This document shows positions 1-64,000 of a stretch of DNA of 64,000 nt, in pieces. Position numbers and translations under genes: made by a program. Numbering within the stretch: the first letter of the stretch is position 1; each line of letters begins with the position of its first letter. Origin of the DNA: Aeropyrum camini SY1 = JCM 12091 (GTDB lineage: Archaea; Thermoproteota; Thermoprotei_A; Sulfolobales; Acidilobaceae); assembly GCF_000591035.1 (NCBI RefSeq), contig NC_022521.1, positions 1,426,001 to 1,490,000 on the forward strand, read 5' to 3'. The notes below the pieces were generated by a model. It worked only from the letters and a program-made list of their open reading frames with translations. It made no database searches and was not told the DNA's origin.

Positions 1-36
1 CCTCTACGACACGCCGGCTCTACAGCGGGAGGGCCT

Positions 37-525
37 ATGTCGGGCGTCGAGCCCCCCAGTCCCATAATAGGTTTGCTAGTCTCACTGGGATATGTATTGC
101 TCGCCTGTAGCTCCACAGCGTCCTGCACACTCTATAACCCCCGAGGACGTGGTGGAAGGCTCGCAGTCCCTATGGACTGGCCGAGCAAGATTAAGCCCGC
201 GCCTGCGGATGTCCCTCCTGGCGGGGAGGTCCTCGACCCACACACGCTCAGGCCTTTAGAGGGTGCCCCAAGGGGCTCATGGGTTGTCGTATCGGAGCCT
301 GGTGCTAGGGCAGCCGTTGAAAAGCATGTAGGACGCGTCGTACGCACTGTCCAGCCAAGGCTCCTCCATGCAGTGAGACTCTACACCACACCCACTCAAG
401 AGGTGGTTAGGATTCTGAGGGAGAGCAGCGCCCCCCTAGTTCTACCCTGCGGAAACCTTTGGAGGAGCCTCCCCCTGAGCCTGCCATGCGGTAGCGACAG
501 TAGGGGCGCGAGCCTGGCCAGCTAG
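37..525 (+). CDS. Hypothetical protein, possibly continuing upstream of the window
   Basis: I do not recognise this protein. The frame is open from base 1, so the ATG at 37 may be internal and the gene may start outside the window. The reading has a hydrophobic stretch near residues 10-25 followed by a Pro/Gly-rich part and an Ala/Val/Arg-rich C-terminal half. Its stop codon overlaps the stop of the convergent FAU-1 gene by four bases (CTAG, 522-525), the same arrangement as three other convergent pairs in this window, which is the main support for it being real. No conserved motif is visible. It could still be a spurious frame in GC-rich DNA. Confidence 0.42.
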   Translation: MSGVEPPSPIIGLLVSLGYVLLACSSTASCTLYNPRGRGGRLAVPMDWPSKIKPAPADVPPGGEVLDPHTLRPLEGAPRGSWVVVSEPGARAAVEKHVGRVVRTVQPRLLHAVRLYTTPTQEVVRILRESSAPLVLPCGNLWRSLPLSLPCGSDSRGASLAS

Positions 526-2000
526 GGGTACCTGGACTTTAGAAGGCCTAAGGCCCTCTCAGCCTGCCTCTCCGCTTCACGGCACAGCGTGTCCGTCAGC
601 AGGCCGGAGCTACACGCCACCTCCAGGTCGCCCCTATCTATGATCTCCGGCTCCTCTCCAGGCCTCTTTACCACATCCACGAGAAGGTCGAGGTACTTGA
701 CGCCTTCGAAGCCGACCTCAGGAGGAGTGTTAACATTAGCATACACGCCCAGCAGCCTACCAGCCCTGTCATAGTATTCATGGACGGTGAGCCAGTCACC
801 TAGGAACACGCTGGTCACCCCCCTGTCTCCAGGACGCCTCTCCAAACCTAGCCCGTCGTAGACACCAGCACTCCTGAACGTCCTCTCGAGCACGATCTCC
901 CCCCCACGCCCTGCATTGGGCCTGTAGGAAGACACCCTAAATGGCCCCAGCCTTATGGTCTCGCCGTCCGGCCTCCTGTGGAGTATCACCGCTGTCCTGC
1001 CGACTAGTCTTGAGGATATGAACCTGACTATGAGATCCCCCGCCTCAGCACCCCAAAACCCCTCCCTGACCCCCTCCTCCGCGAAGTCGGTTAACAGGCC
1101 CTCTGCATCGCTGCTCCAGCTCTTCAGGCTATGGTGGTTGTTGACGGTGGGGTAGAGGCCTGCCCTCAGCCCGTCCATAACCCTCTTAGCTGTGCTAGGA
1201 AGGTAAACTAGGGAGAGGTACTCCCCCCGGGAAACAACGGCCAGCTCTCTCCCAGGCCCCTCTCCCCACAGCCTCTCAGCCTCTCTCGCCAGCCGTCTGA
1301 TCTCGGCCGACAAATCCTCCTCCCCCACCAGCCTAGCACCGCTTCTAACGTGCACCGAGAACCTGTTCAGGTCTACGCCGCTCGCCTCCACGGCTTTCAA
1401 GGCCCTAGCCGCCTCTTCGCCTGAGAGGTGCCTGCTAACCCTCACCCCAGAGCCGGGGTGGGATACCCTGGCCGTGAGGCCGGTCAACTCCACCCCGAGC
1501 CTCCCCTCCACAACAGACTCCCCAGGGGGGCTCCTAACCACTGTGAGCCTGACCATGCTTCCGGGTTGGGGGCACTCGCCACCCCTGATGACGATCTCGA
1601 CCCCACCGGGCCCCTCAGCCCTACACCCCTCCACAGCTCGCGCGTCTACAACACTTCTCAGACCGAGGATACTCCTCCTCACCGCAGCATGACCAACCTC
1701 CTCCAGAAGATCCCGCTCAAACCTCTCTCCAGCCTCGTAGGGGAACCCATGTATAACAACCTCGTCTCTACTCTCCTCGCCATGTTTGACAGTGATGTTT
1801 GGGGGCCTAGCAGAAACGGGGACCTGTATCCTGCTGAGCATAGTCCTGCTGAGGTCGGATAGCAGGTAGCCCTTCTTAAGGGCGAGCGCGACCAGCGCGG
1901 TGGCGTATATCCCCCTAACCCTCACGGCGTATAGCAACCGGACGCAGACCCCCCACGGCCGTTTAGAGGGGTGTTGGAGGCCTTCTTCGACGCCCTTCAA
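522..2000 (-). CDS. fau-1: Probable ribonuclease FAU-1 (RNase E/G-like, DUF402 C-terminus)
   Basis: Family knowledge: FAU-1 is an archaeal RNA-binding endoribonuclease related to RNase E/G that binds AU-rich RNA and takes part in rRNA processing. Seen here: an N-terminal segment [16 protein letters not shown] typical of the family start, a central region, and a C-terminal DUF402-type part around [21 protein letters not shown] followed by [21 protein letters not shown]. The 492-residue length suits the family. The TTG start (1998-2000) overlaps the stop of the UPF0147 gene as TTGA, implying translational coupling. A later GTG just before the [11 protein letters not shown] segment is an alternative start. 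Assignment is firm; the exact start is not. Confidence 0.85.
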
Positions 2001-2272
2001 TCTCTAACGGTCTCGAGGATGGTTATAACCTGCCATATCCTAGTTCTCGCGTAGAAAGGCATGTTCGGGTCCTGGCTAACCTCTTCCAGGGCGCTTATGG
2101 CGTTAGCCGCCCTAACTGCAGGGGATAGCCGGGGATCTCTCAGGTGGGTTAAAGCGTTAGCCGCTGCCCTCCTAATGTTGCGGGGCACGCCTGTATCGTT
2201 TATTATAGTGACTAGTATACTCATGGCGAGCTTTATCTTGCCCTCATTGTCGGCCGGCAGATTCATAGCCAC
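1997..2272 (-). CDS. UPF0147 family protein
   Basis: A 91-residue protein matching the archaeal UPF0147 family: all-helical, with segments such as [21 protein letters not shown] and the downstream [16 protein letters not shown]. The function is unknown; conservation across archaea and frequent placement with RNA genes are family knowledge. The GTG at 2272 is preceded by an AGGTGG ribosome-binding site with six bases of spacing; an ATG two codons later is the alternative. It is the first gene of a two-gene unit with fau-1, whose TTG start overlaps its TGA stop. Confidence 0.9.
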
Positions 2273-2484
2273 TATCTTCCACCTAAGATTAAATGTAGAT
2301 TCAGGTTCGAAGGCTTAATATGGTGCACCGAGCGTGAATGCCTTCTTGCCCACTTGCAGGCCCCACGCTCAGGAGTGTCAACCTTTATAATCCCTTGGGT
2401 GCTCAAGTAGAGGTTCAGGAGGATAGATAGGAGTTTTAGCGTGATGGTGTGTTGCTAATCTGTGCGAGGGTGTGTGGTTAAACC

Positions 2485-3435
2485 ATGGTCGAGCCTTCCA
2501 AGGTAATAGGCCTTGTGACGGATTTCGGTGACAGTCCATACACGGGTATCATGAGGGCTATCATAAAAAGCATTTCAAGGGAGATACAGATAATCGATAT
2601 AGACCATTCCGTCCCCAGCTTTAGCCCCCTCGCCGGGGCCTATGTAGTGGCCCACACGTACCACTGGCTGCCTAAAGGCTCGGTTATAGTCGCGGTTGTC
2701 GACCCCGGCGTCGGCACATCCAGGCACGCCCTTGCGGTTGAGACCGAAAACTACATATTCATAGGACCTGACAACGGGGTCCTCTACCCCGCTGTGATGA
2801 GTGATGGAATGAGACGCGTCTACGCCCTGAGGGAGAAGGATGTTAGCAGCCTTGCGCGGATGAAGACTTCTTCTGCGGCGGGAACGTTGAAGCCGTGGAG
2901 CATAAGCAGAACCTTCCACGGTAGGGACGTGTTCGCGCCCGCCGGCGCCCTCATAGCGGCGGGACATGCTTCGCTGGAGGAGCTGGGGGACGAGATAGAG
3001 CCTGAGAGGATTAGGAGGGCCAGCATAGACCATGTGGAGAAGATGGGTGCATCAGCCTTCAGGGCCACGGTAGTGTATATAGACAAGTTTGGCAACGTGG
3101 CCCTAAGCATACGACCGAAGAAGCTCGGCATCAACCTTAGCCTATACAAGATGATAGTGCTTAGAACCAACATGGCGAGCAACACGATAAAGATGGGTAA
3201 GACGTTCGGAGACGCGAACCCCGGCGAGCTGGTTGCGTACGAGAACAGCTTTGGCCATCTCGAAATAGCTGTCAACAGGGGTAACGCCGCTAAGAGGCTA
3301 GGGCTCGAGCTGGAGTCGAGGGTTGAGATTGAACTCCTGGAGAACTCGGTGGCCACGCCCAACGGGTCCAGGGCGGGGAGGAGCACGGACCTTCTAGGCG
3401 TGTCGTCGAAGGGCCTCGGCGAAACCTTGTGGTGA
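2485..3435 (+). CDS. S-adenosyl-L-methionine hydroxide adenosyltransferase (DUF62 family)
   Basis: Family knowledge: these enzymes hydrolyse SAM to adenosine and methionine and are related to fluorinase and chlorinase. Seen here: the N-terminal LVTDFGDSPYTGIM motif with the family's aspartates, the VVDPGVGTSRHALAVE segment, the FIGPDNGVL motif and FHGRDVFAPAGALIA, in canonical order over 316 residues. ATG start. A TATA-like CTTTATAATC lies near 2391-2400, which would give a leader of about 60 bases, long for this genome. The last 35 residues or so look like a variable tail. It is monocistronic and converges with the unknown gene at 3546. Confidence 0.92.
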   Translation: MVEPSKVIGLVTDFGDSPYTGIMRAIIKSISREIQIIDIDHSVPSFSPLAGAYVVAHTYHWLPKGSVIVAVVDPGVGTSRHALAVETENYIFIGPDNGVLYPAVMSDGMRRVYALREKDVSSLARMKTSSAAGTLKPWSISRTFHGRDVFAPAGALIAAGHASLEELGDEIEPERIRRASIDHVEKMGASAFRATVVYIDKFGNVALSIRPKKLGINLSLYKMIVLRTNMASNTIKMGKTFGDANPGELVAYENSFGHLEIAVNRGNAAKRLGLELESRVEIELLENSVATPNGSRAGRSTDLLGVSSKGLGETLW

Positions 3436-3545
3436 GAAGAGGCGCCGGCATGCAACGGCTTGCCATAGCCCGGCCCCCAGCCTGCCCTGCTCCAGCCTTG
3501 TGAGCGGGCTGCAGACACCGCGGCCTCTAAGGAGGTCTTGCCGCT

Positions 3546-4025
3546 CTATTTGAGAGCTTCTACATGTAGGCCCGAGAGTATATGTTCTATCCTCTTGTAC
3601 GAGGGGCAGTCGAGTATAACATTGTTGCCTTCGATAATAAGCTTCACATCCTCGAGGCCTGTTGTTGGGGGTTCGGGTAGGGAAGCAGGCTTATCTTTCC
3701 CCACGTAGACTAGCCTGCGCCTGCTACCCCGCCCCTCTATACGCCACCAGTATCTTCCATAGTACTCGTAGATCCTCGACCTGCCGTCTGGGGTCTTATA
3801 GTAGACCTTGTGCACCGGCTTGAGGTAGTAGCCGGTGGGCCTGATGATGGTGTTGTATCTGTATAGCATAGGTTTAAGACTGTCCAGATAATCCTTAATC
3901 CTATCGTAGCCGTTGTACACTATAACCATACAATCACCACTAGGGGGCTCAGTCGGCTCTTCCTTATCATAGCCCTGGGCGTTCGGGCTCTTCTCGTCGC
4001 AGGCATCCTTCACAGCCCCCACCAC
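3546..4025 (-). CDS. Hypothetical protein, Tyr/Arg-rich
   Basis: I do not recognise a domain. The central part, residues about 60-105, is rich in Tyr, Arg and Lys with a YYKTPDGRSRIYEYYGRYWW segment followed by a basic stretch RGSRRRLVYVGK, which looks like a small nucleic-acid-binding or ribbon module. The first 32 residues are acidic and poorly structured. An ATG at 3929 (MVIVYNGYDR) preceded by GGTGAT with suitable spacing would give a 127-residue protein and may be the real start; I kept the longer GTG frame because a TATA-like element lies near 4066-4075. The gene stands alone. Codon use resembles its neighbours. Confidence 0.6.
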   Translation of the reverse strand: MVGAVKDACDEKSPNAQGYDKEEPTEPPSGDCMVIVYNGYDRIKDYLDSLKPMLYRYNTIIRPTGYYLKPVHKVYYKTPDGRSRIYEYYGRYWWRIEGRGSRRRLVYVGKDKPASLPEPPTTGLEDVKLIIEGNNVILDCPSYKRIEHILSGLHVEALK

Positions 4026-4175
4026 TCGGATAAAGACAAGCCTCCCCTAATTTTGTTCACTACGATAGTAAAATAAGTAGGGAACCGCGTGGGTAGCCCA
4101 GGTTAAAGTCTATACCCCACTACCACCAAACACTAGTTTAACAGGGGCTCCAGTGAGGCGTATGGCGGAGTCATG

Positions 4176-4193
4176 ACGCCCCCTCCGGGGCGT
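4176..4193. terminator. Short GC hairpin downstream of the lipoate operon
   Basis: A perfect 7-bp stem (ACGCCCC / GGGGCGT) with a four-base loop lies 38 bases past the stop of the lipoate ligase gene at 4231. It could end the lipoate transcript, but there is no T-run after it on the minus strand, so this is a weak call. The rest of the 205-base gap (4026-4230) holds only an AT-rich promoter-like patch for the gene at 3546. Confidence 0.3.
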
Positions 4194-4230
4194 TGATGTG
4201 CAGGCCGGCTCCCCTAGCCGAGGGGCCCTC

Positions 4231-5019
4231 CTATAGTTGCGCTGTTCTGGCTAGCTCGGATTTTCTAGGCTTCTCGCAGCCCCCCGTGCCTAGGGGGCTC
4301 CAGAACCCCTTTGCAGAGTACTTAGCCCTACACAGTTCTCCAGCCCTTTCGAAGGCTTCCCCCAGTATATCTTGCTCGACCTCCCCTACCCCCCCGAGGG
4401 TCTGCGTCACATGGTATTCGAGGAGCCGTGCAACCTGTTGCAGCCGGATCCTCCCCCCGGTTATCTCGTCAAGACTGTTGGGGTTGTACTTGACGGGGGT
4501 CACCTCCCCCCGGATAACCCTGTGGAGCTGCGGTATGACGAGTCTCCTTATTCTTGACGGGTTTGTGGTTACAAGGAGGGTGGCGTGGGCGAGGGTGGCT
4601 CTGCTTCTTATCGCGGCGGCGCTCCCGGAGACTTTCCATGGGCCTACTGCAACGTCATTGCCGTTCTCAACCCTAGCCTCTAGACCTAGGGAGTGGAGGG
4701 TCCTAAGTATAATTCCCGTGACAAGCCTGTAGGCCTCGTCGACACCGAGCCTGCGGGGTATGTATATCGACAAGTTTATGTTGCCTAGGTCGTGGAATAC
4801 GGCGCCGCCCCCGCTTATACGCCTAACAACGGGTATACCCTCCGCCATAGCCTGGCTGGTGTTGACCTCCTTTTCCACGTCGACAGTGTAGCCTATCACC
4901 ACGCTATCAGGGTTTAGCCATAGCCTGGCCAAAGCTATACCATGCTCCCCCGACTCTTCAAGGAGAGCCTCCTCCAGCGCCAGGTTGAAGTGTGGAGACC
5001 CACCTAGGGTTCTAAGTAT
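4231..5019 (-). CDS. lplA: Lipoate-protein ligase A family protein with no canonical start codon
   Basis: Family knowledge: LplA-type enzymes activate lipoate and attach it to a lysine of lipoyl domains. Seen here: RRISGGGAVFHDLGNINLS (lipoate-binding loop), VAVGPWKVSGSAA (with the family lysine) and a C-terminal helical part, 262 residues if begun at 5019. The first ATG/GTG/TTG in frame is the TTG at 4932, but the upstream codons (5019-4933) read ILRTLGGSPHFNLALEEALL, exactly the expected N-terminus of the fold. In that stretch up to the in-frame TGA at 5046-5044 there is no ATG, GTG or TTG. An ATA at 5019, five bases after GGGGGAG (5031-5025), is the most likely initiation site. The stop of the upstream gene lies 14 bases before it, so reinitiation is possible. 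A sequencing error is the alternative. Confidence 0.82.
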   Translation of the reverse strand: MLRTLGGSPHFNLALEEALLEESGEHGIALARLWLNPDSVVIGYTVDVEKEVNTSQAMAEGIPVVRRISGGGAVFHDLGNINLSIYIPRRLGVDEAYRLVTGIILRTLHSLGLEARVENGNDVAVGPWKVSGSAAAIRSRATLAHATLLVTTNPSRIRRLVIPQLHRVIRGEVTPVKYNPNSLDEITGGRIRLQQVARLLEYHVTQTLGGVGEVEQDILGEAFERAGELCRAKYSAKGFWSPLGTGGCEKPRKSELARTAQL

Positions 5020-5033
5020 AACCGCTCCCCCGC

Positions 5034-5828
5034 CTAAGGCTCTTCACCCTCGAGGTTCCACCTTGGGGTCGAGTACTTCTCCTCATACAGCCTTAGGGCT
5101 TCCTCAACCTCCTCCCCGCTCAGCCCGGAGGGCTTGGGCTGGAGACCGAGGGCGCGGGAGAAACCTTTCACCAGTGCTCTGGCTATCTCGGAGAAGCTGT
5201 AGCTCCTGCTGGTTAGGTCCTCGATGCCTGCGATCTTGGAGGCCAGCTCCCTAGCCCCCGCCCCCTTAACGGGTATTATGGAGACCCACTCCTCAGGGTC
5301 GAACCGGAGGAGCAGGGTGCCGTGCTGAAGCAGCCTCCCGCCTATCCTCCTCTGGGCGCTCCCGGACACCTTCCTACCCGCCACCACCACGTCGCTGCTC
5401 CCAGGCCTAACATAGCAGAGGCCTCCTGAGACTCCCTGGGGAGGATCATAGCCGCCGACGCTAGTCGCTACGCCAAGCTCCTCCAGCGCAAGGGCCACGC
5501 CGCCCGCTATCATGGCGGCGCTCTCGGCGACGTCAAGGCTGTAGAATGGGTGGCTGCTGTTTAGGACTATGGAGTATGTCACCTCCCTCTCCCACGGGTG
5601 GAGGAGGGCAGCGCCTCCAGTGGGCCTCCTGACGAGCACGTACCCCCTCCTCTCCGCCTCGGCCAGGCTGACCTCCCCTACGCTCTGCCTCCTCCCTATG
5701 GTGAGGCCGCCCGGGAGCCACATGTATATCCTGAGAGTCGGCGCCGGCCCAGCCCTCAGTATCGCCTCGTCTATGGCCATATTCATCCGGGGGTCTCTAG
5801 GCCCGTCCACCACTACCCTCAGCTCCAA
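5034..5828 (-). CDS. lipM: LipM-type octanoyltransferase / lipoate ligase family protein
   Basis: A second member of the LplA/LipB/LipM fold (264 residues, TTG start). Visible motifs: NMAIDEAIL near residue 16, [12 protein letters not shown] near 67-77, and [13 protein letters not shown] with the family lysine near 153. A cysteine at about residue 138 ([12 protein letters not shown]) sits where LipM octanoyltransferases carry their catalytic cysteine, so transfer of octanoate from acyl carrier is more likely than ATP-dependent ligation; that is inference. The gene overlaps lipA by 32 bases upstream and is followed directly by the second ligase gene, forming one operon with lipA and the lipoyl-domain gene. 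Confidence 0.82.
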
Positions 5829-6678
5829 TCCTCCTCACCGCAGCCATGTACGCCTCCCTAGCCTTGAACGAGGTCCTCGCCAGCGGGTGGGCCACGACGT
5901 AGGCGAACCCCATGCGCAGCGCCCTCTCAGCCAGCTCCCGGAACTCGGAGAGGCTATACCTCTTCGCCACGGGCAGCTGCTTCCTACTAGGCCTGTAGTA
6001 CTGGCTCAGCACCAGGATATCAACCCCCACGCTCCTCAAGTCTCTCATAGCCTCTATCACCTCCTCTCTCTCCTCCCCCAGACCCAGCAGTATGCTAGAC
6101 TTGGTCACAACGCCCTCCTGCTTTGCCACCTCGAGAACCCTCAGGCTCTGCCTGTACCCAGCCCTCCTATCCCTAACCAGGGGGGTCAGCCTCTCCACGG
6201 TCTCCATATTGTGTGCGAGGACCTCGAGCCCGCTGGACGCTACTAGCCTGACGTGCTCCTCCACACCCTGGAAGTCGGGTATGAGAGCCTCCACTATGGT
6301 GGCGGGCCTGAGGCTTTTTATCGCCCTAACGGTGGCGGCGAAGTGGCTGGCCCCCCCGTCAGGCAGGTCATCCCTGTCCACGCTAGTGAGGGTCACGTAG
6401 TCGAGCCCGAGCGCGTCGACGGCTAGCGCAACCTTATAGGGCTCCAGGGGGTCTAGGGGCTCTGGGGCTCCCTTCTTCACATAGCAGAACCTACACCCCC
6501 TCGTGCAGGTGTCACCCATGATCATGAACGTCGCCGTACCCTCGCCCCAGCAGGTGAAAATGTTGGGGCACAGGGCGCCCTCGCAGACTGTCGCGACGCC
6601 CAGGCTGGCCACTAGCCTGGCCACTTTAACGTAGGAGTCGTTTATCCTAACCCTAAGCCTCGGCTTAGCCGCCTCCAT
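5797..6678 (-). CDS. lipA: Lipoyl synthase (radical SAM)
   Basis: LipA inserts two sulfur atoms into a protein-bound octanoyl chain. Both iron-sulfur sites are visible: the auxiliary cluster cysteines [12 protein letters not shown] at residues 32, 37 and 43, and the radical-SAM motif CTRGCRFC at residues 58, 62 and 65. Near the C-terminus PLARTSFKA holds the family's R-x-S cluster ligand. Length 293 matches the family. The gene overlaps the lipoyl-domain gene by 14 bases and the octanoyltransferase gene by 32 bases, so the four genes are almost certainly co-transcribed. Confidence 0.95.
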
Positions 6679-6943
6679 CGCCAGGGCCCTCCACCACCGC
6701 TACCACAGTGTCTGGCGTAACCTCCTCACCCTCGCCGACTATGCTCTTAACCCTGCCCGAGACGGGGCTCTCGATCTCCAGCACAGCCTTTTCAATCTCA
6801 ACCTCGGCTAGGACCTCGCCCTTCTCCACAGCATCGCCCGGCCTCTTATACACCTTAACAACCTTCCCCCGCCACCCGCCCCTGCGGGGCCACAGGTCAA
6901 GGGGTATCCTAACAAGACTCTCCGAAGCCAACCCTCCAAACAC
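6665..6943 (-). CDS. Free-standing lipoyl/biotinyl-type carrier domain
   Basis: A 92-residue protein that is essentially one lipoyl domain: beta strands with [22 protein letters not shown] followed by the hairpin [15 protein letters not shown]; the lysine at about residue 52 is the expected modification site. There is no E2 catalytic domain or peripheral-subunit domain. Being first in an operon with lipA, an octanoyltransferase and a lipoate ligase, it is very likely the substrate of those enzymes. Whether it serves a 2-oxoacid dehydrogenase, a glycine-cleavage-like or a sulfur-oxidising complex cannot be told from here. GTG at 6943 or a nearby TTG may be the start. Confidence 0.88.
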
Positions 6944-7061
6944 CCTCCAGCGAAAGCGCGAGCGGAGTGCAGCCCTTAGACGCTGCCACTAGAATCACTG
7001 TGGACGCTGGCAACTATAATTTTCCCTCATGACTGCCCTATAGGCCTGATGGGAGGCCTCG

Positions 7062-7781
7062 TTGAGCCAGGGTAGTGCGGGTTTAGCGGTTAAACGGGTG
7101 ATAGTGGCTCTCGACCCCGCGGTGGAGGGCGATGTTGAGAAGCTACTAGGCATCGCCAGGCTGGCCTGCCGCGAGGGGGCGGGTATTAAGGTGGGCCTGC
7201 CGATGCTAGCCCTGGGCGGTTCGGAAGCCGTCTCGGAGGCCGCTAGACTATGCAGCGGAGGGGGGCTGAGGGTTTTAGACCTCAAGCTGGCGGACATAGG
7301 CTATGTGATGAGGCTCGCTGTAGAGAGCCTCGCCAGGGGGTTCGACGCCGCCATAGCCCACGCCTTCATAGGCTCGGAGGGTGCTCTGGAGGAGCTTAAG
7401 GGTGCTCTGGAGGGTATGGGTGTAAGGCTGGTCCTAGTGTTGTCGATGAGCCACCAGGGCTCCGCGGAGGTGATAGACCCCTGCCTAGACCGGCTCATCT
7501 CCGTCGCCACCAGGGTTCGGCCTTGGGGTGTCGTGGCCCCCGCTACAAGGCCAGGGGTTATAGCCAGGGTTAGGTCGGCCATGCCGAGGACCGTTATAAT
7601 GAGCCCAGGCGTTGGGGCCCAGGGCGGGAGGCCGGGTGACGCCATATGCCTAGGCGGCGCCGACTACGAGATAGTTGGTAGGGTAGTCACCAGGTCGCCC
7701 GACCCGGTCTCGGCTTTAAGGAGTGTTGCCGGGTCTATTGCAGAGAGGTGTCCGGAGAGGCTCCTACCCGCCTCCACATGA
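7062..7781 (+). CDS. pyrF: Orotidine 5'-phosphate decarboxylase
   Basis: Decarboxylates OMP to UMP, last step of pyrimidine synthesis. The catalytic DLKLADIG motif (Asp73, Lys75, Asp78) is present, preceded by VIVALDPA and followed by HAFIGSEG, MSHQGS and the phosphate-binding end region SPGVGAQGG, all in TIM-barrel order. 239 residues, slightly longer than many archaeal versions. TTG start; a TATA-like CTATAATT lies near 7013-7020 and a GGGAGG site just before the start. pyrE follows 43 bases later. Confidence 0.93.
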   Translation: MSQGSAGLAVKRVIVALDPAVEGDVEKLLGIARLACREGAGIKVGLPMLALGGSEAVSEAARLCSGGGLRVLDLKLADIGYVMRLAVESLARGFDAAIAHAFIGSEGALEELKGALEGMGVRLVLVLSMSHQGSAEVIDPCLDRLISVATRVRPWGVVAPATRPGVIARVRSAMPRTVIMSPGVGAQGGRPGDAICLGGADYEIVGRVVTRSPDPVSALRSVAGSIAERCPERLLPAST

Positions 7782-7806
7782 AACGGTCCTAGTTAAAGCC
7801 GTGGAG

Positions 7807-7814
7807 CTTTAAAC
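7807..7814 (+). promoter_or_regulatory. TATA box for pyrE
   Basis: CTTTAAAC is centred 26 bases before about 7837, placing transcription start almost on the TTG at 7840. This suggests pyrE has its own promoter in addition to any read-through from pyrF, and that the TTG at 7840 could be a leaderless start instead of the GTG at 7825. Confidence 0.5.
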
Positions 7815-7824
7815 TACAACACTA

Positions 7825-8400
7825 GTGGGGGCGACATCTTTGTCGCATGAGGAACTAGCGGATGTGCTTGCAAAGGTCCTTAAGAAAAGAGGAGCAGTGT
7901 TGAGGGGAGACTTCGTACTTTCCAGCGGTAGGAGGAGCAGCGTGTACATAGACATGCGCCGTCTCCTGGGTGACGAGTCCTCCTACACGGTTGCTCTAGA
8001 CCTCCTCCTAGAAGCGGGGGCGCAGGAGCTGGCGAGGTCCTCGGCGGTGATAGGCGTGGCCACAGGAGGCCTGCCCTGGGCTGCAATGCTCGCCCTACGC
8101 CTGTCAAAACCCCTCGGCTATGTCAGGCCCGAGAGGAAGGGCCATGGAACGGGGTCCCAGGTGGAGGGAGAACCGCCTAGAGGCAGGGTCGTCGTTGTGG
8201 ATGACGTGGCGACAACAGGATCCAGCATAGCCAGCAGCGTAGAGGTCCTCAGGAACAGCGGCTACACCGTAACCACCGCGCTAGTACTAGTGGATAGGGG
8301 TGAGGGGGCTAGGGAGCTGCTGGCCAGCATGGGTGTGAGGTTAGTGAGCGTTGCAACCCTAGAAAGCATACTAAAAGCCTTAGACCGGAATCCCGCTTGA
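7825..8400 (+). CDS. pyrE: Orotate phosphoribosyltransferase
   Basis: Forms OMP from orotate and PRPP. The PRPP-binding motif VVVVDDVATTGSSI is seen near residues 112-125, with the type I PRTase fold elements DFVLSSGRRSSVYIDMR upstream and YVRPERKGHG as the flexible loop. 191 residues. GTG 7825 is used here; TTG 7840 fits the promoter position better and would remove five residues. It lies just after pyrF and the two catalyse consecutive steps. Confidence 0.93.
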   Translation: MGATSLSHEELADVLAKVLKKRGAVLRGDFVLSSGRRSSVYIDMRRLLGDESSYTVALDLLLEAGAQELARSSAVIGVATGGLPWAAMLALRLSKPLGYVRPERKGHGTGSQVEGEPPRGRVVVVDDVATTGSSIASSVEVLRNSGYTVTTALVLVDRGEGARELLASMGVRLVSVATLESILKALDRNPA

Positions 8401-8633
8401 AACCCTATCACCCGCGGCTCCCGACGAACATTAATACGGGCCCTGTGAACGCCCGTCGGGTGACGCCCGCATCGTCGGAGCCGAAAGGGCTGTGACGACT
8501 CCCCTGGCTTTGAGGGCCCCCTAAGGAGCCTCTCCGGCATCCCTGGTGCTCCGGACCGGAGGCGGGTATAGTTGATAGTTTAACGCTCTCAAGGGTATAT
8601 ATTATTATCGTGGAGGATGCGAGGTGGGGAGTT
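8401..8633. other. GC-rich intergenic stretch plus promoter
   Basis: This 233-base gap starts GC-rich with several short inverted repeats (for example CCCGTCGGG) and ends with an AT-rich promoter patch, GGGTATATATTATTA near 8593-8607, for the next gene. I see no tRNA, snoRNA box pair or convincing small coding frame in it. Confidence 0.35.
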
Positions 8634-9257
8634 ATGGCTGTGCTAAGGAAGACCGTGGAGGTGCCTGAGATACCTGTTGTTGATAGGGTCGAGCTTCCCG
8701 CGGACGAGACTGCTGTTATCGTAGTTGACATGCAGAACGACTTCGTAAAGCCTCAGGGCAAGCTCTTCGTCCCCACAGCGCCGGCCACCATAGAGCCTAT
8801 ACGGAGGCTGCTGGAGAAGGCCAGGTCCGCCGGCGTGAGGGTCTTCTACACCCAGGACACCCACTATGAAGGCGACCCCGAGTTCGAGATCTGGGGGGAG
8901 CATGTTAGATACGGCACCTGGGGCTGGAGGATAGTGGACGAGCTGAAGCCTGTCGAGGGCAGGGATATAGTGGTGATGAAGACCAGGTACGACGGCTTCT
9001 ACGGTACGATGCTGGACGACCTTCTGAGAGTCTATGGGATAAGGAGCCTGGTTGTTGTGGGTACTGTAGCGAACATATGTGTGCTCCACACGGCTGGCAG
9101 CGCCGCCCTCAGGTGGTACAAGGTGGTTGTGCCGCTCGACGGGATAAGCGCTCTCAACGACTTCGACTACCACGCCGCCCTTAGGCAGATAAGCTTCCTC
9201 TACCGCGGTACCCTTGTTAAGAGCGTAGACGGGATAGAGTTCAGGAGGAGCCGCTGA
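8634..9257 (+). CDS. Isochorismatase-family cysteine hydrolase (nicotinamidase-like)
   Basis: The family's catalytic triad is visible: Asp in VVDMQNDFV, Lys in VVMKTRYDGF, and Cys in VANICVLHTAG. Typical substrates are nicotinamide, isochorismate or N-carbamoyl compounds; the substrate here is not decidable, although the family placement is firm. ATG 8634 is chosen because GAGGTG lies seven bases ahead; an in-frame GTG at 8610 would put the promoter inside the gene. The 3' end overlaps the convergent CCG-domain gene by 17 bases. Confidence 0.88.
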   Translation: MAVLRKTVEVPEIPVVDRVELPADETAVIVVDMQNDFVKPQGKLFVPTAPATIEPIRRLLEKARSAGVRVFYTQDTHYEGDPEFEIWGEHVRYGTWGWRIVDELKPVEGRDIVVMKTRYDGFYGTMLDDLLRVYGIRSLVVVGTVANICVLHTAGSAALRWYKVVVPLDGISALNDFDYHAALRQISFLYRGTLVKSVDGIEFRRSR

Positions 9258-10194
9258 CGGGCTCTAGAGCCTCAGAGATGTCGAGGACCTCGACGCCCCT
9301 ACCCACAGCTGCGTCGCCAAGGTTAATCATACATATCGGGCATGCAACTACAATTTTTCTCGAAACGCTCTCCAGCTCCTCTAGCCTAGCCCTGGCTATC
9401 CTCTTCGCAAGCCTCGGCATCAAACCCTCCACAGGCCCGCCGCAGCAGTAGGTCATCCTCCCCGCCCTCGGGGGCTCTTTAAGCCTGAGGCCAGCCCTCT
9501 CGGCCACCCTCCTGGGCTCCCCTATGACATTCTCAAACCTCGCGTAGTAGCATGGGTCGTGTATCACGGCCTCCCCGATACTCGAGCCTAGCCTCACCCC
9601 GCCAGCCCTGTCGAGGACCTCCAGGTAGCTCTCGACCTCGAGGCTATAGCCGTCTACATACTTCGGCGCGACGGTCCTCATGATGTGAGTGGTGTGGGGG
9701 TCGATGGTCACAATCCTCTCAACACCAGACTCCCGCAGACGCCGGTAAACCCTGTTTATATGTTTCTCGAAGGAGGATTCGAGACCGTTTTCATATAGTA
9801 TGGCGCCGCTGTAGGCGTCGGCGTCGTACGGGTATGCCACCTCCAGCGGCCTGAGCATCCTGTAGATGCGGGATACGATGGACTCTGCCCTCCTAACCTC
9901 GCTACCCGGGGGCCTCACGGCAAGCCTAGCCAGCCCTGGCGGCACAACCTTAGAAGCCCTGAGCCCAACTTCCAGCAGCCCTATCGACTCGAGCCTCTCC
10001 ATTAACCGTACGGTAGCCCTTATATAGGGGGCGAGCTGGTACAGCCCCCCGGTGAACAGGTAGGCCCTACCCCTCCTGGGAGGCTTCTCGCCGCGGGCCC
10101 ACCTGTAGACGACGTCTCTAGGAGCTGGGACAGGGAGGCCAGTCTTCTCGACAACCGTCTTCATCAACGCGAGGTAGAGCTTCAGCCTGGCCAA
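9241..10194 (-). CDS. CCG-domain Fe-S oxidoreductase (HdrB/GlpC-like)
   Basis: Contains one full CCG domain: DPCYYARFEN, then GRMTYCCGGP and, about 50 residues on, VVACPICMINL. Family knowledge: such domains bind noncubane Fe-S clusters in heterodisulfide reductase HdrB, GlpC, LutA and succinate dehydrogenase SdhE. HdrB usually has two CCG repeats; the N-terminal half here (with YPYDADAYSGAILYENG) lacks the cysteines, so it is a half-degenerate version. TTG start. It is divergent from an acyl-CoA dehydrogenase gene, so it may pass electrons in fatty-acid oxidation; that is inference. 317 residues. Confidence 0.78.
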   Translation of the reverse strand: MARLKLYLALMKTVVEKTGLPVPAPRDVVYRWARGEKPPRRGRAYLFTGGLYQLAPYIRATVRLMERLESIGLLEVGLRASKVVPPGLARLAVRPPGSEVRRAESIVSRIYRMLRPLEVAYPYDADAYSGAILYENGLESSFEKHINRVYRRLRESGVERIVTIDPHTTHIMRTVAPKYVDGYSLEVESYLEVLDRAGGVRLGSSIGEAVIHDPCYYARFENVIGEPRRVAERAGLRLKEPPRAGRMTYCCGGPVEGLMPRLAKRIARARLEELESVSRKIVVACPICMINLGDAAVGRGVEVLDISEALEPVSGSS

Positions 10195-10319
10195 CTCAGC
10201 CCAAGCCCCCCCCGTACCCCGGCTACACTATAGCTCTTCACGGCTTCGCTTTAATTCTTCGACGCCTGGGAAATATAGAGTTTTATACAGTATTTTATAG
10301 GGCCGGAGGTGTACGCGTC

Positions 10320-11537
10320 GTGGACTTCTCCCTAGGTCCCGATTTAGAGCTGTTCAGGGAGAGCCTCAGGAGGGGGCTCGAGAAGCTGTTGGGCGGCGGC
10401 AGGTGGGTGGAGATAGATGAGGCTGGAGTTCTCCCTGCGGAGACTATAAGGGGGCTCGGGAGCCTGGGTGTCCTCGCGCTTGTTTGCCCGGAGGACCTCG
10501 GGGGGCAGGGCGGCGGGTGGCTTGAGGCTGCTATAGCCGCCGAGGAGGTAGGCTACCACGACCCCAGCATGTCAACCGCCGTCTACACTCTACTTAACAA
10601 CGCATGGCCCTTCATACTCTCCCGCCACGGGAACCCTGATGTGGCTGGGGGTATAGTTGAGAGGGTTGCTAGGGGGGAGATGTTCTTCGGGATAGCCTCC
10701 ACCGAGCCCAGTGGTGGCAGCGATGTAGCCGGGATAAAGACGCGGGCGGAGAGGGATGGAGACTCGTATAGGGTGTACGGCGAGAAGATACTCATTAGCG
10801 GCGTCAGGGAGGCGTTGGAGACCCTAGACTACGGGGGCTGGCTCCTCCTAGCCAGGACGGGCGGTGAAGGCCACAGGGGGCTCTCCGCCTTCGCATTCAC
10901 AGGAAAATGGGGTGGCCGCCTGGCAGACGGCCTTGAGTACAGTATCCTCGACACGATCGGGAGACACGGCATATCAACGGGCATACTAAGGCTCGACGGG
11001 GTGGAGGTGCCCGGCTCGAGGCTCGTGGGCGGAGAGGGGAGGGGGTTCTATGTTGCTATGGAGGGCTTCCCCCTTGCTAGGATACTCGTGGCGGCCGCGA
11101 ACATCGGGGCCGCCAAATGGGCTCTTGAGAGGGCTGTCGAGTGGTCTAGGGAGAGGAGGCTCTTCGGGGGAAGGCCTATAGCGTCTTTCCAGGGCGTCAG
11201 CTTCTCCATAGCTGAGGCGTTCGCAGAGCTTGAGGCGGCGAGGCTCCTCGTCTACAGGGCCGCCTGGACGGCGGACAGGTATGTCAGGGGTGAGGCGTCT
11301 AGGGAGGAGCTTAACCTCTACAGCGCGTCGGCCAAGCTGAAGGCGGTGGACACGGCGTTCTCGATATTCCAGGCCACCATGAAGATAATAGGTGGCATAA
11401 GCTTCACTAAGGAGGTGGACGTACACAGGGGCCTGCTAGGCACCCTTTCATACCTCGTGGGGGCGGAGGGAGCCCAGAACATAATGAAGTATATCATAGC
11501 GAGGGACCTGATAGGCAGGGAGTATGTGAAGCTCTAG
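10320..11537 (+). CDS. Acyl-CoA dehydrogenase family protein
   Basis: FAD-dependent alpha-beta desaturation of acyl-CoA. Family segments seen in order: LVCPEDLGGQGG near 60, GIASTEPSGGSDVAGIKT (flavin-binding) near 123, the central beta-barrel with GLSAFAF, and the C-terminal helical domain with RRLFGGRPIASFQ and IIGGISFTKEVDVHRGLL. 405 residues. The GTG start has GGAGGTG eight bases ahead and an AT-rich promoter (TTTTATACAG) further up. The stop overlaps the NfeD gene's stop by four bases. Likely redox partner: the ETF pair at 43.8-45.8 kb. Confidence 0.92.
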   Translation: MDFSLGPDLELFRESLRRGLEKLLGGGRWVEIDEAGVLPAETIRGLGSLGVLALVCPEDLGGQGGGWLEAAIAAEEVGYHDPSMSTAVYTLLNNAWPFILSRHGNPDVAGGIVERVARGEMFFGIASTEPSGGSDVAGIKTRAERDGDSYRVYGEKILISGVREALETLDYGGWLLLARTGGEGHRGLSAFAFTGKWGGRLADGLEYSILDTIGRHGISTGILRLDGVEVPGSRLVGGEGRGFYVAMEGFPLARILVAAANIGAAKWALERAVEWSRERRLFGGRPIASFQGVSFSIAEAFAELEAARLLVYRAAWTADRYVRGEASREELNLYSASAKLKAVDTAFSIFQATMKIIGGISFTKEVDVHRGLLGTLSYLVGAEGAQNIMKYIIARDLIGREYVKL

Positions 11538-11926
11538 CCCTCCTCCGGCTCCACCAGGAGTACGAGGCCCCGGGCACCCCTGACAACCACTGTATCACCA
11601 GGCTTCACGGAACCCCTGAGAAGGGTCCCCCTCCAGAGCTCCCCCTCAACCTCAACCAGCAGCCTTCCTCCCTCCCTCACCTCTACAACCCTCCCCCTGG
11701 AGCCGGCCAGGGCGTCCACCCCCACCCGGGGCCTCCTGGCCATAGCCTCCACAGCTTTGGCCGCAGCCACGGCTAGGAAGATGGCGACGGGTGAGACCAT
11801 GACCGCCGCCTCAACTGGTGAGAGCAGCCCTAGCCTCCCGGCTAGGTAGGCGGCGCCCCCTACAACAAGCAGTATCACAGCCGCCTCGTCCAGAAGGGCA
11901 AGAAGCAGGACGAGCCTTCCAGCCAA
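11534..11926 (-). CDS. Small NfeD-like membrane protein
   Basis: Two hydrophobic segments (about residues 5-30 and 38-62) are followed by a soluble beta-rich part GSRGRVVEVREGGRLLVEVE with WRGTLLRGSVKPGDTVVVRG, which matches the OB-fold C-terminus of NfeD proteins. NfeD proteins work next to stomatin/SPFH proteins and a ClpP-like protease in membrane quality control, but neither partner is adjacent here. TTG start close to the predicted transcription start of the mirrored promoter at 11944-11979. Confidence 0.75.
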   Translation of the reverse strand: MAGRLVLLLALLDEAAVILLVVGGAAYLAGRLGLLSPVEAAVMVSPVAIFLAVAAAKAVEAMARRPRVGVDALAGSRGRVVEVREGGRLLVEVEGELWRGTLLRGSVKPGDTVVVRGARGLVLLVEPEEG

Positions 11927-11943
11927 CCCTTCAGGCCCCAGGG

Positions 11944-11979
11944 CAATATCTAGTAGGCCTCGGCGGCTGTTAGATATTG
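11944..11979. promoter_or_regulatory. Mirror-image divergent promoter
   Basis: CAATATCTA (11944-11952) and TAGATATTG (11971-11979) form a perfect 9-bp inverted repeat with an 18-base spacer. Each arm can act as TATA box: the left arm sits about 24 bases before the NfeD start (11926, minus) and the right arm about 28 bases before the start at 12003 (plus), both fitting leaderless mRNAs. Confidence 0.55.
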
Positions 11980-12002
11980 TGGAGCCAGGGTGTTAGGGGG
12001 TT

Positions 12003-12683
12003 TTGAAGAGGCAGGAGCTGAGGACTACGGAGGCGTCGAGGCTGGTTGCGGTGGTGGCAGCCGTAGTCAGGGCTGTCGAGGAGTACAATGAAGACTACGA
12101 CCCCGATGCTGTCCGGGTTTCCCAGCCTAGACGCAGGGGCGGGGATGTTCTGGTGGAGGTTGAGGCGCCAGGCAACTCCCTCGGGGAGTATTCGTGGGAG
12201 CTCGACGACGGCTCCAGGGTGTTGGTGGCCCCGGGCATTGGTGTGGAGAGGCTCTCCACAGTGCTCCGAGGCCTCCCCAGGGAGGTGTGGAGGCTTGAGG
12301 GGCGGCTTCTCAGGAGCCTCGCCAGGGAGACCACGAGGAGCGGTATAGAGTATATACTAGTGTACCTGGTTGACGGGAGGGTGGTGCTGCTGGAGGGGGA
12401 GGAGTACAGGGTTTCCATACCTGGCCTTGGAGACTCGGCGGCCGCCGCAGTCCACACCCACCCCAGCGGCTCATGCGCCCTCTCTAGGGCTGATGTGGTG
12501 AGCGGGCTCGACCTTATGGTGAATGGCGGGCTTTTTGAGTCAGCGGCCACCCCGGAGTGCATGGTCTACATGCTCAGGATAGGCCTAGTCTCCGAGGACG
12601 ACTATATAAAGCTGTGGACGGTGAAGAAGGGCGTTATCCCCCCTCTCAGGCTAAACACCATAGAGGTGGGTGTGGTGGCTTGA
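12003..12683 (+). CDS. JAMM/MPN-motif protein (putative metalloprotease/isopeptidase)
   Basis: Not a protein I recognise by name, but residues 151-164 read HTHPSGSCALSRAD, an exact JAMM signature (H-x-H, seven residues, S, two residues, D). Proteins with this motif are zinc isopeptidases or related hydrolases (archaeal JAMM1/SAMP-specific proteases, RadC, Rpn11 family). The preceding strand-rich part, YILVYLVDGRVVLLEGEEYRV, looks like the MPN core and holds candidate catalytic glutamates. The first 100 residues are a distinct unknown domain. TTG start, leaderless. It heads a three-gene operon with an HD hydrolase (TTGA overlap) and an unknown protein. Confidence 0.7.
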   Translation: MKRQELRTTEASRLVAVVAAVVRAVEEYNEDYDPDAVRVSQPRRRGGDVLVEVEAPGNSLGEYSWELDDGSRVLVAPGIGVERLSTVLRGLPREVWRLEGRLLRSLARETTRSGIEYILVYLVDGRVVLLEGEEYRVSIPGLGDSAAAAVHTHPSGSCALSRADVVSGLDLMVNGGLFESAATPECMVYMLRIGLVSEDDYIKLWTVKKGVIPPLRLNTIEVGVVA

Positions 12684-13237
12684 AGACCCTGGGAGATGTT
12701 CTCGAGGCTCTCTCCAGCTTATCCAGGACCGGCTGGATGCTTAGAGGCGTCCCACACCAGCTGGCGGAGACGGTTGCGGAGCACCTCTTCGCCGCCGCGG
12801 TTATAGCGGGTGAGATGGCGTGGATGGCCAGGTCCCAGGGCCTCCCCGTCAACCCTGAAAGGGCTGTGGCCATAGCCCTATACCACGACATGGCGGAGAG
12901 CGTGATAGGCGATATATCCAGGAGGGCCGGGCTCTCGAGGGAGAAGAGGGATGCCGAAGCGAGGGCCTTCGCCGCCCTCCCGGTGAGTGAGGAGGCTAAG
13001 AAGCTGTACAGGGAGTTTGAGGAGGCCTCAACCCTGGAGGCGAGGATAGCCAGGGTGGCCGAGCTGCTTGCCACGTTCTGGAGGTCATGCGTGTACGTGA
13101 GAACAGGGTTTAGGGCGGGCGACATAGGCCGGGGCAGCCTCGAGGAGGCCATGGCCCTCGCCCGGAGTTGGGGGCTTCTGGAGCATGTTGAGAGACTCGT
13201 CCACATGCTGGGGGGTGAGGGGTGTTTGGAGGGTTGA
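12680..13237 (+). CDS. HD-domain phosphohydrolase (YfbR/HDDC2-like)
   Basis: The HD-domain metal ligands are visible: His in LAETVAEHLFAA, the His-Asp pair in LYHDMAESVIGDI, and a later Asp in the helical C-terminal half. This pattern fits 5'-deoxynucleotidases of the YfbR/HDDC2 group. 185 residues from the TTG at 12680, which overlaps the TGA stop of the JAMM gene; the frame extends further upstream but that part overlaps the JAMM gene and has no HD homology. It lies between the JAMM gene and an unknown gene and is joined to the latter by the same TTGA overlap. Confidence 0.82.
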   Translation: MKTLGDVLEALSSLSRTGWMLRGVPHQLAETVAEHLFAAAVIAGEMAWMARSQGLPVNPERAVAIALYHDMAESVIGDISRRAGLSREKRDAEARAFAALPVSEEAKKLYREFEEASTLEARIARVAELLATFWRSCVYVRTGFRAGDIGRGSLEEAMALARSWGLLEHVERLVHMLGGEGCLEG

Positions 13238-13830
13238 CAAGGGTTTCACTACCCTACTACGAGTATAGCATGGGAAGGGGGCGGGGTAGCCTGTTCCTGG
13301 AGGCCCACCTATCCCGCCACCTCCATCCGGAGGAGATCTGCCTCCTCGCGTCCAGGAGGCCTGTCTGGCTGGAGGAGAGGCCGTCCGGCGTGGCCGCGGC
13401 CCCGTGGGGCAGCCCCGGCGAGGTCCTCAGGCATTATATAGAGCGGGCGACACTCCTCCTCTCAGAGCCGCCTCCACCACCCGGAAGGGTTTGGAGGTGG
13501 ATGCTGAGGAGGCTTGGCCAGGAGCTAAACAGGCTGATAGCGGGGGGCTTGGTGGGCCCTCCTGTGGAGCCCGAGGTTAGGGAGGAGGCTAGGAGGGCAA
13601 GGCTGGCCAGGAGGCTCTGCAAGGACGTGCTCGGCGAGGTAATCTCCGGCCGCCTACAGCCGATACACCGGGGCTTGAGGTGGAGGGTAGTGGAGGTCCG
13701 CCCAACACCCGGGGGCACCAGGGTTTCAAGGCCGGGGGGTGGGAGCGATAGGATACTGGAGTGGCTCGCCTCCAGGAACCCGGGCCTCAGGTCCTCGCTG
13801 GAGGCCCTAGCGGCCGAGGGCGAAGTCTAG
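13234..13830 (+). CDS. Hypothetical protein, third gene of the JAMM/HD operon
   Basis: I do not recognise this protein. It is Arg/Leu/Pro-rich, about 198 residues, probably mostly helical, with a basic patch REEARRARLARRLC in the middle and a final charged helix. I chose the TTG at 13234 because it overlaps the HD gene's TGA as TTGA, the same joint as between the two genes upstream; a GTG at 13222 is the alternative. Its 3' end overlaps the convergent alpha/beta hydrolase gene by 24 bases. Operon position suggests a role with the JAMM and HD proteins, nothing more. Confidence 0.6.
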   Translation: MTRVSLPYYEYSMGRGRGSLFLEAHLSRHLHPEEICLLASRRPVWLEERPSGVAAAPWGSPGEVLRHYIERATLLLSEPPPPPGRVWRWMLRRLGQELNRLIAGGLVGPPVEPEVREEARRARLARRLCKDVLGEVISGRLQPIHRGLRWRVVEVRPTPGGTRVSRPGGGSDRILEWLASRNPGLRSSLEALAAEGEV

Positions 13831-14637
13831 GTGTGTCCTCAGGTCTTCGGCGAGCCTAGAGGCAGCCTCGAGATGGACAAGGTGGCCCGCCCCCTCTACG
13901 ACGACTATCCTCCCCCGCGGGCCTAGTATGCGGCGAGCCTCCTCGAGCAGACTGGCGGCCAGGGGGTCTCTGGAGCCCACCACAACGGTGGTGGGCGCCT
14001 CTGTTGTAAGCCTCCTGAATGCCTGGCTGTAGTCGCGGCCAGCCAGCTCCTCGACTATGCTCGCGTAGACCCGGGGGCCTAGGCTCTCTAGGAGCTTTAG
14101 GGCGGCCTGGTAGGCGGCCTCCCTGTTAACCCCCCGGTATACGGCTACAGCTATAGCCCTCGCCGCCTCCTCAGCACCCTTCTCCCTGGCCAGCCTTGCC
14201 CTAGCCCTCATCCCCTCGGGGTCCGCAGGCCTGTGCAGCGCCCCAACCATGATTGCGCTCTGAAAACCCCTCCCCGGCTTCAGGAGGCCCTTGTCCACGG
14301 CCTCAAGCACCACAAACCCCCCGAGGCTGAAGCCCATTAGGTGTACCCTGCCGACCCCCTCCTGCTTGACAAGGGCTTCCAGGTCCATAGCCATAGCCCC
14401 TAGGGACACACCGCCGCTCCCCGGCCTGCTCCCCCCGTGGCCCCTAAGGTCGGGGATAACAACCCTAACCCCTAGACTCGCCGCTAGCCTTCCAGTGTAG
14501 AGCCAGACCCTACCGTTCTCCCCTAGGCCGTGGAGGATGAACAGGGTGTCACCGCCCCCTGTCGGGGGGGATAGGGTTATGTAGGCTGTGGTGCCCCCGT
14601 CCCACGAGGTGAGGCTCAGCCTCTCCTCGGAAGCCAC
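13807..14637 (-). CDS. Alpha/beta hydrolase
   Basis: All catalytic elements of the fold are seen: the oxyanion segment LFILHGLGENGRVW, the nucleophile elbow GFSLGG, the acid in VVGSRDPLAAS and the histidine in VEGAGHLVHLE close to the C-terminus. 276 residues with a lid region between. The substrate (ester, lactone, peptide) cannot be deduced. It lies 27 bases downstream of the NnrD/E gene on the same strand and may be co-transcribed. Confidence 0.88.
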   Translation of the reverse strand: MASEERLSLTSWDGGTTAYITLSPPTGGGDTLFILHGLGENGRVWLYTGRLAASLGVRVVIPDLRGHGGSRPGSGGVSLGAMAMDLEALVKQEGVGRVHLMGFSLGGFVVLEAVDKGLLKPGRGFQSAIMVGALHRPADPEGMRARARLAREKGAEEAARAIAVAVYRGVNREAAYQAALKLLESLGPRVYASIVEELAGRDYSQAFRRLTTEAPTTVVVGSRDPLAASLLEEARRILGPRGRIVVVEGAGHLVHLEAASRLAEDLRTHLDFALGR

Positions 14638-14664
14638 CTCGGCGCACCCCCAGGCCTCCAGCGG

Positions 14665-16164
14665 CTACGTTCCGCGGCCTGCTGCAACCCTCTTCACAGC
14701 CTCAACTAGCCTTGCGGGATGCACCATCCCCTCCTCAGCCACTAGAACCTCGCCAGCCCTTCCCACCGTGTATAGGGCTGCCGCGGCGGTGTTTAGGGGG
14801 TCTGGGGGGAGGCCTAGAGCCCTCCTCCTGGCGAGGAACCCTGCTATAACACCCGCCAGCACGTCGCCAGTGCCTCCGACACTCATCTCCGGAGCCCCCC
14901 ATGGCGACTCCCTGCACCTACCCTCGGGCGTGCAGACCGCGTCCACCGGGGCCTTGACAACGGTGGTGGCGCCGTACCGGGCTGCTATCTCCCGGGCAGC
15001 CTTTAGGGGCGGGAGGTCCTCGCCCCCTAGGAGCAGCTTGGCCTCCCCCCTGTGGGGGGTTAGCACCGCCTCCCCCCAGAGACTGCCCCCTCTTCTGGCC
15101 AGTGTTTTGAGGCCGTCGGCGTCAACAACGACGGGCACACCCCTTTCCCTCGAGGCGGCGAGGACCTGCATCAGCAACTCCTCGCCCTCTCCCCCCATCC
15201 CCGGCCCTGCCACCACCGAGTGGACCCTCTCAACCGTCATCACCGCATCCTCCAGCCTCCGCGGCACTATCTCGGGCCTGGCTAGCGCGGCCTCCCTGGA
15301 GAAGGGGGAGGCCAGGTAGACTAGGTCGACGCCGGCGGCGTAGGCGGCAAGGGCGGCTAGGATGGGGGCGCCTACGTACTCGCTGCTGCCACCCACGACT
15401 AGAACCCTCCCTCCTACGCCCTTGTGGGCGTCCCTCGGCCTCCTGGGTATCCTGGCGGCCAGGTCTCCGGGGCCTGCATAGTGCTCAGCCCCCCAGGGTA
15501 TGCCTATCTCGGCGGTGAGGACCTCGCCAGCGTAGAGTGGAGCGGAGCCTTTGAAGAGCCCCTTCTTTGGCCTGTGCATCGACACCGTGTAGTCTGACCT
15601 CACAGCACCCTCTACAGCCTCCCCCGTGTCGGGGTCTACCCCCGTGGGGACGTCAACCGAGGCTTTCAACCCCGCAGACCGGTTGTAGGCTTCTGCAGCC
15701 GCCTTCACACCGCCTCTGAGGCCGCCCTTGACGCCTATGCCTAGGAGCGCGTCTACCACGGCGTCCACACCCCCGAGGTCTAGCCAGCCAGGGGAGCCTG
15801 GCTCGAGCACCGGCACGCCGCTCGCCCTAAGCCCTCTGAGCATAGTTCTCGCAGCCGGGTGCGACACCTCGCCGCTGGGGTGTGAGAGGTGGACCTCAAC
15901 CCTAGCCCCACGGGCGGCAAGCCTCCTGGCCGCTGCAACACCGTCTCCACCGTTCCCCCCTTTGCCGGCGAGGATAACCACCCTCGCCCCCCGGGCTCCC
16001 CCTAGTAGGCATTCGACTAGACTGGCCACAGCGTTTCCAGCGTTCTCCATGAGAAGCTCGATGGAGACCCCTAGGTGCTCGGCGTTTATCTCATACGCCC
16101 TCATATCCTCGGTGGAGATAGCGTCCTCAGGCCTAGCCTCTCCAACCCCGGGGCACAGGACCAA
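14665..16164 (-). CDS. nnrDE: Bifunctional NAD(P)HX epimerase/dehydratase
   Basis: Repairs hydrated NADH/NADPH. The N-terminal half is the epimerase (YjeF_N) with LLMENAGNAVA and VILAGKGGNGGDGVAAARRL; the C-terminal half is the ADP/ATP-dependent dehydratase (carbohydrate-kinase-like) with VVGGSSEYVGAPILAA, GPGMGG, TPHRGEAKLLL and the SVGGTGDVLAGVIAGF signature. 499 residues, normal for the fused form. The start is uncertain by about ten residues. Confidence 0.93.
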   Translation of the reverse strand: MVLCPGVGEARPEDAISTEDMRAYEINAEHLGVSIELLMENAGNAVASLVECLLGGARGARVVILAGKGGNGGDGVAAARRLAARGARVEVHLSHPSGEVSHPAARTMLRGLRASGVPVLEPGSPGWLDLGGVDAVVDALLGIGVKGGLRGGVKAAAEAYNRSAGLKASVDVPTGVDPDTGEAVEGAVRSDYTVSMHRPKKGLFKGSAPLYAGEVLTAEIGIPWGAEHYAGPGDLAARIPRRPRDAHKGVGGRVLVVGGSSEYVGAPILAALAAYAAGVDLVYLASPFSREAALARPEIVPRRLEDAVMTVERVHSVVAGPGMGGEGEELLMQVLAASRERGVPVVVDADGLKTLARRGGSLWGEAVLTPHRGEAKLLLGGEDLPPLKAAREIAARYGATTVVKAPVDAVCTPEGRCRESPWGAPEMSVGGTGDVLAGVIAGFLARRRALGLPPDPLNTAAAALYTVGRAGEVLVAEEGMVHPARLVEAVKRVAAGRGT

Positions 16165-16227
16165 GCACGGGCACCCCTGGAGGGTTGGTTTGGGCGCCGG
16201 GCCATAATATAGTAGGGCCTCTACCAG

Positions 16228-16716
16228 CTACAGGGCGTCCCACCAGTCGGCCTCCAGCCTGGCCTCCGAGGACCTGTAGTAGACGGTCGGCACCCCCCTC
16301 CGGCGGAGCCTCCTCCTCAGGCTCCTGTCGCTGGTGGCGACGTAAACCCTGGCTCCCACCGTCTTGAGCCTCTCGGCGGCCTCCTCGAGGCTGTCGTCGG
16401 CGTCTCTGCTCTCGGTCTCGAGGACCTCTACCCCCATCTGCCTGAGGAGCCTGAGGGCGGTCTGCGCCCTCCTACCCAGGAGCCTTTTCCCGTGTGCACC
16501 CGCGAGCCTCTCCAGCTCTGCCACCACCGCTGATGTGGTGGCCGGGGTGAAGCGGGAGTTTATCGCCTCCAAAATCATGCTGGGGGCTATGGCGCCTGAG
16601 GCCATTAGGATGAGTGTGTTCGAGTCTAGGAGGACAACTACTTTACCAGGCCCCAGCCTATGAGCCTCCACCTCCCCATTATCCTCCTGCTCAGGGCGAC
16701 CCTCGCCTTCGGCCAT
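16228..16716 (-). CDS. PIN-domain protein downstream of aIF2 gamma (FCF1/UTP24-like)
   Basis: PIN nuclease fold: [15 protein letters not shown] (first Asp), [10 protein letters not shown] (Glu), [13 protein letters not shown] and [13 protein letters not shown] (later Asp). Proteins of this type next to aIF2 gamma are common in archaea and resemble the rRNA-processing nuclease FCF1/UTP24; that neighbourhood is family knowledge. The frame as listed overlaps the aIF2 gamma gene by 79 bases; a GTG at 16671 would shorten the overlap to 34 bases and remove an unlikely Glu-rich N-terminus. No antitoxin gene is adjacent, arguing against a VapC toxin. Confidence 0.82.
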
Positions 16717-17900
16717 GTCACCACCGGCCTCCTGAGCTGCAGCTCTATCTCATCCTTCCCAGCCTTCGTGACTACCCCCAGTGTTATAGCCGTGCCTACG
16801 GAGAGCATTAGCATCTCCCCCCGCCTGATAGGCTCAACCCTGGTCTCCTCCTTCATGCCAACCACCTTCTCGAGCAGGTGGTGCTCTATCCTGAGGGTGG
16901 TGAGGGGCTCGGGCAGCATACCCGGCTTGCCGACGACGTTGCCCACCAGGTTGTCGGCCTTGGTCACGCTAGGGTCGAGCTGAGTGCCTATGGCGACGAG
17001 ACCCCCGGGCCTCGCCTCCTCAACCTCTATACTTCCGAATCTCAGGCTGGTGATGGTAGTGTGGAGCCTCACATACTCCACCCTCCCCCCGGGCTTCCTC
17101 ACCGCCACTCCAGGGCTTATCTCAATCTCGTCGCCAACCCTGAAGACCCCCTGTATAATGCTCCCTCCAACCACACCCCCCACAAGCCTCTCGGGCGGTG
17201 TGCCCGGCTTGTTGACGTCGAAGCTCCTGCTTATGTACATCACGGGAGGCTTATCCAGGTCCCTGGGAGGGGTGGGTATGAATTTCTCTATCGCGGCCAG
17301 TACAGCGTCTATGTTAGCCCTCTTCAGAGCGCTCACCGGGATTATCGGGCTCCCCTCGGCTATCGTCCCCTTTATAAAGTCGAGTATCTCCTGGTAGCTC
17401 TCCTTAGCCCTCTCCCTAGACACCACGTCTACCTTGTTCTGGACGATAACAATGTTCTTTATACCTATAATCTCAAGAGCGACCAGATGCTCCTTCGTCT
17501 GGGGCTGTGGACAGGGCTCGTTGGCGGCTATCACCAGAAGGGCCCCATCCATGAGCGCTGCACCGCTCAGCATCGTCGCCATCAATATCTCGTGGCCCGG
17601 GGCGTCGACGTAGCTGACCCTCCTCCTCAGGGAGGCGCTTGCCTGCGGGTCGCACTCGCACACGGGCTCCGGGCTGAACCTCTCGGGGAAGCCGCAGCCC
17701 TCGCACTCCCAAACCTCCCCGTCGGCGTAGCCCAGCTTGATGGTCATGCCACGCCTTATCTCCTCGCTATGCCTCATAGTCCAGACTCCCGTAAGAGCCT
17801 GGACAAGCGTGGTCTTACCGTGGTCTACGTGGCCAACAACACCGATGTTTACCTCGGGCTGGCGCTTGTCTCCAACGCTCAAGGCACAGAACCCGGGCAT
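16638..17900 (-). CDS. eif2g: Translation initiation factor aIF2, gamma subunit
   Basis: GTPase that delivers initiator Met-tRNA. Seen: P-loop [16 protein letters not shown], switch [13 protein letters not shown], the zinc knuckle [28 protein letters not shown] and the SALKRAN G5 motif, followed by the two beta-barrel domains ([30 protein letters not shown]). 420 residues, family-typical. It lies between S6e upstream and the PIN gene downstream on the same strand, a common archaeal order. Confidence 0.97.
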
Positions 17901-17952
17901 TATAGGGGTCTGGCTGGAGGGTATAAAGAGGGAGGCCCGCCCCAGGGGGTCT

Positions 17953-18663
17953 TCACGCCTCCTCCTTGCCGCCGTAGTGGATGACTATGTTAAGCTGGGC
18001 TAGCGCCGTCTTCCTCCTCTCACCCCTCGGGTCGGGTATCATCCTCCCCCTGACGCTCTTCCTCCTCCTCTCACCCCTCTCACTGGGGTGGAATCCCGGG
18101 GGGCCTGCTAGGAGCACCTTGTACCTTCCCGAGCCCGGCACTCCCGGGTGCATCGGTATTCCCGTCGCGTCCGTCCCACCTCTTATCTTGAACTTGAGGC
18201 CCGGCATGCCTATGAGGCTTCCGTCGAACACGTCCCCTATCTCGAGGCCTGCTAGCTTCACGTGGACCTCGTCGGGGACGGCTATCTGCCAGGACTTGGC
18301 TCTAAACGCGTCTGCCTCCGCCTCGAGCTCCCCGGCGGCCTCTCCGAGGAGCTCCATGTTAACCTCGACAACATTGTCTTCAAGATCCTCCTTCACCTCC
18401 GCCTTGAACGGGACCTTCACCTTCTTGCCGTCTGGTGTCTTGAACCTCAGGGTAAGCACGCCCACCTCGCCGAGGTTCAGCTCCTCGAAAAGCTTCCTGC
18501 TGACCCTTGCTATGGGGAGCTTCCTCCTGTCAGACTCCTTCGTCTTCCTCATATCGTCGGTATACTCTATGTCGTCTACCCCCTTTACCTTAACCCTTAC
18601 AACCTTATCCCCGGCGCGGGGATCGGATATCACCACCCTTAGTGGAGGTCTCTCCTCAGCCAT
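17953..18663 (-). CDS. rps6e: Ribosomal protein S6e, with an inserted segment
   Basis: The second half is classic S6e: [34 protein letters not shown] and [20 protein letters not shown]. The very start [14 protein letters not shown] is also S6e. Between them, about residues 25-130, lies an acidic, lysine-rich segment absent from short euryarchaeal S6e proteins as I know them; other crenarchaeal S6e are also longer, so it may be lineage-specific. ATG 18663 is chosen because GGAGGTG lies eight bases ahead; the frame extends ten codons further. It precedes eif2g with 52 bases between. Confidence 0.92.
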
Positions 18664-18780
18664 TCTCCACGCACCTCCAACGCCGGACCCCACCCTGGGG
18701 TCCAGCCCACACGTTGGGTGAGGACTCCACGGCCTAATTAGCTTTAACGAGACACCCTATATCTCAACGGGGTGGAATTC

Positions 18781-20631
18781 ATGTCTGGAGACGGTGACAC
18801 CAGGCCTGGTGGGAGGAGGCTTAGGCAGCCTATAGTGGTCGTCCTCGGCCACGTAGACCACGGTAAGACGACCCTGCTTGACAAGATTAGGAGGACGGCG
18901 GTTGCGGCGAAGGAGGCTGGGGGGATCACGCAGCATATAGGCGCGAGCATCGTACCCGCGGAGGTTATCGAGAAGGTTGCAGAGCCCCTTAAGAAGGTTA
19001 TACCTGTTAAGCTTGTTATACCCGGCCTCCTCTTCATAGACACGCCTGGCCACGAACTATTCTCAAACCTCCGGCGCCGCGGCGGCAGCGTAGCCGACTT
19101 CGCAATACTAGTTGTCGACATAATGGAGGGGTTCAAACCTCAGACCTACGAGGCTCTGGAGCTCCTTAAGGAGAGGAGGGTGCCCTTCCTGATAGCGGCG
19201 AACAAGATAGACCGTATACCCGGCTGGAAGCCTCACCCCGACGCTCCGTTCATAGAGACCATACGCAAGCAGGACCCGAAGGTGAGGGAGATACTGGAGC
19301 AGCGGGTGTACGAGATTGTAGGCAAGATGTATGAGGCGGGCCTGCCAGCGGAGCTTTTCACGAGGATAAAGGACTTCAGGAAGAAGATAGCCATAGTTCC
19401 GGTCTCCGCCAGGACTGGGGAGGGTATACCAGAGCTGCTGGCCGTGCTGGCAGGCCTCACCCAGACTTACCTCAGGGATAGGCTGAGGTACGCTGAGGGC
19501 CCGGCCAAGGGTGTCGTCCTTGAGGTCAAGGAGATGCAGGGCTTCGGCACTGTGGTAGACGCCGTCATATACGAGGGGGTTCTAAAGAAGGAGGATATAA
19601 TAGTGGTCGGCGGGAGGGAGGGGCCTATTGTGACCAGGGTGAGAGCCCTCCTCATGCCAGCGCCGCTCCAGGACATCAGGAGTAGGGAGGCGAGGTTCGT
19701 CCAGGTGGACCGCGTCTACGCCGCGGCTGGCGTTAGGATAGCCGCGCCGGGCCTTGACGACGTTATAGCTGGCAGCCCCATATATGCGGCGGAGAATGAG
19801 GAGCAGGCTAGAAGGCTTATGGAGGCGGTTCAGAGGGAGATAGAGGAGCTGAGGTTCAGGACCGAGAATATAGGGGTTGTGGTTAAGGCCGACACCCTAG
19901 GGACTCTGGAGGCCCTGGTGGAGGCGCTCAGGAGGAGGGGGGTCCCAGTCAGGCTTGCAGACATAGGCCCCGTATCGAGATCCGACGTGTTGGACGCCGC
20001 GGTCACCCGCAAGATAGACCCGTACCTAGGTGTAGTGCTGGCCTTCAACGTGAAGGTCCTCCCGGAGGCCGAGGAGGAGGCGGCGAGGGCCGGTGTAAGG
20101 ATCTTCAGGGAGAGCGTTATATACAAGCTTATCGAGGATTACGAGGAGTGGGTTAAGAGCGAGAAGGAGGCCGAGAGGCTGAGGGCGCTCAACAGTCTGA
20201 TCAGGCCCGGGAAGTTCAGGATACTGCCGGGCTACGTGTTCAGGAGGAGCGACCCCGCCATAGTCGGCGTCGAGGTCCTCGGGGGCGTGATAAGGCCGGG
20301 CTACCCGGTTATGGACAGCCAGGGGAGGGAGCTGGGGAGGATAATGGCTATAAAGGATAGGGACAGGAGCCTCGAGGAGGCAAGGCTCGGGGCGGCCGTT
20401 GCCATCTCGATACAGGGGAGGATACTTATAGGGAGGCACGCCAGCGAGGGGGATATACTCTACACGAACGTCCCGGCCCAGCACGCCTACAATATACTCA
20501 CCGAGTTCAAGGACCTCGTGTCTAAGGACGAGCTCGACGTTCTCAGGGAGATAGCGGAGATTAAGAGGAAGGCGGGGGACAGCGAATACAGCAAGGTGCT
20601 TCTCAGGCTTAAAATAAAGCGTGCGGGCTAG
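18781..20631 (+). CDS. infB: Translation initiation factor aIF5B (IF2-like GTPase)
   Basis: Promotes subunit joining. Visible motifs: [61 protein letters not shown] and SARTGEGIPELLA, then domain II (GFGTVVDAVIYEG), the alpha-beta-alpha domain III (TENIGVVVKADTLGTLEALV) and domain IV (PGKFRILPGYVFRRSDPA). 616 residues from ATG 18781, preceded by GGGGTGG with six bases of spacing; GTG 18772 is in the same frame. It diverges from S6e and converges with ndk. Confidence 0.97.
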   Translation: MSGDGDTRPGGRRLRQPIVVVLGHVDHGKTTLLDKIRRTAVAAKEAGGITQHIGASIVPAEVIEKVAEPLKKVIPVKLVIPGLLFIDTPGHELFSNLRRRGGSVADFAILVVDIMEGFKPQTYEALELLKERRVPFLIAANKIDRIPGWKPHPDAPFIETIRKQDPKVREILEQRVYEIVGKMYEAGLPAELFTRIKDFRKKIAIVPVSARTGEGIPELLAVLAGLTQTYLRDRLRYAEGPAKGVVLEVKEMQGFGTVVDAVIYEGVLKKEDIIVVGGREGPIVTRVRALLMPAPLQDIRSREARFVQVDRVYAAAGVRIAAPGLDDVIAGSPIYAAENEEQARRLMEAVQREIEELRFRTENIGVVVKADTLGTLEALVEALRRRGVPVRLADIGPVSRSDVLDAAVTRKIDPYLGVVLAFNVKVLPEAEEEAARAGVRIFRESVIYKLIEDYEEWVKSEKEAERLRALNSLIRPGKFRILPGYVFRRSDPAIVGVEVLGGVIRPGYPVMDSQGRELGRIMAIKDRDRSLEEARLGAAVAISIQGRILIGRHASEGDILYTNVPAQHAYNILTEFKDLVSKDELDVLREIAEIKRKAGDSEYSKVLLRLKIKRAG

Positions 20632-20663
20632 AGGAGCGAGGGCTAGACGCCCTCAGCCACTGT

Positions 20664-21089
20664 CTACCACTCAACAACGTCCGACTCGCTGAACAGAACC
20701 TTGAACTCCCTCTGGAAGCTTTCAGGAGAGTCGCTGGCGTGAACTATGTTCTTCATTATATCGAGGCTGAAGTCGCCTCGTATAGTTCCAGGCGCAGCCT
20801 TCCTCCCGTCGGTAGCCCCTATCATCAGCCTGACAACGTTCACAGCTTCATCACCCTCGACTACCATCGCCACGACCGGGCCGCTGGTTATAAACTCCAC
20901 CAGCTCACCGAAGAAGGGCTTATCCCTGTGGACACTGTAGAACTCCTCAGCCTTCTCCCTCGTCAGCCTCATCATCTTCATGGCAACTATTTTAAGCCCC
21001 TTCCTCTCCACCCTCGACACCACCTCGCCTATAAGCCTCCTCACCACGCCGTCCGGCTTGACCACGAGGAGAGTCCTCTCCACAGCCAT
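20664..21089 (-). CDS. ndk: Nucleoside diphosphate kinase
   Basis: Transfers the gamma phosphate between NTPs and NDPs. The signature [15 protein letters not shown] with the phospho-accepting histidine is seen near residue 117; the start [20 protein letters not shown] and the Kpn-loop region [14 protein letters not shown] are canonical. 141 residues. In many archaea ndk follows L24e and S28e and precedes the aIF5B gene; here the members are kept together but on mixed strands. Confidence 0.97.
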
Positions 21090-21174
21090 TCGACTCCACC
21101 GGGGCTTTGACTCTGGATCGTAGGGATAATAAGGATACGCCGCTCAGCGGGGCGCAGGGGTGGCTCCCCTAACA

Positions 21175-21840
21175 CTAGAGTGGGAGGAGGCGCTTGCCGA
21201 GCCAGGCTCTGGCCAGGAGGTCGAATGCGAAGAGGAGGAGCATAAGCCCCACCAGAGCCATTAGGGCCCTGTAGGCTGGGGCGAACGTGGACGCCACATC
21301 ACCCATCCCCGCTAGGAGTGCAAGCCAAGCGAAGTCCATCCACACGTGGCTAGCATACATAACCAGCGCCCCGAGGGGAGGGCTCCTTGCAGCCCCCGTT
21401 ATCAGTGGGAAGCCTACGCTAACCCACCAGAGGAGGAAGTGGGCGTTGAACCCCGTGAGTACCACGCCTATTACAAAGGCGGTGGCATAGCTAGAAGGCT
21501 CGAGGGGTATGGCGCTGTTACCCGCCCCAGGGCCTCTGGCTGCGGCTTCGAAGGATAGGATCGAGAAGTAGAGTATAAAGAGCGAGATGGCGGTGGTAAG
21601 TGGGCGGTAGAGCCTCTTTATGTACAACTCGATAGAGGAGCTAGCCTTTAGAAGGAGGAACACGAAGGGGAGTTCGAAGGCCATGTGGCCGAGAGCCACG
21701 AAAACGCCCCCCACCCACCCTAGGTAGGCGCCCGCCACTATGGCGCTTAGGGAGAGGGGGCCTGGGGAGAGGGCGCCGCTAGGTGTTATAAGCACAGTCT
21801 TAACAGCCAGCCTGGCTAGGCCACCCTCCTCGCCAGACAC
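21175..21840 (-). CDS. LysE/RhtB-family exporter
   Basis: About six hydrophobic segments over 221 residues, with the family's N-terminal SPGPLSLSAIVAGAYLGW motif and a second conserved stretch GFNAHFLLWWVSVGF. LysE-type proteins export amino acids or related solutes from the cytoplasm; the substrate here is not predictable. It is inserted between ndk and L24e genes, which are normally neighbours in archaea. Confidence 0.82.
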   Translation of the reverse strand: MSGEEGGLARLAVKTVLITPSGALSPGPLSLSAIVAGAYLGWVGGVFVALGHMAFELPFVFLLLKASSSIELYIKRLYRPLTTAISLFILYFSILSFEAAARGPGAGNSAIPLEPSSYATAFVIGVVLTGFNAHFLLWWVSVGFPLITGAARSPPLGALVMYASHVWMDFAWLALLAGMGDVASTFAPAYRALMALVGLMLLLFAFDLLARAWLGKRLLPL

Positions 21841-21886
21841 CCCTCCACACCGCCGAAGAGGCCCCCATGAACGGGTGGCGGGCGCC

Positions 21887-22078
21887 CTAGTCCAGCAGGC
21901 TCTTCTTAACCTTCCTAACCCATTCTAGCCTATCGGGCTTCCGCCTAAGCTTCACGAAGTTCTTGTAGCACTTGCTGCTACAGAACCAGAGTACCTGGCC
22001 GTTCCTGAGCACGTACATAACCCCTGTGCCGGGTTCTATGCTCCCGCCGCAGAAGCTGCAGGTCCTCGACTTGGGCAT
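21887..22078 (-). CDS. rpl24e: Ribosomal protein L24e
   Basis: A 63-residue zinc-ribbon ribosomal protein: [19 protein letters not shown] supplies the first Cys pair and [20 protein letters not shown] the second. The ATG at 22078 (MPKSRTC) is chosen because it matches the family N-terminus; the frame runs six codons further. It is divergent from S28e with only 58 bases between the starts, so the two share a promoter region. Confidence 0.95.
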
Positions 22079-22136
22079 TCTATGGACACCCAACACCCTT
22101 GAGGGTTATGCGAGAGGCTTAATAGTCTTCACCCCC

Positions 22137-22409
22137 ATGACATCCCCCGGGGTGCCTGAAGGGTTGTCGGCTAGAGAGGGGGAGAGGAGTAGCGTTATAG
22201 AGGAGTTCGGTTTCCCAGCCGAAGTTATACAGATAATAGGCCGTACAGGGGTTACTGGTGAGGTGACGCAGGTTAGAGTTAGGATACTGGAGGGCAGGGA
22301 TAAGGGTAGGATACTGACCAGGAACGTTATAGGCCCTGTCAGGATAGGAGACATACTCATACTCAGGGAGACCGAGAGGGAGGCGAGAAAGCTGAGCGGC
22401 AGGCGGTAG
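22137..22409 (+). CDS. rps28e: Ribosomal protein S28e
   Basis: Core family sequence [24 protein letters not shown] followed by [24 protein letters not shown] and the C-terminal ETEREAR is present. 90 residues from the ATG at 22137, a few residues longer at the N-terminus than usual (acidic extension). The frame continues upstream but overlaps the L24e gene on the other strand, so the ATG is preferred. A CTTAATAG element lies at 22118-22125. Confidence 0.95.
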
Positions 22410-22458
22410 ACACCGGGCCCCGCCGCTCCTAAACCTCTAAAAAGGTGGGAAAGCCTGG

Positions 22459-23910
22459 CTAGTAGGGTATTAGGGTTAATGTTACCGCGGCCACGGGGGC
22501 TATAAGTATCATTAGGGCTATGGTGTAGCCGAAGACATCTCTGGCCCTCGTCCTGGTTATGTCGAGCAGCGGTATCGCCCAGAATGGCTGGAGGAGGTTT
22601 GTCCACGAGTCTCCGAAGCCATAAGCTATTATAGTCTTACCTATAGGGACTCCTAGCTCGTGGCCAGCCCTAACGAGTATCTCGCCTATGGCAGCCCATT
22701 CCCCGCCGCCGCTGGGTATGAAAAGGTTGACTATGCCTGCGGTTATGAATGCCACCACAGGCCATATGAAGGGTGTTGACACGTTGGCAAGACCCTCTGC
22801 AATTATCTGGGCAGAGCTCCTGCCAAGGGGCTCGAACGGCGTGTTGAGAAGGCCGAAGATGCCGGCGTAGAAGTGGAACTGCAGTATAACACCTGCTGCG
22901 GAGGTGACGCTCCTGTAGAAGGCTCTGGCGTAGCTCATGGGGTTCGCGTATAGTAGGAGGCCTGTCATGAGGAATATGAAGTTCATAGTGTTCAGGTTGA
23001 GCGCCCTGCTTATCCCCCTCGTGTACAGCTCTATGGCGACCGCCGTGAAGCCGAGGATGACGGTGAGTATCGCTAGGGCTCTCGAGTTCTCCAGCCTGTC
23101 CGCGAGAGTCTCCACCCTAGGCTTCTCGCCCGAGGGGGCCTCCTCCTTAAGAGCTTCAGGATCGAACTCCTCTATCCCCCTAACCGGCCCTCGTGATGGG
23201 CTTATAAGCCAGTAGATAGCCAGGGCGGCCAGAGTTATCAGCAGGAAGTTTATGATGGTGTAGGGGTGGAAGATGGTCTGTGAGAGGGGCACGGTCTCCG
23301 TGCCGTAGAGTTCCTTCACAACGCTAGCCAGGAAGTGGCCCGGCGTGTTCATCAGGAGCGGGGCGCTGGCGGTGAGGCCCCAGTGCCAGGTTAGCCCGAG
23401 CCCGCTGTACGCGGCGGCTACGACCGCTGGATAATGGATCTTCCTCCCCTGCAGGGAGGCCTGTCTCCCTATCTCCCTAGCCAGTATAGCACCGCCGATT
23501 AGGCTGAGGCCCCAGCTGAGGTAGGAGAGGGCTATGGAGACTCCGGCCGCTAGAACCGCGGCCTGCTTCGTGTCCCTCGGCAGCCTCGCTATCCTGGAGA
23601 GAATTCTGTATACGAGGGGGTGGTAGGCTATTACGTAGCCCGTCACCAGTATAAGGGTCATCTGCATGCTGAAGGTGAGGAGCTTCCAGAAGCCGCCGTA
23701 CCACGCGCTGTAGACTAGGAACTTGACAGTGCCACCCAGCCCCACATGCTGGATGGGCCTGAGCAGGATTAGGTCGAGTATTATGGCTATGAAAGTCAGG
23801 AGTATGGCGAAGATGAACGGGTCGGGCATAACCCCCCTGACTCTGCGCTCCAAAGACTCGCCGAAGGCCTCGAGGAAGGGCCGCCTAACCTCATCCCCCA
23901 ATAAACCCAC
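22459..23910 (-). CDS. atoE: AtoE-type short-chain fatty acid transporter
   Basis: A 483-residue protein with about twelve hydrophobic segments and the family's features: VMPDPFIFAILLTFIAII near the start, YLSWGLSLIGGAILAREIG, and IPSGGGEWAAIGE in the second half. Family knowledge: AtoE proteins take up short-chain fatty acids such as acetoacetate or butyrate. GTG start. It stands divergently from the thiolase/DUF35 operon (24103-27509), so a joint role in acid or keto-acid metabolism is plausible. Confidence 0.85.
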   Translation of the reverse strand: MGLLGDEVRRPFLEAFGESLERRVRGVMPDPFIFAILLTFIAIILDLILLRPIQHVGLGGTVKFLVYSAWYGGFWKLLTFSMQMTLILVTGYVIAYHPLVYRILSRIARLPRDTKQAAVLAAGVSIALSYLSWGLSLIGGAILAREIGRQASLQGRKIHYPAVVAAAYSGLGLTWHWGLTASAPLLMNTPGHFLASVVKELYGTETVPLSQTIFHPYTIINFLLITLAALAIYWLISPSRGPVRGIEEFDPEALKEEAPSGEKPRVETLADRLENSRALAILTVILGFTAVAIELYTRGISRALNLNTMNFIFLMTGLLLYANPMSYARAFYRSVTSAAGVILQFHFYAGIFGLLNTPFEPLGRSSAQIIAEGLANVSTPFIWPVVAFITAGIVNLFIPSGGGEWAAIGEILVRAGHELGVPIGKTIIAYGFGDSWTNLLQPFWAIPLLDITRTRARDVFGYTIALMILIAPVAAVTLTLIPY

Positions 23911-24102
23911 CCCTCTACATCAACATTACCCGGGGGCGGGAGGCAGTCAAGTTGTTTCAACTTACTAAAATATATACTATCGAAGAGCCACTCGTCCAAG
24001 AATCAAAACCGAGCCCAGCGATAAGGGCTGGCGAGTCATTACACGCCAAGGCGGACACTATTTCAGCACTACACCAAACCCTTAGGTTAAGAGGGCTCCG
24101 AG

Positions 24103-25260
24103 TTGGCCAGGGCTGCTATAGTCTCCGCAGGCTGGTACGGGTTCAAGCCTGAAGTAGGGGAGCTCAGTTTCAGGGAAATGATGTTCGAGGCGGCTATGCG
24201 GGCCTATAGCCGGGCAGGCGTGGACCCTAGGAGGGATGTGGACGCCTTCTTCTCCTGCCAGGAGGACTACTGGGAGGGGATAGCGATAACCGACGAGTTC
24301 GCCCCAGAGCCCATAGGGGGGGTACTCAGGCCCACCTCAACGGTTGCCGGAGACTTTATCCAGTGCCTCGGACAGGCTGTGATGCTCGTGAGGACAGGCT
24401 ATTTCGACCTTGTCGCTGTCGAGGCCCACGCAAAGCCGAGCGACATAGCCACCATGAAGGGGGTGCTCGACATGGCTCTAGACCCCCTCTACCTGAGGCC
24501 CCTCAACCCTCCGAACCCCCACTTCCTGGGAGGGCTTATGGCTAACGCGTTCCTAGCCAGAACGGGCGTTGGAAGAGAGACCCTGGCTATGGTGGCTGCT
24601 AAGAACAAGAACGCGGGGCTCTCCAACCCTAGGGCTGGCCACGCCGCTCCTGTGACCGTTGGAGACGTGTTATCGGCTAAGCCAGTTGTTGATCCCTTGA
24701 CGTGGTATGATATAGCCCCCTTCAGCGACGCTGCAATAGTCATGCTGGTGGCGAGCGAGGAGGCCGCTAGGAGGCATACAGACACGCCGGTATGGATAGA
24801 GGGGGTTGGCTGGTCTACCGAGTCTGGAACCGGCTCGCTGGCGTGGCACCAGTGGGATGCGATGCCCAGCATTAGAATGGCCGTGGATATGGCCAAGGCC
24901 ATGGCAGGGCTGAGCGGAAAGCCGCAGACCTTTACAAGCTTTGCCGAGCTCGAGGACAGGTACTCCTTCATGGAGATACTCTCCATGGAGGAGGCTGGCA
25001 TAGCCAGCGCGGAGGAGGCCTACAGCATGCTGGAGGCCGGTGACACGGAGCCGACGGGAAGCTACCCAGTAAACCCCAGCGGGGGGAGCCTGGCCGCGGG
25101 CGTGGCCCTAGAGGCTACCGGGGGATGCCGGGTTCTGGAGGCCTACGAGAGGTTGCTGTCTATGGGTGAGGAGATTGAGCCAGGGAGGGAGAGGGCTTTG
25201 GTTGTCTCCTGGCGTGGGCCCCCTACCCGGACCGCCATGGCGGTTATACTCGGGGTCTAG
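24103..25260 (+). CDS. Thiolase-fold protein (SCP-x type), histidine motif altered
   Basis: Archaeal thiolase-like protein, 385 residues, TTG start. A cysteine at residue 88 (DFIQCLGQAV) sits at the thiolase nucleophile position. The loop that normally reads N-x-x-G-G-x-x-x-x-G-H-P is NPSGGSLAAGVALEATGG here, so the catalytic His is replaced. Followed 26 bases later by a second thiolase-fold gene and two DUF35-type genes. Family knowledge: such thiolase/DUF35 sets act as thiolases or as retro-aldolases (Ltp2/ChsH2) and as the BbsAB-type heteromer; which applies here is unknown. Confidence 0.8.
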   Translation: MARAAIVSAGWYGFKPEVGELSFREMMFEAAMRAYSRAGVDPRRDVDAFFSCQEDYWEGIAITDEFAPEPIGGVLRPTSTVAGDFIQCLGQAVMLVRTGYFDLVAVEAHAKPSDIATMKGVLDMALDPLYLRPLNPPNPHFLGGLMANAFLARTGVGRETLAMVAAKNKNAGLSNPRAGHAAPVTVGDVLSAKPVVDPLTWYDIAPFSDAAIVMLVASEEAARRHTDTPVWIEGVGWSTESGTGSLAWHQWDAMPSIRMAVDMAKAMAGLSGKPQTFTSFAELEDRYSFMEILSMEEAGIASAEEAYSMLEAGDTEPTGSYPVNPSGGSLAAGVALEATGGCRVLEAYERLLSMGEEIEPGRERALVVSWRGPPTRTAMAVILGV

Positions 25261-25286
25261 AACTCTATTGTGGGGGTGTATGTGTG

Positions 25287-26471
25287 ATGGTTTCCAGGCC
25301 TAACATCCATGTTAAGAGTAAGGTAGCTGTAGTGGGGGCGGGCATCACCCTTTTCAGGAGGAGAATGCTGGAGACGCCCCGGGAGCTCGCGTGGGAGGCG
25401 GCGAAGCAGGCTCTCGACTCCGCCGGCCTAACAATCAGGGACATAGACTGCGTCGTAATCGGCAGCGCCCCAGACGCCTTCGACGGGGTGCACATGAAGG
25501 GCGAGTACCTGGCTGACGGCAGCGGAGGCCTCTTCAAGCCTACTGTGAGGGTCTACGTCGGCGGCGGCACGGGTGTTTTCGTGCCTATAGCAGCGTGGTG
25601 GCACGTCGCCAGCGGCCTATGCAGGACCGTGCTGGCTGTAGCCGAGGAGAAGATGAGCCCTGCCAGACCCCACCCCCAGGGAGTGTTCGCCTACATCTGG
25701 GACCCCGTGCTAGAGAGGCCTCTCGGCCCGAACCTCCTGTGGATCTTCGCGCTGGAGATGAGGAGGTACATGCACAAGTGCAACGCCTCCAAGGAGACGA
25801 TAGCACTGGTGAGCGTTAAGAACAAGAGGAATGCCCTCGACCACCCCGCGGCCCAGGCTGCTGCAAACATTACCGTGGAGGATGTGCTGAACAGCGAGGT
25901 CCTCGTGTGGCCAGTCAACAGGCTGGACGTCAGCCCGGTTAGCGACGGTGCCGCCGCCCTCGTGTTGGCGAGCGAGAACGAGGCGAGGAGGATAACCGAT
26001 AGCCCCGTCTGGATAGAGGGCGTCGGCTGGACCCTGGATAATACACACTGGTACAACAGGGAGCTTGGCTATCCTAGGTACGTGCAGTACGCGGCCAGGA
26101 TGGCCTACAAGATGGCTGCCATCGAGAGGCCGTGGAGGGACATAGACTTCGCGGAGCCCTACGACCCATTCGACTATAAGGAGCTCCACCATATAGAAGG
26201 GCTAATGCTGGCGAGGCCGTGCGAGGCGCCCAAGCTCCTGGAGGAGGGGTGGTTTGACAGGAGCGGGGAGCTGCCCACAAGCCCCAGCGGCGGCCTCCTC
26301 GGGGTGGGCAACCCCATAGCCGCTGCGGGGCTTATGAAGGCTGCCGAGCTGTTCTGGCAGCTCAGATACGAGGCTGGCGCCAGACAGGTGAAGAAGCCGG
26401 TGCACCGGGGCGTCGCCCAGGCCTGGGGCGACCTTATGCAGGCCGGGACGGTTGTGGTCATGGGCAACTAG
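25287..26471 (+). CDS. Thiolase-fold protein lacking the nucleophilic cysteine
   Basis: 394 residues, same fold as the preceding gene: SKVAVVGAGITLFRRR, IDCVVIGSAPDAF, VASGLCRTVLAVAEEKM and SPSGGLLGVGNPIAAAGL. Where thiolases have the Cys (C-A-S-G) the sequence reads VYVGGGTGVFVP, and the G-H-P motif is G-N-P, so both classical catalytic residues are missing. It is probably a structural or substrate-binding partner of its neighbour, or a lyase. ATG 25287 has GGGGGTG nine bases ahead. Next gene begins 11 bases after the stop. Confidence 0.8.
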   Translation: MVSRPNIHVKSKVAVVGAGITLFRRRMLETPRELAWEAAKQALDSAGLTIRDIDCVVIGSAPDAFDGVHMKGEYLADGSGGLFKPTVRVYVGGGTGVFVPIAAWWHVASGLCRTVLAVAEEKMSPARPHPQGVFAYIWDPVLERPLGPNLLWIFALEMRRYMHKCNASKETIALVSVKNKRNALDHPAAQAAANITVEDVLNSEVLVWPVNRLDVSPVSDGAAALVLASENEARRITDSPVWIEGVGWTLDNTHWYNRELGYPRYVQYAARMAYKMAAIERPWRDIDFAEPYDPFDYKELHHIEGLMLARPCEAPKLLEEGWFDRSGELPTSPSGGLLGVGNPIAAAGLMKAAELFWQLRYEAGARQVKKPVHRGVAQAWGDLMQAGTVVVMGN

Positions 26472-26482
26472 GGGGGTGGTGT

Positions 26483-27031
26483 GTGGTGCCTGATGGCGGT
26501 AAGAAGCTCCCCGGTACTTACCTCAGCGATAAGGATCTAAGGGCTCTCCCCGGCCTGGTGGAGCATACTCCGGAGGCCAAGTACATGTTCTCCGCAGGCC
26601 AGGCGCAGAGCAGGTTCCTCCAGGGCCTTAGAGAGGGGAGGATACTGGGGGTTAGGTGCCCGCGCTGCGGCCGGGTCTACGTGCCTCCTAGGAGCTACTG
26701 CGAATACTGCTTCGCGCCCACGGGCGAGTGGGTCGAGGTTAGTGGTGAGGGCGAGGTCCACACGGCTGTTGTTAGCTACATCTCAACTTTCAGGGAGAGG
26801 ATGGAGAAGCCGGAGATAATAGCGGTGGTGAGGCTCTATGCGCCAGGCTACTCTGGAAAAGGGGACGAGTACGAGTTCCCGGGCATGTTCCACAAGCTGT
26901 GCGGCGTCAGCGAGGAGGACGTTATGACGGGGAGGGTTATAGGGATGAAGGTTAGGCCGCGGTGGAGGCCTCCAGAGGAGAGGATAGGCAGCGTGACGGA
27001 TTTAGAGTGCTTCGAGCCCGTGAAAAGCTAG
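26483..27031 (+). CDS. DUF35 OB-fold protein with zinc ribbon
   Basis: A rubredoxin-like zinc ribbon CPRCGRVYVPPRSYCEYC near residues 58-75 is followed by an OB-fold part (GEWVEVSGEGEVHTAVVSYI, EKPEIIAVVRL). This is the DUF35 architecture that partners with thiolases and HMG-CoA synthase in archaea. About 50 N-terminal residues form helices that usually pack on the partner. The final segment RPRWRPPEERIGSVTDLECFEP recurs in the next gene. GTG start. Confidence 0.85.
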   Translation: MVPDGGKKLPGTYLSDKDLRALPGLVEHTPEAKYMFSAGQAQSRFLQGLREGRILGVRCPRCGRVYVPPRSYCEYCFAPTGEWVEVSGEGEVHTAVVSYISTFRERMEKPEIIAVVRLYAPGYSGKGDEYEFPGMFHKLCGVSEEDVMTGRVIGMKVRPRWRPPEERIGSVTDLECFEPVKS

Positions 27032-27035
27032 GGGG

Positions 27036-27509
27036 GTGGCGGTTGTGAACGCCCAGTGGAGTAAAAACCCGTGGACGGTCTACAGGTTTCCGGGGAGGAT
27101 GGAGGTTGAGAAGTATGTATACACCCCGGGGCTTCACGGCCTAGAGTTTGCTAAGGCACTGCGTGAGGGAAGGATAGTTGGTACCAAGTGTGGCGACACA
27201 GTCTACGTGCCGCCTACCACCTTCTGCCCCGACATGACTAGGGGCGAGATCGCCGAGGTCCTCGGGCCGTGGTATGTGGAATCCTACACCGTGGTCCACG
27301 AGAGCCTGGAGGGGAAGCCTCTGGAGAAGCCGATCATCATAGCCGTGATAGCGCCGGAAGACGCTGAGGGCGCCCTAGTCCACTATGTAGATGCAGATCC
27401 AGAAGAGATATATATAGGGATGCCTGTGGAGCCCGTCTTCAGGCCGCCGGAGGAGAGGAAGGGCAACATACTGGACATACTACACTTCAAGCCCTCGGCA
27501 CAAGCGTGA
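27036..27509 (+). CDS. Degenerate DUF35-like protein
   Basis: A smaller relative of the preceding protein: FAKALREGRIVGTKCGDTVYVPP corresponds to the ribbon region, but of the four zinc cysteines only two remain (KCGD and FCPD). The C-terminal FRPPEERKGNILDILHFKP aligns with the end of its neighbour. The pairing of one intact and one degenerate DUF35 protein with two thiolase-fold proteins suggests a four-subunit complex. GTG at 27036 or 27045. Confidence 0.75.
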   Translation: MAVVNAQWSKNPWTVYRFPGRMEVEKYVYTPGLHGLEFAKALREGRIVGTKCGDTVYVPPTTFCPDMTRGEIAEVLGPWYVESYTVVHESLEGKPLEKPIIIAVIAPEDAEGALVHYVDADPEEIYIGMPVEPVFRPPEERKGNILDILHFKPSAQA

Positions 27510-27640
27510 CCCTAGGGGAGCCCATCCCAGTCACCATATTTTAAACCCTCCACCCATTCTACCCTACACAAGGTGCTCCTCCTAAGAGGGAGCATGCCCC
27601 GGGCGCCCGCCCACACGTCGCCGGGCCGGGGGGCTGGTGG

Positions 27641-30178
27641 GTGTTGAAGAGCAGGGTTGAGATTGAGCGGGAGGCTATAGAGGTGCTGAAGGACCTCAAC
27701 AGGGCTGCCGGGCCGGGGTTTACAAGGCTAGTGAGGCTTGTGGGCGCCGCTCTAAGGGTTGCCATACCTAAGAGGCATAGGGTGATGGTGGTCGTCAGCG
27801 GCTCCGACCCCGTGAGGGTTGGTGCCGGCACTGCAAGGCTCCTCCTATACTTTGAGAGGGTTTACCGCAGGACGGTGGAGAGGAGGCCGCTCAAGATCCT
27901 CTACATGTTCCACGACGAGTTCGACGACGCCAGGCTGAGGAAGGAGATTGTTAAGAGGGCTGTGAAGGAGAAGGGGAGTATGCTAGAGCAGGTTACGGCC
28001 AGGTATGAGGAGAGCGACAGGTTCCTGGGCACCACGTTCCAGGCGCTCGTCCTCGACTTGACTAACGACCTCAAGCCGAACGATGTGGGGAGGCTGGTGG
28101 AGGTTGTCGAGGGGGGTGGCATCATCATACTGCAGGCGCCATCCTGGGACAGGTGGGACAGGTCCCTAACCCTCTTCAAGAGAAACCTTCTAGTCCCGGG
28201 CCATGAGGAGCCGAGGCACATATTCATAACATGGTTTAAGAGGAAGCTCCTGGAGCACAACAGGGGCATCATAGTCTACGACGCTGACTCGAGGAAGATC
28301 TTGAGCGGCGAGCCTGAGGAGCCGGGCGAGTACAGGAGGCGGGAGCCAAAGCCCCCTAAGAAGAGCCTCTTCCCACCCGAGGTGTACAGGCTCGCCCTAA
28401 CCCAGGACCAGCTCGAGGCGGTGAGGCTGATTGAGTGGCTCTACGACAAGCCGCCTCGCGGGAGGAGGAAGATGATTGTGATAACCGCTGACAGGGGCCG
28501 CGGTAAGAGCAGCGCCCTCGGCATAGGCCTCGTGGCGCTGGCCAACGAGCTGGGCAAGGTCAAACATAGGGTGAGGATAATAGTGACGGCGCCCAGCCCC
28601 GGCAACGTTCAGAGCCTTATGGAGCTCGCTCTAAAGACTGCGGAGACCCTAGGGCTAGACCCCAAGCCCGTGAGGAGGGGGGGCAGGATAATAGAGATCC
28701 AGGGGAGGAAGTTCAGCCTCGAGTACTGGGAGCCGGCGACGGTGGTGAGGCTTCAGGGGGATATAGTGGCGGTGGACGAGGCGAGCGGGATACACGTACC
28801 ACTCCTCCACAAGATATGGAGGGCTCATAGGAGGCTCGTGTTCTCAGCCACGATACACGGCTACGAGGGAGCAGGCAGGGGCTTCAACGTCAGGTTCCTC
28901 TCCGCTGTGAAGAAGAGCGGCGACACGATAATAAGGGAGTTTAAGATGGAAGAGCCCATAAGATACGCCCCCGAAGACCCGATTGAAAAGTGGCTCTACA
29001 ACACCCTGCTCCTCAACGCGGAGCCGGCTGAGCTGGATGAGGAGGACCTGGAGGATATAAGGGAGGGGAGGCTAGAGTACCTCAAGCTCGACCCCAGCTG
29101 GCTCTTCAGCCCGGAGGGCGAGGACACGCTGAGGCAGCTCTTCGGGATATACGTTCTAGCCCACTATAGGAACGAGCCCGACGACCTTGGTATGCTGGCT
29201 GATGCCCCCCATCACAGCATAAGGGCTGTGAGGACCTCGGGGAAGGGGAAGATCGTCAGCGCGGCCCAGGTGGCTGAAGAGGGTGGTCTTGGTGAGGACC
29301 TGATAGACAGGCTTCTGAGGGGGGAGAAGATCGCGGGCAACATAATACCCGACAGGATGCTGAAGCACGCTAGGATACGGGAGTTTGGAAGGATGGTCGG
29401 GTGGAGGATAGTCAGGATAGCCACACACCCCGAAGTCCAGGGAAGGGGGGTTGGCAGCTGGCTCCTTTCGAGGCTCTACGAGGAGAGCGTGGAGAGAGGC
29501 TACGACTGGCTGGGCAGCGGCTTCGGCATAAACGAGCAGCTCCTCAGGTTCTGGCTTAAGAACGGGTTCCTGGTACTCCACCTCAGCCCGGACAGGAACC
29601 CTGTCAGCGGTGAGTACACGAGCCTCGTCATGAAGCCCATAACCGATAGGGCCGAGAAGGCGATAATGGTTGCGGCCAGAGAGTTCAAGCTTAAACTGCT
29701 GAACAGCCTCCACGACACCTACAGCGACATGGAGCTCGGCGACGCGATGCTCCTGCTCGAGATGGAGCCTAAGGCGCTCGAGCCCGGCTACAGGCCCAGG
29801 CTTACGAGGATACAGCTGGACAGGCTCTGGATCTACAACTACGGGCCCATGACTTACGAGGCGGCGACCGACATAATACGCGAGCTGGCCCTCTCCTACT
29901 GGGTTATGGAGCCCCAGGCCAGGCCTAAGCTGGGGGAGCTTGAGAAGAAGGTCCTGGTGGCTAAGGTGCTCCAGGCTAAGAGCTGGGGAGAGGTGGCCCA
30001 GGAGCTGGGGGTTAGGGAGCACAAGGTGATGACCACGCTGAAGGATGCGGTGAGAAAGATCTCCCGGGACCTCTTCGGCCTTACCGAGGATTCTAGGGTA
30101 GGGGTGGAGCTCAGTGAGGTCCTCAACCGGGGTGGGGAGGAGCTGCGAGATATACAGGCTGGACCCCGAGAAGCCTGA
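27641..30178 (+). CDS. tmcA: tRNA(Met) cytidine acetyltransferase TmcA
   Basis: Forms N4-acetylcytidine in tRNA and, in archaea, widely in rRNA. Domains in order: N-terminal TmcA domain (1-240), RecD-like helicase/ATPase with Walker A TADRGRGKSSALG near residues 282-294 and the Walker-B-like IVAVDEASGI, a GNAT acetyltransferase with ATHPEVQGRGVGSWLL, and a C-terminal tRNA-binding domain. 845 residues. GTG start. The 3' end overlaps the start region of the Sua5 gene, giving a tRNA-modification operon. Confidence 0.95.
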   Translation: MLKSRVEIEREAIEVLKDLNRAAGPGFTRLVRLVGAALRVAIPKRHRVMVVVSGSDPVRVGAGTARLLLYFERVYRRTVERRPLKILYMFHDEFDDARLRKEIVKRAVKEKGSMLEQVTARYEESDRFLGTTFQALVLDLTNDLKPNDVGRLVEVVEGGGIIILQAPSWDRWDRSLTLFKRNLLVPGHEEPRHIFITWFKRKLLEHNRGIIVYDADSRKILSGEPEEPGEYRRREPKPPKKSLFPPEVYRLALTQDQLEAVRLIEWLYDKPPRGRRKMIVITADRGRGKSSALGIGLVALANELGKVKHRVRIIVTAPSPGNVQSLMELALKTAETLGLDPKPVRRGGRIIEIQGRKFSLEYWEPATVVRLQGDIVAVDEASGIHVPLLHKIWRAHRRLVFSATIHGYEGAGRGFNVRFLSAVKKSGDTIIREFKMEEPIRYAPEDPIEKWLYNTLLLNAEPAELDEEDLEDIREGRLEYLKLDPSWLFSPEGEDTLRQLFGIYVLAHYRNEPDDLGMLADAPHHSIRAVRTSGKGKIVSAAQVAEEGGLGEDLIDRLLRGEKIAGNIIPDRMLKHARIREFGRMVGWRIVRIATHPEVQGRGVGSWLLSRLYEESVERGYDWLGSGFGINEQLLRFWLKNGFLVLHLSPDRNPVSGEYTSLVMKPITDRAEKAIMVAAREFKLKLLNSLHDTYSDMELGDAMLLLEMEPKALEPGYRPRLTRIQLDRLWIYNYGPMTYEAATDIIRELALSYWVMEPQARPKLGELEKKVLVAKVLQAKSWGEVAQELGVREHKVMTTLKDAVRKISRDLFGLTEDSRVGVELSEVLNRGGEELRDIQAGPREA

Positions 30179-31220
30179 CAGGAGGGCTGTAGAAAGGGCC
30201 GCCGAGACTATAAAGCGCGGGGGGCTAGTTGCCTTCCCCACGGAGACCGTCTACGGCCTGGGGGCGGATGCCCTGAATCCCCGGGCGGCGGCCAGGATAT
30301 TCGAGGTTAAGGGGAGGCCCCCTGACAACCCGTTGATAGTCCATGTATCAAGCCTCAGGATGGCCCGTCTGGTGGCCGCCGAGATTCCGGAGAGGGCTCT
30401 CAAGCTCGTGGAGAAGCTGTGGCCAGGACCATTAACGGTCGTGCTCCCCAAGAGCCCCGAGGTCCCCAGCGTCGTCACCGCCGGCCTCGGCACGGTGGCC
30501 GTCAGGATGCCCGCCCACAGGGTAGCCCTGGAGATGATAGAGGCTGCTGGCAGGCCTGTTGCGGCTCCGAGCGCCAACCCGAGCGGAAGGCCGAGCCCGA
30601 CCAGCGGTGAGCATGTCGTGAGGGATCTGGACTGCAGGGTTGATGTGATACTCGATGCTGGCGAGACCTTCTTCGGGGTAGAGTCGACAATAGTGGATCT
30701 CACCAGGACCCCTCCCGTGCTGCTAAGGCCCGGCCCCATACCCGTGGAGGTCCTCGAGAAGCTGCTGGGGGAGCGGGTAGTTGTCCCCCCGGAGGCCAGG
30801 GGGCTCAGGGCTTCGGAGAGGCCTCTGGCGCCAGGGATGAAGTATAGACACTACGCCCCGGAAACACCCTTGATACTAATCGACGGCGACCCCCGGGCTG
30901 TTGAGAGGGTTATCGAGGCTGCTGTAAGGGAGGCTGTGAAGGCCCGGGGGATGCGCTTCGCCCTCGCCGGCCCCGACGAGCTCGTCGACACCGTAGCCTC
31001 CATGCTGCTGCGACGGGGCGCCAAGCCAGCCTGGATATTCAGGCTGGGACCCCTATACGATACGACCGTGGCCGCTAGGAGGCTCTTCAAGACTCTCCGC
31101 CGGATCGACGAGGTAGGCGCGGTTGACGTCGCTATAATCCTGCCGTTCCCTGAGAGGGGAATCGGCCTCGCCGTCATGAACAGGCTTAGAAAAGCTGCTT
31201 CAAGAAGGGTGGAGGCCTAG
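30114..31220 (+). CDS. sua5: Threonylcarbamoyl-AMP synthase Sua5
   Basis: First step of t6A37 tRNA modification. The YrdC domain is complete: VAFPTETVYGLGADAL, KGRPPDNPLIVHV, WPGPLTVVL, VAVRMPAH, PSANPSGRPSPT and ESTIVDL. A C-terminal Sua5 domain follows from about residue 225, beginning APGMKYRHYAPETPLIL. 368 residues. The listed ATG overlaps tmcA by 65 bases; a GTG at 30129 or later may be used. Confidence 0.95.
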   Translation: MRSSTGVGRSCEIYRLDPEKPDRRAVERAAETIKRGGLVAFPTETVYGLGADALNPRAAARIFEVKGRPPDNPLIVHVSSLRMARLVAAEIPERALKLVEKLWPGPLTVVLPKSPEVPSVVTAGLGTVAVRMPAHRVALEMIEAAGRPVAAPSANPSGRPSPTSGEHVVRDLDCRVDVILDAGETFFGVESTIVDLTRTPPVLLRPGPIPVEVLEKLLGERVVVPPEARGLRASERPLAPGMKYRHYAPETPLILIDGDPRAVERVIEAAVREAVKARGMRFALAGPDELVDTVASMLLRRGAKPAWIFRLGPLYDTTVAARRLFKTLRRIDEVGAVDVAIILPFPERGIGLAVMNRLRKAASRRVEA

Positions 31221-31236
31221 AGGGGCGTGCTCCACG

Positions 31237-32619
31237 CTAGCCCCGGGCGACCCGCCTGGCTATATCAACTATCACCCGGGCTACATCCACCGCCGTCCTC
31301 CCTAGCACCCTCACCATCGGCTCCTTACCCACCTCACCCTCATCATATATCACTTCAGGCAGCCTGCCGAGGCCCTCGTAGGCCCTCCTAAGCATCCAGG
31401 GGAGGGTCCCCCCCTCCCTAGCCTTAACATCAGGAGGCTCAGCACCCCTATCACCCCGGTAGACCTGGAGCCCGAGGTCCTCGGCCGCCCTAACCACCTC
31501 CCTCGAATATCTAATGTTGGCTGCAGCCCTGATGTCGGGGTTAATGCTCATTGCAGCGAGGACCAGGCGGGCCATATGCCTGGAGGCCCCGAACTCGGGC
31601 TTGCCCTTGAAGACGAGCCTACCCATATACACCCCTATCCTCCCTGGGAACGCAGCAACGTCTAGAGGGGTTCTGGCGTAGGGGTAGGGTATCGCCATGG
31701 CCAGGTTCATGAGGACCTCGGGTACGAGGGGGTGAACTACATCCTCGGCCTGCCTAAGCATCTCCCCGGCCTTCTCGAGGTTCTCCAGGACCTCCCACCT
31801 CCCCGCGGGTATGGCCTGCCAGGCCACCGGGTTCACAGGGCCGTGGCCACCCCCTATCTCCAGGCCATAGTCCACGGCCATGGTTATGAACTTTTTAGCG
31901 ACCTCAACAGCCTCCTCCACGCTCCTCCCCTTGGCGAGGCCCGCCGCTATGGCTGCGCTGAATGCACAGCCCGTCCCGTGGGTGGTGGCCTTCTCTATCC
32001 TCCTCTCCTTGAAAAGCCTGTAACCCCCCTTATGGTAGAGGACGTCTACCACGTACTCCCCCCTGAGGTGGCCCCCCTTGACGACCGCAGCCTCCGCGCC
32101 CATCTCCTCAACTATAATCCTCGCCGCCTCCCTGGCGCTATCGAGGTCTACAACCCTAACCCCGGTGAGGACCTCGGCCTCGGGGGCGTTGGGGGTAACA
32201 ACGGTTGCACGAGGTATTATGAGCTTCTTCAGAGCCTCCTCCGCCTCGGGCCTCAGAAGCCTGGCCCCGCTCTTGGCGACCATGACGGGGTCAACTACCA
32301 GGGGGAAGCCGTACCTGTCGACAACCTCTGCAACGGCCTGTATTATCCCCGTGTTGCTGAGCATACCCGTCTTAGCAGCGTCCACCCCCAGGTCGTCGGC
32401 AACAGCCTCGACCTGAGCTTTAACAACCTCGGGGGGCACGTCGTGGATGGCCCTGACTTCGAGGGTGTTCTGGGCTGTTATACTTGTTATGGCTGAGGTT
32501 CCATGGACTCCCATGACGGCGAACGTCTTCAGGTCAGCCTGTATACCGGCCCCACCCCCGCTGTCGCTGCCCGCGATAGTCAACGCGACGGGGATCCTCG
32601 TCCTCCTCACAGGAGCCAC
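31237..32619 (-). CDS. thiDN: ThiD-ThiN fusion: HMP(-P) kinase / thiamine-phosphate synthase
   Basis: N-terminal ThiD domain: [51 protein letters not shown]-terminal ThiN domain from about residue 285: [40 protein letters not shown] and the later [13 protein letters not shown]. ThiN replaces ThiE in archaea. The frame extends to 32682, but a TATA box at 32648-32655 would lie inside it; the GTG at 32619 fits a near-leaderless mRNA, giving 460 residues. It sits just downstream of the thiamine ECF transporter operon on the same strand but with its own promoter. Confidence 0.94.
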
Positions 32620-32647
32620 TACAGCACACCCCCGGAGAGCCAGTGTT

Positions 32648-32655
32648 ATTTTATA
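32648..32655 (-). promoter_or_regulatory. TATA box for thiDN
   Basis: On the minus strand the sequence reads TATAAAAT, centred 32 bases before the GTG at 32619; transcription would begin near 32625. It separates thiDN from the upstream transporter genes and argues for the GTG start. Confidence 0.55.
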
Positions 32656-32694
32656 CATGCCAGTAGTAAAGACTATTAGCATGTACCAGGCTCT

Positions 32695-33351
32695 TCAAGG
32701 CAGGCCCAGGAGAACCCCGGCGAGCAGGAGGGCGAGTGTGAATGCTGCAGCCGCCGCGTCCCAGACACCAGGCCTCCCCACCGCACGGAGGCCACGCGGG
32801 CCACGCCTCTCCCCAGGCACCTTGGCTGCGATAGCCTCCGCCAGTATAGCTGAGGAGGAGAAGGCCGAGGCTAGGAGGGGGATAGCCAGCCCCGCCACAG
32901 CCCTCCAACCCCTAAGCCCCCTCCCCCTAAGAGCGTCGAGAGCCTCGAGCACCTGGCTGATGGAGGCGTCAGCCTGCCTGGCTATAAGCACAGGGAGTAT
33001 AGCCAGCCTGGGGCTAAGGCCCAGGGCCTCTAGGAAGCGCCTGAACTCGTGGAGCCCGACCATAGAGAGGCTCCCGCTGGAGGCTAGGGCGACTGAGAGG
33101 ACCCTAAGCGAAGTATCGACTGCGGCCTCTAGACCGTGGAATACCCACACTACGGCGAGGGTGGGGACGGCGAGCCATAGGACTAGACCGGGGGCGCGTG
33201 TGAACACCCCGCCCGCAACTGCTAGGGCTGCACCCAGGAGTGTCGCGGTTATGGGCTTGTCAAGGTAGAGTAGGGTGAACACTGCTAGTATAGAGGCCAT
33301 GGCTGTGAGGGGATGCAGCCTCGGGCTCACCGTCCAACACCGTAAACACAT
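32695..33351 (-). CDS. ecfT: ECF transporter transmembrane (T) component
   Basis: Hydrophobic protein, 218 residues, with about four to five membrane segments and a cytoplasmic coupling helix [14 protein letters not shown], the family's Ala-Arg-Gly-type signature that contacts the ATPases. Overlaps the upstream ATPase gene by 25 bases. With two ATPases and the ThiW S component upstream it completes a group I ECF importer, most likely for a thiamine precursor. Confidence 0.85.
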
Positions 33352-34031
33352 CGAGCCGTGCAGCGCGGGTCTAACCCCCGCTCTAGAGCCGCCTTGACCG
33401 CGGGACCGGGCTCCAGCCCTAGATCAGGCCTCCTAGATATCGTCTCGAGTATTGTGTCCATATAGCCTTCAGCCCTAACCCTACCCTCGCCCAGGACGAC
33501 GGCCCAGTCCGCCACTGCGGCGGCAAAGTCTAGGTCATGGCCTGCTATGAGGACCGGCGTGTCCAGCCCCGCTATAACCCTGGCGAGCCACCTCCGCCCA
33601 CTCACGTCAAGACCGCTCGTGGGCTCGTCTATAACAACCGCCTCAGGCTGCCAGGAGACGGCCATGAGGACAGAGAGTATCCTGGCCTCCCCCATGCTTA
33701 GCGTGAAGGGGCTCCTCTCCGCGGCATACTCCAGCCCAGCCTCCCTAAGGAGGCTGAGGGCTGCACCCCTACCTCCAGCGGTTCTGGCCAGGTCCTCGGC
33801 CACAGTGGGGCCTAGGAAGCCTAGATAGGGGTTCTGTAGGGCTGCCCCAACCCTCCTAGGCCCTATGACCAGGCCTTTATCAGGCTTGAGCAGCCTCGCT
33901 GCGAGTTTGAGGAGCGTCGTTTTCCCGCTGCCGTTCGCCCCTAGGACTGCTGTTACACCAGTGGGGATGGAGAGGGACACCTCCCACAGTCTCCCCCAAA
34001 CACTCACCCCTTGGAACAGCCACGCGTACAC
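33327..34031 (-). CDS. ecfA: ECF transporter ATPase (A component)
   Basis: ABC ATPase, 234 residues: Walker A LGANGSGKTTLLKLAAR, Q-loop ALQNPYLGF, signature LSMGEARILS, Walker B AVVIDEPTSGLD and switch His in LIAGHDLDFA. It overlaps its neighbours on both sides (25 and 28 bases). The signature LSMGE departs slightly from LSGGQ. Confidence 0.92.
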   Translation of the reverse strand: MYAWLFQGVSVWGRLWEVSLSIPTGVTAVLGANGSGKTTLLKLAARLLKPDKGLVIGPRRVGAALQNPYLGFLGPTVAEDLARTAGGRGAALSLLREAGLEYAAERSPFTLSMGEARILSVLMAVSWQPEAVVIDEPTSGLDVSGRRWLARVIAGLDTPVLIAGHDLDFAAAVADWAVVLGEGRVRAEGYMDTILETISRRPDLGLEPGPAVKAALERGLDPRCTARCVYGVGR

Positions 34032-34726
34032 GACTCCACACCCCCCAACCCCGGCTCTAGGACCTCCGCCAGCACCTGGCCCGCCTCTTCCCGGCCCAGA
34101 GGCCGGGCTCTGCCCTCGGCCACGAGGTATATGCTCCTGGCTATAGGCAGGAGGTAGTGTACTCTATGCTCCGCCACGACCACACCCTCCAATTCCAGCC
34201 TCTGCAGTAGTCCGAGGAGCCTCCCCACGCCAACCGGGTCCTGGTAGGCGAGGGGCTCGTCTAGCAGTAGCACCTCCGCACCGAGAGCCAGGGCGCTGGC
34301 GATAGCAACCCTCTGCCTCTCCCCCGCAGAGAGCCTGGAAACCCTCCTGTCGAGGAGGTCCTCGATGCCCAGCTCCTCAGCCAGCCTCACCGCCTCCCTC
34401 CGGGCCTCCCACGGCGGCAGGCCAGAGGACTCGAAACAGTACTCCAGCTCCTCCCGGGGCGTCAGCGAGAGGATGAAGAGGTCGTAATCCTGGGGTACCA
34501 GCATAGGCTTCCCGAGAGCCTCGACCTCCCCCTTCAGCTCGCCTCCATATATCCTCGTCGCCAGCCCCGCAGCCACCCTCAGAATAGTGGATTTCCCACC
34601 CCCGGTGGGGCCTGCTAGAAGCGTGACACCCCTTGGGGCCTCAAGGCTTACACCCCTCAGCACCCAATCTCCACCCGGGTAGCGGTACCACACCCCCCTA
34701 AGCCGGAGTACAGTCAAACCCTCCAC
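34004..34726 (-). CDS. ecfA: ECF transporter ATPase (A' component)
   Basis: Second ABC ATPase, 240 residues: Walker A LAGPTGGGKSTILRVAAG, Q-loop LVPQDYDLFI, signature LSAGERQRVAIA, Walker B VLLLDEPLAYQDP and switch His in VVAEHRVHYL. The canonical signature here and the altered one in its partner suggest an asymmetric heterodimer, as in other ECF importers. Confidence 0.92.
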   Translation of the reverse strand: MEGLTVLRLRGVWYRYPGGDWVLRGVSLEAPRGVTLLAGPTGGGKSTILRVAAGLATRIYGGELKGEVEALGKPMLVPQDYDLFILSLTPREELEYCFESSGLPPWEARREAVRLAEELGIEDLLDRRVSRLSAGERQRVAIASALALGAEVLLLDEPLAYQDPVGVGRLLGLLQRLELEGVVVAEHRVHYLLPIARSIYLVAEGRARPLGREEAGQVLAEVLEPGLGGVESCTRGCSKG

Positions 34727-35220
34727 ACCCTACCCAGGACCTCCCCCAGCATGGCGACCATGCGGGCCTCCCTCGCCGCTATACCACATCCACCCCCAAG
34801 GCTCCTACCGAGGTAGGCGTTGACCACGCTGGCCTTGTGTCTAGCCACGGCTTTTAGCAGAAGCCCTAGGCCGCCTGAGTGGAGGTGGATGGTGGCGTCG
34901 TTCACAACCAACACATCCCCAGGCTCCCCCGCAGCCTCCTCCAACACTTTGCTTGTCCGCACAGCGTTATACCTGGCCAGCCTCCACGCCACTCTACAGT
35001 CTCCCCGCGACTCCAGCCTAGGCGCCCTAAGCCCCCGGGGCCTCAGCACCCTGGCACCCGGTATTGGGGGGAGCGGCCTCCCCACGCCTGCAACGTCAGG
35101 GGCGAAGTCAGCCACCACAACCTCTAGCCCCAGCCTGGCTAGGAGGCTGGCTATGTACCATGTAAGCCTCGTCTTACCCCTCCCCTGCTCGCCCACTATC
35201 AGGAGGCCTGAGCCGTACAA
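34714..35220 (-). CDS. P-loop NTPase of unknown role in the thiamine transporter operon
   Basis: 168 residues. Walker A is IVGEQGRGKTRL near residues 8-19, followed by a MinD/DNA-transfer-like EVVVADFAPDVAGV strand and VLVVNDATIHLHSGG as a Walker-B-like strand. It is not an ABC ATPase (no signature motif). It overlaps thiW by 47 bases and the downstream ABC gene by 13 bases, so it must be co-translated with the transporter. No ECF importer I know needs such a protein; it could be a regulator, a kinase or an assembly factor. TTG start. Confidence 0.7.
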   Translation of the reverse strand: MYGSGLLIVGEQGRGKTRLTWYIASLLARLGLEVVVADFAPDVAGVGRPLPPIPGARVLRPRGLRAPRLESRGDCRVAWRLARYNAVRTSKVLEEAAGEPGDVLVVNDATIHLHSGGLGLLLKAVARHKASVVNAYLGRSLGGGCGIAAREARMVAMLGEVLGRVWRV

Positions 35221-35728
35221 CCCCGCTCCTCTCCAGCGCTACGAGCGCCGCCACACCTAAGGTTGTTCCTATAAGAGTGCTGGCAAGCCACCCCAGCCAT
35301 ATAACTGTCAACGCGCTTCTCCACGCCTCGACATCCCCCATGAGAGGAGCGAAAATGTAGAGGGCAAGGAGGAAGCCTACGACGGCGGTGCCGAGAGGCT
35401 CCAGAAGACCCGCCGGTATGGGGTTTCTACCTAGCCTCAGCAGGGCCACTGCACCCAGACCTACAAGAAGAGCGCCTGGTATGCCGCCGGGGATGCTGTA
35501 GATGGTCCCAATACCGAGGGCCATTCTAACGAGCCCAACGGCGAGGGCGAGACCGCTGGCCCACCACGGCCCGAGGATGACGCCCGCGACCACGTTAACC
35601 ATATGCTGCCACGGCAAAGCCTTTGTAGGCCCTACATCAATCCTGATGACGCTGAGGGAGACCGCCAGCCCTCCCAAGATAGCGGCCAGCGCAAGCTTCC
35701 TCTCAGGCCCGAGGTGGCTGAGGCTCAC
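35174..35728 (-). CDS. thiW: ThiW-type ECF substrate-binding (S) component
   Basis: Membrane protein of 184 residues with about five to six hydrophobic segments. The KALPWQHMVNVVAGVILGPWWA segment is the ThiW hallmark; ThiW is thought to bind hydroxyethylthiazole or another thiamine precursor. GTG start with AGGTGGG six bases ahead. A TATA-like TTTATAT on this strand near 35777-35785 would give a 27-base leader. First gene of the operon thiW, P-loop gene, ecfA, ecfA, ecfT. I see no TPP riboswitch. Confidence 0.9.
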   Translation of the reverse strand: MSLSHLGPERKLALAAILGGLAVSLSVIRIDVGPTKALPWQHMVNVVAGVILGPWWASGLALAVGLVRMALGIGTIYSIPGGIPGALLVGLGAVALLRLGRNPIPAGLLEPLGTAVVGFLLALYIFAPLMGDVEAWRSALTVIWLGWLASTLIGTTLGVAALVALERSGVVRLRPPDSGRAGEG

Positions 35729-35833
35729 AACTTCCCACCTTTACCACTGGCCAAGAGTAAAACCTCATGTCGGAGGATATAAATTAAGGTTTTATATGTT
35801 AAGCCGTCTTAACAGTCCGAGGATATAGAGGAT

Positions 35834-35843
35834 GCTTATAAAC
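35834..35843 (+). promoter_or_regulatory. Putative promoter of the first pilin-like gene
   Basis: GCTTATAAAC is a good archaeal TATA box, predicting transcription from about 35865. The first start codon on this strand is at 36011, so the mRNA would carry a leader of about 145 bases, unlike the leaderless style of most genes here. The 282-base gap 35729-36010 also holds the divergent thiW promoter. Confidence 0.45.
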
Positions 35844-35937
35844 CTGGGGTAACGCGTGGTGGGCAACCTGTAAGTTTACTATCACCTTACTAACAACTAC
35901 CGGACTCCAGGAGAGCCAAAACCCCTCTAGGGGCCGA

Positions 35938-35957
35938 GGCGGGTGCGTGCACCCGCC
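35938..35957. repeat. Perfect 20-base inverted repeat in the pilin leader
   Basis: GGCGGGTGC and GCACCCGCC are separated by two bases (9-bp stem, or 8-bp with a CGTG loop). Just before it lies a smaller CCCC-TCTA-GGGG hairpin near 35922-35933. The repeat begins 73 bases before the TTG start of the gene at 36011 and would form a stable RNA hairpin or a protein-binding site. Confidence 0.5.
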
Positions 35958-36010
35958 AAGGACAATGGCTTCCTGGCGTCAAGAATCCAAAAGAAAAAGG
36001 TGTAAACATC

Positions 36011-36601
36011 TTGAGTCTAGGAGACATAGCTAAGGCCCCTGCAGTGCTAATGCTGGCGCTGCTGGCGGCCGCGGGTCTCGGGGGCGTGTTCGCCCTGTGG
36101 GACGAGCTCCTAACGATCGACGTTACGGTCGAGACGGGAGAGCTCGACGCAGCTCTAAGTGTAGAAGGTATGGGCGACAACGAGGAAGACATAGCAACCA
36201 GCATGGGCGAGCCTGATCCCACGGTCAAGGATGTGTCCAGCATATCCTGTGTATTGAGTGAAGACGGTAAGAGTATCGACGTTACCATAACGAACGCATA
36301 CCCCAGCATAACATACTGGTGTGAGCTGAACCTTGAGAACACTGGCACTATACCGCTCAAGGTGCAGTCAATTGAATTCACAACCGATGAGATATCTCCA
36401 GTTGCCGAGGAGTTCGGCTTCTATGATGACCTAGATCTAAACCCGCCGGATACTTTTGTAGTTGGCACACAGCTCGAACCTGGTGACGTTGGCTACGACT
36501 TCCTGGTGATTCACCTTAGCAACGATGCTGATGAGAACTCGACATACAATGCGACAATAGAAATTCAGGTAGTCCAGTGGAACGAGTTCACCTCACCGTA
36601 A
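36011..36601 (+). CDS. TasA/camelysin-like secreted fibre protein 1
   Basis: 196 residues with a signal peptide of the SipW-substrate type: hydrophobic VLMLALLAAAGLGGVFA followed by LWDELLTIDVTVETGELDA. In TasA/CalY proteins the equivalent A-(F/Y)-x-(S/D)-D motif marks the mature N-terminus. The rest is beta-rich, acidic and has a conserved-looking centre ITNAYPSITYWCELNLENTG and end IEIQVVQWNEF, both shared with the next protein. Two Cys (SSISCV, YWCEL) may form a disulfide. Family knowledge: TasA forms biofilm fibres in Bacillus; archaeal bundling-pilus protein AbpA is a relative. TTG start with AAGGTG eight bases ahead. Confidence 0.8.
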   Translation: MSLGDIAKAPAVLMLALLAAAGLGGVFALWDELLTIDVTVETGELDAALSVEGMGDNEEDIATSMGEPDPTVKDVSSISCVLSEDGKSIDVTITNAYPSITYWCELNLENTGTIPLKVQSIEFTTDEISPVAEEFGFYDDLDLNPPDTFVVGTQLEPGDVGYDFLVIHLSNDADENSTYNATIEIQVVQWNEFTSP

Positions 36602-36655
36602 TAACAAGGATATAGACTAGGTGTGACGGAGGTATAACCTAAATTTCATAATATT

Positions 36656-36665
36656 TTTATATAAA
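36656..36665 (+). promoter_or_regulatory. TATA box for the second fibre gene
   Basis: TTTATATAAA is a perfect palindrome centred 26 bases before 36686, four bases ahead of the ATG at 36690. A near-leaderless transcript is predicted, and the ATG at 36672 would fall outside it. Confidence 0.55.
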
Positions 36666-36689
36666 TGAACAATGAAGGATGTGGTGAAA

Positions 36690-37433
36690 ATGAATAAACA
36701 GACTGGCGTGTTGGCAACACTGCTCGCAGTAATGGCTGTCTCTGCCCTTGCAGGAGCTTTTGCACTCTGGAGCGAGGACCTTAGTATAAGCATGACAGCA
36801 GACACAGGCGAAGTTGACTGGGAGTTCATAGACAACAGCTGGCAAAGCAAGGACCCATGCTACTTACCCGACGATGGTGACCCAGAAAGTACAGCACCGT
36901 TATCTGGAGACGACTGGAACCTATACCCGCAGGGAACCCCACCGTTCTCCTCGCCTTATGACTGGAGTGGTCAGTCGCCGGTGAGGGTGACAAAGGACGT
37001 CGGCTGCGACGAAGTGATACCACATGATACCGATGGTGACGGCGACTGGGATACACTAGAGTTCAACATATACAATGCATACCCATTCTACTACACACAG
37101 CTAACATTCGACGTTAGAAACAATGGCACTGTTCCTATAAAGATAGCTCAGGTTTGGATAGACGAGAACTGCGATAACACAATAGACCATGGTCCATATC
37201 ACGAGATAAATAAGAACGAAATTGAAGACCAAGGAGTCTACCTCTTCGACGGTGACATACTGATGTGGTGGGGTAACAACTTCGGCGTTCAGCTGGAGCC
37301 TCTTGAGGACGCCGCTATGGGCATGGATATAGTGGTGGTCCAGGAGGCTGATGAGAACCAGGTCTACAACTTCTGTGTTGTACTCCAGGCTGTTCAGTGG
37401 AACGAGTACGACATGGTTGTGTCGGAGGACTAA
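36690..37433 (+). CDS. TasA/camelysin-like secreted fibre protein 2
   Basis: 247 residues from ATG 36690, preferred over ATG 36672 because of the promoter position. Signal segment VLATLLAVMAVSALAGAFA then LWSEDLSISMTADTGEVDWE, the same mature N-terminus pattern as its neighbours. Shared blocks with protein 1: FNIYNAYPFYYTQLTFDVRN plus NGTVPIKIAQV, and VVLQAVQWNEYD at the end. Unique: DTDGDGDWDTLEF, a DxDxDG calcium-loop-like motif, and an acidic, Pro-rich insert near residues 55-95. Four Cys. A strong hairpin/T-run terminator follows, consistent with high expression as the main fibre subunit. Confidence 0.82.
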   Translation: MNKQTGVLATLLAVMAVSALAGAFALWSEDLSISMTADTGEVDWEFIDNSWQSKDPCYLPDDGDPESTAPLSGDDWNLYPQGTPPFSSPYDWSGQSPVRVTKDVGCDEVIPHDTDGDGDWDTLEFNIYNAYPFYYTQLTFDVRNNGTVPIKIAQVWIDENCDNTIDHGPYHEINKNEIEDQGVYLFDGDILMWWGNNFGVQLEPLEDAAMGMDIVVVQEADENQVYNFCVVLQAVQWNEYDMVVSED

Positions 37434-37491
37434 CCTAGGCTACTGGTAGGAGTAGACGCTGTAACGGGCAGAAGCGAGCATAGGGCCTATA

Positions 37492-37522
37492 CACCCCTTG
37501 CGGGGTGAACATTTTATTTTTT
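37492..37522 (+). terminator. Hairpin plus T-run terminator
   Basis: CACCCC (37492-37497) and GGGGTG (37502-37507) form a 6-bp stem with a four-base loop, followed by ATTTTATTTTTT (37511-37522). This is the clearest intrinsic-type terminator in the window and lies 58 bases after the second fibre gene. Confidence 0.65.
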
Positions 37523-37553
37523 CTCGATTAAATCCGATATTATTGTGCAAAAA

Positions 37554-37562
37554 CTTATATAC
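37554..37562 (+). promoter_or_regulatory. TATA box for the fibre 3 / signal peptidase operon
   Basis: CTTATATAC is centred exactly 26 bases before the TTG at 37584, predicting a leaderless mRNA. A TGCAAAAAC motif immediately upstream (37546-37554) resembles the TACAAAAACC element at 40919-40928. Confidence 0.55.
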
Positions 37563-37583
37563 TTTGAATTATAACTATAATAT

Positions 37584-38174
37584 TTGGGATGTATCTCTTT
37601 GAAGTCCGATGGAAGAACTCGGAGTCCGCCAGGGCTTGCCATAGTGCTAGTACTACTAACGATCCTAGCGGCCGCCCTGTCAATACCACCGTCTAAAGGG
37701 TTGTGGAGTGAGGATTTGAACATCTCAGTGGGAGTATCTGTCGCGGATTACACTTGCCCCAGGAGCAAGGGGTTCTGGCAGCACCAGTTTTCGGCGGCTC
37801 TAGGAATTCAGGGGAGTGGTTTCTTCTCCCTCTCTGAACTAGATGACATGCTCCTAGCCATAAACGGCTCTTCCCAGATTTTCAGTTTCGACCAGCCGTC
37901 TATCTATGACAGAGCGGCTGAGGCACTAGCGGTGCTTAAGCCGCCCTACGCAGATATGGAAGAGAAGGTTGAGGCTCAGCTTCTCGCCTTATGGCTCAAC
38001 CACGTCTCCGGGTATGCGGATGGCTACGAAATAAGTTATGATGGCACAGTCTATGACGCTTCTTCGCTCATAGCCGCTGTTGAGGACGCGTTAGTCAATG
38101 GAGACCAGGATAACTATGTATACTGGAAAGACGCAGCTGAGACGTTCAACACCAGCTTTGACTGCGGACCCTAG
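37584..38174 (+). CDS. TasA-like secreted protein 3 with a C-terminal SKGFW domain
   Basis: 196 residues. Basic N-terminus, hydrophobic GLAIVLVLLTILAAALSIPP, then KGLWSEDLNISVGVSVADY, matching the start of mature fibre proteins 1 and 2. After that it is different: TCPRSKGFWQHQFSAALG starts a helical domain ending in FNTSFDCGP, with one Cys at each end that could close a disulfide. Short SKGFW/GYWKNH-like motifs occur in other secreted proteins. It may be a minor, tip or anchor subunit. Only five bases separate it from the signal peptidase gene. Confidence 0.72.
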   Translation: MGCISLKSDGRTRSPPGLAIVLVLLTILAAALSIPPSKGLWSEDLNISVGVSVADYTCPRSKGFWQHQFSAALGIQGSGFFSLSELDDMLLAINGSSQIFSFDQPSIYDRAAEALAVLKPPYADMEEKVEAQLLALWLNHVSGYADGYEISYDGTVYDASSLIAAVEDALVNGDQDNYVYWKDAAETFNTSFDCGP

Positions 38175-38179
38175 GGGGA

Positions 38180-39382
38180 TTGCTATACTTGGAGAGCAGG
38201 GGGACTGGGCCGCGGCTTCATGGCTCAGCCGGGGAGAGGCTTCCGGAATCGACTATTAACAGCCTGAGCAGTTTAGTGCCGTTGCTCCTTTCAGCTGCTA
38301 TGGCACACTGGCTCATGCGATTAGGCGTCATAGGAGGTGATGCCCGGCTTCTTACAGCCGCCATACTGGGGGCTGGCGGGTTCATTGCTATGCGCCCCCT
38401 TATACATAGTTCGGGCGTTCTCGGCAGGTACCCGCCGCTGGCACCGTTTGGCGCTGGAGTCCTCATGGCTTCTCTATACGTTGTATTTGGAACCGTTTTA
38501 ACGGGGCTAGGTAAGAGCCCCTATATCCACACACCTTATTATATACTCTACAACTCTGTATTATCTCTAGCACTTGTGGCTGGCGAGGAGGCCTTAAGGA
38601 CCTCTTTTATCTGGAGGACGGGATACAGGCGTCCAGCATTAGCGATACTAATGTCAACACTGCTCATCATGGCTGTTTATCTCAATCCATCTCAGGTTGA
38701 GGGTCTAACATCGGGGGAGGGGGTAAGAAACTTTGCTTCCTGGGCTTTCCCATTGCTTTCAGTTAACCTGGCAGCCGGGGTGGCAAGCCTATACTACGGC
38801 TACATAGGCTCGGTCTCCCTAAGGCTACCGACGGCTCTAGCATGGGTTATGATGCCCGTGCTTCCTAACGTGTATACAACGGACGCTATACTAGTGCATG
38901 TTATTGTGGCTGTCATAGTCATAACTTTTCTATCGATGACCGCCCAACCAACATTAGGATCGCCTCTAACCCTAGCCGACAGGCTCATGATAGGGTTGTC
39001 TATACTCGCAGTGGTAGGAGTGTGGCTCAGCCACGGCCTGCTCGGATACTACGCCCTAGTGGTGTTATCGGGCAGCATGGAACCCGAGCTTGAGAGGGGA
39101 GATATAGTCATAGTCTCGAGCGTTGATCCTGGAGATGTTAAAATTGGGGATGTGATTCTCTATGCTAGCACCAACGGCCCGGTGATACATAGGGTTATAG
39201 AGGTTCGAGAAGGCGGCGGAGGCTCTATAGAGTACATAACTAAGGGGGACGCGAACGAAGCCCCCGACTCTGACCCTGTCAAGCCCGAGCAAGTTAGGGG
39301 GAGGGTGATCGGGGTAGTGCCTGATGTCGGCGGAGTTTCTCTATGGCTTAAACAGGCGCTCAACGCAATCTTACGAGGCTAG
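38180..39382 (+). CDS. Signal peptidase I (SipW/Sec11 type) with a multi-spanning N-terminal region
   Basis: The catalytic domain is C-terminal (about 290-400): VVLSGSMEPELERGDIVIV holds the Ser, PVIHRVIEVREG the His that replaces the bacterial Lys, and YITKGDANEAPDSDPV the Asp. The first 285 residues contain about eight hydrophobic segments, far more than the one or two of an ordinary signal peptidase. SipW in Bacillus is encoded next to TasA and processes it; the neighbourhood here implies that this enzyme processes the three secreted proteins upstream. TTG start. 400 residues. Confidence 0.82.
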   Translation: MLYLESRGTGPRLHGSAGERLPESTINSLSSLVPLLLSAAMAHWLMRLGVIGGDARLLTAAILGAGGFIAMRPLIHSSGVLGRYPPLAPFGAGVLMASLYVVFGTVLTGLGKSPYIHTPYYILYNSVLSLALVAGEEALRTSFIWRTGYRRPALAILMSTLLIMAVYLNPSQVEGLTSGEGVRNFASWAFPLLSVNLAAGVASLYYGYIGSVSLRLPTALAWVMMPVLPNVYTTDAILVHVIVAVIVITFLSMTAQPTLGSPLTLADRLMIGLSILAVVGVWLSHGLLGYYALVVLSGSMEPELERGDIVIVSSVDPGDVKIGDVILYASTNGPVIHRVIEVREGGGGSIEYITKGDANEAPDSDPVKPEQVRGRVIGVVPDVGGVSLWLKQALNAILRG

Positions 39383-39496
39383 CCAGCGGTGTTTTCTGGT
39401 ATGGCGGTGGGTGATGAGATGTCACGTGGCTTGGCAATGATGACGTGCCGAACATATAACTATCTGAAAGTACAAATACCACGTGGTATAATAGAT

Positions 39497-40879
39497 TTGA
39501 AACAACTGATAGCTCTGATGATACTCCTCCTGGGCATGCTCACCCTGGCCTCTCCAGCGGCTAATGCCCAGGAGGAGAACACCGTAAGGATATACGTGGC
39601 CACCTACCCCTCTGGCCTGCCTATAAGCGTGGATGGGGTGATCTATTTCCCCAGCACGTCCCAGCCAATCCGGCTAGAATGGGAAGAGGGTTCGACACAT
39701 ACTGTTGAGGTGATAGTAGACACATGGTACACAGATGACGGTGAAAGGTATGTCTTCAAAACGTGGAACACCGGCGAAAATCAGAAGCAGGTATCAGTGG
39801 TAGCGGATAAGCCCAAGTCTGTGGTGGCTGTGTATGAAAAACAGTATTTCCTGGAGGTGGTTTCGCCCTACGGTAGCTCAAAGGGCTCGGGGTGGTATCC
39901 GGCGGGAAGCCTGGTTGAGATAAGCGTTGACGATACTATAGAAATTGGGGATGGAGTGAGAGCCTCCTTCTTGAGGTGGAGCGAGAGGTATAACCCCGAG
40001 TTAAGCCAAACATCCATTTACCTCTTTGAGCCTAAGACGGTGAAGGCCTACTGGAAGATAGAGTACAGGATTCAGGTTTCAGCCGAAGTTGAGGGGGCAC
40101 AGGTGACTGAGGGGGGATGGTTCGAGGAGGGCTCGATAATAACGGTGACTGCGCAGGAGGAGGTGGGCGATGGCGAGGCGTTGTGGCGCTTCTCGGGTTG
40201 GAAGGTTGAAAGCGGTGCTGTGGATCCTGATGTCGACCTCGACTCGAGAACACTCAGCCTGAAAGTCTTGGCGCCTGCACAACTTGTTGCACAGTACGAC
40301 AGGTACTACTATGTGGAGGCTCTAACGCCCGTGGGAGAGGTGGAGGGCTCGGGATACTACAGAAGCGGGGATATAGCTGTGGTGAGCGTGCCAGATATTG
40401 TGGAGGCTGGAGAGGATACCAGGTACGTATTCACAGGCTGGACGGGGGACGTGGAGTCGCCTAGTCCCAGACTAACCATTAATGTTGAGAAGCCGCTTAG
40501 GCTTGTGGCGACATGGCAGGTCCAATACCGGGTTGATGTTGAGTCGAACGTGCTGCAGATCCAGGACCTCAGGGGCGACGGATGGTATTCTCTAGGCGAG
40601 AAAGTAAAGCTTTACGCCCCAGAGACTGTCAGCTCGGGGTACGGCATAAAATATGTATTTGCCGGGTGGAAAGGCGATTTCAACAGTAGCAAACCCAGCG
40701 ACACAGCCATCGTCACCGGCCCAGCGAAGATAGAGGCGGTATACGTGAAGAATTACACGGGGTTCTACCTTAACCTAGCCGCCGTTTCAACAGTCATTAT
40801 TCTACTGTACCTTGGCTACACACTACTTATACCGAAGGCTCTCATAGCGTTGAAGCGGAAGGACGAAAAAACTGAATGA
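39497..40879 (+). CDS. Membrane-anchored surface protein with five beta repeats
   Basis: Starts with a textbook signal peptide, KQLIALMILLLGMLTLA then SPAANA before the likely cut, so I use the TTG at 39497; the frame runs back to 39389. Then five repeats of about 75 residues, each with a G-W-Y/F-x-x-G-x block and a repeat core such as YVFTGWTGD, YVFAGWKGD, WRFSGWKVE, FLRWSER, YVFKTWNTG (resembling InlB B-type or Listeria-Bacteroides repeats). A C-terminal membrane segment AAVSTVIILLYLGYTLLI is followed by a basic tail. Likely a cell-surface anchor or adhesin for the fibres. 460 residues. A TACCACGTGGTA palindrome (39477-39488) lies just ahead of the start. Confidence 0.75.
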   Translation: MKQLIALMILLLGMLTLASPAANAQEENTVRIYVATYPSGLPISVDGVIYFPSTSQPIRLEWEEGSTHTVEVIVDTWYTDDGERYVFKTWNTGENQKQVSVVADKPKSVVAVYEKQYFLEVVSPYGSSKGSGWYPAGSLVEISVDDTIEIGDGVRASFLRWSERYNPELSQTSIYLFEPKTVKAYWKIEYRIQVSAEVEGAQVTEGGWFEEGSIITVTAQEEVGDGEALWRFSGWKVESGAVDPDVDLDSRTLSLKVLAPAQLVAQYDRYYYVEALTPVGEVEGSGYYRSGDIAVVSVPDIVEAGEDTRYVFTGWTGDVESPSPRLTINVEKPLRLVATWQVQYRVDVESNVLQIQDLRGDGWYSLGEKVKLYAPETVSSGYGIKYVFAGWKGDFNSSKPSDTAIVTGPAKIEAVYVKNYTGFYLNLAAVSTVIILLYLGYTLLIPKALIALKRKDEKTE

Positions 40880-40880
40880 A

Positions 40881-41024
40881 TTTTTGTAGATTGGTAAAAA
40901 TAAGACTGGATTACAAGATACAAAAACCAAATTATAGAGAAATACATTTGATTTGATATTACACATAGATTAATAAAGATACGTTCTGTACATTACACAA
41001 TATGCTTATAAGGGTTTTTGTAGA
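40881..41024. repeat. AT-rich region with three copies of TTTTTGTA
   Basis: TTTTTGTAGA occurs at 40881-40890 and 41015-41024. TACAAAAACC at 40919-40928 is the exact inverse of GGTTTTTGTA at 41013-41022. ATTACACA also occurs twice (40958-40965, 40992-40999). They lie upstream of a winged-helix regulator gene and downstream of the surface-protein operon, so operator sites are likely. A TATA-like GCTTATAAGG is near 41004-41013 and a second, GTTTAAAT, near 41050-41057. Confidence 0.5.
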
Positions 41025-41076
41025 ACACCTGTAATATGATAAGGGATGAGTTTAAATCTAACAGGGTATGGTATAT

Positions 41077-41436
41077 ATGGGTAAAGGCAGTAAGGGAGGG
41101 GAAAGAGCTAGCACGAGGTGTGAGGACGAGCTACAGCACTTCCTAAACCAGATTATGAGTCTTTACCAGGAGGATCCTAAGATGAAAATACTTTTTTACC
41201 TAGCCGAGCTGGGAAAACCCGCCTCTATAAGGAAGATAGCGAGGAACGTTAGAATGAGCCATAAAAACGTGATAAAACATGTTAACGCCCTGGAGAGAGC
41301 GAACCTAGTACAGGTAGCCTATAGGCAGTCAAACCTGACGCTATACAGGCTATCGGACAACGTAAGGCTAAGAACGCTGTCATTCATGAACTGTACACTC
41401 CATAACGTTACATTGTCGGATCCCAGCTCACCGTAA
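41077..41436 (+). CDS. Winged-helix transcriptional regulator
   Basis: 119 residues. KILFYLAELGKPASIRKIARN then VRMSHKNVIKHVNALERANLV is a clear winged HTH, with LVQVAYRQSNLTLYRLSD as the wing. The flanks are short, so no ligand domain is obvious. ATG 41077 fits the TTTAAA box at 41051-41056 for a leaderless mRNA; a GTG/ATG slightly upstream is possible. Its position after the fibre/signal-peptidase block and behind repeated TTTTTGTA motifs makes it the candidate regulator of that block and of itself. Confidence 0.82.
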   Translation: MGKGSKGGERASTRCEDELQHFLNQIMSLYQEDPKMKILFYLAELGKPASIRKIARNVRMSHKNVIKHVNALERANLVQVAYRQSNLTLYRLSDNVRLRTLSFMNCTLHNVTLSDPSSP

Positions 41437-41496
41437 ACTTAATATTGTGACTAGGAAGATATCGATATCACCTCAGCTATCTGATTTGCCGTCGTG

Positions 41497-41575
41497 TGGT
41501 GCGGCCGCCGGGATTTGAACCCGGGACCACCGGCTTGGAAGGCCGGCGTCCTAGTCCAGGCTAGACGACGGCCGC
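41497..41575 (-). tRNA. trnG: tRNA-Gly(TCC)
   Basis: Read on the minus strand: acceptor GCGGCCG pairs with CGGCCGC; anticodon arm CCGGC-CTTCCAA-GCCGG with anticodon TCC (reads GGA); T arm CCGGG-TTCAAAT-CCCGG; discriminator A. The CCA end is encoded (41497-41499). No intron. A TATA-like GCTTATAG on the same strand near 41630-41640 suggests a short 5' leader. No integrase gene or att-like repeat is seen beside it. Confidence 0.95.
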
Positions 41576-41692
41576 CCGCGCAGGCTATTGCCTGATCCAT
41601 GAATGTTTTCCTGGCTATTGGCGGTTTTTAACTATAAGCGGGGGGTTTCAAGCTCTCTAAGGCTTTAGCGTCCTGTTTTCCTCTTGTTTTGG

Positions 41693-43141
41693 CTAGCCCG
41701 TGTTGTTTATTGTTGGCTCCGGGATGGCGGGGGTTTTCTCGCTGGGTGTTTTGGGTATTTTGCGTTTCACTAGAGGCTTTGCCCATGTTCTGCTGGCCAC
41801 CCATGCTGTTGCCAGGGTGCCTGCGGCTATGTTGCTGAGGGTCATAGCGAGCCACACTCCCATGTCTTCTAGCGTGTACATGTAGACTAGGATGTATGCT
41901 GTTGGTATCCGTAGTAGCCATAGCCTTGCGATCCCCAGGGCTGATATGAAAGCCGTCCTGCCGCTCCCCCGGGCTACCCCCATGGCCGTGAAGAACGCGC
42001 CCAGGAATGGCATGCCCAGTGCTACTATGGATATCATCCGTTCAGCGTAGAACTGCACCTCATCTATGCTGGTGAATATTGAGACAAGAACCTCTCTACC
42101 ACCTATTATGGCGAGAGCCCCTATGAAGAGGAGGCCGAACACGAGGGCCACCCCCACATACGCCGCTTTAATCGCCCTTGGGATGTTACCCGCTCCGAGG
42201 TTCTGACCCACTACTGTCGCCGTTGCTATGTTGAAGCCGAATGTGGCGGACTGGACTATGTGTATTATAACTAGGGAGACGTTGTAAGCCGCAACCACGG
42301 GGGGCCCGAGCCTCGCCACTATCCCCATCATAACCAGGAATCCCAAGCTAACAACAAGCCTCTGGAGCGAAACGGGGCCGCCTATGCGCAGCATTAGACC
42401 AAGGAGCCGCCGGCTTGGCATGCTGGGCTTCACACTGAAACCGGGTGCGCCCTTGAATAGTAGGTAGAAGGCTATGGAGACGGCCGCTGCCCTGGCGAGG
42501 ACTGTTGCGACCGCAGCCCCAACCGCTCCTAGGGGAGGTAGCATTATGAGGCCGAATATGAGTATGGGGTCGAGAAGCACGTTGAGTATGCTTGAGAGGG
42601 CTGAGACCTTGAATGGGGTTCTGGTGTCGCCGGAGGCCGCCATTATGGCGTTGAAGTAGAAGAGGGCTAGCATGAAGGGCATGCCTAGAGCCTCGACGAG
42701 AGTGTAGGCCAGCGCTACCTCCAGGCTCCTGCCTGTGAAGCCCTGGAGTATGAAGACGGTCTGAGCGGCGAGTATTATGGCTAGGGCGCTGGCTACTCCC
42801 AGTATTAGGGTGGCGCCTAGGAGTTGGGAGGCGTACCTCTGGGCGGATGCATAGTCTCTAGCGCCTATCGCCTGAGACACTAGGGTGGTTAGTGTGGTGT
42901 TAACCCCCATCCCGAGGCCCGCGAAGAGCCATAGGAGCGGGCTGGCGGCGGCGGGCGCGGCGAGATCTTCGGTGCTAACCCTCCCTAGGAATATGGCGTC
43001 GACGCTCTCCTGCGTGGCCGCTAATAGCCTGGCAGCGACTATAGGGGTAGCCAGGGCCAGTATGACCTTCACTATAGGCCCCTTGGTGACCCACGCTCTC
43101 TTCCTGTCGAGGGCTTCTCTGTCCAATGTCCCGCCGAACAC
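41693..43141 (-). CDS. MATE-family efflux transporter
   Basis: About twelve membrane segments in two halves, with LATPIVAARLLAATQESVDAIF at the start, TTLVSQAIGARDYASAQRYA and, in the second half, NIATATVVGQNLGAGNIPRAI, all typical of MATE Na+ or H+ drug antiporters. The frame runs to 43246, but the GTG at 43141 is preferred because the TATA box at 43168-43173 predicts transcription from about 43145; this removes 35 non-homologous residues. 482 residues. Confidence 0.9.
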   Translation of the reverse strand: MFGGTLDREALDRKRAWVTKGPIVKVILALATPIVAARLLAATQESVDAIFLGRVSTEDLAAPAAASPLLWLFAGLGMGVNTTLTTLVSQAIGARDYASAQRYASQLLGATLILGVASALAIILAAQTVFILQGFTGRSLEVALAYTLVEALGMPFMLALFYFNAIMAASGDTRTPFKVSALSSILNVLLDPILIFGLIMLPPLGAVGAAVATVLARAAAVSIAFYLLFKGAPGFSVKPSMPSRRLLGLMLRIGGPVSLQRLVVSLGFLVMMGIVARLGPPVVAAYNVSLVIIHIVQSATFGFNIATATVVGQNLGAGNIPRAIKAAYVGVALVFGLLFIGALAIIGGREVLVSIFTSIDEVQFYAERMISIVALGMPFLGAFFTAMGVARGSGRTAFISALGIARLWLLRIPTAYILVYMYTLEDMGVWLAMTLSNIAAGTLATAWVASRTWAKPLVKRKIPKTPSEKTPAIPEPTINNTG

Positions 43142-43167
43142 CTCTATATTGGAAGCCGAAAGTATGC

Positions 43168-43173
43168 TTATAA
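43168..43173. promoter_or_regulatory. Palindromic TATA box shared by divergent genes
   Basis: TTATAA inside CTTATAAAGG reads the same on both strands. It predicts starts near 43145 (minus, MATE gene at 43141) and near 43197 (plus, gene at 43209). Confidence 0.5.
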
Positions 43174-43208
43174 AGGTTTGAAGTGGCTGGTGGGACCACG
43201 GGGGGATC

Positions 43209-43637
43209 TTGCAAGGATCCTGCAGATCGAGACATCTCGACCTCAAAAGTATAGCGAGGCTGGCGTCAGAGGTTTACAGGCTCAGTCTAGCCACCATAAC
43301 CCCCAGGGATGATGCAGCACAGCTCCTCGAGGCCTCTAGGGTCCAGGCCTTGACAGTCTACCGTAAGATAAGGGGTAGTTGCCTGGAGAGGAGGACGGCT
43401 GAGTCAGCCCAGCTTGCTTTCGAGATTGCGAGCATGGAGCCTTTAGGCAGGGGGAGCCTAGCCCTGGCGGTGGCTGCATTGCTTGAGAGCCTAGCCTTAA
43501 ACAGGCTTCACGTCGACCCGGACGAGGCGCTGAACGCCCTCGAGAAATCCCTATCCCTAGGAGACGTGGAATACTTGAGGAGGAGCATAGCCGCCATGGC
43601 GGCGGACGGCAGGGTGAGGGGGGAAGCGCGTGTTTAG
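43209..43637 (+). CDS. Hypothetical helical protein
   Basis: I do not recognise it. 142 residues, Ala/Leu/Arg-rich and mostly helical, with heptad-like stretches LAVAALLESLALNRLHVDPD and ALEKSLSLGDVEYLRRSIAAM. The TTG at 43209 is 12 bases from the transcription start predicted by the palindromic TATA box at 43168-43173, which supports it being a gene. In the 180 bases after its stop, GATGTTT (43641) and AAACATC (43675) could pair across a 27-base loop; I see no RNA gene there. Confidence 0.58.
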   Translation: MQGSCRSRHLDLKSIARLASEVYRLSLATITPRDDAAQLLEASRVQALTVYRKIRGSCLERRTAESAQLAFEIASMEPLGRGSLALAVAALLESLALNRLHVDPDEALNALEKSLSLGDVEYLRRSIAAMAADGRVRGEARV

Positions 43638-43817
43638 CTAGATGTTTTCGGCGGGCCGCTGCAGGATAATGGTTAAACATCTACACAGGCTCCGGAGGGT
43701 CTATGTTAACCCGTATCCAGCCCGCTGTAAATATACCTTTCAGGCCCTGGTGTATACTGGCTTGTATGACTAGAGTTTATCGCCGCGGAAGCCCCCCTAC
43801 TAAGCCGGGTCCTCGTG

Positions 43818-44660
43818 ATGGGGCTGCGCATCGTAGTAGGGTTTAAATGGGTGCCGAACACTCAGGCGGTTAGGATAGATCCCAAGACTGGCACCCTGAT
43901 AAGGCAGGGTGTCCCGAGCATCATCAACCCTCCAGACCTGGCTGCTGTGGAGCTGGCTCTACGGCTGAGGGACCAGTACGGTGGGGAGGTTATAGCGGTT
44001 ACCATGGGCCCGCCGCCAGCCCTGAAGGGGCTGGAGCACTTGATAGGCATGGGGGTTGACTATGGCTACATGTTTAGCGACAGGGCTTTTGCAGGCGCAG
44101 ACACCCTGGCGACAAGCTACGTCCTATCCGAGGGTATAAAGTATATCGAGAGGGAGAGGGGGAGGGTTGACCTGGCTCTCTTCGGCCAGGAGACTATAGA
44201 TTCGAGCACAGCCCATATAGGGGCGCAGGTGGCTAGCTGGCTTCAGTGGCCCTACGTCTACTACGTCCGCAAGGCCGCTATCAGCGACGGAAGGCTTGTG
44301 GTGGAGAGGACTGTCGAGAACTATATAGAGACGTATGAGCTCCCTCTCCCGGCGGTGGCTTCAGTCGCAATAAGGGCCTTCAAGCCCCGGGAGGTAACCC
44401 TGTCAGGCAAGCTGAGGTTCAAGAGGGAGAGGCCGTACAAGATCGTCTCAAACAAGGACCTCGGCCTCGACCCGAGGTGTGTCGGCTTAAAAGGTAGCCC
44501 TACAATAGTCGCCAAGGTCACCTACCTCCCAGAGATCCCGAGGAGGGCTGAGGTTTATAGGCCGAGGGACCCGAGGGACGGGGCTAGATGGCTCCTTAGG
44601 AAGCTTTTGACTGATAGTGAGACCAGGGACCTCATACTCAAAGCCCTGTGGGGAGGGTGA
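43818..44660 (+). CDS. etfB: Electron transfer flavoprotein, beta subunit
   Basis: Starts LRIVVGFKWVPNT, with INPPDLAAVELALRLRD and the signature region LFGQETIDSSTAHIGAQVASWL. 280 residues. ETF carries electrons from acyl-CoA dehydrogenases to the membrane or, in FixAB-type proteins, bifurcates them. Followed by etfA after six bases and fixC after eleven more, so it is FixA-like by context. Confidence 0.95.
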   Translation: MGLRIVVGFKWVPNTQAVRIDPKTGTLIRQGVPSIINPPDLAAVELALRLRDQYGGEVIAVTMGPPPALKGLEHLIGMGVDYGYMFSDRAFAGADTLATSYVLSEGIKYIERERGRVDLALFGQETIDSSTAHIGAQVASWLQWPYVYYVRKAAISDGRLVVERTVENYIETYELPLPAVASVAIRAFKPREVTLSGKLRFKRERPYKIVSNKDLGLDPRCVGLKGSPTIVAKVTYLPEIPRRAEVYRPRDPRDGARWLLRKLLTDSETRDLILKALWGG

Positions 44661-44666
44661 TGGCCC

Positions 44667-45785
44667 GTGGGCAGGGTTGACTGCGAGAAGATATGTAGCC
44701 TGTGGCCCTGCGAGCAGCCTGAGGAGTTCAGGAACGTCTGGGTTGTGGCGGAGCTCGACGAGCGTGGCATAAGCGAGGCGAGCCTACAGATGCTAACCCC
44801 CGCTAGGAGGATTGCTGATAAGCTTGGCGAGGATGTTGTGGGGGTTATAGCCGGTCCTCCCGGCGCTAGCCGTCTAGCGGGGGAGATGATAGAGAGGGGT
44901 GCAGACGAGGTTATAGTGGTGGAGCATGAGAGGCTGTCCGAGTATTATCCTGATGTCGTGGGGAGCGTCATAGTAGAGCTTTCCCTCAAGTATAAGCCCT
45001 CCGTCATACTTTTCGCAGCCACAGCTCGCGGCAGGGAGATGGCGCCCTATGTGGCCAACACGCTCAAAACGGGTATAACAGCCGACTGCACAGACTTCGA
45101 CGTAGACCCTAAGACTAAGGACGTGCTCCTGATAAGGCCCCCATTCTCGGCTATAATGCTTGCGTACATCAGAACCCCGTTTAGGAGACCCCAGATCGGG
45201 ACTGCAAGGCCCAACGTGTTCCCCCTCCCTGAGAGGAGGCAGGAACGGCAGGGCAGGATCGTGAGGGAGGAGGTGGAGCCTCCCGAGCCCATGACGAGGC
45301 TTGTGAACAGGGTTAAGATACCAAGGAGCGAGGTTCCTATAGAGAAGGCTGAGGTCATAGTATCGGGCGGAAGGGGTCTGGGAAGCCCTGAGGGGTTTAG
45401 AATACTCGAGGAGCTGGCCCAGCTCCTGGGCGGGGTTATAGCGGGTTCGAGGAAGGCGGTTGACGCGGGCTGGATACCTCCCGAGAGGCAGGTTGGGCAG
45501 ACGGGTAAGAGCGTGAAACCTATTCTCTACATAGCCGTTGGCATAAGCGGCTCTGCACAGCACATGGTCGGCGTGAGGGAGGCTAGGAGGATAGTGGCTG
45601 TGAACATAGATGAGAACGCCCCTATCATGAGACAGGCCGACTATGCCCTCGTCGCTGACTACAGGGAGGTTATACCCGCCCTCATAGAGGAGCTTAGGAG
45701 GCTTAAGGAGGAGAGGAGTAGGTACCTTGAGGAGCTGCTCGGCCCGGAGGCTCTGAGAACCGCCCCTCAGGGGGGCCAGGCTTAG
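44667..45785 (+). CDS. etfA: Electron transfer flavoprotein, alpha subunit
   Basis: The C-terminal FAD domain is intact: VIAGSRKAVDAGWIPPERQVGQTG, LYIAVGISGSAQHMVG and VNIDENAPIMRQADYALVAD. The N-terminal half resembles etfB. 372 residues with a Cys-containing extension at the start (CEKICSLWPCEQ). GTG start. Middle gene of etfB-etfA-fixC. Confidence 0.95.
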   Translation: MGRVDCEKICSLWPCEQPEEFRNVWVVAELDERGISEASLQMLTPARRIADKLGEDVVGVIAGPPGASRLAGEMIERGADEVIVVEHERLSEYYPDVVGSVIVELSLKYKPSVILFAATARGREMAPYVANTLKTGITADCTDFDVDPKTKDVLLIRPPFSAIMLAYIRTPFRRPQIGTARPNVFPLPERRQERQGRIVREEVEPPEPMTRLVNRVKIPRSEVPIEKAEVIVSGGRGLGSPEGFRILEELAQLLGGVIAGSRKAVDAGWIPPERQVGQTGKSVKPILYIAVGISGSAQHMVGVREARRIVAVNIDENAPIMRQADYALVADYREVIPALIEELRRLKEERSRYLEELLGPEALRTAPQGGQA

Positions 45786-45796
45786 ATGCTAGGGGG

Positions 45797-47116
45797 TTGA
45801 GTGCGGTGTCGGCCCAGGGTGTTGAGGGCAGTTACGACGTGGTTGTCGTTGGCGGCGGCCCGGGGGGGCTAGCCGCCGCCACGGTCCTGGCGAGAGCGGG
45901 TTTTAAGGTTCTCGTGCTGGAGAGGGGTAGGGAGCCGGGTGCCAAGAGCCTCTTCGGCGGCAAGGTCTACGCCCAGCCTCTGAGGGATGTGTGGCCAGAC
46001 CTGGACAGGAAGGCTCCTATACACCGGTGGGTTAGGGTTGAGAGGTTCAGCCTGACGAAGGGCGATAGAGTGGCGACTGTGGAGTATAGGTTGGGGAGGC
46101 CTGTCGCGTTCACCACATACCTGCCTGAGCTTGTGAAGTGGATGGCCGCCAAGGCTGAGGAGGCTGGGGCGCTTGTTGTGGACGAGGTCGTTGTCGACGA
46201 GATACTGGTTAAGGATGGCAGTGTCGCCGGCGTTAGGAGCGGCGGGGACGAGGTGAAGGCCAGGGTTGTTGTCGACGCCGAGGGCGTAAACAGGATGCTG
46301 CTGGAGAGGCTCGGCCTTGTAGACCCCCCGGATCCCTCGCGGCTCGCCCTAGGCGTCAAGGAGGTGATTAGGCTGAAGCCCGACGAGATAGAGGCTAGGT
46401 TCGGCCTGGACAGGAAGGAGGGGTTAGCATGGCTTATCGCAGGCGACATTACCAACTGGCTGCCCGGGGGAGGCTTCGTATACACTATGAACGACAGCGT
46501 CAGCGTCGGCATAGTATTGAGGGTTGCATCCGCGGTGGAGGCTGCTGAGAGGGGTCTGATAAGAGAGCATGTGAGCAGGATGGTGGAGAGGCTGAGGCTC
46601 CACCCTTACTTCAAGAGGTTCTGGGCTGGCGGCGACATAGCAGAGTATGGTGGAAGGCTCGCAATAGAGGGGGGCCTGGGCTACATGCCCCGGAAGCTCG
46701 CCATAAGCGGCCTTGTTGTAGTTGGCGACGCGGCCGGGCTGCTCTTGAACACGGGCTACACCATAAGGGGGGTTGACTTCGCGGCCTACAGCGGCAAGCT
46801 CGCCGCCGAAACCATAATCCACGCCCTCTCTAAGGGAGACACTAGCGAGGAAACACTCAGGGTGTATGAGGAGAAGCTGAAGTCGAGCTTCGTCTATAAG
46901 GAGCTGGTTAGGCACAGGGGGATAGAGAGGGTGATGAGCGACCCCTGGTTCTTCAAGGCTCTGCCGGAGATTAGCGTTGGTGTCCTGGCCCGCCTGTTCG
47001 AGGCGGACTATGAGGAGCCCACGATAGCGGAGGCTCTTTTGGAAGCAGCCAGGGAAGCTGGAACGCCGCTACCCGTAGCGCTGGCTAGGCTGCTCAGTGT
47101 TGCCGGCGAGCTTTGA
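45797..47116 (+). CDS. fixC: FixC-type ETF:quinone oxidoreductase flavoprotein
   Basis: Dinucleotide-binding VVVVGGGPGGLAAATVLARAG, GAKSLFGGKVYAQPL, and the second FAD contact VVVGDAAGLLLNTGYTIRGVDFA. This is the FixC/ETF-QO family without the C-terminal ferredoxin. The usual small ferredoxin FixX is not found downstream before the next gene at 47200. 439 residues. It probably passes electrons from ETF to the quinone pool. Confidence 0.93.
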   Translation: MSAVSAQGVEGSYDVVVVGGGPGGLAAATVLARAGFKVLVLERGREPGAKSLFGGKVYAQPLRDVWPDLDRKAPIHRWVRVERFSLTKGDRVATVEYRLGRPVAFTTYLPELVKWMAAKAEEAGALVVDEVVVDEILVKDGSVAGVRSGGDEVKARVVVDAEGVNRMLLERLGLVDPPDPSRLALGVKEVIRLKPDEIEARFGLDRKEGLAWLIAGDITNWLPGGGFVYTMNDSVSVGIVLRVASAVEAAERGLIREHVSRMVERLRLHPYFKRFWAGGDIAEYGGRLAIEGGLGYMPRKLAISGLVVVGDAAGLLLNTGYTIRGVDFAAYSGKLAAETIIHALSKGDTSEETLRVYEEKLKSSFVYKELVRHRGIERVMSDPWFFKALPEISVGVLARLFEADYEEPTIAEALLEAAREAGTPLPVALARLLSVAGEL

Positions 47117-47199
47117 CACCGGATTTACGGGTTTATACCTCCCTACTTGCACAGCGTTTTACTTCTAACTATCATTTTTGATTTGATGGTGTAGGATAT

Positions 47200-48348
47200 A
47201 TGGCTAGGCTACTCATGATTCCAGGCCCTACACCAGTCGACCCTGAGGTACTTCTTTCTATGGCCAAGCCCGTGATAAGCCACACATCCCCCGAGTTCGA
47301 CGAGATCCACAGCGAAACCGTGGGGATGCTCCAGAAGCTGTTCAGGACCTCGGGAAGGGTCTTCCTATTACCCGGTAGTGGCAGCCTCGGCATGGAGTTC
47401 GCTGTTAGAAGCGTGGCAGGCCGCGGCACCCGGGCTCTAGTGCTTAAAGCAGGGTTCTTCGGGGGCTACTTCGAGAGGATCCTAAGGTCTCTAGGGGCTT
47501 CGGTGATGGTGGTTGAGTCACCCGTGGGCAGGGGCTTCGGTGCGGCTGATGTTGAAGATGCTCTCGACAAGGCCGGCGATGTCGACGCGGTTTTCATACA
47601 GCACGTCGAGACTAGCACCTCTGTGGCCAACCCTATAGAGGAGGTGGCGAGGGCTGTGAAGAAGAGGGGTGCCAGGCTTGTGGTGGATGGTATAGCAAGC
47701 GTGGGGGGCATGGACCTGAGGCTGGATGAATGGGGTGTTGATGTCGCCCTAACTGGGAGCCAGAAAGCCCTCAGCACACCCCCGGGGCTGGCTATAGTAG
47801 CCTTCAGCAGCGAGTATTCTAGGGAGCTGGAGAAGAAGGAGCCCCGGGGGATATACTTCGACTTCCTCTCACTCTCCCGCGAGATGGAGTCTACCAGGAA
47901 TTACCATATCACGCCTGCTGTAAACCTTGTGTTCGCGTTGAACGCTAGCCTGAAGAGGATATTTAGGGAGGGTCTGGAGAACAGGTTCGAGAGGCACCGC
48001 GCCCTCTCCAGAGCCTTCACAAGCGCTATGGAGGCTCTAGGGCTGAAGCTGGTGGCGGAAGAGCCCTTCAGGGCCTGGACCGTCACCGCAGTTTACCTGC
48101 CCCAAGGTGTCGAGTGGCCCAGCTTCTACAGTGAGATGAGGAAGAGGGGCGTCGAGATAGCAGGGGGTCTGGGGAGTTTGAAGGGGAGGATCTTTAGAGT
48201 TGGCCACATGGGTGAGGTGGACGCCAATGATCTAGTAGCGACGGTAGCAGCGGTGGAGCGGGCCCTAGCCAGCCTGGGCTATAGGGAGGCGAGGCTGGGT
48301 CTCGGGCTGGAGGCTGCGCAGAGAGAGCTAGCCAGCCTAGGCCTCTAG
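47200..48348 (+). CDS. Class V aminotransferase (alanine-glyoxylate/serine-pyruvate type)
   Basis: PLP enzyme, 382 residues. Motifs: MIPGPTPVDPEVLLSMAKPV, VDGIASVGGMDLRLDEWGVD and the lysine in LTGSQKALSTPPGLA. Likely interconverts glyoxylate/pyruvate with serine or alanine. ATG start; it stands alone, overlapping the convergent translin gene by 12 bases. Confidence 0.92.
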   Translation: MARLLMIPGPTPVDPEVLLSMAKPVISHTSPEFDEIHSETVGMLQKLFRTSGRVFLLPGSGSLGMEFAVRSVAGRGTRALVLKAGFFGGYFERILRSLGASVMVVESPVGRGFGAADVEDALDKAGDVDAVFIQHVETSTSVANPIEEVARAVKKRGARLVVDGIASVGGMDLRLDEWGVDVALTGSQKALSTPPGLAIVAFSSEYSRELEKKEPRGIYFDFLSLSREMESTRNYHITPAVNLVFALNASLKRIFREGLENRFERHRALSRAFTSAMEALGLKLVAEEPFRAWTVTAVYLPQGVEWPSFYSEMRKRGVEIAGGLGSLKGRIFRVGHMGEVDANDLVATVAAVERALASLGYREARLGLGLEAAQRELASLGL

Positions 48349-49008
48349 CCTTTTCAAAACATCCTTCAACCTAGCTTCAAGATGAGATCTAGACTCGAGG
48401 TCGGCAAGCATAGCTTTAGTATCGTCCACAAGCCTCCTTGCAACGTCAGCTTTGTGCCTCACCCCCGGGAGCAGGGCCTCCGGGTAGTCCAGGCTCCTGA
48501 GCTCAAGGTAGATAGCCTCCATTATGTCCAGCAGGGCCCAAGCCTTCTTGAACTCGCCTCTCCTGACAAGCTCTAGCGCGAGACGCCTAAGCTCCCCAAC
48601 CAGGTCTCCTAAGCCTTGGAGGTAGGGGACTATAGGTACCACAAGCTCCTCGGGGGAGCTTAGGCCCCTCCCTGTTATAACGTCTATAAATAGCCTTGCC
48701 TCAACGTACTCGCTGAAAGCGTTGTTGGCGAAGCCCGAGGACATGAGGTCGGGGTGCGGCTCCAACACCCTTCTCATGCTGCCGACGGCTTCCTCGGCTC
48801 TTCTGAGATGGCCTCTAGCCTCCTCTAGACTCCCCTTGTGCACGGCGGTCACGGCCCACCCTGAGTACCTGACTACATCCCTGGCCAGCCTTATGGCCTC
48901 CTCCCTAGCCTTATCCTTCTCCGATAATACTGCTTCAGCCCTCGCCATGACGCTCCTCAGCTTATCCCTGTCAAATGAGGGTTCTACCCACTCGACCACT
49001 CTAACCAC
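48337..49008 (-). CDS. Translin-family protein
   Basis: 223 residues, all-helical, with the translin pattern: LSEKDKAREEAIRLARDVVRYS, FANNAFSEYVEARLFI and YLQGLGDLVGELRRLALELV. Archaeal translin forms multimeric RNA/DNA-binding shells with weak RNase activity (family knowledge). Its start is six bases from that of the divergent kinase-like gene frame at 49014, so the two promoters overlap. Confidence 0.85.
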   Translation of the reverse strand: MVRVVEWVEPSFDRDKLRSVMARAEAVLSEKDKAREEAIRLARDVVRYSGWAVTAVHKGSLEEARGHLRRAEEAVGSMRRVLEPHPDLMSSGFANNAFSEYVEARLFIDVITGRGLSSPEELVVPIVPYLQGLGDLVGELRRLALELVRRGEFKKAWALLDIMEAIYLELRSLDYPEALLPGVRHKADVARRLVDDTKAMLADLESRSHLEARLKDVLKRLEA

Positions 49009-49082
49009 CCAGGTTGCTAAGGTGTGCCCGCCCGGGAGGGATATACGTCTGGGGCGTAAACAGAGTCAGAGGGTGTAGGCGG

Positions 49083-50063
49083 GTGTTCAACGCCGTAAGA
49101 ATCTCGGCGCCAAGCCATGTACACGCTGGCAACTATGATATAGAAGGCTCCATAGGCAGGCTCTACGGTACCGTTGGCCTGGCGCTGGAAGAGCCCAGGC
49201 TAGTCCTGGAAGCCTCCCCGGGTCGGGGAGTCGAGGTCTTGGGGGGTGGCCGTAGGGGGGATGTAGAGAGGTTCGCCAGGCTGTACCTGGAGAAGGCTGA
49301 ATCCCGGGGGTGTAGTGTTGGGGGTGTGAGACTCAGGATCCATAGGGAGATACCAGCCCACGTTGGCCTAGGCTCCACCACCGCTCTCGCCCTATCAATA
49401 GGGGCATCCGTATACAGGATATGCGGGATAGAGCCTCTCGACTTAAAGGAGCTCGCAGTCGCGGCGGGGAGGAGCCTGGTATCAGCCCTAGGCCTCTACA
49501 GCTTCGAGCAGGGGGGGCTCATAGTGGACGGTGGCTTCGTAAGGGGGGAGCGGAGACCCCCACCCCTGGTTTTCAGGATGCATGTTCCAAGATCGGTCAG
49601 GGTGGTGGCCGCGCTTCCCGAGAGGCCTATACCGCGGATCCTTGATATTAAGAGGAGGGAGGAGGAGCTGCTCTCTAGGATGCCTTCTATGGACCCCGGC
49701 ATGGCGGGGTGGGCGTCGAGGGTTGTTCTACTCGGTATAATGGCAAACGCGGCCGAGGGCAGGTGGGGCGACGCTGCGAGGTGGATGGGCGAGTTTAACA
49801 GAAGGCTCGGCGAGTACTGGGCTGGAGAGCAGGGCGGGGTGTACTGTTGCAGCGAGGCCGAGGAGATAATCAGCGCGATTGTCGATGCGGGGGCTTGGAG
49901 CGGCCTTCAGAGCAGCTGGGGGCCAACCGTCTACGGGCTCGTCCCTGCAAGGAGGGTCTCCGACGTAGTGGATGCTGCCAGGAAGGCTGTCGAGAAGGTT
50001 GGTGGGGGCCGTGTTTGGGCTACTAGCGTTGATAACGTGGGGGCTGTTATATCGAGTGTTTAG
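49083..50063 (+). CDS. Beta-RFAP synthase-like GHMP protein
   Basis: GHMP fold: ISAPSHVHAGNYDIEG at the start, HREIPAHVGLGSTTALALSIG as the phosphate-binding motif, GLYSFEQGGLIVDGGF and GLQSSWGPTVYGL at the end. This matches beta-ribofuranosylaminobenzene 5'-phosphate synthase, which makes the first intermediate of the methanopterin side chain from PRPP and p-hydroxybenzoate or pABA. GTG 49083 begins just before the homology; the frame runs to 49014. The 3' end shares TTAG with the antiporter gene. Confidence 0.85.
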   Translation: MFNAVRISAPSHVHAGNYDIEGSIGRLYGTVGLALEEPRLVLEASPGRGVEVLGGGRRGDVERFARLYLEKAESRGCSVGGVRLRIHREIPAHVGLGSTTALALSIGASVYRICGIEPLDLKELAVAAGRSLVSALGLYSFEQGGLIVDGGFVRGERRPPPLVFRMHVPRSVRVVAALPERPIPRILDIKRREEELLSRMPSMDPGMAGWASRVVLLGIMANAAEGRWGDAARWMGEFNRRLGEYWAGEQGGVYCCSEAEEIISAIVDAGAWSGLQSSWGPTVYGLVPARRVSDVVDAARKAVEKVGGGRVWATSVDNVGAVISSV

Positions 50064-51298
50064 CGCATCTTCACAAGGGCGAAGGAGCCTAGTATAGTGC
50101 CCACCACTATCCACACCAGCATGGAGTACATAAGGCTGTCTATAAGGCCGAGCTGGAGGCCGACCGACGCGGCTATTATCGTCACCGTCAGTAGCATGGC
50201 AGTGCTCGATGCAGCTATAAGCGAGGACCTCCTGCTTGAGCCGGTGAACCTAAAGTAGATGTAGACGGTGTAGGTCCTCGCCAGAGCAAGGGCAACGCCC
50301 CCCGCGAGGGCCAGGGCTACGTAGTGGAGGGGTATCCCCGGGTCGATGCTCATCCCCGAGGCTATGAAGAAGAACGGCGTGAAGAACCCCGTTGCCAGGC
50401 TCTCGAGCTTCTCCCGGAGCTGCACCCTCGTCCTCACGGTCTCCGACGCTATCACCCCGAGTATGAAGCTTGTTAGTACACTATGGACCCCCACAAAGTC
50501 GCTGAGAAACCCGAGTATGATCACCGTCATAGTTATAAGCCTAATCTCAGCCTCGAAGGGAGCACCACCCAGCCGGGGTAGTAGGGGGTAGAGGAGTAGA
50601 GCAGCTAGCAGTATAGCTATGTAGAATGCTAAGCTGGGGCTGATAGAGGCGGTGGCTATGTTAAGCATAACCATGCCTGAGAGGTCGAGGAGCATAGCCG
50701 AGGCAAGTGCGAGCTGGCCCAGCCTACTCCTCACCAGCCTGTAAGAAGAGAGGAGGAGGTAGGTGAGGGCCACGCTGGTGGCCGAGAGCGATGCAAATAT
50801 GACTAGGGAGGAGGTCAGATTAAGCCCCAGGGTAATGTGGAGAGCAGCTGTCAAAGCCAGGGGGGCTAGGGCTGAAACTAAAGCCACTATAACAGCCTGA
50901 GGCAATATGCCCCTGAGGAGGGCAAGGTCGATCTCGCTTCCCGCCATGAAGAGAAGCAGGTTCGCCCCTATTGCCGCTAGAAGGGCGAGGACCTCGGTGG
51001 ACTTGACGCCCCAGAACGCCAGTTGGGCGCCCATTACGATCTCAACCACCCCGGGCGGCAGACCTACAATGTGGGCTATCCTCGTGGCGACTAGGATGTA
51101 GAAGGCGACGAGGACGATAACGAGTATGTCGTACTCAACCTCAAACTCGAACTCTACAACCCCCAGGCTGAAATGGCCCCCCTTCTCCGCGATAATCTCG
51201 AATACATAAGTGGCTGCAAAGACAGCGGCAACCATCGCAACTAGGGTTAGTAGCGGGCCAACCCTGGCATTGTCTATCCTATCGGAAAGCCACCCCAC
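50060..51298 (-). CDS. Na+(K+)/H+ antiporter, CPA2 family
   Basis: About twelve membrane segments over 412 residues; LLLFMAGSEIDLALLRGILPQ is the CPA2 signature, with FFFIASGMSIDPGIP near the C-terminal half and FLSDFVGVHSVLTSFILGV. No C-terminal TrkA domain. It probably exchanges monovalent cations for protons. TTAG stop overlap with the gene at 49083. Confidence 0.9.
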   Translation of the reverse strand: MGWLSDRIDNARVGPLLTLVAMVAAVFAATYVFEIIAEKGGHFSLGVVEFEFEVEYDILVIVLVAFYILVATRIAHIVGLPPGVVEIVMGAQLAFWGVKSTEVLALLAAIGANLLLFMAGSEIDLALLRGILPQAVIVALVSALAPLALTAALHITLGLNLTSSLVIFASLSATSVALTYLLLSSYRLVRSRLGQLALASAMLLDLSGMVMLNIATASISPSLAFYIAILLAALLLYPLLPRLGGAPFEAEIRLITMTVIILGFLSDFVGVHSVLTSFILGVIASETVRTRVQLREKLESLATGFFTPFFFIASGMSIDPGIPLHYVALALAGGVALALARTYTVYIYFRFTGSSRRSSLIAASSTAMLLTVTIIAASVGLQLGLIDSLMYSMLVWIVVGTILGSFALVKMR

Positions 51299-51367
51299 TT
51301 TAGAACCCTCCTTACACTCTCGCTACGCCCCCGGCCCCACCGGCATTACACCCGCGCCAGCACACTT

Positions 51368-51398
51368 ATCTAGCTCCTACTAACATCTAGCTCCTACT
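51368..51398. repeat. Tandem 17-base repeat
   Basis: ATCTAGCTCCTACT occurs at 51368-51381 and 51385-51398, a 17-base period. It lies in the 269-base gap (51299-51567) between the antiporter and thioredoxin genes, which otherwise holds nothing I can name apart from a short AT-rich patch upstream of the antiporter. Confidence 0.5.
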
Positions 51399-51567
51399 CA
51401 TCATTAGAGCTCGGCTGCCAGGCGATTATGGTTAGGTCTAGCTTAACCCCTGTTTATAGGGGCAGGAGGGAGGCTAGCTCCTTCCCGGAGATCCTAGTAT
51501 GCGGGGAAGCGAGGACCTCGGCTGCTATAAAAGGACAAGTGGATATTCGCTTTCCAGCTTTTAACCT

Positions 51568-52002
51568 CTAGTTTGATTTCCCGCCGACCAGCTCGCGGGA
51601 TATCCTCTCTAGGAGCTTCTCCTCGCTTACGCTACCGACTAGGGCGTCCACAACCTTTCCGTCAACTATTATTAACGTTGTGGGTATGTGCTGTATACCA
51701 TACCTCTCGGCGACGCTGAAAGCCCTGTCAACGTCTACCCGGCCGAAGACGATGTCGTCTCTGAAGAGCCTGCTTGCGATCCTGGCAAGTGTATCTTGCA
51801 TTAGTATGCACCTGCCGCACCATTCCGCGGTGAATAGTAGCACCGCTACCCTGTGCTTGGAGAGCACTTTGGGTAGGTTCTCACTATCCACATCCACTAG
51901 TATCTGGGATGAGTGGCGGGATATGATCTCGCCTATCTTAAGCAGCTCGTTCTTAAGCGTCCTGGCAACCTGGTAAAGGCTGCTGGATACTGTTTCTTCC
52001 AT
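51568..52002 (-). CDS. trx: Thioredoxin-like protein
   Basis: Thioredoxin fold with active site FTAEWCGRCILM, then VDVDRAFSVAERYGIQHIPTTLI (cis-Pro) and GSVSEEKLLERIS. A helical N-terminal extension of about 50 residues precedes the fold. The frame extends to 52128, but ATG 52002 fits the TATA box at 52042-52047 (18-base leader) and drops an unrelated segment. 144 residues. Confidence 0.9.
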   Translation of the reverse strand: MEETVSSSLYQVARTLKNELLKIGEIISRHSSQILVDVDSENLPKVLSKHRVAVLLFTAEWCGRCILMQDTLARIASRLFRDDIVFGRVDVDRAFSVAERYGIQHIPTTLIIVDGKVVDALVGSVSEEKLLERISRELVGGKSN

Positions 52003-52041
52003 CTCACTTGGGCACCAGACAGGTGATAACACACCCGGGTA

Positions 52042-52047
52042 TTTAAA
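52042..52047. promoter_or_regulatory. Palindromic TATA box shared by thioredoxin and THUMP genes
   Basis: TTTAAA is centred at 52044.5. Plus 26 gives 52070.5, the GTG of the THUMP gene; minus 26 gives about 52018 for thioredoxin. One symmetric element may therefore serve both genes. Confidence 0.55.
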
Positions 52048-52069
52048 CTTTTCACATTTCACATTTTCA

Positions 52070-52654
52070 GTGAGGGATAATAGGGGAATGTGGTTTAGGG
52101 GGAGGCGGCGTTCGATATACGAGGCCAACTTGATAGCCTCTTTCCTCCCCTACCGGGAGTATAGGGACGTGGCTATCGAGGATCTGAGGTACGCCCTTGG
52201 GGAGGTCTACATAATAGCTACGAGGATGAACGTGATATTCGCCAGGGCCTCATACAAGGATCCGATAGAGCTTAGGAGACGCCTCGAGGAACGGCTGCCC
52301 GAGGACACGCCTGTCCTCAGGGTGATACCGGTGACTCGAATTGTGCCTGCCGAGGTTGAGGAGGTTAGGAAGGCTGTGCACAGCCTACTCACAGCCGAGC
52401 GTCCGGGAAGCTTCGCGATAAGGCTTGAAGCCCGGCTTCTCCGGGAAGGGAGGGAGATTCCTCGTATGGAGGCTGTGAAGATTATTGCGGAAGGCATAGA
52501 GAGGAGAGTCGACCTCGGGAGGCCCGATATTCTTGTGCTGGTGAAGCCCTTTAGGGTGAGAGAGGGAAGGCTCGCCGCCATATACGTGGGCCCTCCCGAG
52601 GGCGTCTTTTCCAGCCTGAAGCGCGGCGGTGAGCGAAATGGGGGGGAGCGTTAG
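52070..52654 (+). CDS. THUMP-domain protein
   Basis: 194 residues ending in a THUMP core: ERPGSFAIRLEARLLREG, IPRMEAVKIIAEGIE, VDLGRPDILVLVKPFRV and AAIYVGPPEGVF. THUMP domains bind the tRNA 3' end and help tRNA-modifying enzymes; here no methyltransferase or thiouridylase domain is attached, so it is a stand-alone adaptor (as Tan1 for ac4C). TmcA is encoded elsewhere in this window. GTG 52070 sits on the predicted transcription start; ATG 52088 is an alternative. Overlaps the next gene. Confidence 0.85.
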   Translation: MRDNRGMWFRGRRRSIYEANLIASFLPYREYRDVAIEDLRYALGEVYIIATRMNVIFARASYKDPIELRRRLEERLPEDTPVLRVIPVTRIVPAEVEEVRKAVHSLLTAERPGSFAIRLEARLLREGREIPRMEAVKIIAEGIERRVDLGRPDILVLVKPFRVREGRLAAIYVGPPEGVFSSLKRGGERNGGER

Positions 52655-54107
52655 GCTCTTCGGGACCGCGGGGATAAGGGGAAGGTATCTCAGGAAGGTA
52701 ACCCCCCTCCTAGCCTTCCAGGTTGGACTAGCCCTTGCGGGATATGTGGGGAGCGGCGGTAGCATTGTCGTCGCGCATGATGTTAGAACCACGAGCCCTC
52801 TGCTAGCCAGTATGGCGGCTTCAGGGGTTATGGCTGGCGGTGTAGACGCTATACTGGTAGGCCAAGCGCCTCTCCCGGCCGCGTCGTACTCGGTTGTGAG
52901 GAGCGGGAGCAAGGCTGGCATTATGGTTACTGCAAGCCACAACCCGCCCTGGGATAATGGGATAAAGATTGTCGACGGGAAGGGTATGGAGCTCACCAGG
53001 ATCGAGGAGGAGGAGCTTGAGTCTATCATAGAGGCGGGGGTTGAGGGCTACCTTGCAGACTGGAACTCCGTCGGTATACTTAGAATCGAGAGGGAGATGC
53101 TGAGCTACTACATGGAAGACATTATTGCTAGGGCCAGCGTAAAAGGCGGCGGCGACCTGTCAGTAGCAGTAGACTGCGCCAACGGCGCGGCCAGCGGAGT
53201 CACACCAATTATACTGAGGAGCATAGGCGTTAGCAGAGTGTATACCCTCAACTGCCACCCCGACGGACACTTCCCGGGCAGACACCCAGAGCCTAGGCCC
53301 GACGTGCTCAAGCCGTTCATAAAAGCCTCCTCGGCGCTTGGGGTGCACGCTTTTATAGCCCACGATGGAGACGCTGATAGGACTGCTCTGGGAGTCCCTG
53401 GATATGGTTTCGTCAAGCAGGACCTGGTGATAGCTCTGCTAGCATGGTGGAAGCTGCGGGAGAAGAGGGGCTCTGTGGTGGTCTCTGTTGACGTGGGGTC
53501 TGAGGTGGAGGAGGTGGTTGAGGAGCTCGGCGGGAGTATAATTAGGAGCAGGCTAGGTAAGATACATGAGAAGCTCCTCCAGGAGGCCGACGCGGTCCTA
53601 GCCGCCGAGCCCTGGAAGCTAATAGACCCTGATTGGGGCCTTTGGGTGGACGGCATATATCAGGCTGCCCTAATAGCACACATATCCCTATCAACCAGGA
53701 AGAGCCCTAGAGAACTTCTTGACATGCTGCCGTACTACCCCTCGGCCAGGGTCTCGTACGTTCTCGGGGGAGAGAATGAGAGGGATAGGCTCTACGAGCA
53801 AGTTGTTGAAGAGCTGTCCCACTCCCTAACAGGCAGCGCAGTGGGCATTCTACCTATAGACGGGGTTAGGATAGACTATGAGGATGGCTCGTGGCTCCTA
53901 GTTAGGAAAAGCGGCACAGAGCCAAAGCTCAGAGTCTACGCGCAGGCCAGGGAGGAGGAGAGGCTGGTGAACCTGCTTGCTAGGGTCCACAGGATTGTGG
54001 CGGAAACAGCGTCTAGGGCTGGCATCAGGTTATCTTCGAAGGAGGAGCACATTAGCCTTCCTCCCGGCGGCTCTCGCGGCTTCCGAGGCCGTAACGCTCT
54101 ATTATAG
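52638..54107 (+). CDS. Phosphoglucomutase/phosphomannomutase-family phosphohexomutase
   Basis: All four family loops are present: GTAGIRGRYLRKVTP, the phosphoserine loop VTASHNPPWDNGIK, the metal loop IAHDGDADRTALG and the phosphate-binding RKSGTEPKLRVYAQA. Substrate (glucose, mannose or glucosamine phosphate) is undecided. 489 residues from ATG 52638, with GGTGA six bases ahead; GTG 52629 is also in frame. It overlaps the THUMP gene by 17 bases and the convergent membrane-protein gene by 56 bases. Confidence 0.92.
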   Translation: MGGSVRLFGTAGIRGRYLRKVTPLLAFQVGLALAGYVGSGGSIVVAHDVRTTSPLLASMAASGVMAGGVDAILVGQAPLPAASYSVVRSGSKAGIMVTASHNPPWDNGIKIVDGKGMELTRIEEEELESIIEAGVEGYLADWNSVGILRIEREMLSYYMEDIIARASVKGGGDLSVAVDCANGAASGVTPIILRSIGVSRVYTLNCHPDGHFPGRHPEPRPDVLKPFIKASSALGVHAFIAHDGDADRTALGVPGYGFVKQDLVIALLAWWKLREKRGSVVVSVDVGSEVEEVVEELGGSIIRSRLGKIHEKLLQEADAVLAAEPWKLIDPDWGLWVDGIYQAALIAHISLSTRKSPRELLDMLPYYPSARVSYVLGGENERDRLYEQVVEELSHSLTGSAVGILPIDGVRIDYEDGSWLLVRKSGTEPKLRVYAQAREEERLVNLLARVHRIVAETASRAGIRLSSKEEHISLPPGGSRGFRGRNALL

Positions 54108-54819
54108 TGTAGAGCCTCTTGGGGTTACGCGCGTAGAGCCTCAGCCTGAAGTCGGTTTTAGTGTTGACTTTCCTTATCTCCACGAACTTCCTCTGCTCGT
54201 TAACGCTGACCTTAACACCCTCGGGCAGGGGGAAGGGAATCGCTGTCTTAGAGAGCAGCCCCTTGTAGACTATTCCTTTTTCACTAACAGAATACTCGGT
54301 AGGCATGTTTATTGTTATCATCGGTCCAGACCTCTTTGACACTACGTAGGCGGTTACAGTGTTGACTAGGAAGTAGCCTTCAAAATATGCTAGGAAAGCT
54401 AAGAAATGCGCTAAAAGCTCGTGCGACGTCACGTTAGAAATCATAAACTCGTACAGCGGGTCTATGAACCTCCAGAACAGTATAAAATAGGCTAGACCCA
54501 CGATCATAATCAGGTTCATTGACATGAGCGCTTTAGACTGCTCCTGCAGATCGCTCGCGAGCCCCTCATCCTTCATCTGCAGCTCCCTGGCCCCCTTCTC
54601 CTCGTAAAGCCTTCTCGCCGATTCTATCTCGGCGGGGTCGGCCTTAACACCGAGGGGGCCTTTAGATCTCCTTGACATGATGACGCTGAGGATTATGAAG
54701 AGTACTATTATAACGGCAAAAGTCTTCCAGTTGCGCCCAAGGATAGAGGCCAGTAGAGAATACAATATAATGAAGGCCTGGCTCAATATTATCCGGTTCC
54801 TGCTGAGGTACATACTCAT
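54052..54819 (-). CDS. Predicted membrane protein (DUF2208-like)
   Basis: 255 residues. Four to five hydrophobic segments (about 10-30, 32-47, 98-116, 130-155), with a charged coiled helix ESARRLYEEKGARELQMKDEG between them and a beta-rich cytoplasmic C-terminus MPTEYSVSEKGIVYKGLLSK. I believe this is the crenarchaeal DUF2208 family but cannot check. Function unknown. Its last 56 bases overlap the phosphohexomutase gene. Confidence 0.7.
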   Translation of the reverse strand: MSMYLSRNRIILSQAFIILYSLLASILGRNWKTFAVIIVLFIILSVIMSRRSKGPLGVKADPAEIESARRLYEEKGARELQMKDEGLASDLQEQSKALMSMNLIMIVGLAYFILFWRFIDPLYEFMISNVTSHELLAHFLAFLAYFEGYFLVNTVTAYVVSKRSGPMITINMPTEYSVSEKGIVYKGLLSKTAIPFPLPEGVKVSVNEQRKFVEIRKVNTKTDFRLRLYARNPKRLYTIIERYGLGSRESRREEG

Positions 54820-54934
54820 AGTGTATTTACACCCTTCTTCTTACCTTATAGACCCCTTTATATGGCCGCTGAAAGCCGGGATTATTATATCAATTCTACT
54901 GCGACACCTTAAAGTTAAGAGTTGGGATATCAGC

Positions 54935-56050
54935 ATGCTGTCGGTGAGGGTAGACTACGCTCTCATAGGTGAGGAGCTGGAGGCCAGAGAGGCTGTCTGC
55001 CTGTCTTTCGACGAGCATGACGGTGCATTATCATCAATAGCCTCATCTGACTCGTGCCCAGAGTCGTCTCCCAAATACACTATAGCCCTACCTCCCACGG
55101 TTAACGCTCACATACACTCCAGCGACGTTCAGTGGCCCGAGGTGGGGAGCGAGCTTGGGCTTGAGGAACTCGTGGCGCCTCCAAGAGGGCTGAAGCACCT
55201 GCTGCTCCAGCAGGCGGGCGAGAAGGCGTGTGCAGAGGCTGCTGTCGAAGTTTACAGGGCTCTAGAGGAACTGGGTGTTAAGGCGGCGGCCGACTTCAGG
55301 GAGCCAGCTGCTGGAGGCTGCCTCCCGGTGAGGGAGGTCCTCTCGAGTCTGGGGCTTCTGTACACCTCGATAGCGCTCATGGGAAGGCCTGGGGATCCTT
55401 ACGGGCTCGAGGGATGCGATGGCATCGGGTTGAACAGCCCTCTCGACATAGACCCCAAGAGGGTTCGCCCCCTACGCAACAGTGGCATGACGATACACGC
55501 TCACGTTGCAGAGACTAGGGAGATGAGGCTGCAGGGGGACCTTGAAGCGGCGCTGGATATAGGTGTAGATGCGATTATACACGGCACGCACCTATCCCGC
55601 GAGGACCTAGTGCTTCTTAGGGAGAACGATATTATACTGGTCCTCTCCCCACGTAGCAATATGTGGCACGGCATCGGCCTCCCCCCGGTAGCAGAAGCCT
55701 ACAGGGTTGGAGTGAAGATTTCCTTCGGAACAGACAACGCGGCCTGGAATACGCTCGATCCTTGGGACGAGGCTAGGCAGGCTATGCTTGTTGCCAGGCT
55801 GCAGGGTGTGAAGGATCCGGGGCTGCCGCGCTACCTGCTCAGGGGGATTTTAGGTTGGGGCTATGAGGCGTTGCGTGTCGAGCCACCCATTATAACCGAG
55901 GGTGCTGGGATGTGTGATGTGGCGTTGATGAGGTTGGAGGGCGTTGAGGCGGGGTTAGTGGGGAGGAGCTTCAACAAATACTATACCCTGCTAAAAATAG
56001 CCAGGGGAGACTTCTCGAGGCCAGCATGCATGCTATGGAGGGGTGGTTAG
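54935..56050 (+). CDS. Amidohydrolase-family metal-dependent hydrolase
   Basis: TIM-barrel amidohydrolase related to TrzA/chlorohydrolases: metal motif PPTVNAHIHSSDV, TIHAHVAETREM, IIHGTHLSRED and the final Asp in SFGTDNAAWNTLDPWDEAR. 371 residues from ATG 54935; the long upstream frame overlaps the divergent membrane-protein gene and shows no homology. Substrate unknown (deaminase or hydrolase). Shares TTAG with the SCP2 gene. Confidence 0.82.
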   Translation: MLSVRVDYALIGEELEAREAVCLSFDEHDGALSSIASSDSCPESSPKYTIALPPTVNAHIHSSDVQWPEVGSELGLEELVAPPRGLKHLLLQQAGEKACAEAAVEVYRALEELGVKAAADFREPAAGGCLPVREVLSSLGLLYTSIALMGRPGDPYGLEGCDGIGLNSPLDIDPKRVRPLRNSGMTIHAHVAETREMRLQGDLEAALDIGVDAIIHGTHLSREDLVLLRENDIILVLSPRSNMWHGIGLPPVAEAYRVGVKISFGTDNAAWNTLDPWDEARQAMLVARLQGVKDPGLPRYLLRGILGWGYEALRVEPPIITEGAGMCDVALMRLEGVEAGLVGRSFNKYYTLLKIARGDFSRPACMLWRGG

Positions 56051-56391
56051 AGCCGGCCTAGGCCAGCGTCGATTATCCGTTTTAGATTCATTGTGTCTAG
56101 GACGTTCCCGGTTATTTTCAGCTTTCTCATCATGAAGGCTTTCATCGCGTCCGTCTGGCCGTCTAGAATCTCCTTCAATGTGTCGCTGGTGAGCGTTAGG
56201 GTGGCTATTGGGCTTGGATGCCTGCCGTCGGCGATCTTTAGTTCGCCGCCGCTTATCTCAATGTAGAATTCGCCGCCGTCCTCGAGTACTATCTGGTAGA
56301 CTTTGTTCCACGACTGTACCTCGGGGAGGCTCTCCTTAGCCTTTTGGAAAAGCTCTTCGAACTTTTTCTTAAGATCTTCAGCAGCCGCCAA
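56047..56391 (-). CDS. SCP2 sterol-carrier-domain protein
   Basis: 114 residues comprising one SCP2 domain: FYIEISGGELKIADGRHP, ATLTLTSDTLKEILDGQTDAM and FMMRKLKITGNVLDTMNLKRI. SCP2 domains bind fatty acids or fatty acyl-CoA; it fits the acyl-CoA dehydrogenase/ETF/thiolase theme of the window. TTG start. Confidence 0.9.
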   Translation of the reverse strand: MAAAEDLKKKFEELFQKAKESLPEVQSWNKVYQIVLEDGGEFYIEISGGELKIADGRHPSPIATLTLTSDTLKEILDGQTDAMKAFMMRKLKITGNVLDTMNLKRIIDAGLGRL

Positions 56392-56552
56392 TACTAGACA
56401 CCTACTTTATAATTGAGGCTTGTAGGGGAATCATTTGTCCTGCTGTGGGTTAGTATTAAGATGTTGGCATAGAGCAAATATAACCTTTGGATTGCAGATG
56501 CGGTAATCTAATAGTCCTCCGCACCACTTGTAGTCTGGAGGGGGTATCCGGG

Positions 56553-57260
56553 TTGCCCTCAGCTAGAGAGATACTGCAGCAGGGCCTGGAGAGGATCGGG
56601 GGCCCAGAGGACCTCGCGGCTAGGATTGACTCTACACTCTTAAACCCCAAGGCTACAGAGGCTGATGCGGAGGACCTCGTCAAAAAGGCTGCGGAGCATG
56701 GGTTTAGATGTGCAGTGCTGACTCCGGCCCACTCTATTAGGGTGTCTAAGCTTGCCGAGAAGCTCGGGGTTAAGCTGTGCAGCGTTATAGGCTTCCCTCT
56801 AGGCCAGACACTCCTCGAGGCGAAGCTTGTGGAAGCCCAGGCGGTGCTAGAGGCCGGTGTTAAGGAGCTTGATGTTGTTCCCAACTTCTCGCTGGGCCCC
56901 GACGGGGTGTATAGAGAGGTGTCAGATATAGTGAGGCTTGCGAAGGGCTATGGGGCTTTGGTGAAAGTCATATTGGAGGCTCCCCTCTGGGACGACGATA
57001 AGCTCTCCCTTTTGGTAGACTCGTCTAGGAGGGCGGGGGCTGATGTTGTGAAGACTAGCACGGGGGTTTATACCAAGGGCGGGGATCCATTGACGGTTTA
57101 CAGGCTCGCAAGGCTGGCGAAGCCTATTGGGCTGGGTGTTAAGGCTAGTGGAGGCATAAAGACGGGTATTGACGCCATACTGGCCGTGGGAGCCGGGGCT
57201 GACATTATAGGTACGAGTAGTGCTGAGAGGGTCTTAGAGAGCTTCAAATCTCTAGCCTAA
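56553..57260 (+). CDS. deoC: Deoxyribose-phosphate aldolase
   Basis: Cleaves 2-deoxyribose 5-phosphate to glyceraldehyde 3-phosphate and acetaldehyde. Schiff-base lysine in DVVKTSTG (Lys167), the second lysine in GVKASGG (Lys197), and IDSTLL near the start. The TTG at 56553 gives 235 residues, the length I recall for the crystallised A. pernix enzyme, to which it is very similar but not identical. The frame extends 22 codons upstream without homology. Confidence 0.96.
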   Translation: MPSAREILQQGLERIGGPEDLAARIDSTLLNPKATEADAEDLVKKAAEHGFRCAVLTPAHSIRVSKLAEKLGVKLCSVIGFPLGQTLLEAKLVEAQAVLEAGVKELDVVPNFSLGPDGVYREVSDIVRLAKGYGALVKVILEAPLWDDDKLSLLVDSSRRAGADVVKTSTGVYTKGGDPLTVYRLARLAKPIGLGVKASGGIKTGIDAILAVGAGADIIGTSSAERVLESFKSLA

Positions 57261-57291
57261 TGGCAACTCGGCTCCAGCCAACCCGGGGGGA

Positions 57292-58812
57292 TTGCTTCTG
57301 AAGGGTAGAATAAGGGTTGGATTGATAACGAGCAGGTCGGCGAGAAGGCTAGTGGAGGATATACTCAGGGAGTCGGGGTTCGAAGCCGAGGTTATAGACC
57401 TTCCGGTGCACGCTATAGGGATGTTGAGCGCCAGGACGATAGCAAAGATACTGGCTTCGAAGAAGGACTTGCTGGATAGGGCTAGGTCGGCTGATGTGCT
57501 GGTTATACCGGGCCATGTAAGGGGGGACGCTAGGGAGATATCGAGGGTTGTTGGTAGGCCCGTCTATAAGGGTACAGTTAGCCCGGTCTATATACCGGAT
57601 ATAATAGGCATTCTTAGCTCCGGCGGGAAGCTAGACCCCGAGAGACCTGCTGAGGAGGTTGTTAATCTTGGTGACTACGCGTCGAAGATAGTTGTTAAGG
57701 AGGCTTTTAGAGTGGGGAGGGTTAGGATACCTCTGAGGCCTCCTCCTATGCTGGTTGTCGCTGAGATACCCCCTACGGCTTCCGAGAGGGAGATTCCAAG
57801 GCTTGCAGCCCGGATGGAGGGGGATGGGGCTTCTATAGTGGCTGTGGGAACCGGGTTCGATGACGAGCCTAAGGTTGTATATAATAAGGTGCGGCTGGCC
57901 TTGTCAGCTCTTAAAGAGGCGCCAGTGATTGCAGAAACTCCAACCATGGACCATGCATCCTCAGCTCTAGACGCCGGAGCCTCTGGCGTTATAGTGCCCA
58001 TTGGCCTGACGGTGGAGCTGACTAGGGAGAAACGTCTACCTGGGGACGCGTTTATTATGGTTTCGGGTGAGCGGCCTGAGGAGCTTGCCAGTGCTGTCGG
58101 GGGTTTGAGGTCCTCGGGGTATCATAAGATTGTCGTAGACGTCAGCCTCTCGCCCCCTCCACTAGGGCTTCTAGAGAGCCTCGAGAGGCTGAGGAGAGCC
58201 TCTGGGCTGCTGAGCGTGCCTCTCGTCTTTTCTGCGGCCAATGTTGCTGAAGAGGTGCAGGCAGACAGCCATGGCGTCCATGCCCTTCTCGCCCTGCTGG
58301 CGCTCGAGGCTGGAGCCTCCCTTTACTATGTCGTCGAGGACAGCTACAAGTCTTACCGCTCCACAGCTGAGGCCGCAGAGGCTGTGAGCTACGCTTCTGC
58401 AGCTAAGGCCCTACTCTCTGCGAGGATACCTTTCACTAGGCTCTTCGTGGTGAAGCAGCCTAGAAAGCCGCCCAAGCCAGTACACCCCGAGGGTGAGAGG
58501 GTTAGCGTCGGCTACATACCGCCCGCTATGGACAATGCTGGCTACGCGCATATACAGGTCGACCACGAGAGGGGGGTAATAATGCTCACCTTCTACCCTA
58601 GGGGGGGTGAGCCTGTTACCTTTGAGGGCAGAAAGCCTACAAGCCTTCTCAGAGCCCTAACATCTAGGTTCCCTGTCTCATGCGAGCACGCTGGATACAT
58701 AGGATACGAGCTGGCTAAGGCTGAGATCGCGCTTCTCCTAGGCAAAACGTACATTCAGGATAGTCCTGTAATAGTCCCCGTCTGGGGTGAACCCGATGAG
58801 GGAGGCTGCTAG
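57292..58812 (+). CDS. Dihydropteroate synthase-like protein (MJ0107 family, DUF4346 tail)
   Basis: 506 residues. N-terminal Rossmann-like part (RVGLITSRSARRLVEDIL), a central TIM-barrel resembling dihydropteroate synthase (VVAEIPPTASEREI, SIVAVGTGFDD, VIAETPTMDHASSALDAGASG) and a C-terminal DUF4346/MtrA-like domain with SCEHAGYIGYELAKAEIALLL. Proteins of this kind occur in archaea making methanopterin-like cofactors; with the beta-RFAP synthase-like gene at 49083 this suggests such a cofactor here. TTG start. Overlaps mevalonate kinase by 17 bases. Confidence 0.82.
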   Translation: MLLKGRIRVGLITSRSARRLVEDILRESGFEAEVIDLPVHAIGMLSARTIAKILASKKDLLDRARSADVLVIPGHVRGDAREISRVVGRPVYKGTVSPVYIPDIIGILSSGGKLDPERPAEEVVNLGDYASKIVVKEAFRVGRVRIPLRPPPMLVVAEIPPTASEREIPRLAARMEGDGASIVAVGTGFDDEPKVVYNKVRLALSALKEAPVIAETPTMDHASSALDAGASGVIVPIGLTVELTREKRLPGDAFIMVSGERPEELASAVGGLRSSGYHKIVVDVSLSPPPLGLLESLERLRRASGLLSVPLVFSAANVAEEVQADSHGVHALLALLALEAGASLYYVVEDSYKSYRSTAEAAEAVSYASAAKALLSARIPFTRLFVVKQPRKPPKPVHPEGERVSVGYIPPAMDNAGYAHIQVDHERGVIMLTFYPRGGEPVTFEGRKPTSLLRALTSRFPVSCEHAGYIGYELAKAEIALLLGKTYIQDSPVIVPVWGEPDEGGC

Positions 58813-59770
58813 CGCTTCGGCCCCGGGGAAGGTTATAATAGTTGGCGAGCACTTCGTCGTCAGAGGCTCCATGGCTATAGTAACGGCCATAGGTAGGAGG
58901 CTGCGTGTCACCGTTGAGAGCGGAGGAGACGGTATAGTTCTGGAGAGCAGCATGTTGGGGCGCCACCATGCCCCCCTTCCCGGACAAGGAACCGCGGCTA
59001 GCGTGAGCACCGTTCTCGAGCCTTACATGGCGGTGTTGAGGAGCCTAGCTGCCAGGGGTTACAGCGTAGTGCCCCATCGGATATTGGTGGAGAGCAAAAT
59101 TCCGCCGAGGGCTGGGCTAGGGAGCAGCGCAGCCAGCATGGTGGCCTACGCCCTCGCATACTCTGCCATGCACGGGGATCCCCTGTCTGAGGAGGAGCTC
59201 TATAGCGTGGCTATGGAGGGTGAGAGAATAGCTCATAGCAGGCCGAGCGGTGTTGACGTTACTATAGCCGTGAAGGGAGGGGTTTTAGCCTATAAGAGGG
59301 GCGAGGAGCCCGTTAGACTAGAGCAGAGGCTCGCAGGAGTTACGCTTCTCATTGCCGACACAGGGATCGAAAGACAGACCAGGGATGTCGTTGAGCATGT
59401 TCTCTCCGTTGCCGAATCACTCGGGGAAGCCTCCAACCATATATACACGGCGGCAGACGTAATATCGCGGGAGGCCCGTGGGGCTATCGAGAGGGGTGAC
59501 GCGGAGAGGCTGGGCCTCCTTATGAACGCAGCCCAGGGACTCCTATCGGCCCTGGGAGCTTCATCCCTCGAAATAGAAACGCTAGTTTACCGGATGAGAA
59601 GGGCTGGCGCCCTGGGATCTAAGCTAACCGGCGCGGGATGGGGTGGCTGCGTTATAGGGCTATTTCGGGAGGAGGAGGCTGAGAGTGGGCTAAGGTCTGT
59701 GACCGGGGACGCCGCCCAAGCCTTTACCGCGTCGATGGCTGAGGAGGGTGCTAAGCTCGAAACCCTCTAG
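58796..59770 (+). CDS. mvk: Mevalonate kinase
   Basis: GHMP kinase for isoprenoid lipid synthesis: SASAPGKVIIVGEHFVVRGS, PPRAGLGSSAASMVAYALA (ATP loop), SRPSGVDVTIAVKGG and KLTGAGWGGCVIGLF. 324 residues from ATG 58796. Overlaps the upstream gene, so the two are co-transcribed; the S9 peptidase starts 37 bases downstream. Confidence 0.95.
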   Translation: MREAASASAPGKVIIVGEHFVVRGSMAIVTAIGRRLRVTVESGGDGIVLESSMLGRHHAPLPGQGTAASVSTVLEPYMAVLRSLAARGYSVVPHRILVESKIPPRAGLGSSAASMVAYALAYSAMHGDPLSEEELYSVAMEGERIAHSRPSGVDVTIAVKGGVLAYKRGEEPVRLEQRLAGVTLLIADTGIERQTRDVVEHVLSVAESLGEASNHIYTAADVISREARGAIERGDAERLGLLMNAAQGLLSALGASSLEIETLVYRMRRAGALGSKLTGAGWGGCVIGLFREEEAESGLRSVTGDAAQAFTASMAEEGAKLETL

Positions 59771-59806
59771 GGTTTTAATTTCCACGGCCTAACCCGCTAA
59801 AACCCG

Positions 59807-61609
59807 GTGGCATTCGGTTTGGATATAGACATACTTGTCAGGAGGTTTCTAGCTATCAAGACTTCCCACACCCCCCGGATAGACCCTTCAACAGGCTGTA
59901 TATACTACATTTCGGATGCCGCGTCTAACCAGCCCAACTTGTGGAGAAGCTGTAACGGATTCAGCGACCTGTGGCTTCCCTGGGAGAGGCGGGTCGGATC
60001 CCTCGAGATCTCGCCCGATGGGCTTGTAGCTTTTTCCACGGACAGGGACGGGGATGAAAAGTGGTCTATCTACATAGCGGGAGAGGAGCAGGGCGTAAAG
60101 CTCGTGTCTGGCGAGGACGATAGCATTAACATGCTAGGCCCCTGGAGCCCAGACGGCAGGCTACTCGCTTTCACGAGCAACAGGAGGAACGGGGTCGACT
60201 TTGACTTTTACGTGTTTGATCTAGCGCGGGGAGAGACTAGAATGGTGGCTGAGGGGGAGGGCATCGTAGCCGCGTCTTCATGGCTTGACGATAGGAGGTT
60301 ATTGGCTGTTAAGAGGAACACGAATCTTGATAGCGATATAGTTGTGGTTAACGTTGACAATGGCGAAGTAAGAATACTTACAAGACACAGCGGCGAGGAG
60401 CTAAACATAGCTCCCCGCCCAATAGGGAGAGGGAAAGCCATGATTATAAGCAACATGGACAGTGAGTTCGCAGGCATCGCGCTTCTAGACATCGAAACAG
60501 GCGAGAGGCGGCTCGTCTTAAAGGAAGAATGGGACGTGGAGGCGCTTGAAATCTCTGGGAACACGGTGCTATACTCGATAAACGTTGATGGAGAAAGCAG
60601 GATTTACACCGCGAAGATAGACTGGGGAGGGAGGCTTCTCAACCCCCACCCTATTGAAGGTCTGCCCAGAGGAACCCTCCTCAACATGGACCTCAACGAG
60701 GGTCTGAGCCTAGCGGCTCTCTCCCTCAGCACTCCTAAGCAGGGTGTAGAAATCTACCTTGTAAAGCTCGGTGATGAGGTTTCAAGGCTTACTAGGAGCC
60801 CGAAGGCATGGTTGAAAGAAGAGGTCTTTGTGGAGCCACAGCACTTCTCCTATAAGAGCTTTGACGGTCTGGAGATAAGGGCTTTGTTCTATCCGCCTCC
60901 CGAGCCGCTTTCCAACCCTCCGCCAGCCGTCGTCTACCTACACGGGGGGCCAGAGAGCCAGGAGAGAGTTAGGTTTAACGTTTTTCCGCAGTCGCTGGCG
61001 GCTATGGGTATAGCGACTATAGCACCCAACTATAGGGGTTCGCTGGGCTATGGGAGGAGGTTTGTCCACCTCGACGACGTGGAGAAGCGTATAAACGCTG
61101 TTCACGATGTTTACCACGCCGTCAGGGCGGCTGTCGAGGCGGGGCTGGTAGACGGCTCTAGGCTATGTGTTATGGGCGGCTCCTACGGCGGCTACCTGAC
61201 GCTTATGTCTCTCGCTCTATACCCTGATCTATGGGCATGTGGTGTCGAGATTGTTGGGATAGTGAACTTAGTCACTTTTATCAGGAATACAAGCCCCTAC
61301 AGGAGGAAATACCGTATAGCCGAGTATGGGGACCCTGAAGTCCATGGCGAGGTGATGCTGAAGCTTAGCCCCATAAGCTATGTAGAGAATATAAAGGCCC
61401 CCCTAATGGTGATTCACGGTGCTAAGGACCCGCGAGTCCCCGTGAGCGAAGCGGAGCAGCTTGTTAACGCGCTCTCATCGCTGGGCGTGAGAGTTGAGTA
61501 TCTTAGGCTAGAGGACGAAGGGCATGGTGTAGTTAAGCTAGAAAACAGGCTGAAAGTCTATAGGAACGCCCTCAAGTTTATATACGAACACCTCTCAAAA
61601 CGTATTTAG
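59807..61609 (+). CDS. S9 family peptidase (acylaminoacyl/oligopeptidase type)
   Basis: 600 residues: an N-terminal beta-propeller (SPDGLVAFSTDRDGDEKW, SPDGRLLAFTSNRRNG repeats) and a C-terminal alpha/beta hydrolase with VVYLHGGPESQ, the nucleophile MGGSYGGYLTL, Asp in VIHGAKDPRVP and His in EDEGHGVVK. Resembles the A. pernix acylaminoacyl peptidase family but seems to be a paralogue. No signal peptide, so cytoplasmic. GTG start. Confidence 0.93.
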   Translation: MAFGLDIDILVRRFLAIKTSHTPRIDPSTGCIYYISDAASNQPNLWRSCNGFSDLWLPWERRVGSLEISPDGLVAFSTDRDGDEKWSIYIAGEEQGVKLVSGEDDSINMLGPWSPDGRLLAFTSNRRNGVDFDFYVFDLARGETRMVAEGEGIVAASSWLDDRRLLAVKRNTNLDSDIVVVNVDNGEVRILTRHSGEELNIAPRPIGRGKAMIISNMDSEFAGIALLDIETGERRLVLKEEWDVEALEISGNTVLYSINVDGESRIYTAKIDWGGRLLNPHPIEGLPRGTLLNMDLNEGLSLAALSLSTPKQGVEIYLVKLGDEVSRLTRSPKAWLKEEVFVEPQHFSYKSFDGLEIRALFYPPPEPLSNPPPAVVYLHGGPESQERVRFNVFPQSLAAMGIATIAPNYRGSLGYGRRFVHLDDVEKRINAVHDVYHAVRAAVEAGLVDGSRLCVMGGSYGGYLTLMSLALYPDLWACGVEIVGIVNLVTFIRNTSPYRRKYRIAEYGDPEVHGEVMLKLSPISYVENIKAPLMVIHGAKDPRVPVSEAEQLVNALSSLGVRVEYLRLEDEGHGVVKLENRLKVYRNALKFIYEHLSKRI

Positions 61610-61698
61610 ACAGAAAAGCTTATTAACACCCCTCTCCAAGATTTATAAAGGTATCGCCCATAACATGAGCGGTAACCTATATATTTTGGGTGCTTGAA

Positions 61699-62667
61699 AT
61701 GGTTTCGGAAATACCCTACGACGAGGGCTCCTCGGGGGAGGAAAGCGGGGAGATCAAGTGTAAAAACATAGTCACAGACCCGGTTAGGGGGCTGAAGATA
61801 TGCGCCGACACTGGCGAGATAATTGGGGAGGATATTATAGGTACGGAGAGCGATGTTAAGGCGTACACACCCGAGGAGAGACAGCAGAAGACCCACTATG
61901 GAGGTCCTCTCAAGTACTCCCACCACTATATGGGTGTGGAGGCGAGCCTCGAGCACCCCAGGGACCACGGGCCCAAGGGTATTAAGCAGAGGAAGATATT
62001 GCCTAGAAGGCCCCCACGCCTCTCGGCTAGACCTCTAACGAGTGTCGACAAGAACCTGCAGACAGCACTATCCCTGATTAACGAGGTCGCCAGCAGGATG
62101 GGTATGCCGGAGATAGTGGTTGAGGATGCAAGCAAGATATATAGGGAGGCTATGGAGAAGGGGCTCACCAGGGGTAGGAGCATAGAGAGCATAGTCGCCG
62201 CCTCCCTCTATGCAGCTTCGCGTATACACGGCCTGCCGCATAGCCTGACCGATATTATAAAGGCTATGAAGGGGAATGTTGATGCTGAGACTCGTAGGGA
62301 TGTCGCCAGGAGCTATAGGCTCCTGGTGAGAGACCTTAACATAAAAATACCTGTGCGGAAGCCCGAGAACTTCGTCTACACTATAATAAGCGCATTAGGC
62401 CTACCGGAGCACGTCGCCATAGAGGCTATCAAAATCATAGATCTCTCCCGGAAGAAAGGTCTAACAGCCGGTAAAGACCCGGGTGGACTTGCGGGAGCTG
62501 CTGTATATCTAGCCGCTCTCAAACACGGAATCAGGAAGACACAGAAGGAAATAGCACATGTAGTGGGCGTTACCGAGGTTACGATCCGGAACAGATACAA
62601 GGAGATAGCCCAGGCGCTGGGGATAGAGGAAGAGTTGGAGGAGAAGAGCGCCGAAGACAGAGGCTAG
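61699..62667 (+). CDS. tfb: Transcription initiation factor TFB with a half-lost zinc ribbon
   Basis: The two cyclin folds are clear: VDKNLQTALSLINEVASRMG, SIVAASLYAASRIHGLPHSL, then PENFVYTIISALGLPEHVAIEA, GAAVYLAALKHGIRKTQKEIA and VTEVTIRNRYKEIAQAL. The N-terminal ribbon keeps the layout but has only Cys21 and Cys35; the partner positions are Ile24 and Thr38, so zinc binding as usual is impossible. The B-reader/linker region (HHYMGVEASLEHPRD) also departs from the usual D-R-G-L form. Probably a second, specialised TFB. TATA TTTATAAA at 61642-61649. 322 residues from ATG 61699. Confidence 0.9.
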   Translation: MVSEIPYDEGSSGEESGEIKCKNIVTDPVRGLKICADTGEIIGEDIIGTESDVKAYTPEERQQKTHYGGPLKYSHHYMGVEASLEHPRDHGPKGIKQRKILPRRPPRLSARPLTSVDKNLQTALSLINEVASRMGMPEIVVEDASKIYREAMEKGLTRGRSIESIVAASLYAASRIHGLPHSLTDIIKAMKGNVDAETRRDVARSYRLLVRDLNIKIPVRKPENFVYTIISALGLPEHVAIEAIKIIDLSRKKGLTAGKDPGGLAGAAVYLAALKHGIRKTQKEIAHVVGVTEVTIRNRYKEIAQALGIEEELEEKSAEDRG

Positions 62668-62797
62668 GTTTGCCTAAGGTAAACCGTAAACCTCACGGCG
62701 AGGACCTCAAACAAAACCCCTTTTTAATCTTTAGTCAAAGGCCACGGCTGTCTGGTCCTCCCTAATACTGTTCTCGGCTAGTACCAAACCTGTCTTT

Positions 62798-63868
62798 TCA
62801 GGGAGCTCCCATCAGGACTTTGGGGCATTCCAACGGTGTTCCTATAGGTGCCAGGTAGGCCTTCTTAATAGCCTCCCTAGTCAAGCTCTCCGGGCTTGTA
62901 TAGGGGTAGATCCTGTCTATGGCCACGCCCATATCCCTGAGAATCCTCATAACATGGTGCACCGTCTCGCCCGACCCCATTGTCTGTAACAGCACTACAG
63001 GCTTCTTGTCAGCATGGCTAGTGGCAACTGCTGCGCTCGCGACAGGTGGCATGACTGGGAGGGCGTATGCCAGCCTTTCAGGATCGTGGTGCCTCAGGAC
63101 CGCTACTATACCGCTGGGTGTGCAGTATGGGGCGCACCTGAGTCTGTAGCCCAGTATCGCCCTCCTCTTCCAAAGCCTGTAGTACTTCCGCTGGGTCTTT
63201 ATCAGGCTCAGCCCGTAGGTTCTTGCCATGCTTGCAACGCTCCGTAGGGCGTCTATGTTCGCCTCCAGTAGAAGGAGGACAACGACTTTGTCAGCGGGGT
63301 ACCTTCGGCCTGCGATGTCGGGAAGCCCTTTCTCATACACTTCCATAAACACTTTTTTCATACTGTCAAGAACACTCTTGTCAGGCTTGTAGTATGGATC
63401 CATCCGGATGTAGGGTATACTGGCCAGGGCGGGCCTCGAGCCCCATACCAGGCGTGCGAAATATATATCGTCTGCTTCAACGCTGTTGGCAAACTCTTCA
63501 AGACAGTTTTCGGGAACTATGAACGTTTGCATGAAACGGCCGTCGAGAAGCCTGGCTGTGCTCTTAGGCGGTACATCGGCTAGTATGGGGCTGTTGCCGA
63601 CTATGACGACCTGGCTAAGGTCGAGTCTCTCATAGTTTATAGAGACTCCAAACTGGAAGCCAGCAGCTCTGGCCCTCTGAACAAGCTTGTATAAATTTCT
63701 CTCTGCCAGGCCGAGCTTCTGTGCATAAGACTTTATAGAAGGCGGTAGGCCTTCCTCCGTTGAGTAACGGGTTAAAGCCTCAATGATCTGTGCTAGCCTA
63801 AAATCAATCATGTTGTTTTTTATAACTCTTGATACTCTTGCCCTCTTAACCTCCACCTCTTCGGACAT
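62798..63868 (-). CDS. HTH-containing protein of unknown function
   Basis: 356 residues. Residues 20-75 look like an N-terminal HTH: DFRLAQIIEALTRYSTEEGL then SIKSYAQKLGLAERNLYKLVQ. The long remainder has no domain I recognise; it contains paired segments YFARLVWGSRPALASIPYIRM and DKVVVLLLLEANIDALRSVA, with a Cys pair in RCAPYCTPSG. Perhaps a crenarchaeal transcription regulator with two sensor halves. ATG start with an AT-rich promoter zone at 63870-63930 upstream. The 130 bases between it and tfb hold nothing I can name. Confidence 0.72.
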   Translation of the reverse strand: MSEEVEVKRARVSRVIKNNMIDFRLAQIIEALTRYSTEEGLPPSIKSYAQKLGLAERNLYKLVQRARAAGFQFGVSINYERLDLSQVVIVGNSPILADVPPKSTARLLDGRFMQTFIVPENCLEEFANSVEADDIYFARLVWGSRPALASIPYIRMDPYYKPDKSVLDSMKKVFMEVYEKGLPDIAGRRYPADKVVVLLLLEANIDALRSVASMARTYGLSLIKTQRKYYRLWKRRAILGYRLRCAPYCTPSGIVAVLRHHDPERLAYALPVMPPVASAAVATSHADKKPVVLLQTMGSGETVHHVMRILRDMGVAIDRIYPYTSPESLTREAIKKAYLAPIGTPLECPKVLMGAP

Positions 63869-63948
63869 TTCCTGTTACACACCATAACATAATGATATGC
63901 ATTGATTATTAATAAATTTTACATATTATCGAAGGGAGGTATCGGGCT

Positions 63949-64000
63949 TTGGGAATATCTGAAAAATATGAGTATAAAGTGATATATCGTATTGACCTAG
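63949..64000 (+). CDS. Start of a gene running off the window end
   Basis: A TTG at 63949 preceded by GGAGGT (63935-63940, eight-base spacing) opens a frame without stop to the end of the window (begins GISEKYEYKVIYRID). An AT-rich TATA-like stretch lies near 63907-63917. Too short to assign a function. Confidence 0.45.
   Translation, partial: MGISEKYEYKVIYRIDL

Follow-up and report, generated by a model that had tools for sequence, protein, structure and literature searches.

The nearest solved relative of the two fibre subunits analysed here is AbpX, from the ABP-like fibres of Pyrodictium abyssi (PMC11952670; PDB 9sj2 and 9rhp). The solved chain 9sj2_C starts QWSETLSL, thus placing tryptophan second in the mature protein, and in the 9rhp construct this strand is found at the C-terminus, an arrangement that we read as a donor-strand-complemented monomer. 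In the literature the AbpA pili of Pyrobaculum calidifontis are described as archaeal bundling fibres that resemble TasA and belong to the donor-strand type. In the Bacillus TasA/TapA/SipW and camelysin systems the substrates likewise carry aromatic P2′ residues and a dedicated ER-type signal peptidase gene lies beside them. TasA, with phenylalanine at P2′, is cut by SipW, and aromatic residues at this position hinder E. coli LepB (PMC10269814). The partner subunit TapA is able to complement by strand donation (PMC10151520). The Sulfolobus thread (Saci_0406/Saci_0405) is held together by donor-strand complementation, and a gene beside that of the subunit is proposed to encode a donor-only cap (PMC9715654). 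Saci_0405 resembles the thread subunit structurally and is without a predicted Sec signal. To our knowledge, no chaperone, usher or cap is settled for archaeal donor-strand-exchange fibres.

The window analysed here is a 64,000-nucleotide stretch of the Aeropyrum camini SY1 genome (positions 1426001–1490000 of a single contig of 1,595,994 bp) and holds a real and conserved six-gene module of the AbpX kind, a fibre type that is already known. As far as the accessible literature shows, the primary AbpA and AbpX papers aside, four of its features are undescribed: a putative donor-only helical subunit, the pairing of such a subunit with a B-repeat protein, a calcium-loop paralogue and a class-wide link to a polytopic peptidase. 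The locus is a compact parts list for fibre start, stop and attachment, offering a candidate end subunit, a putative anchor and a possible rationale for the peptidase.

Organization of the locus

The six adjacent genes of the preliminary description were all found as open reading frames on the + strand. Together with promoter elements predicted from the sequence and the right-hand boundary they are arranged as follows.

35834–35843, + strand: putative TATA-like element gcttataaac upstream of A1, with a leader of about 140 nt downstream
36011–36601, + strand: A1, TTG start, 196 residues
36655–36666, + strand: putative TATA-like element of A2, which would leave the A2 start at 36690 nearly leaderless
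36690–37433, + strand: A2, with an alternative in-frame ATG at 36672
37554–37563, + strand: putative TATA-like element for the A3, peptidase and repeat-protein genes
37584–38174, + strand: A3, 196 residues
38180–39382, + strand: signal peptidase, 400 residues
39497–40879, + strand: B-repeat surface protein, with a longer reading frame from 39389
41004–41013, + strand: putative TATA-like element of the regulator gene
41077–41436, + strand: winged-helix (HTH_5/ArsR-like) regulator, alternative start 41068
41497–41575, − strand: tRNA-Gly(TCC), the conserved right-hand limit of the locus

A thiW/ABC-transporter block forms the left flank and the tRNA-Gly gene with a MATE transporter gene the right flank, all on the − strand. 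The regulator start at 41077 is favoured by the start of its orthologue in locus L153. Gaps of 5–6 bases separate A3, the peptidase and the repeat-protein reading frame, which probably form one transcript, and GC content drops from about 0.60 to 0.50 across the locus. A1, A2 and A3 all display a signal-peptide helix followed by [A/G]-L-W-x-E-x-L, as had been described. Neither this motif nor the gene set is due to chance, since dozens of genomes show the same gene order, A1-A2-(A3)-peptidase, and the solved chain 9sj2_C has a like start at the equivalent position; chance reading frames are ruled out by the same synteny. A type IV pilin or archaellin system was likewise rejected, as A1, A2 and A3 score below every pilin model cut-off and both an ATPase and a pilus membrane platform are absent from the locus. 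Viral origin was rejected after a search of viral contigs that found no A2 relatives. The A1 leader (35866–36025) folds much better than shuffled sequences (z −3.6) and contains a strong GGCGGGTGC/GCACCCGCC hairpin; a conserved 5′ leader RNA was set aside despite this value because no obvious conservation was seen in the same-genus locus L024.

Sequence homology of A1 to AbpX

The signal peptide of A1 comprises residues 1–28 and the mature protein starts LWDELLTI from codon 36095, with tryptophan at P2′. An A1 profile searched against PDB sequences matched AbpX 9sj2 over positions 30–188 with an E-value of 2.3e-17, and a single-sequence phmmer search gave 3.8e-6. A class-wide A1 profile reaches 4.9e-34, although its alignment contains the AbpX gene of locus L126 itself, and the independent figure is therefore 2.3e-17. 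L126 (genome G173) encodes an AbpX with 100% identity to the entire 163-residue chain that was solved. The three window starts, A↓LWDELLTI, A↓LWSEDLSI and G↓LWSEDLNI, share their register with the start of 9sj2_C, which lies at the equivalent position. Thus, the x-W-S/D-E-x-L mature N-terminus of A1 occupies the place of the AbpX donor strand and would act as a donor in the same manner. The fold model of A1 is nearly all-β, with residues 20–38 flexible and a moderate pLDDT of 77; compared with PDB folds, TasA (8aur) had the highest TM-score among the 50 matches listed, at a value of 0.41 that is not significant (E 0.036). These fold matches are weak, and the identity of A1 was drawn from its sequence, by which A1 is a homologue of AbpX in both body and N-terminal strand, and we hold it as highly probable that A1 makes a fibre.

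The locus had earlier been termed TasA-type, which is retained for the likely mechanism and a distant fold, with AbpX replacing TasA as the nearest relative. None of the TasA/camelysin models PF12389, TIGR04088 and TIGR04090 reached its curated cut-off: PF12389 found no match in the A. camini genome while its B. subtilis control was positive, a window protein scored 16.4 bits against TIGR04090 (cut-off 60) and the best relatives gave 1.2e-3 (PF12389) and 5e-5 (TIGR04090). No AbpA chain was among the matches of the A1 profile searches of PDB sequences, and the profile searches matched no Sulfolobus thread protein.

A dedicated signal peptidase and tryptophan at P2′

The C-terminal third of the peptidase is that of an archaeal signal peptidase (TIGR02228, 102.7 bits against a cut-off of 51.85). 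The catalytic Ser-299 and His-337 are invariant, together with Asp-357 and Asp-363, in a Ser-His arrangement without lysine, and the protein is a predicted ER-type signal peptidase I. The earlier reading as a dedicated signal peptidase is supported; the score against the SipW equivalog NF046067 is 72.5 bits, far under the cut-off of 190. In comparison with the Bacillus system the enzyme has a large extra part of about 260–270 N-terminal residues, membrane-spanning by hydropathy estimate, for which no Pfam family was matched. The same genome encodes a separate short housekeeping peptidase of 160 residues (L040), and an unrooted tree built from the catalytic part sets short peptidases apart from all long ones (support 100/97).

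The long peptidase lies within 3 kb of A1 or A2 in 45 of the 51 fetched loci, one of which (L125) has two divergent copies and a long peptidase adjoining one A1 copy only. Five of the other six loci end at contig ends and the sixth has a peptidase split by a frameshift; counting this frameshifted copy, the association is found in 46/46 loci uncut by contig ends. In the Pyrodictium-type locus L126 the gene next to AbpX likewise encodes a long signal peptidase, of 380 residues. Tryptophan at P2′ is present in A1, A2 and A3 of the window and is near-universal in A1 and A2 of the class. Since the three proteins share this residue, it may, by analogy with the aromatic P2′ residues of the Bacillus substrates, be the reason for a dedicated enzyme, which very probably cuts all three.

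Proposed model of fibre assembly

In the mechanism we propose, A1, A2 and A3 would leave the cell through Sec and be processed by the ER-type peptidase encoded beside them, which would tolerate tryptophan at P2′. Once released, the N-terminal strand of each A1 (LWxExLxI) would fill the groove of the A1 molecule that follows, a donor-strand exchange that would allow polymerisation in the absence of an ATPase or usher. A2 would be a second, calcium-loop subunit that co-polymerises with the fibre or decorates it. A3, with a donor strand and a helical head in place of a β domain, would donate only and would be located at the open-groove end of the fibre as a terminator or nucleator, perhaps also serving as an adaptor to the membrane-anchored B-repeat protein. 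That an extracellular fibre of the AbpX type is produced by this full mechanism is likely. The most elaborate form of the model, where the fibre is ended by a chimeric all-helical donor-only subunit docked to a membrane-anchored B-repeat stalk and the polytopic domain of the peptidase may couple processing to assembly at the membrane, is doubtful.

A3 combines a donor-strand-like N-terminus with a predicted helical head

The mature N-terminus of A3, LWSEDLNISV from codon 37701, resembles a donor strand and precedes a head with the signature SKGFW...QLLALWLN. Common ground with A1 and A2 is limited to the signal peptide and to the strand LWSEDL, and in other genomes an A3 profile matches A1-like proteins over this N-terminal stretch. 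The A3 model contains a compact all-helical domain (residues ~60–190, mostly with pLDDT > 90) that gave no match among PDB folds (best E 1.2); no Pfam family was found for A3 and its profile matched no PDB sequence whatever, AbpX included. The helical model and the missing AbpX match rule out A3 as a third β-type subunit. The proposal of three fibre subunits therefore holds for A1 as the major and A2 as the variant AbpX-type subunit, and for A3 is reduced to the N-terminal motif. Because its mature head is predicted to be all-helical rather than β, A3 probably donates a strand but cannot accept one, and on balance we lean towards a donor-only terminal subunit. In comparison with the Bacillus system, A3 is predicted to be helical and its profile search of PDB sequences detected no relation to TapA; unlike Saci_0405, A3 carries a signal peptide and a head predicted to differ in fold from the fibre subunit.

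The A3-type domain (SKG[FY]W...QLLAxWLN) recurs at the C-terminus of other proteins, namely SdrD_B-type surface proteins (L093–L095, L181, L182) and B-repeat proteins (L168, L174). Outside the class, L177 has a fusion of the head with an A1-like domain, located in an operon of the order peptidase, A1, fusion and DUF5305 protein, and this fusion is the best evidence tying the A3 head to an AbpX-type fibre system. The head may alternatively be a ligand- or surface-binding module at the distal end of the fibre, making A3 a tip adhesin and the B-repeat protein a separate adhesin or anchor. Its presence on such varied stalks speaks for this reading, as do the A1-like modules with further domains, often SdrD_B, that occupy the A3 slot in other genera (L101, L105, L117, L125, L128); however, a C-terminal module on anchorless secreted proteins could itself be an attachment domain, and we regard a tip adhesin as a credible second choice with somewhat less than an even chance. 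Returning to A3 as a donor-only end subunit, the B-repeat fusions of L168 and L174 weakly suggest joint action of A3 with the B-repeat protein encoded in the locus, and a link between the two is put forward tentatively. A3 is not essential everywhere, since L028 and L031, where it alone is missing, keep the other five genes.

The SdrD_B-type proteins with a C-terminal A3-type head are encoded at L093:6562-8100, L094:7223-8770 and L095:5735-7291, in fetched neighbourhoods with no A1 or A2 match.

A2 is a calcium-loop paralogue of A1

Mature A2 starts LWSEDLSI from codon 36765. It displays 38% identity with A1 over ~109 residues (E 1.1e-6), its profile matches AbpX with an E-value of 4e-9, and on this similarity A2 is a paralogue of A1. 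Class-wide, A2 proteins carry DTDGDGDxD and DLxGDGxxD loops at fixed positions; window A2 keeps the first, a calcium-type DxDGDGxxD loop with the sequence DTDGDGDWD, and has lost the second, a loss seen in Aeropyrum. A loose regular expression found a calcium-type loop in 41/45 A2 proteins and in 12/56 A1-labelled proteins, several of these 12 being third-slot or mislabelled proteins. From this motif A2 would be expected to bind calcium, and the lost second loop counts against the proposed model.

A2 is conserved as well as A1, is longer and has its own TATA-like element, features that could point to A2 as the major subunit or to two separate fibres formed by A1 and A2. In L126, however, AbpX, which is of the A1 type and is the solved chain, stands with the peptidase in a fetched region devoid of A2 matches, and this reading is unlikely. 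The same region lacks matches to A3, the B-repeat protein and the winged-helix gene, so that relative to the AbpX locus the window locus adds a calcium-loop paralogue, a helical, putatively donor-only protein, a candidate anchor and a regulator. Still less probable is that A1, A2 and A3 build a surface layer or matrix coat rather than a fibre and that A. camini has no bundling pili: a literature search found no study of A. camini filaments and the A1 fold model is only moderate, but A1 is homologous to a solved fibre protein across both donor strand and body.

B-repeat protein and regulator

The repeat protein contains B-repeats (Flg_new_2/InlB-type) between a signal peptide and a C-terminal membrane helix, in agreement with the membrane-anchored surface protein of the preliminary description, and would anchor the fibre at the membrane. 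The sixth gene encodes the announced winged-helix regulator (HTH_5/ArsR-like), which probably controls expression of the locus from within it, in contrast to the control by SinR in Bacillus.

Conservation of the module and its probable loss in a sister genome

The complete six-gene set was found in four genomes from two families: that of the window, L024 of the same genus, L027 from the same family but another genus, and L092 from another family. L025 and L026 are consistent with the six-gene order as far as their contig ends. None of the outcomes named beforehand as speaking against the module, absence of six-gene conservation among them, was found. A1 homologues are present in 79/229 genomes of the class and A2 in 34/398 sampled genomes of the phylum, and a second collection has its best named relative in L132, a MAG of an Aeropyrum sp. 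The class-wide cassette and A2 allow fibres to be predicted in many uncultured archaea.

G005, a complete genome of the same genus (1,669,696 bp), is presumably that of A. pernix K1. Its thiW neighbour is 95% and its MATE neighbour 87% identical to the counterpart in the window, and between them the regulator alone of the six genes remains, the five fibre genes being absent. Since the more distant genome G006 has the full set at the same place, it is simpler to assume that A. pernix lost the genes. The regulator may have other targets, as G005 keeps it in the absence of the fibre genes. The sister genome provides a natural negative control. Extracellular filaments of A. pernix K1 seen by cryo-EM are flagella and a CedA1-type pilus (PMC9905601), a report that fits loss of the fibre genes without proving it. 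The orphan regulator of G005 lies between thiW and tRNA-Gly (L153:1911-2261).

In the other loci a DUF5305-type protein usually comes after the core of A1, A2 and long peptidase, a different winged-helix gene is often found upstream of the core and the third slot is varied, including A1-like domains with SdrD_B heads. The DUF5305 protein, located 3′ of the long peptidase in most loci (L098:2272-3333, L102:9768-10793 and similar), holds the slot of the window B-repeat protein and is a candidate basal or assembly factor. Proteins of 440–500 residues in L101, L105, L117, L125 and L128 carry additional domains behind an A1/A2-like one, of the SdrD_B type in L101 and L105, and are likely adhesin-bearing subunits. 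Third-slot or neighbouring proteins with an A1-like start are encoded at L096:1516-2157, L097:1545-2228, L107:9523-10140 and L113:5544-6131, several of them with dense Cys/His clusters after the donor strand that are perhaps metal-binding.
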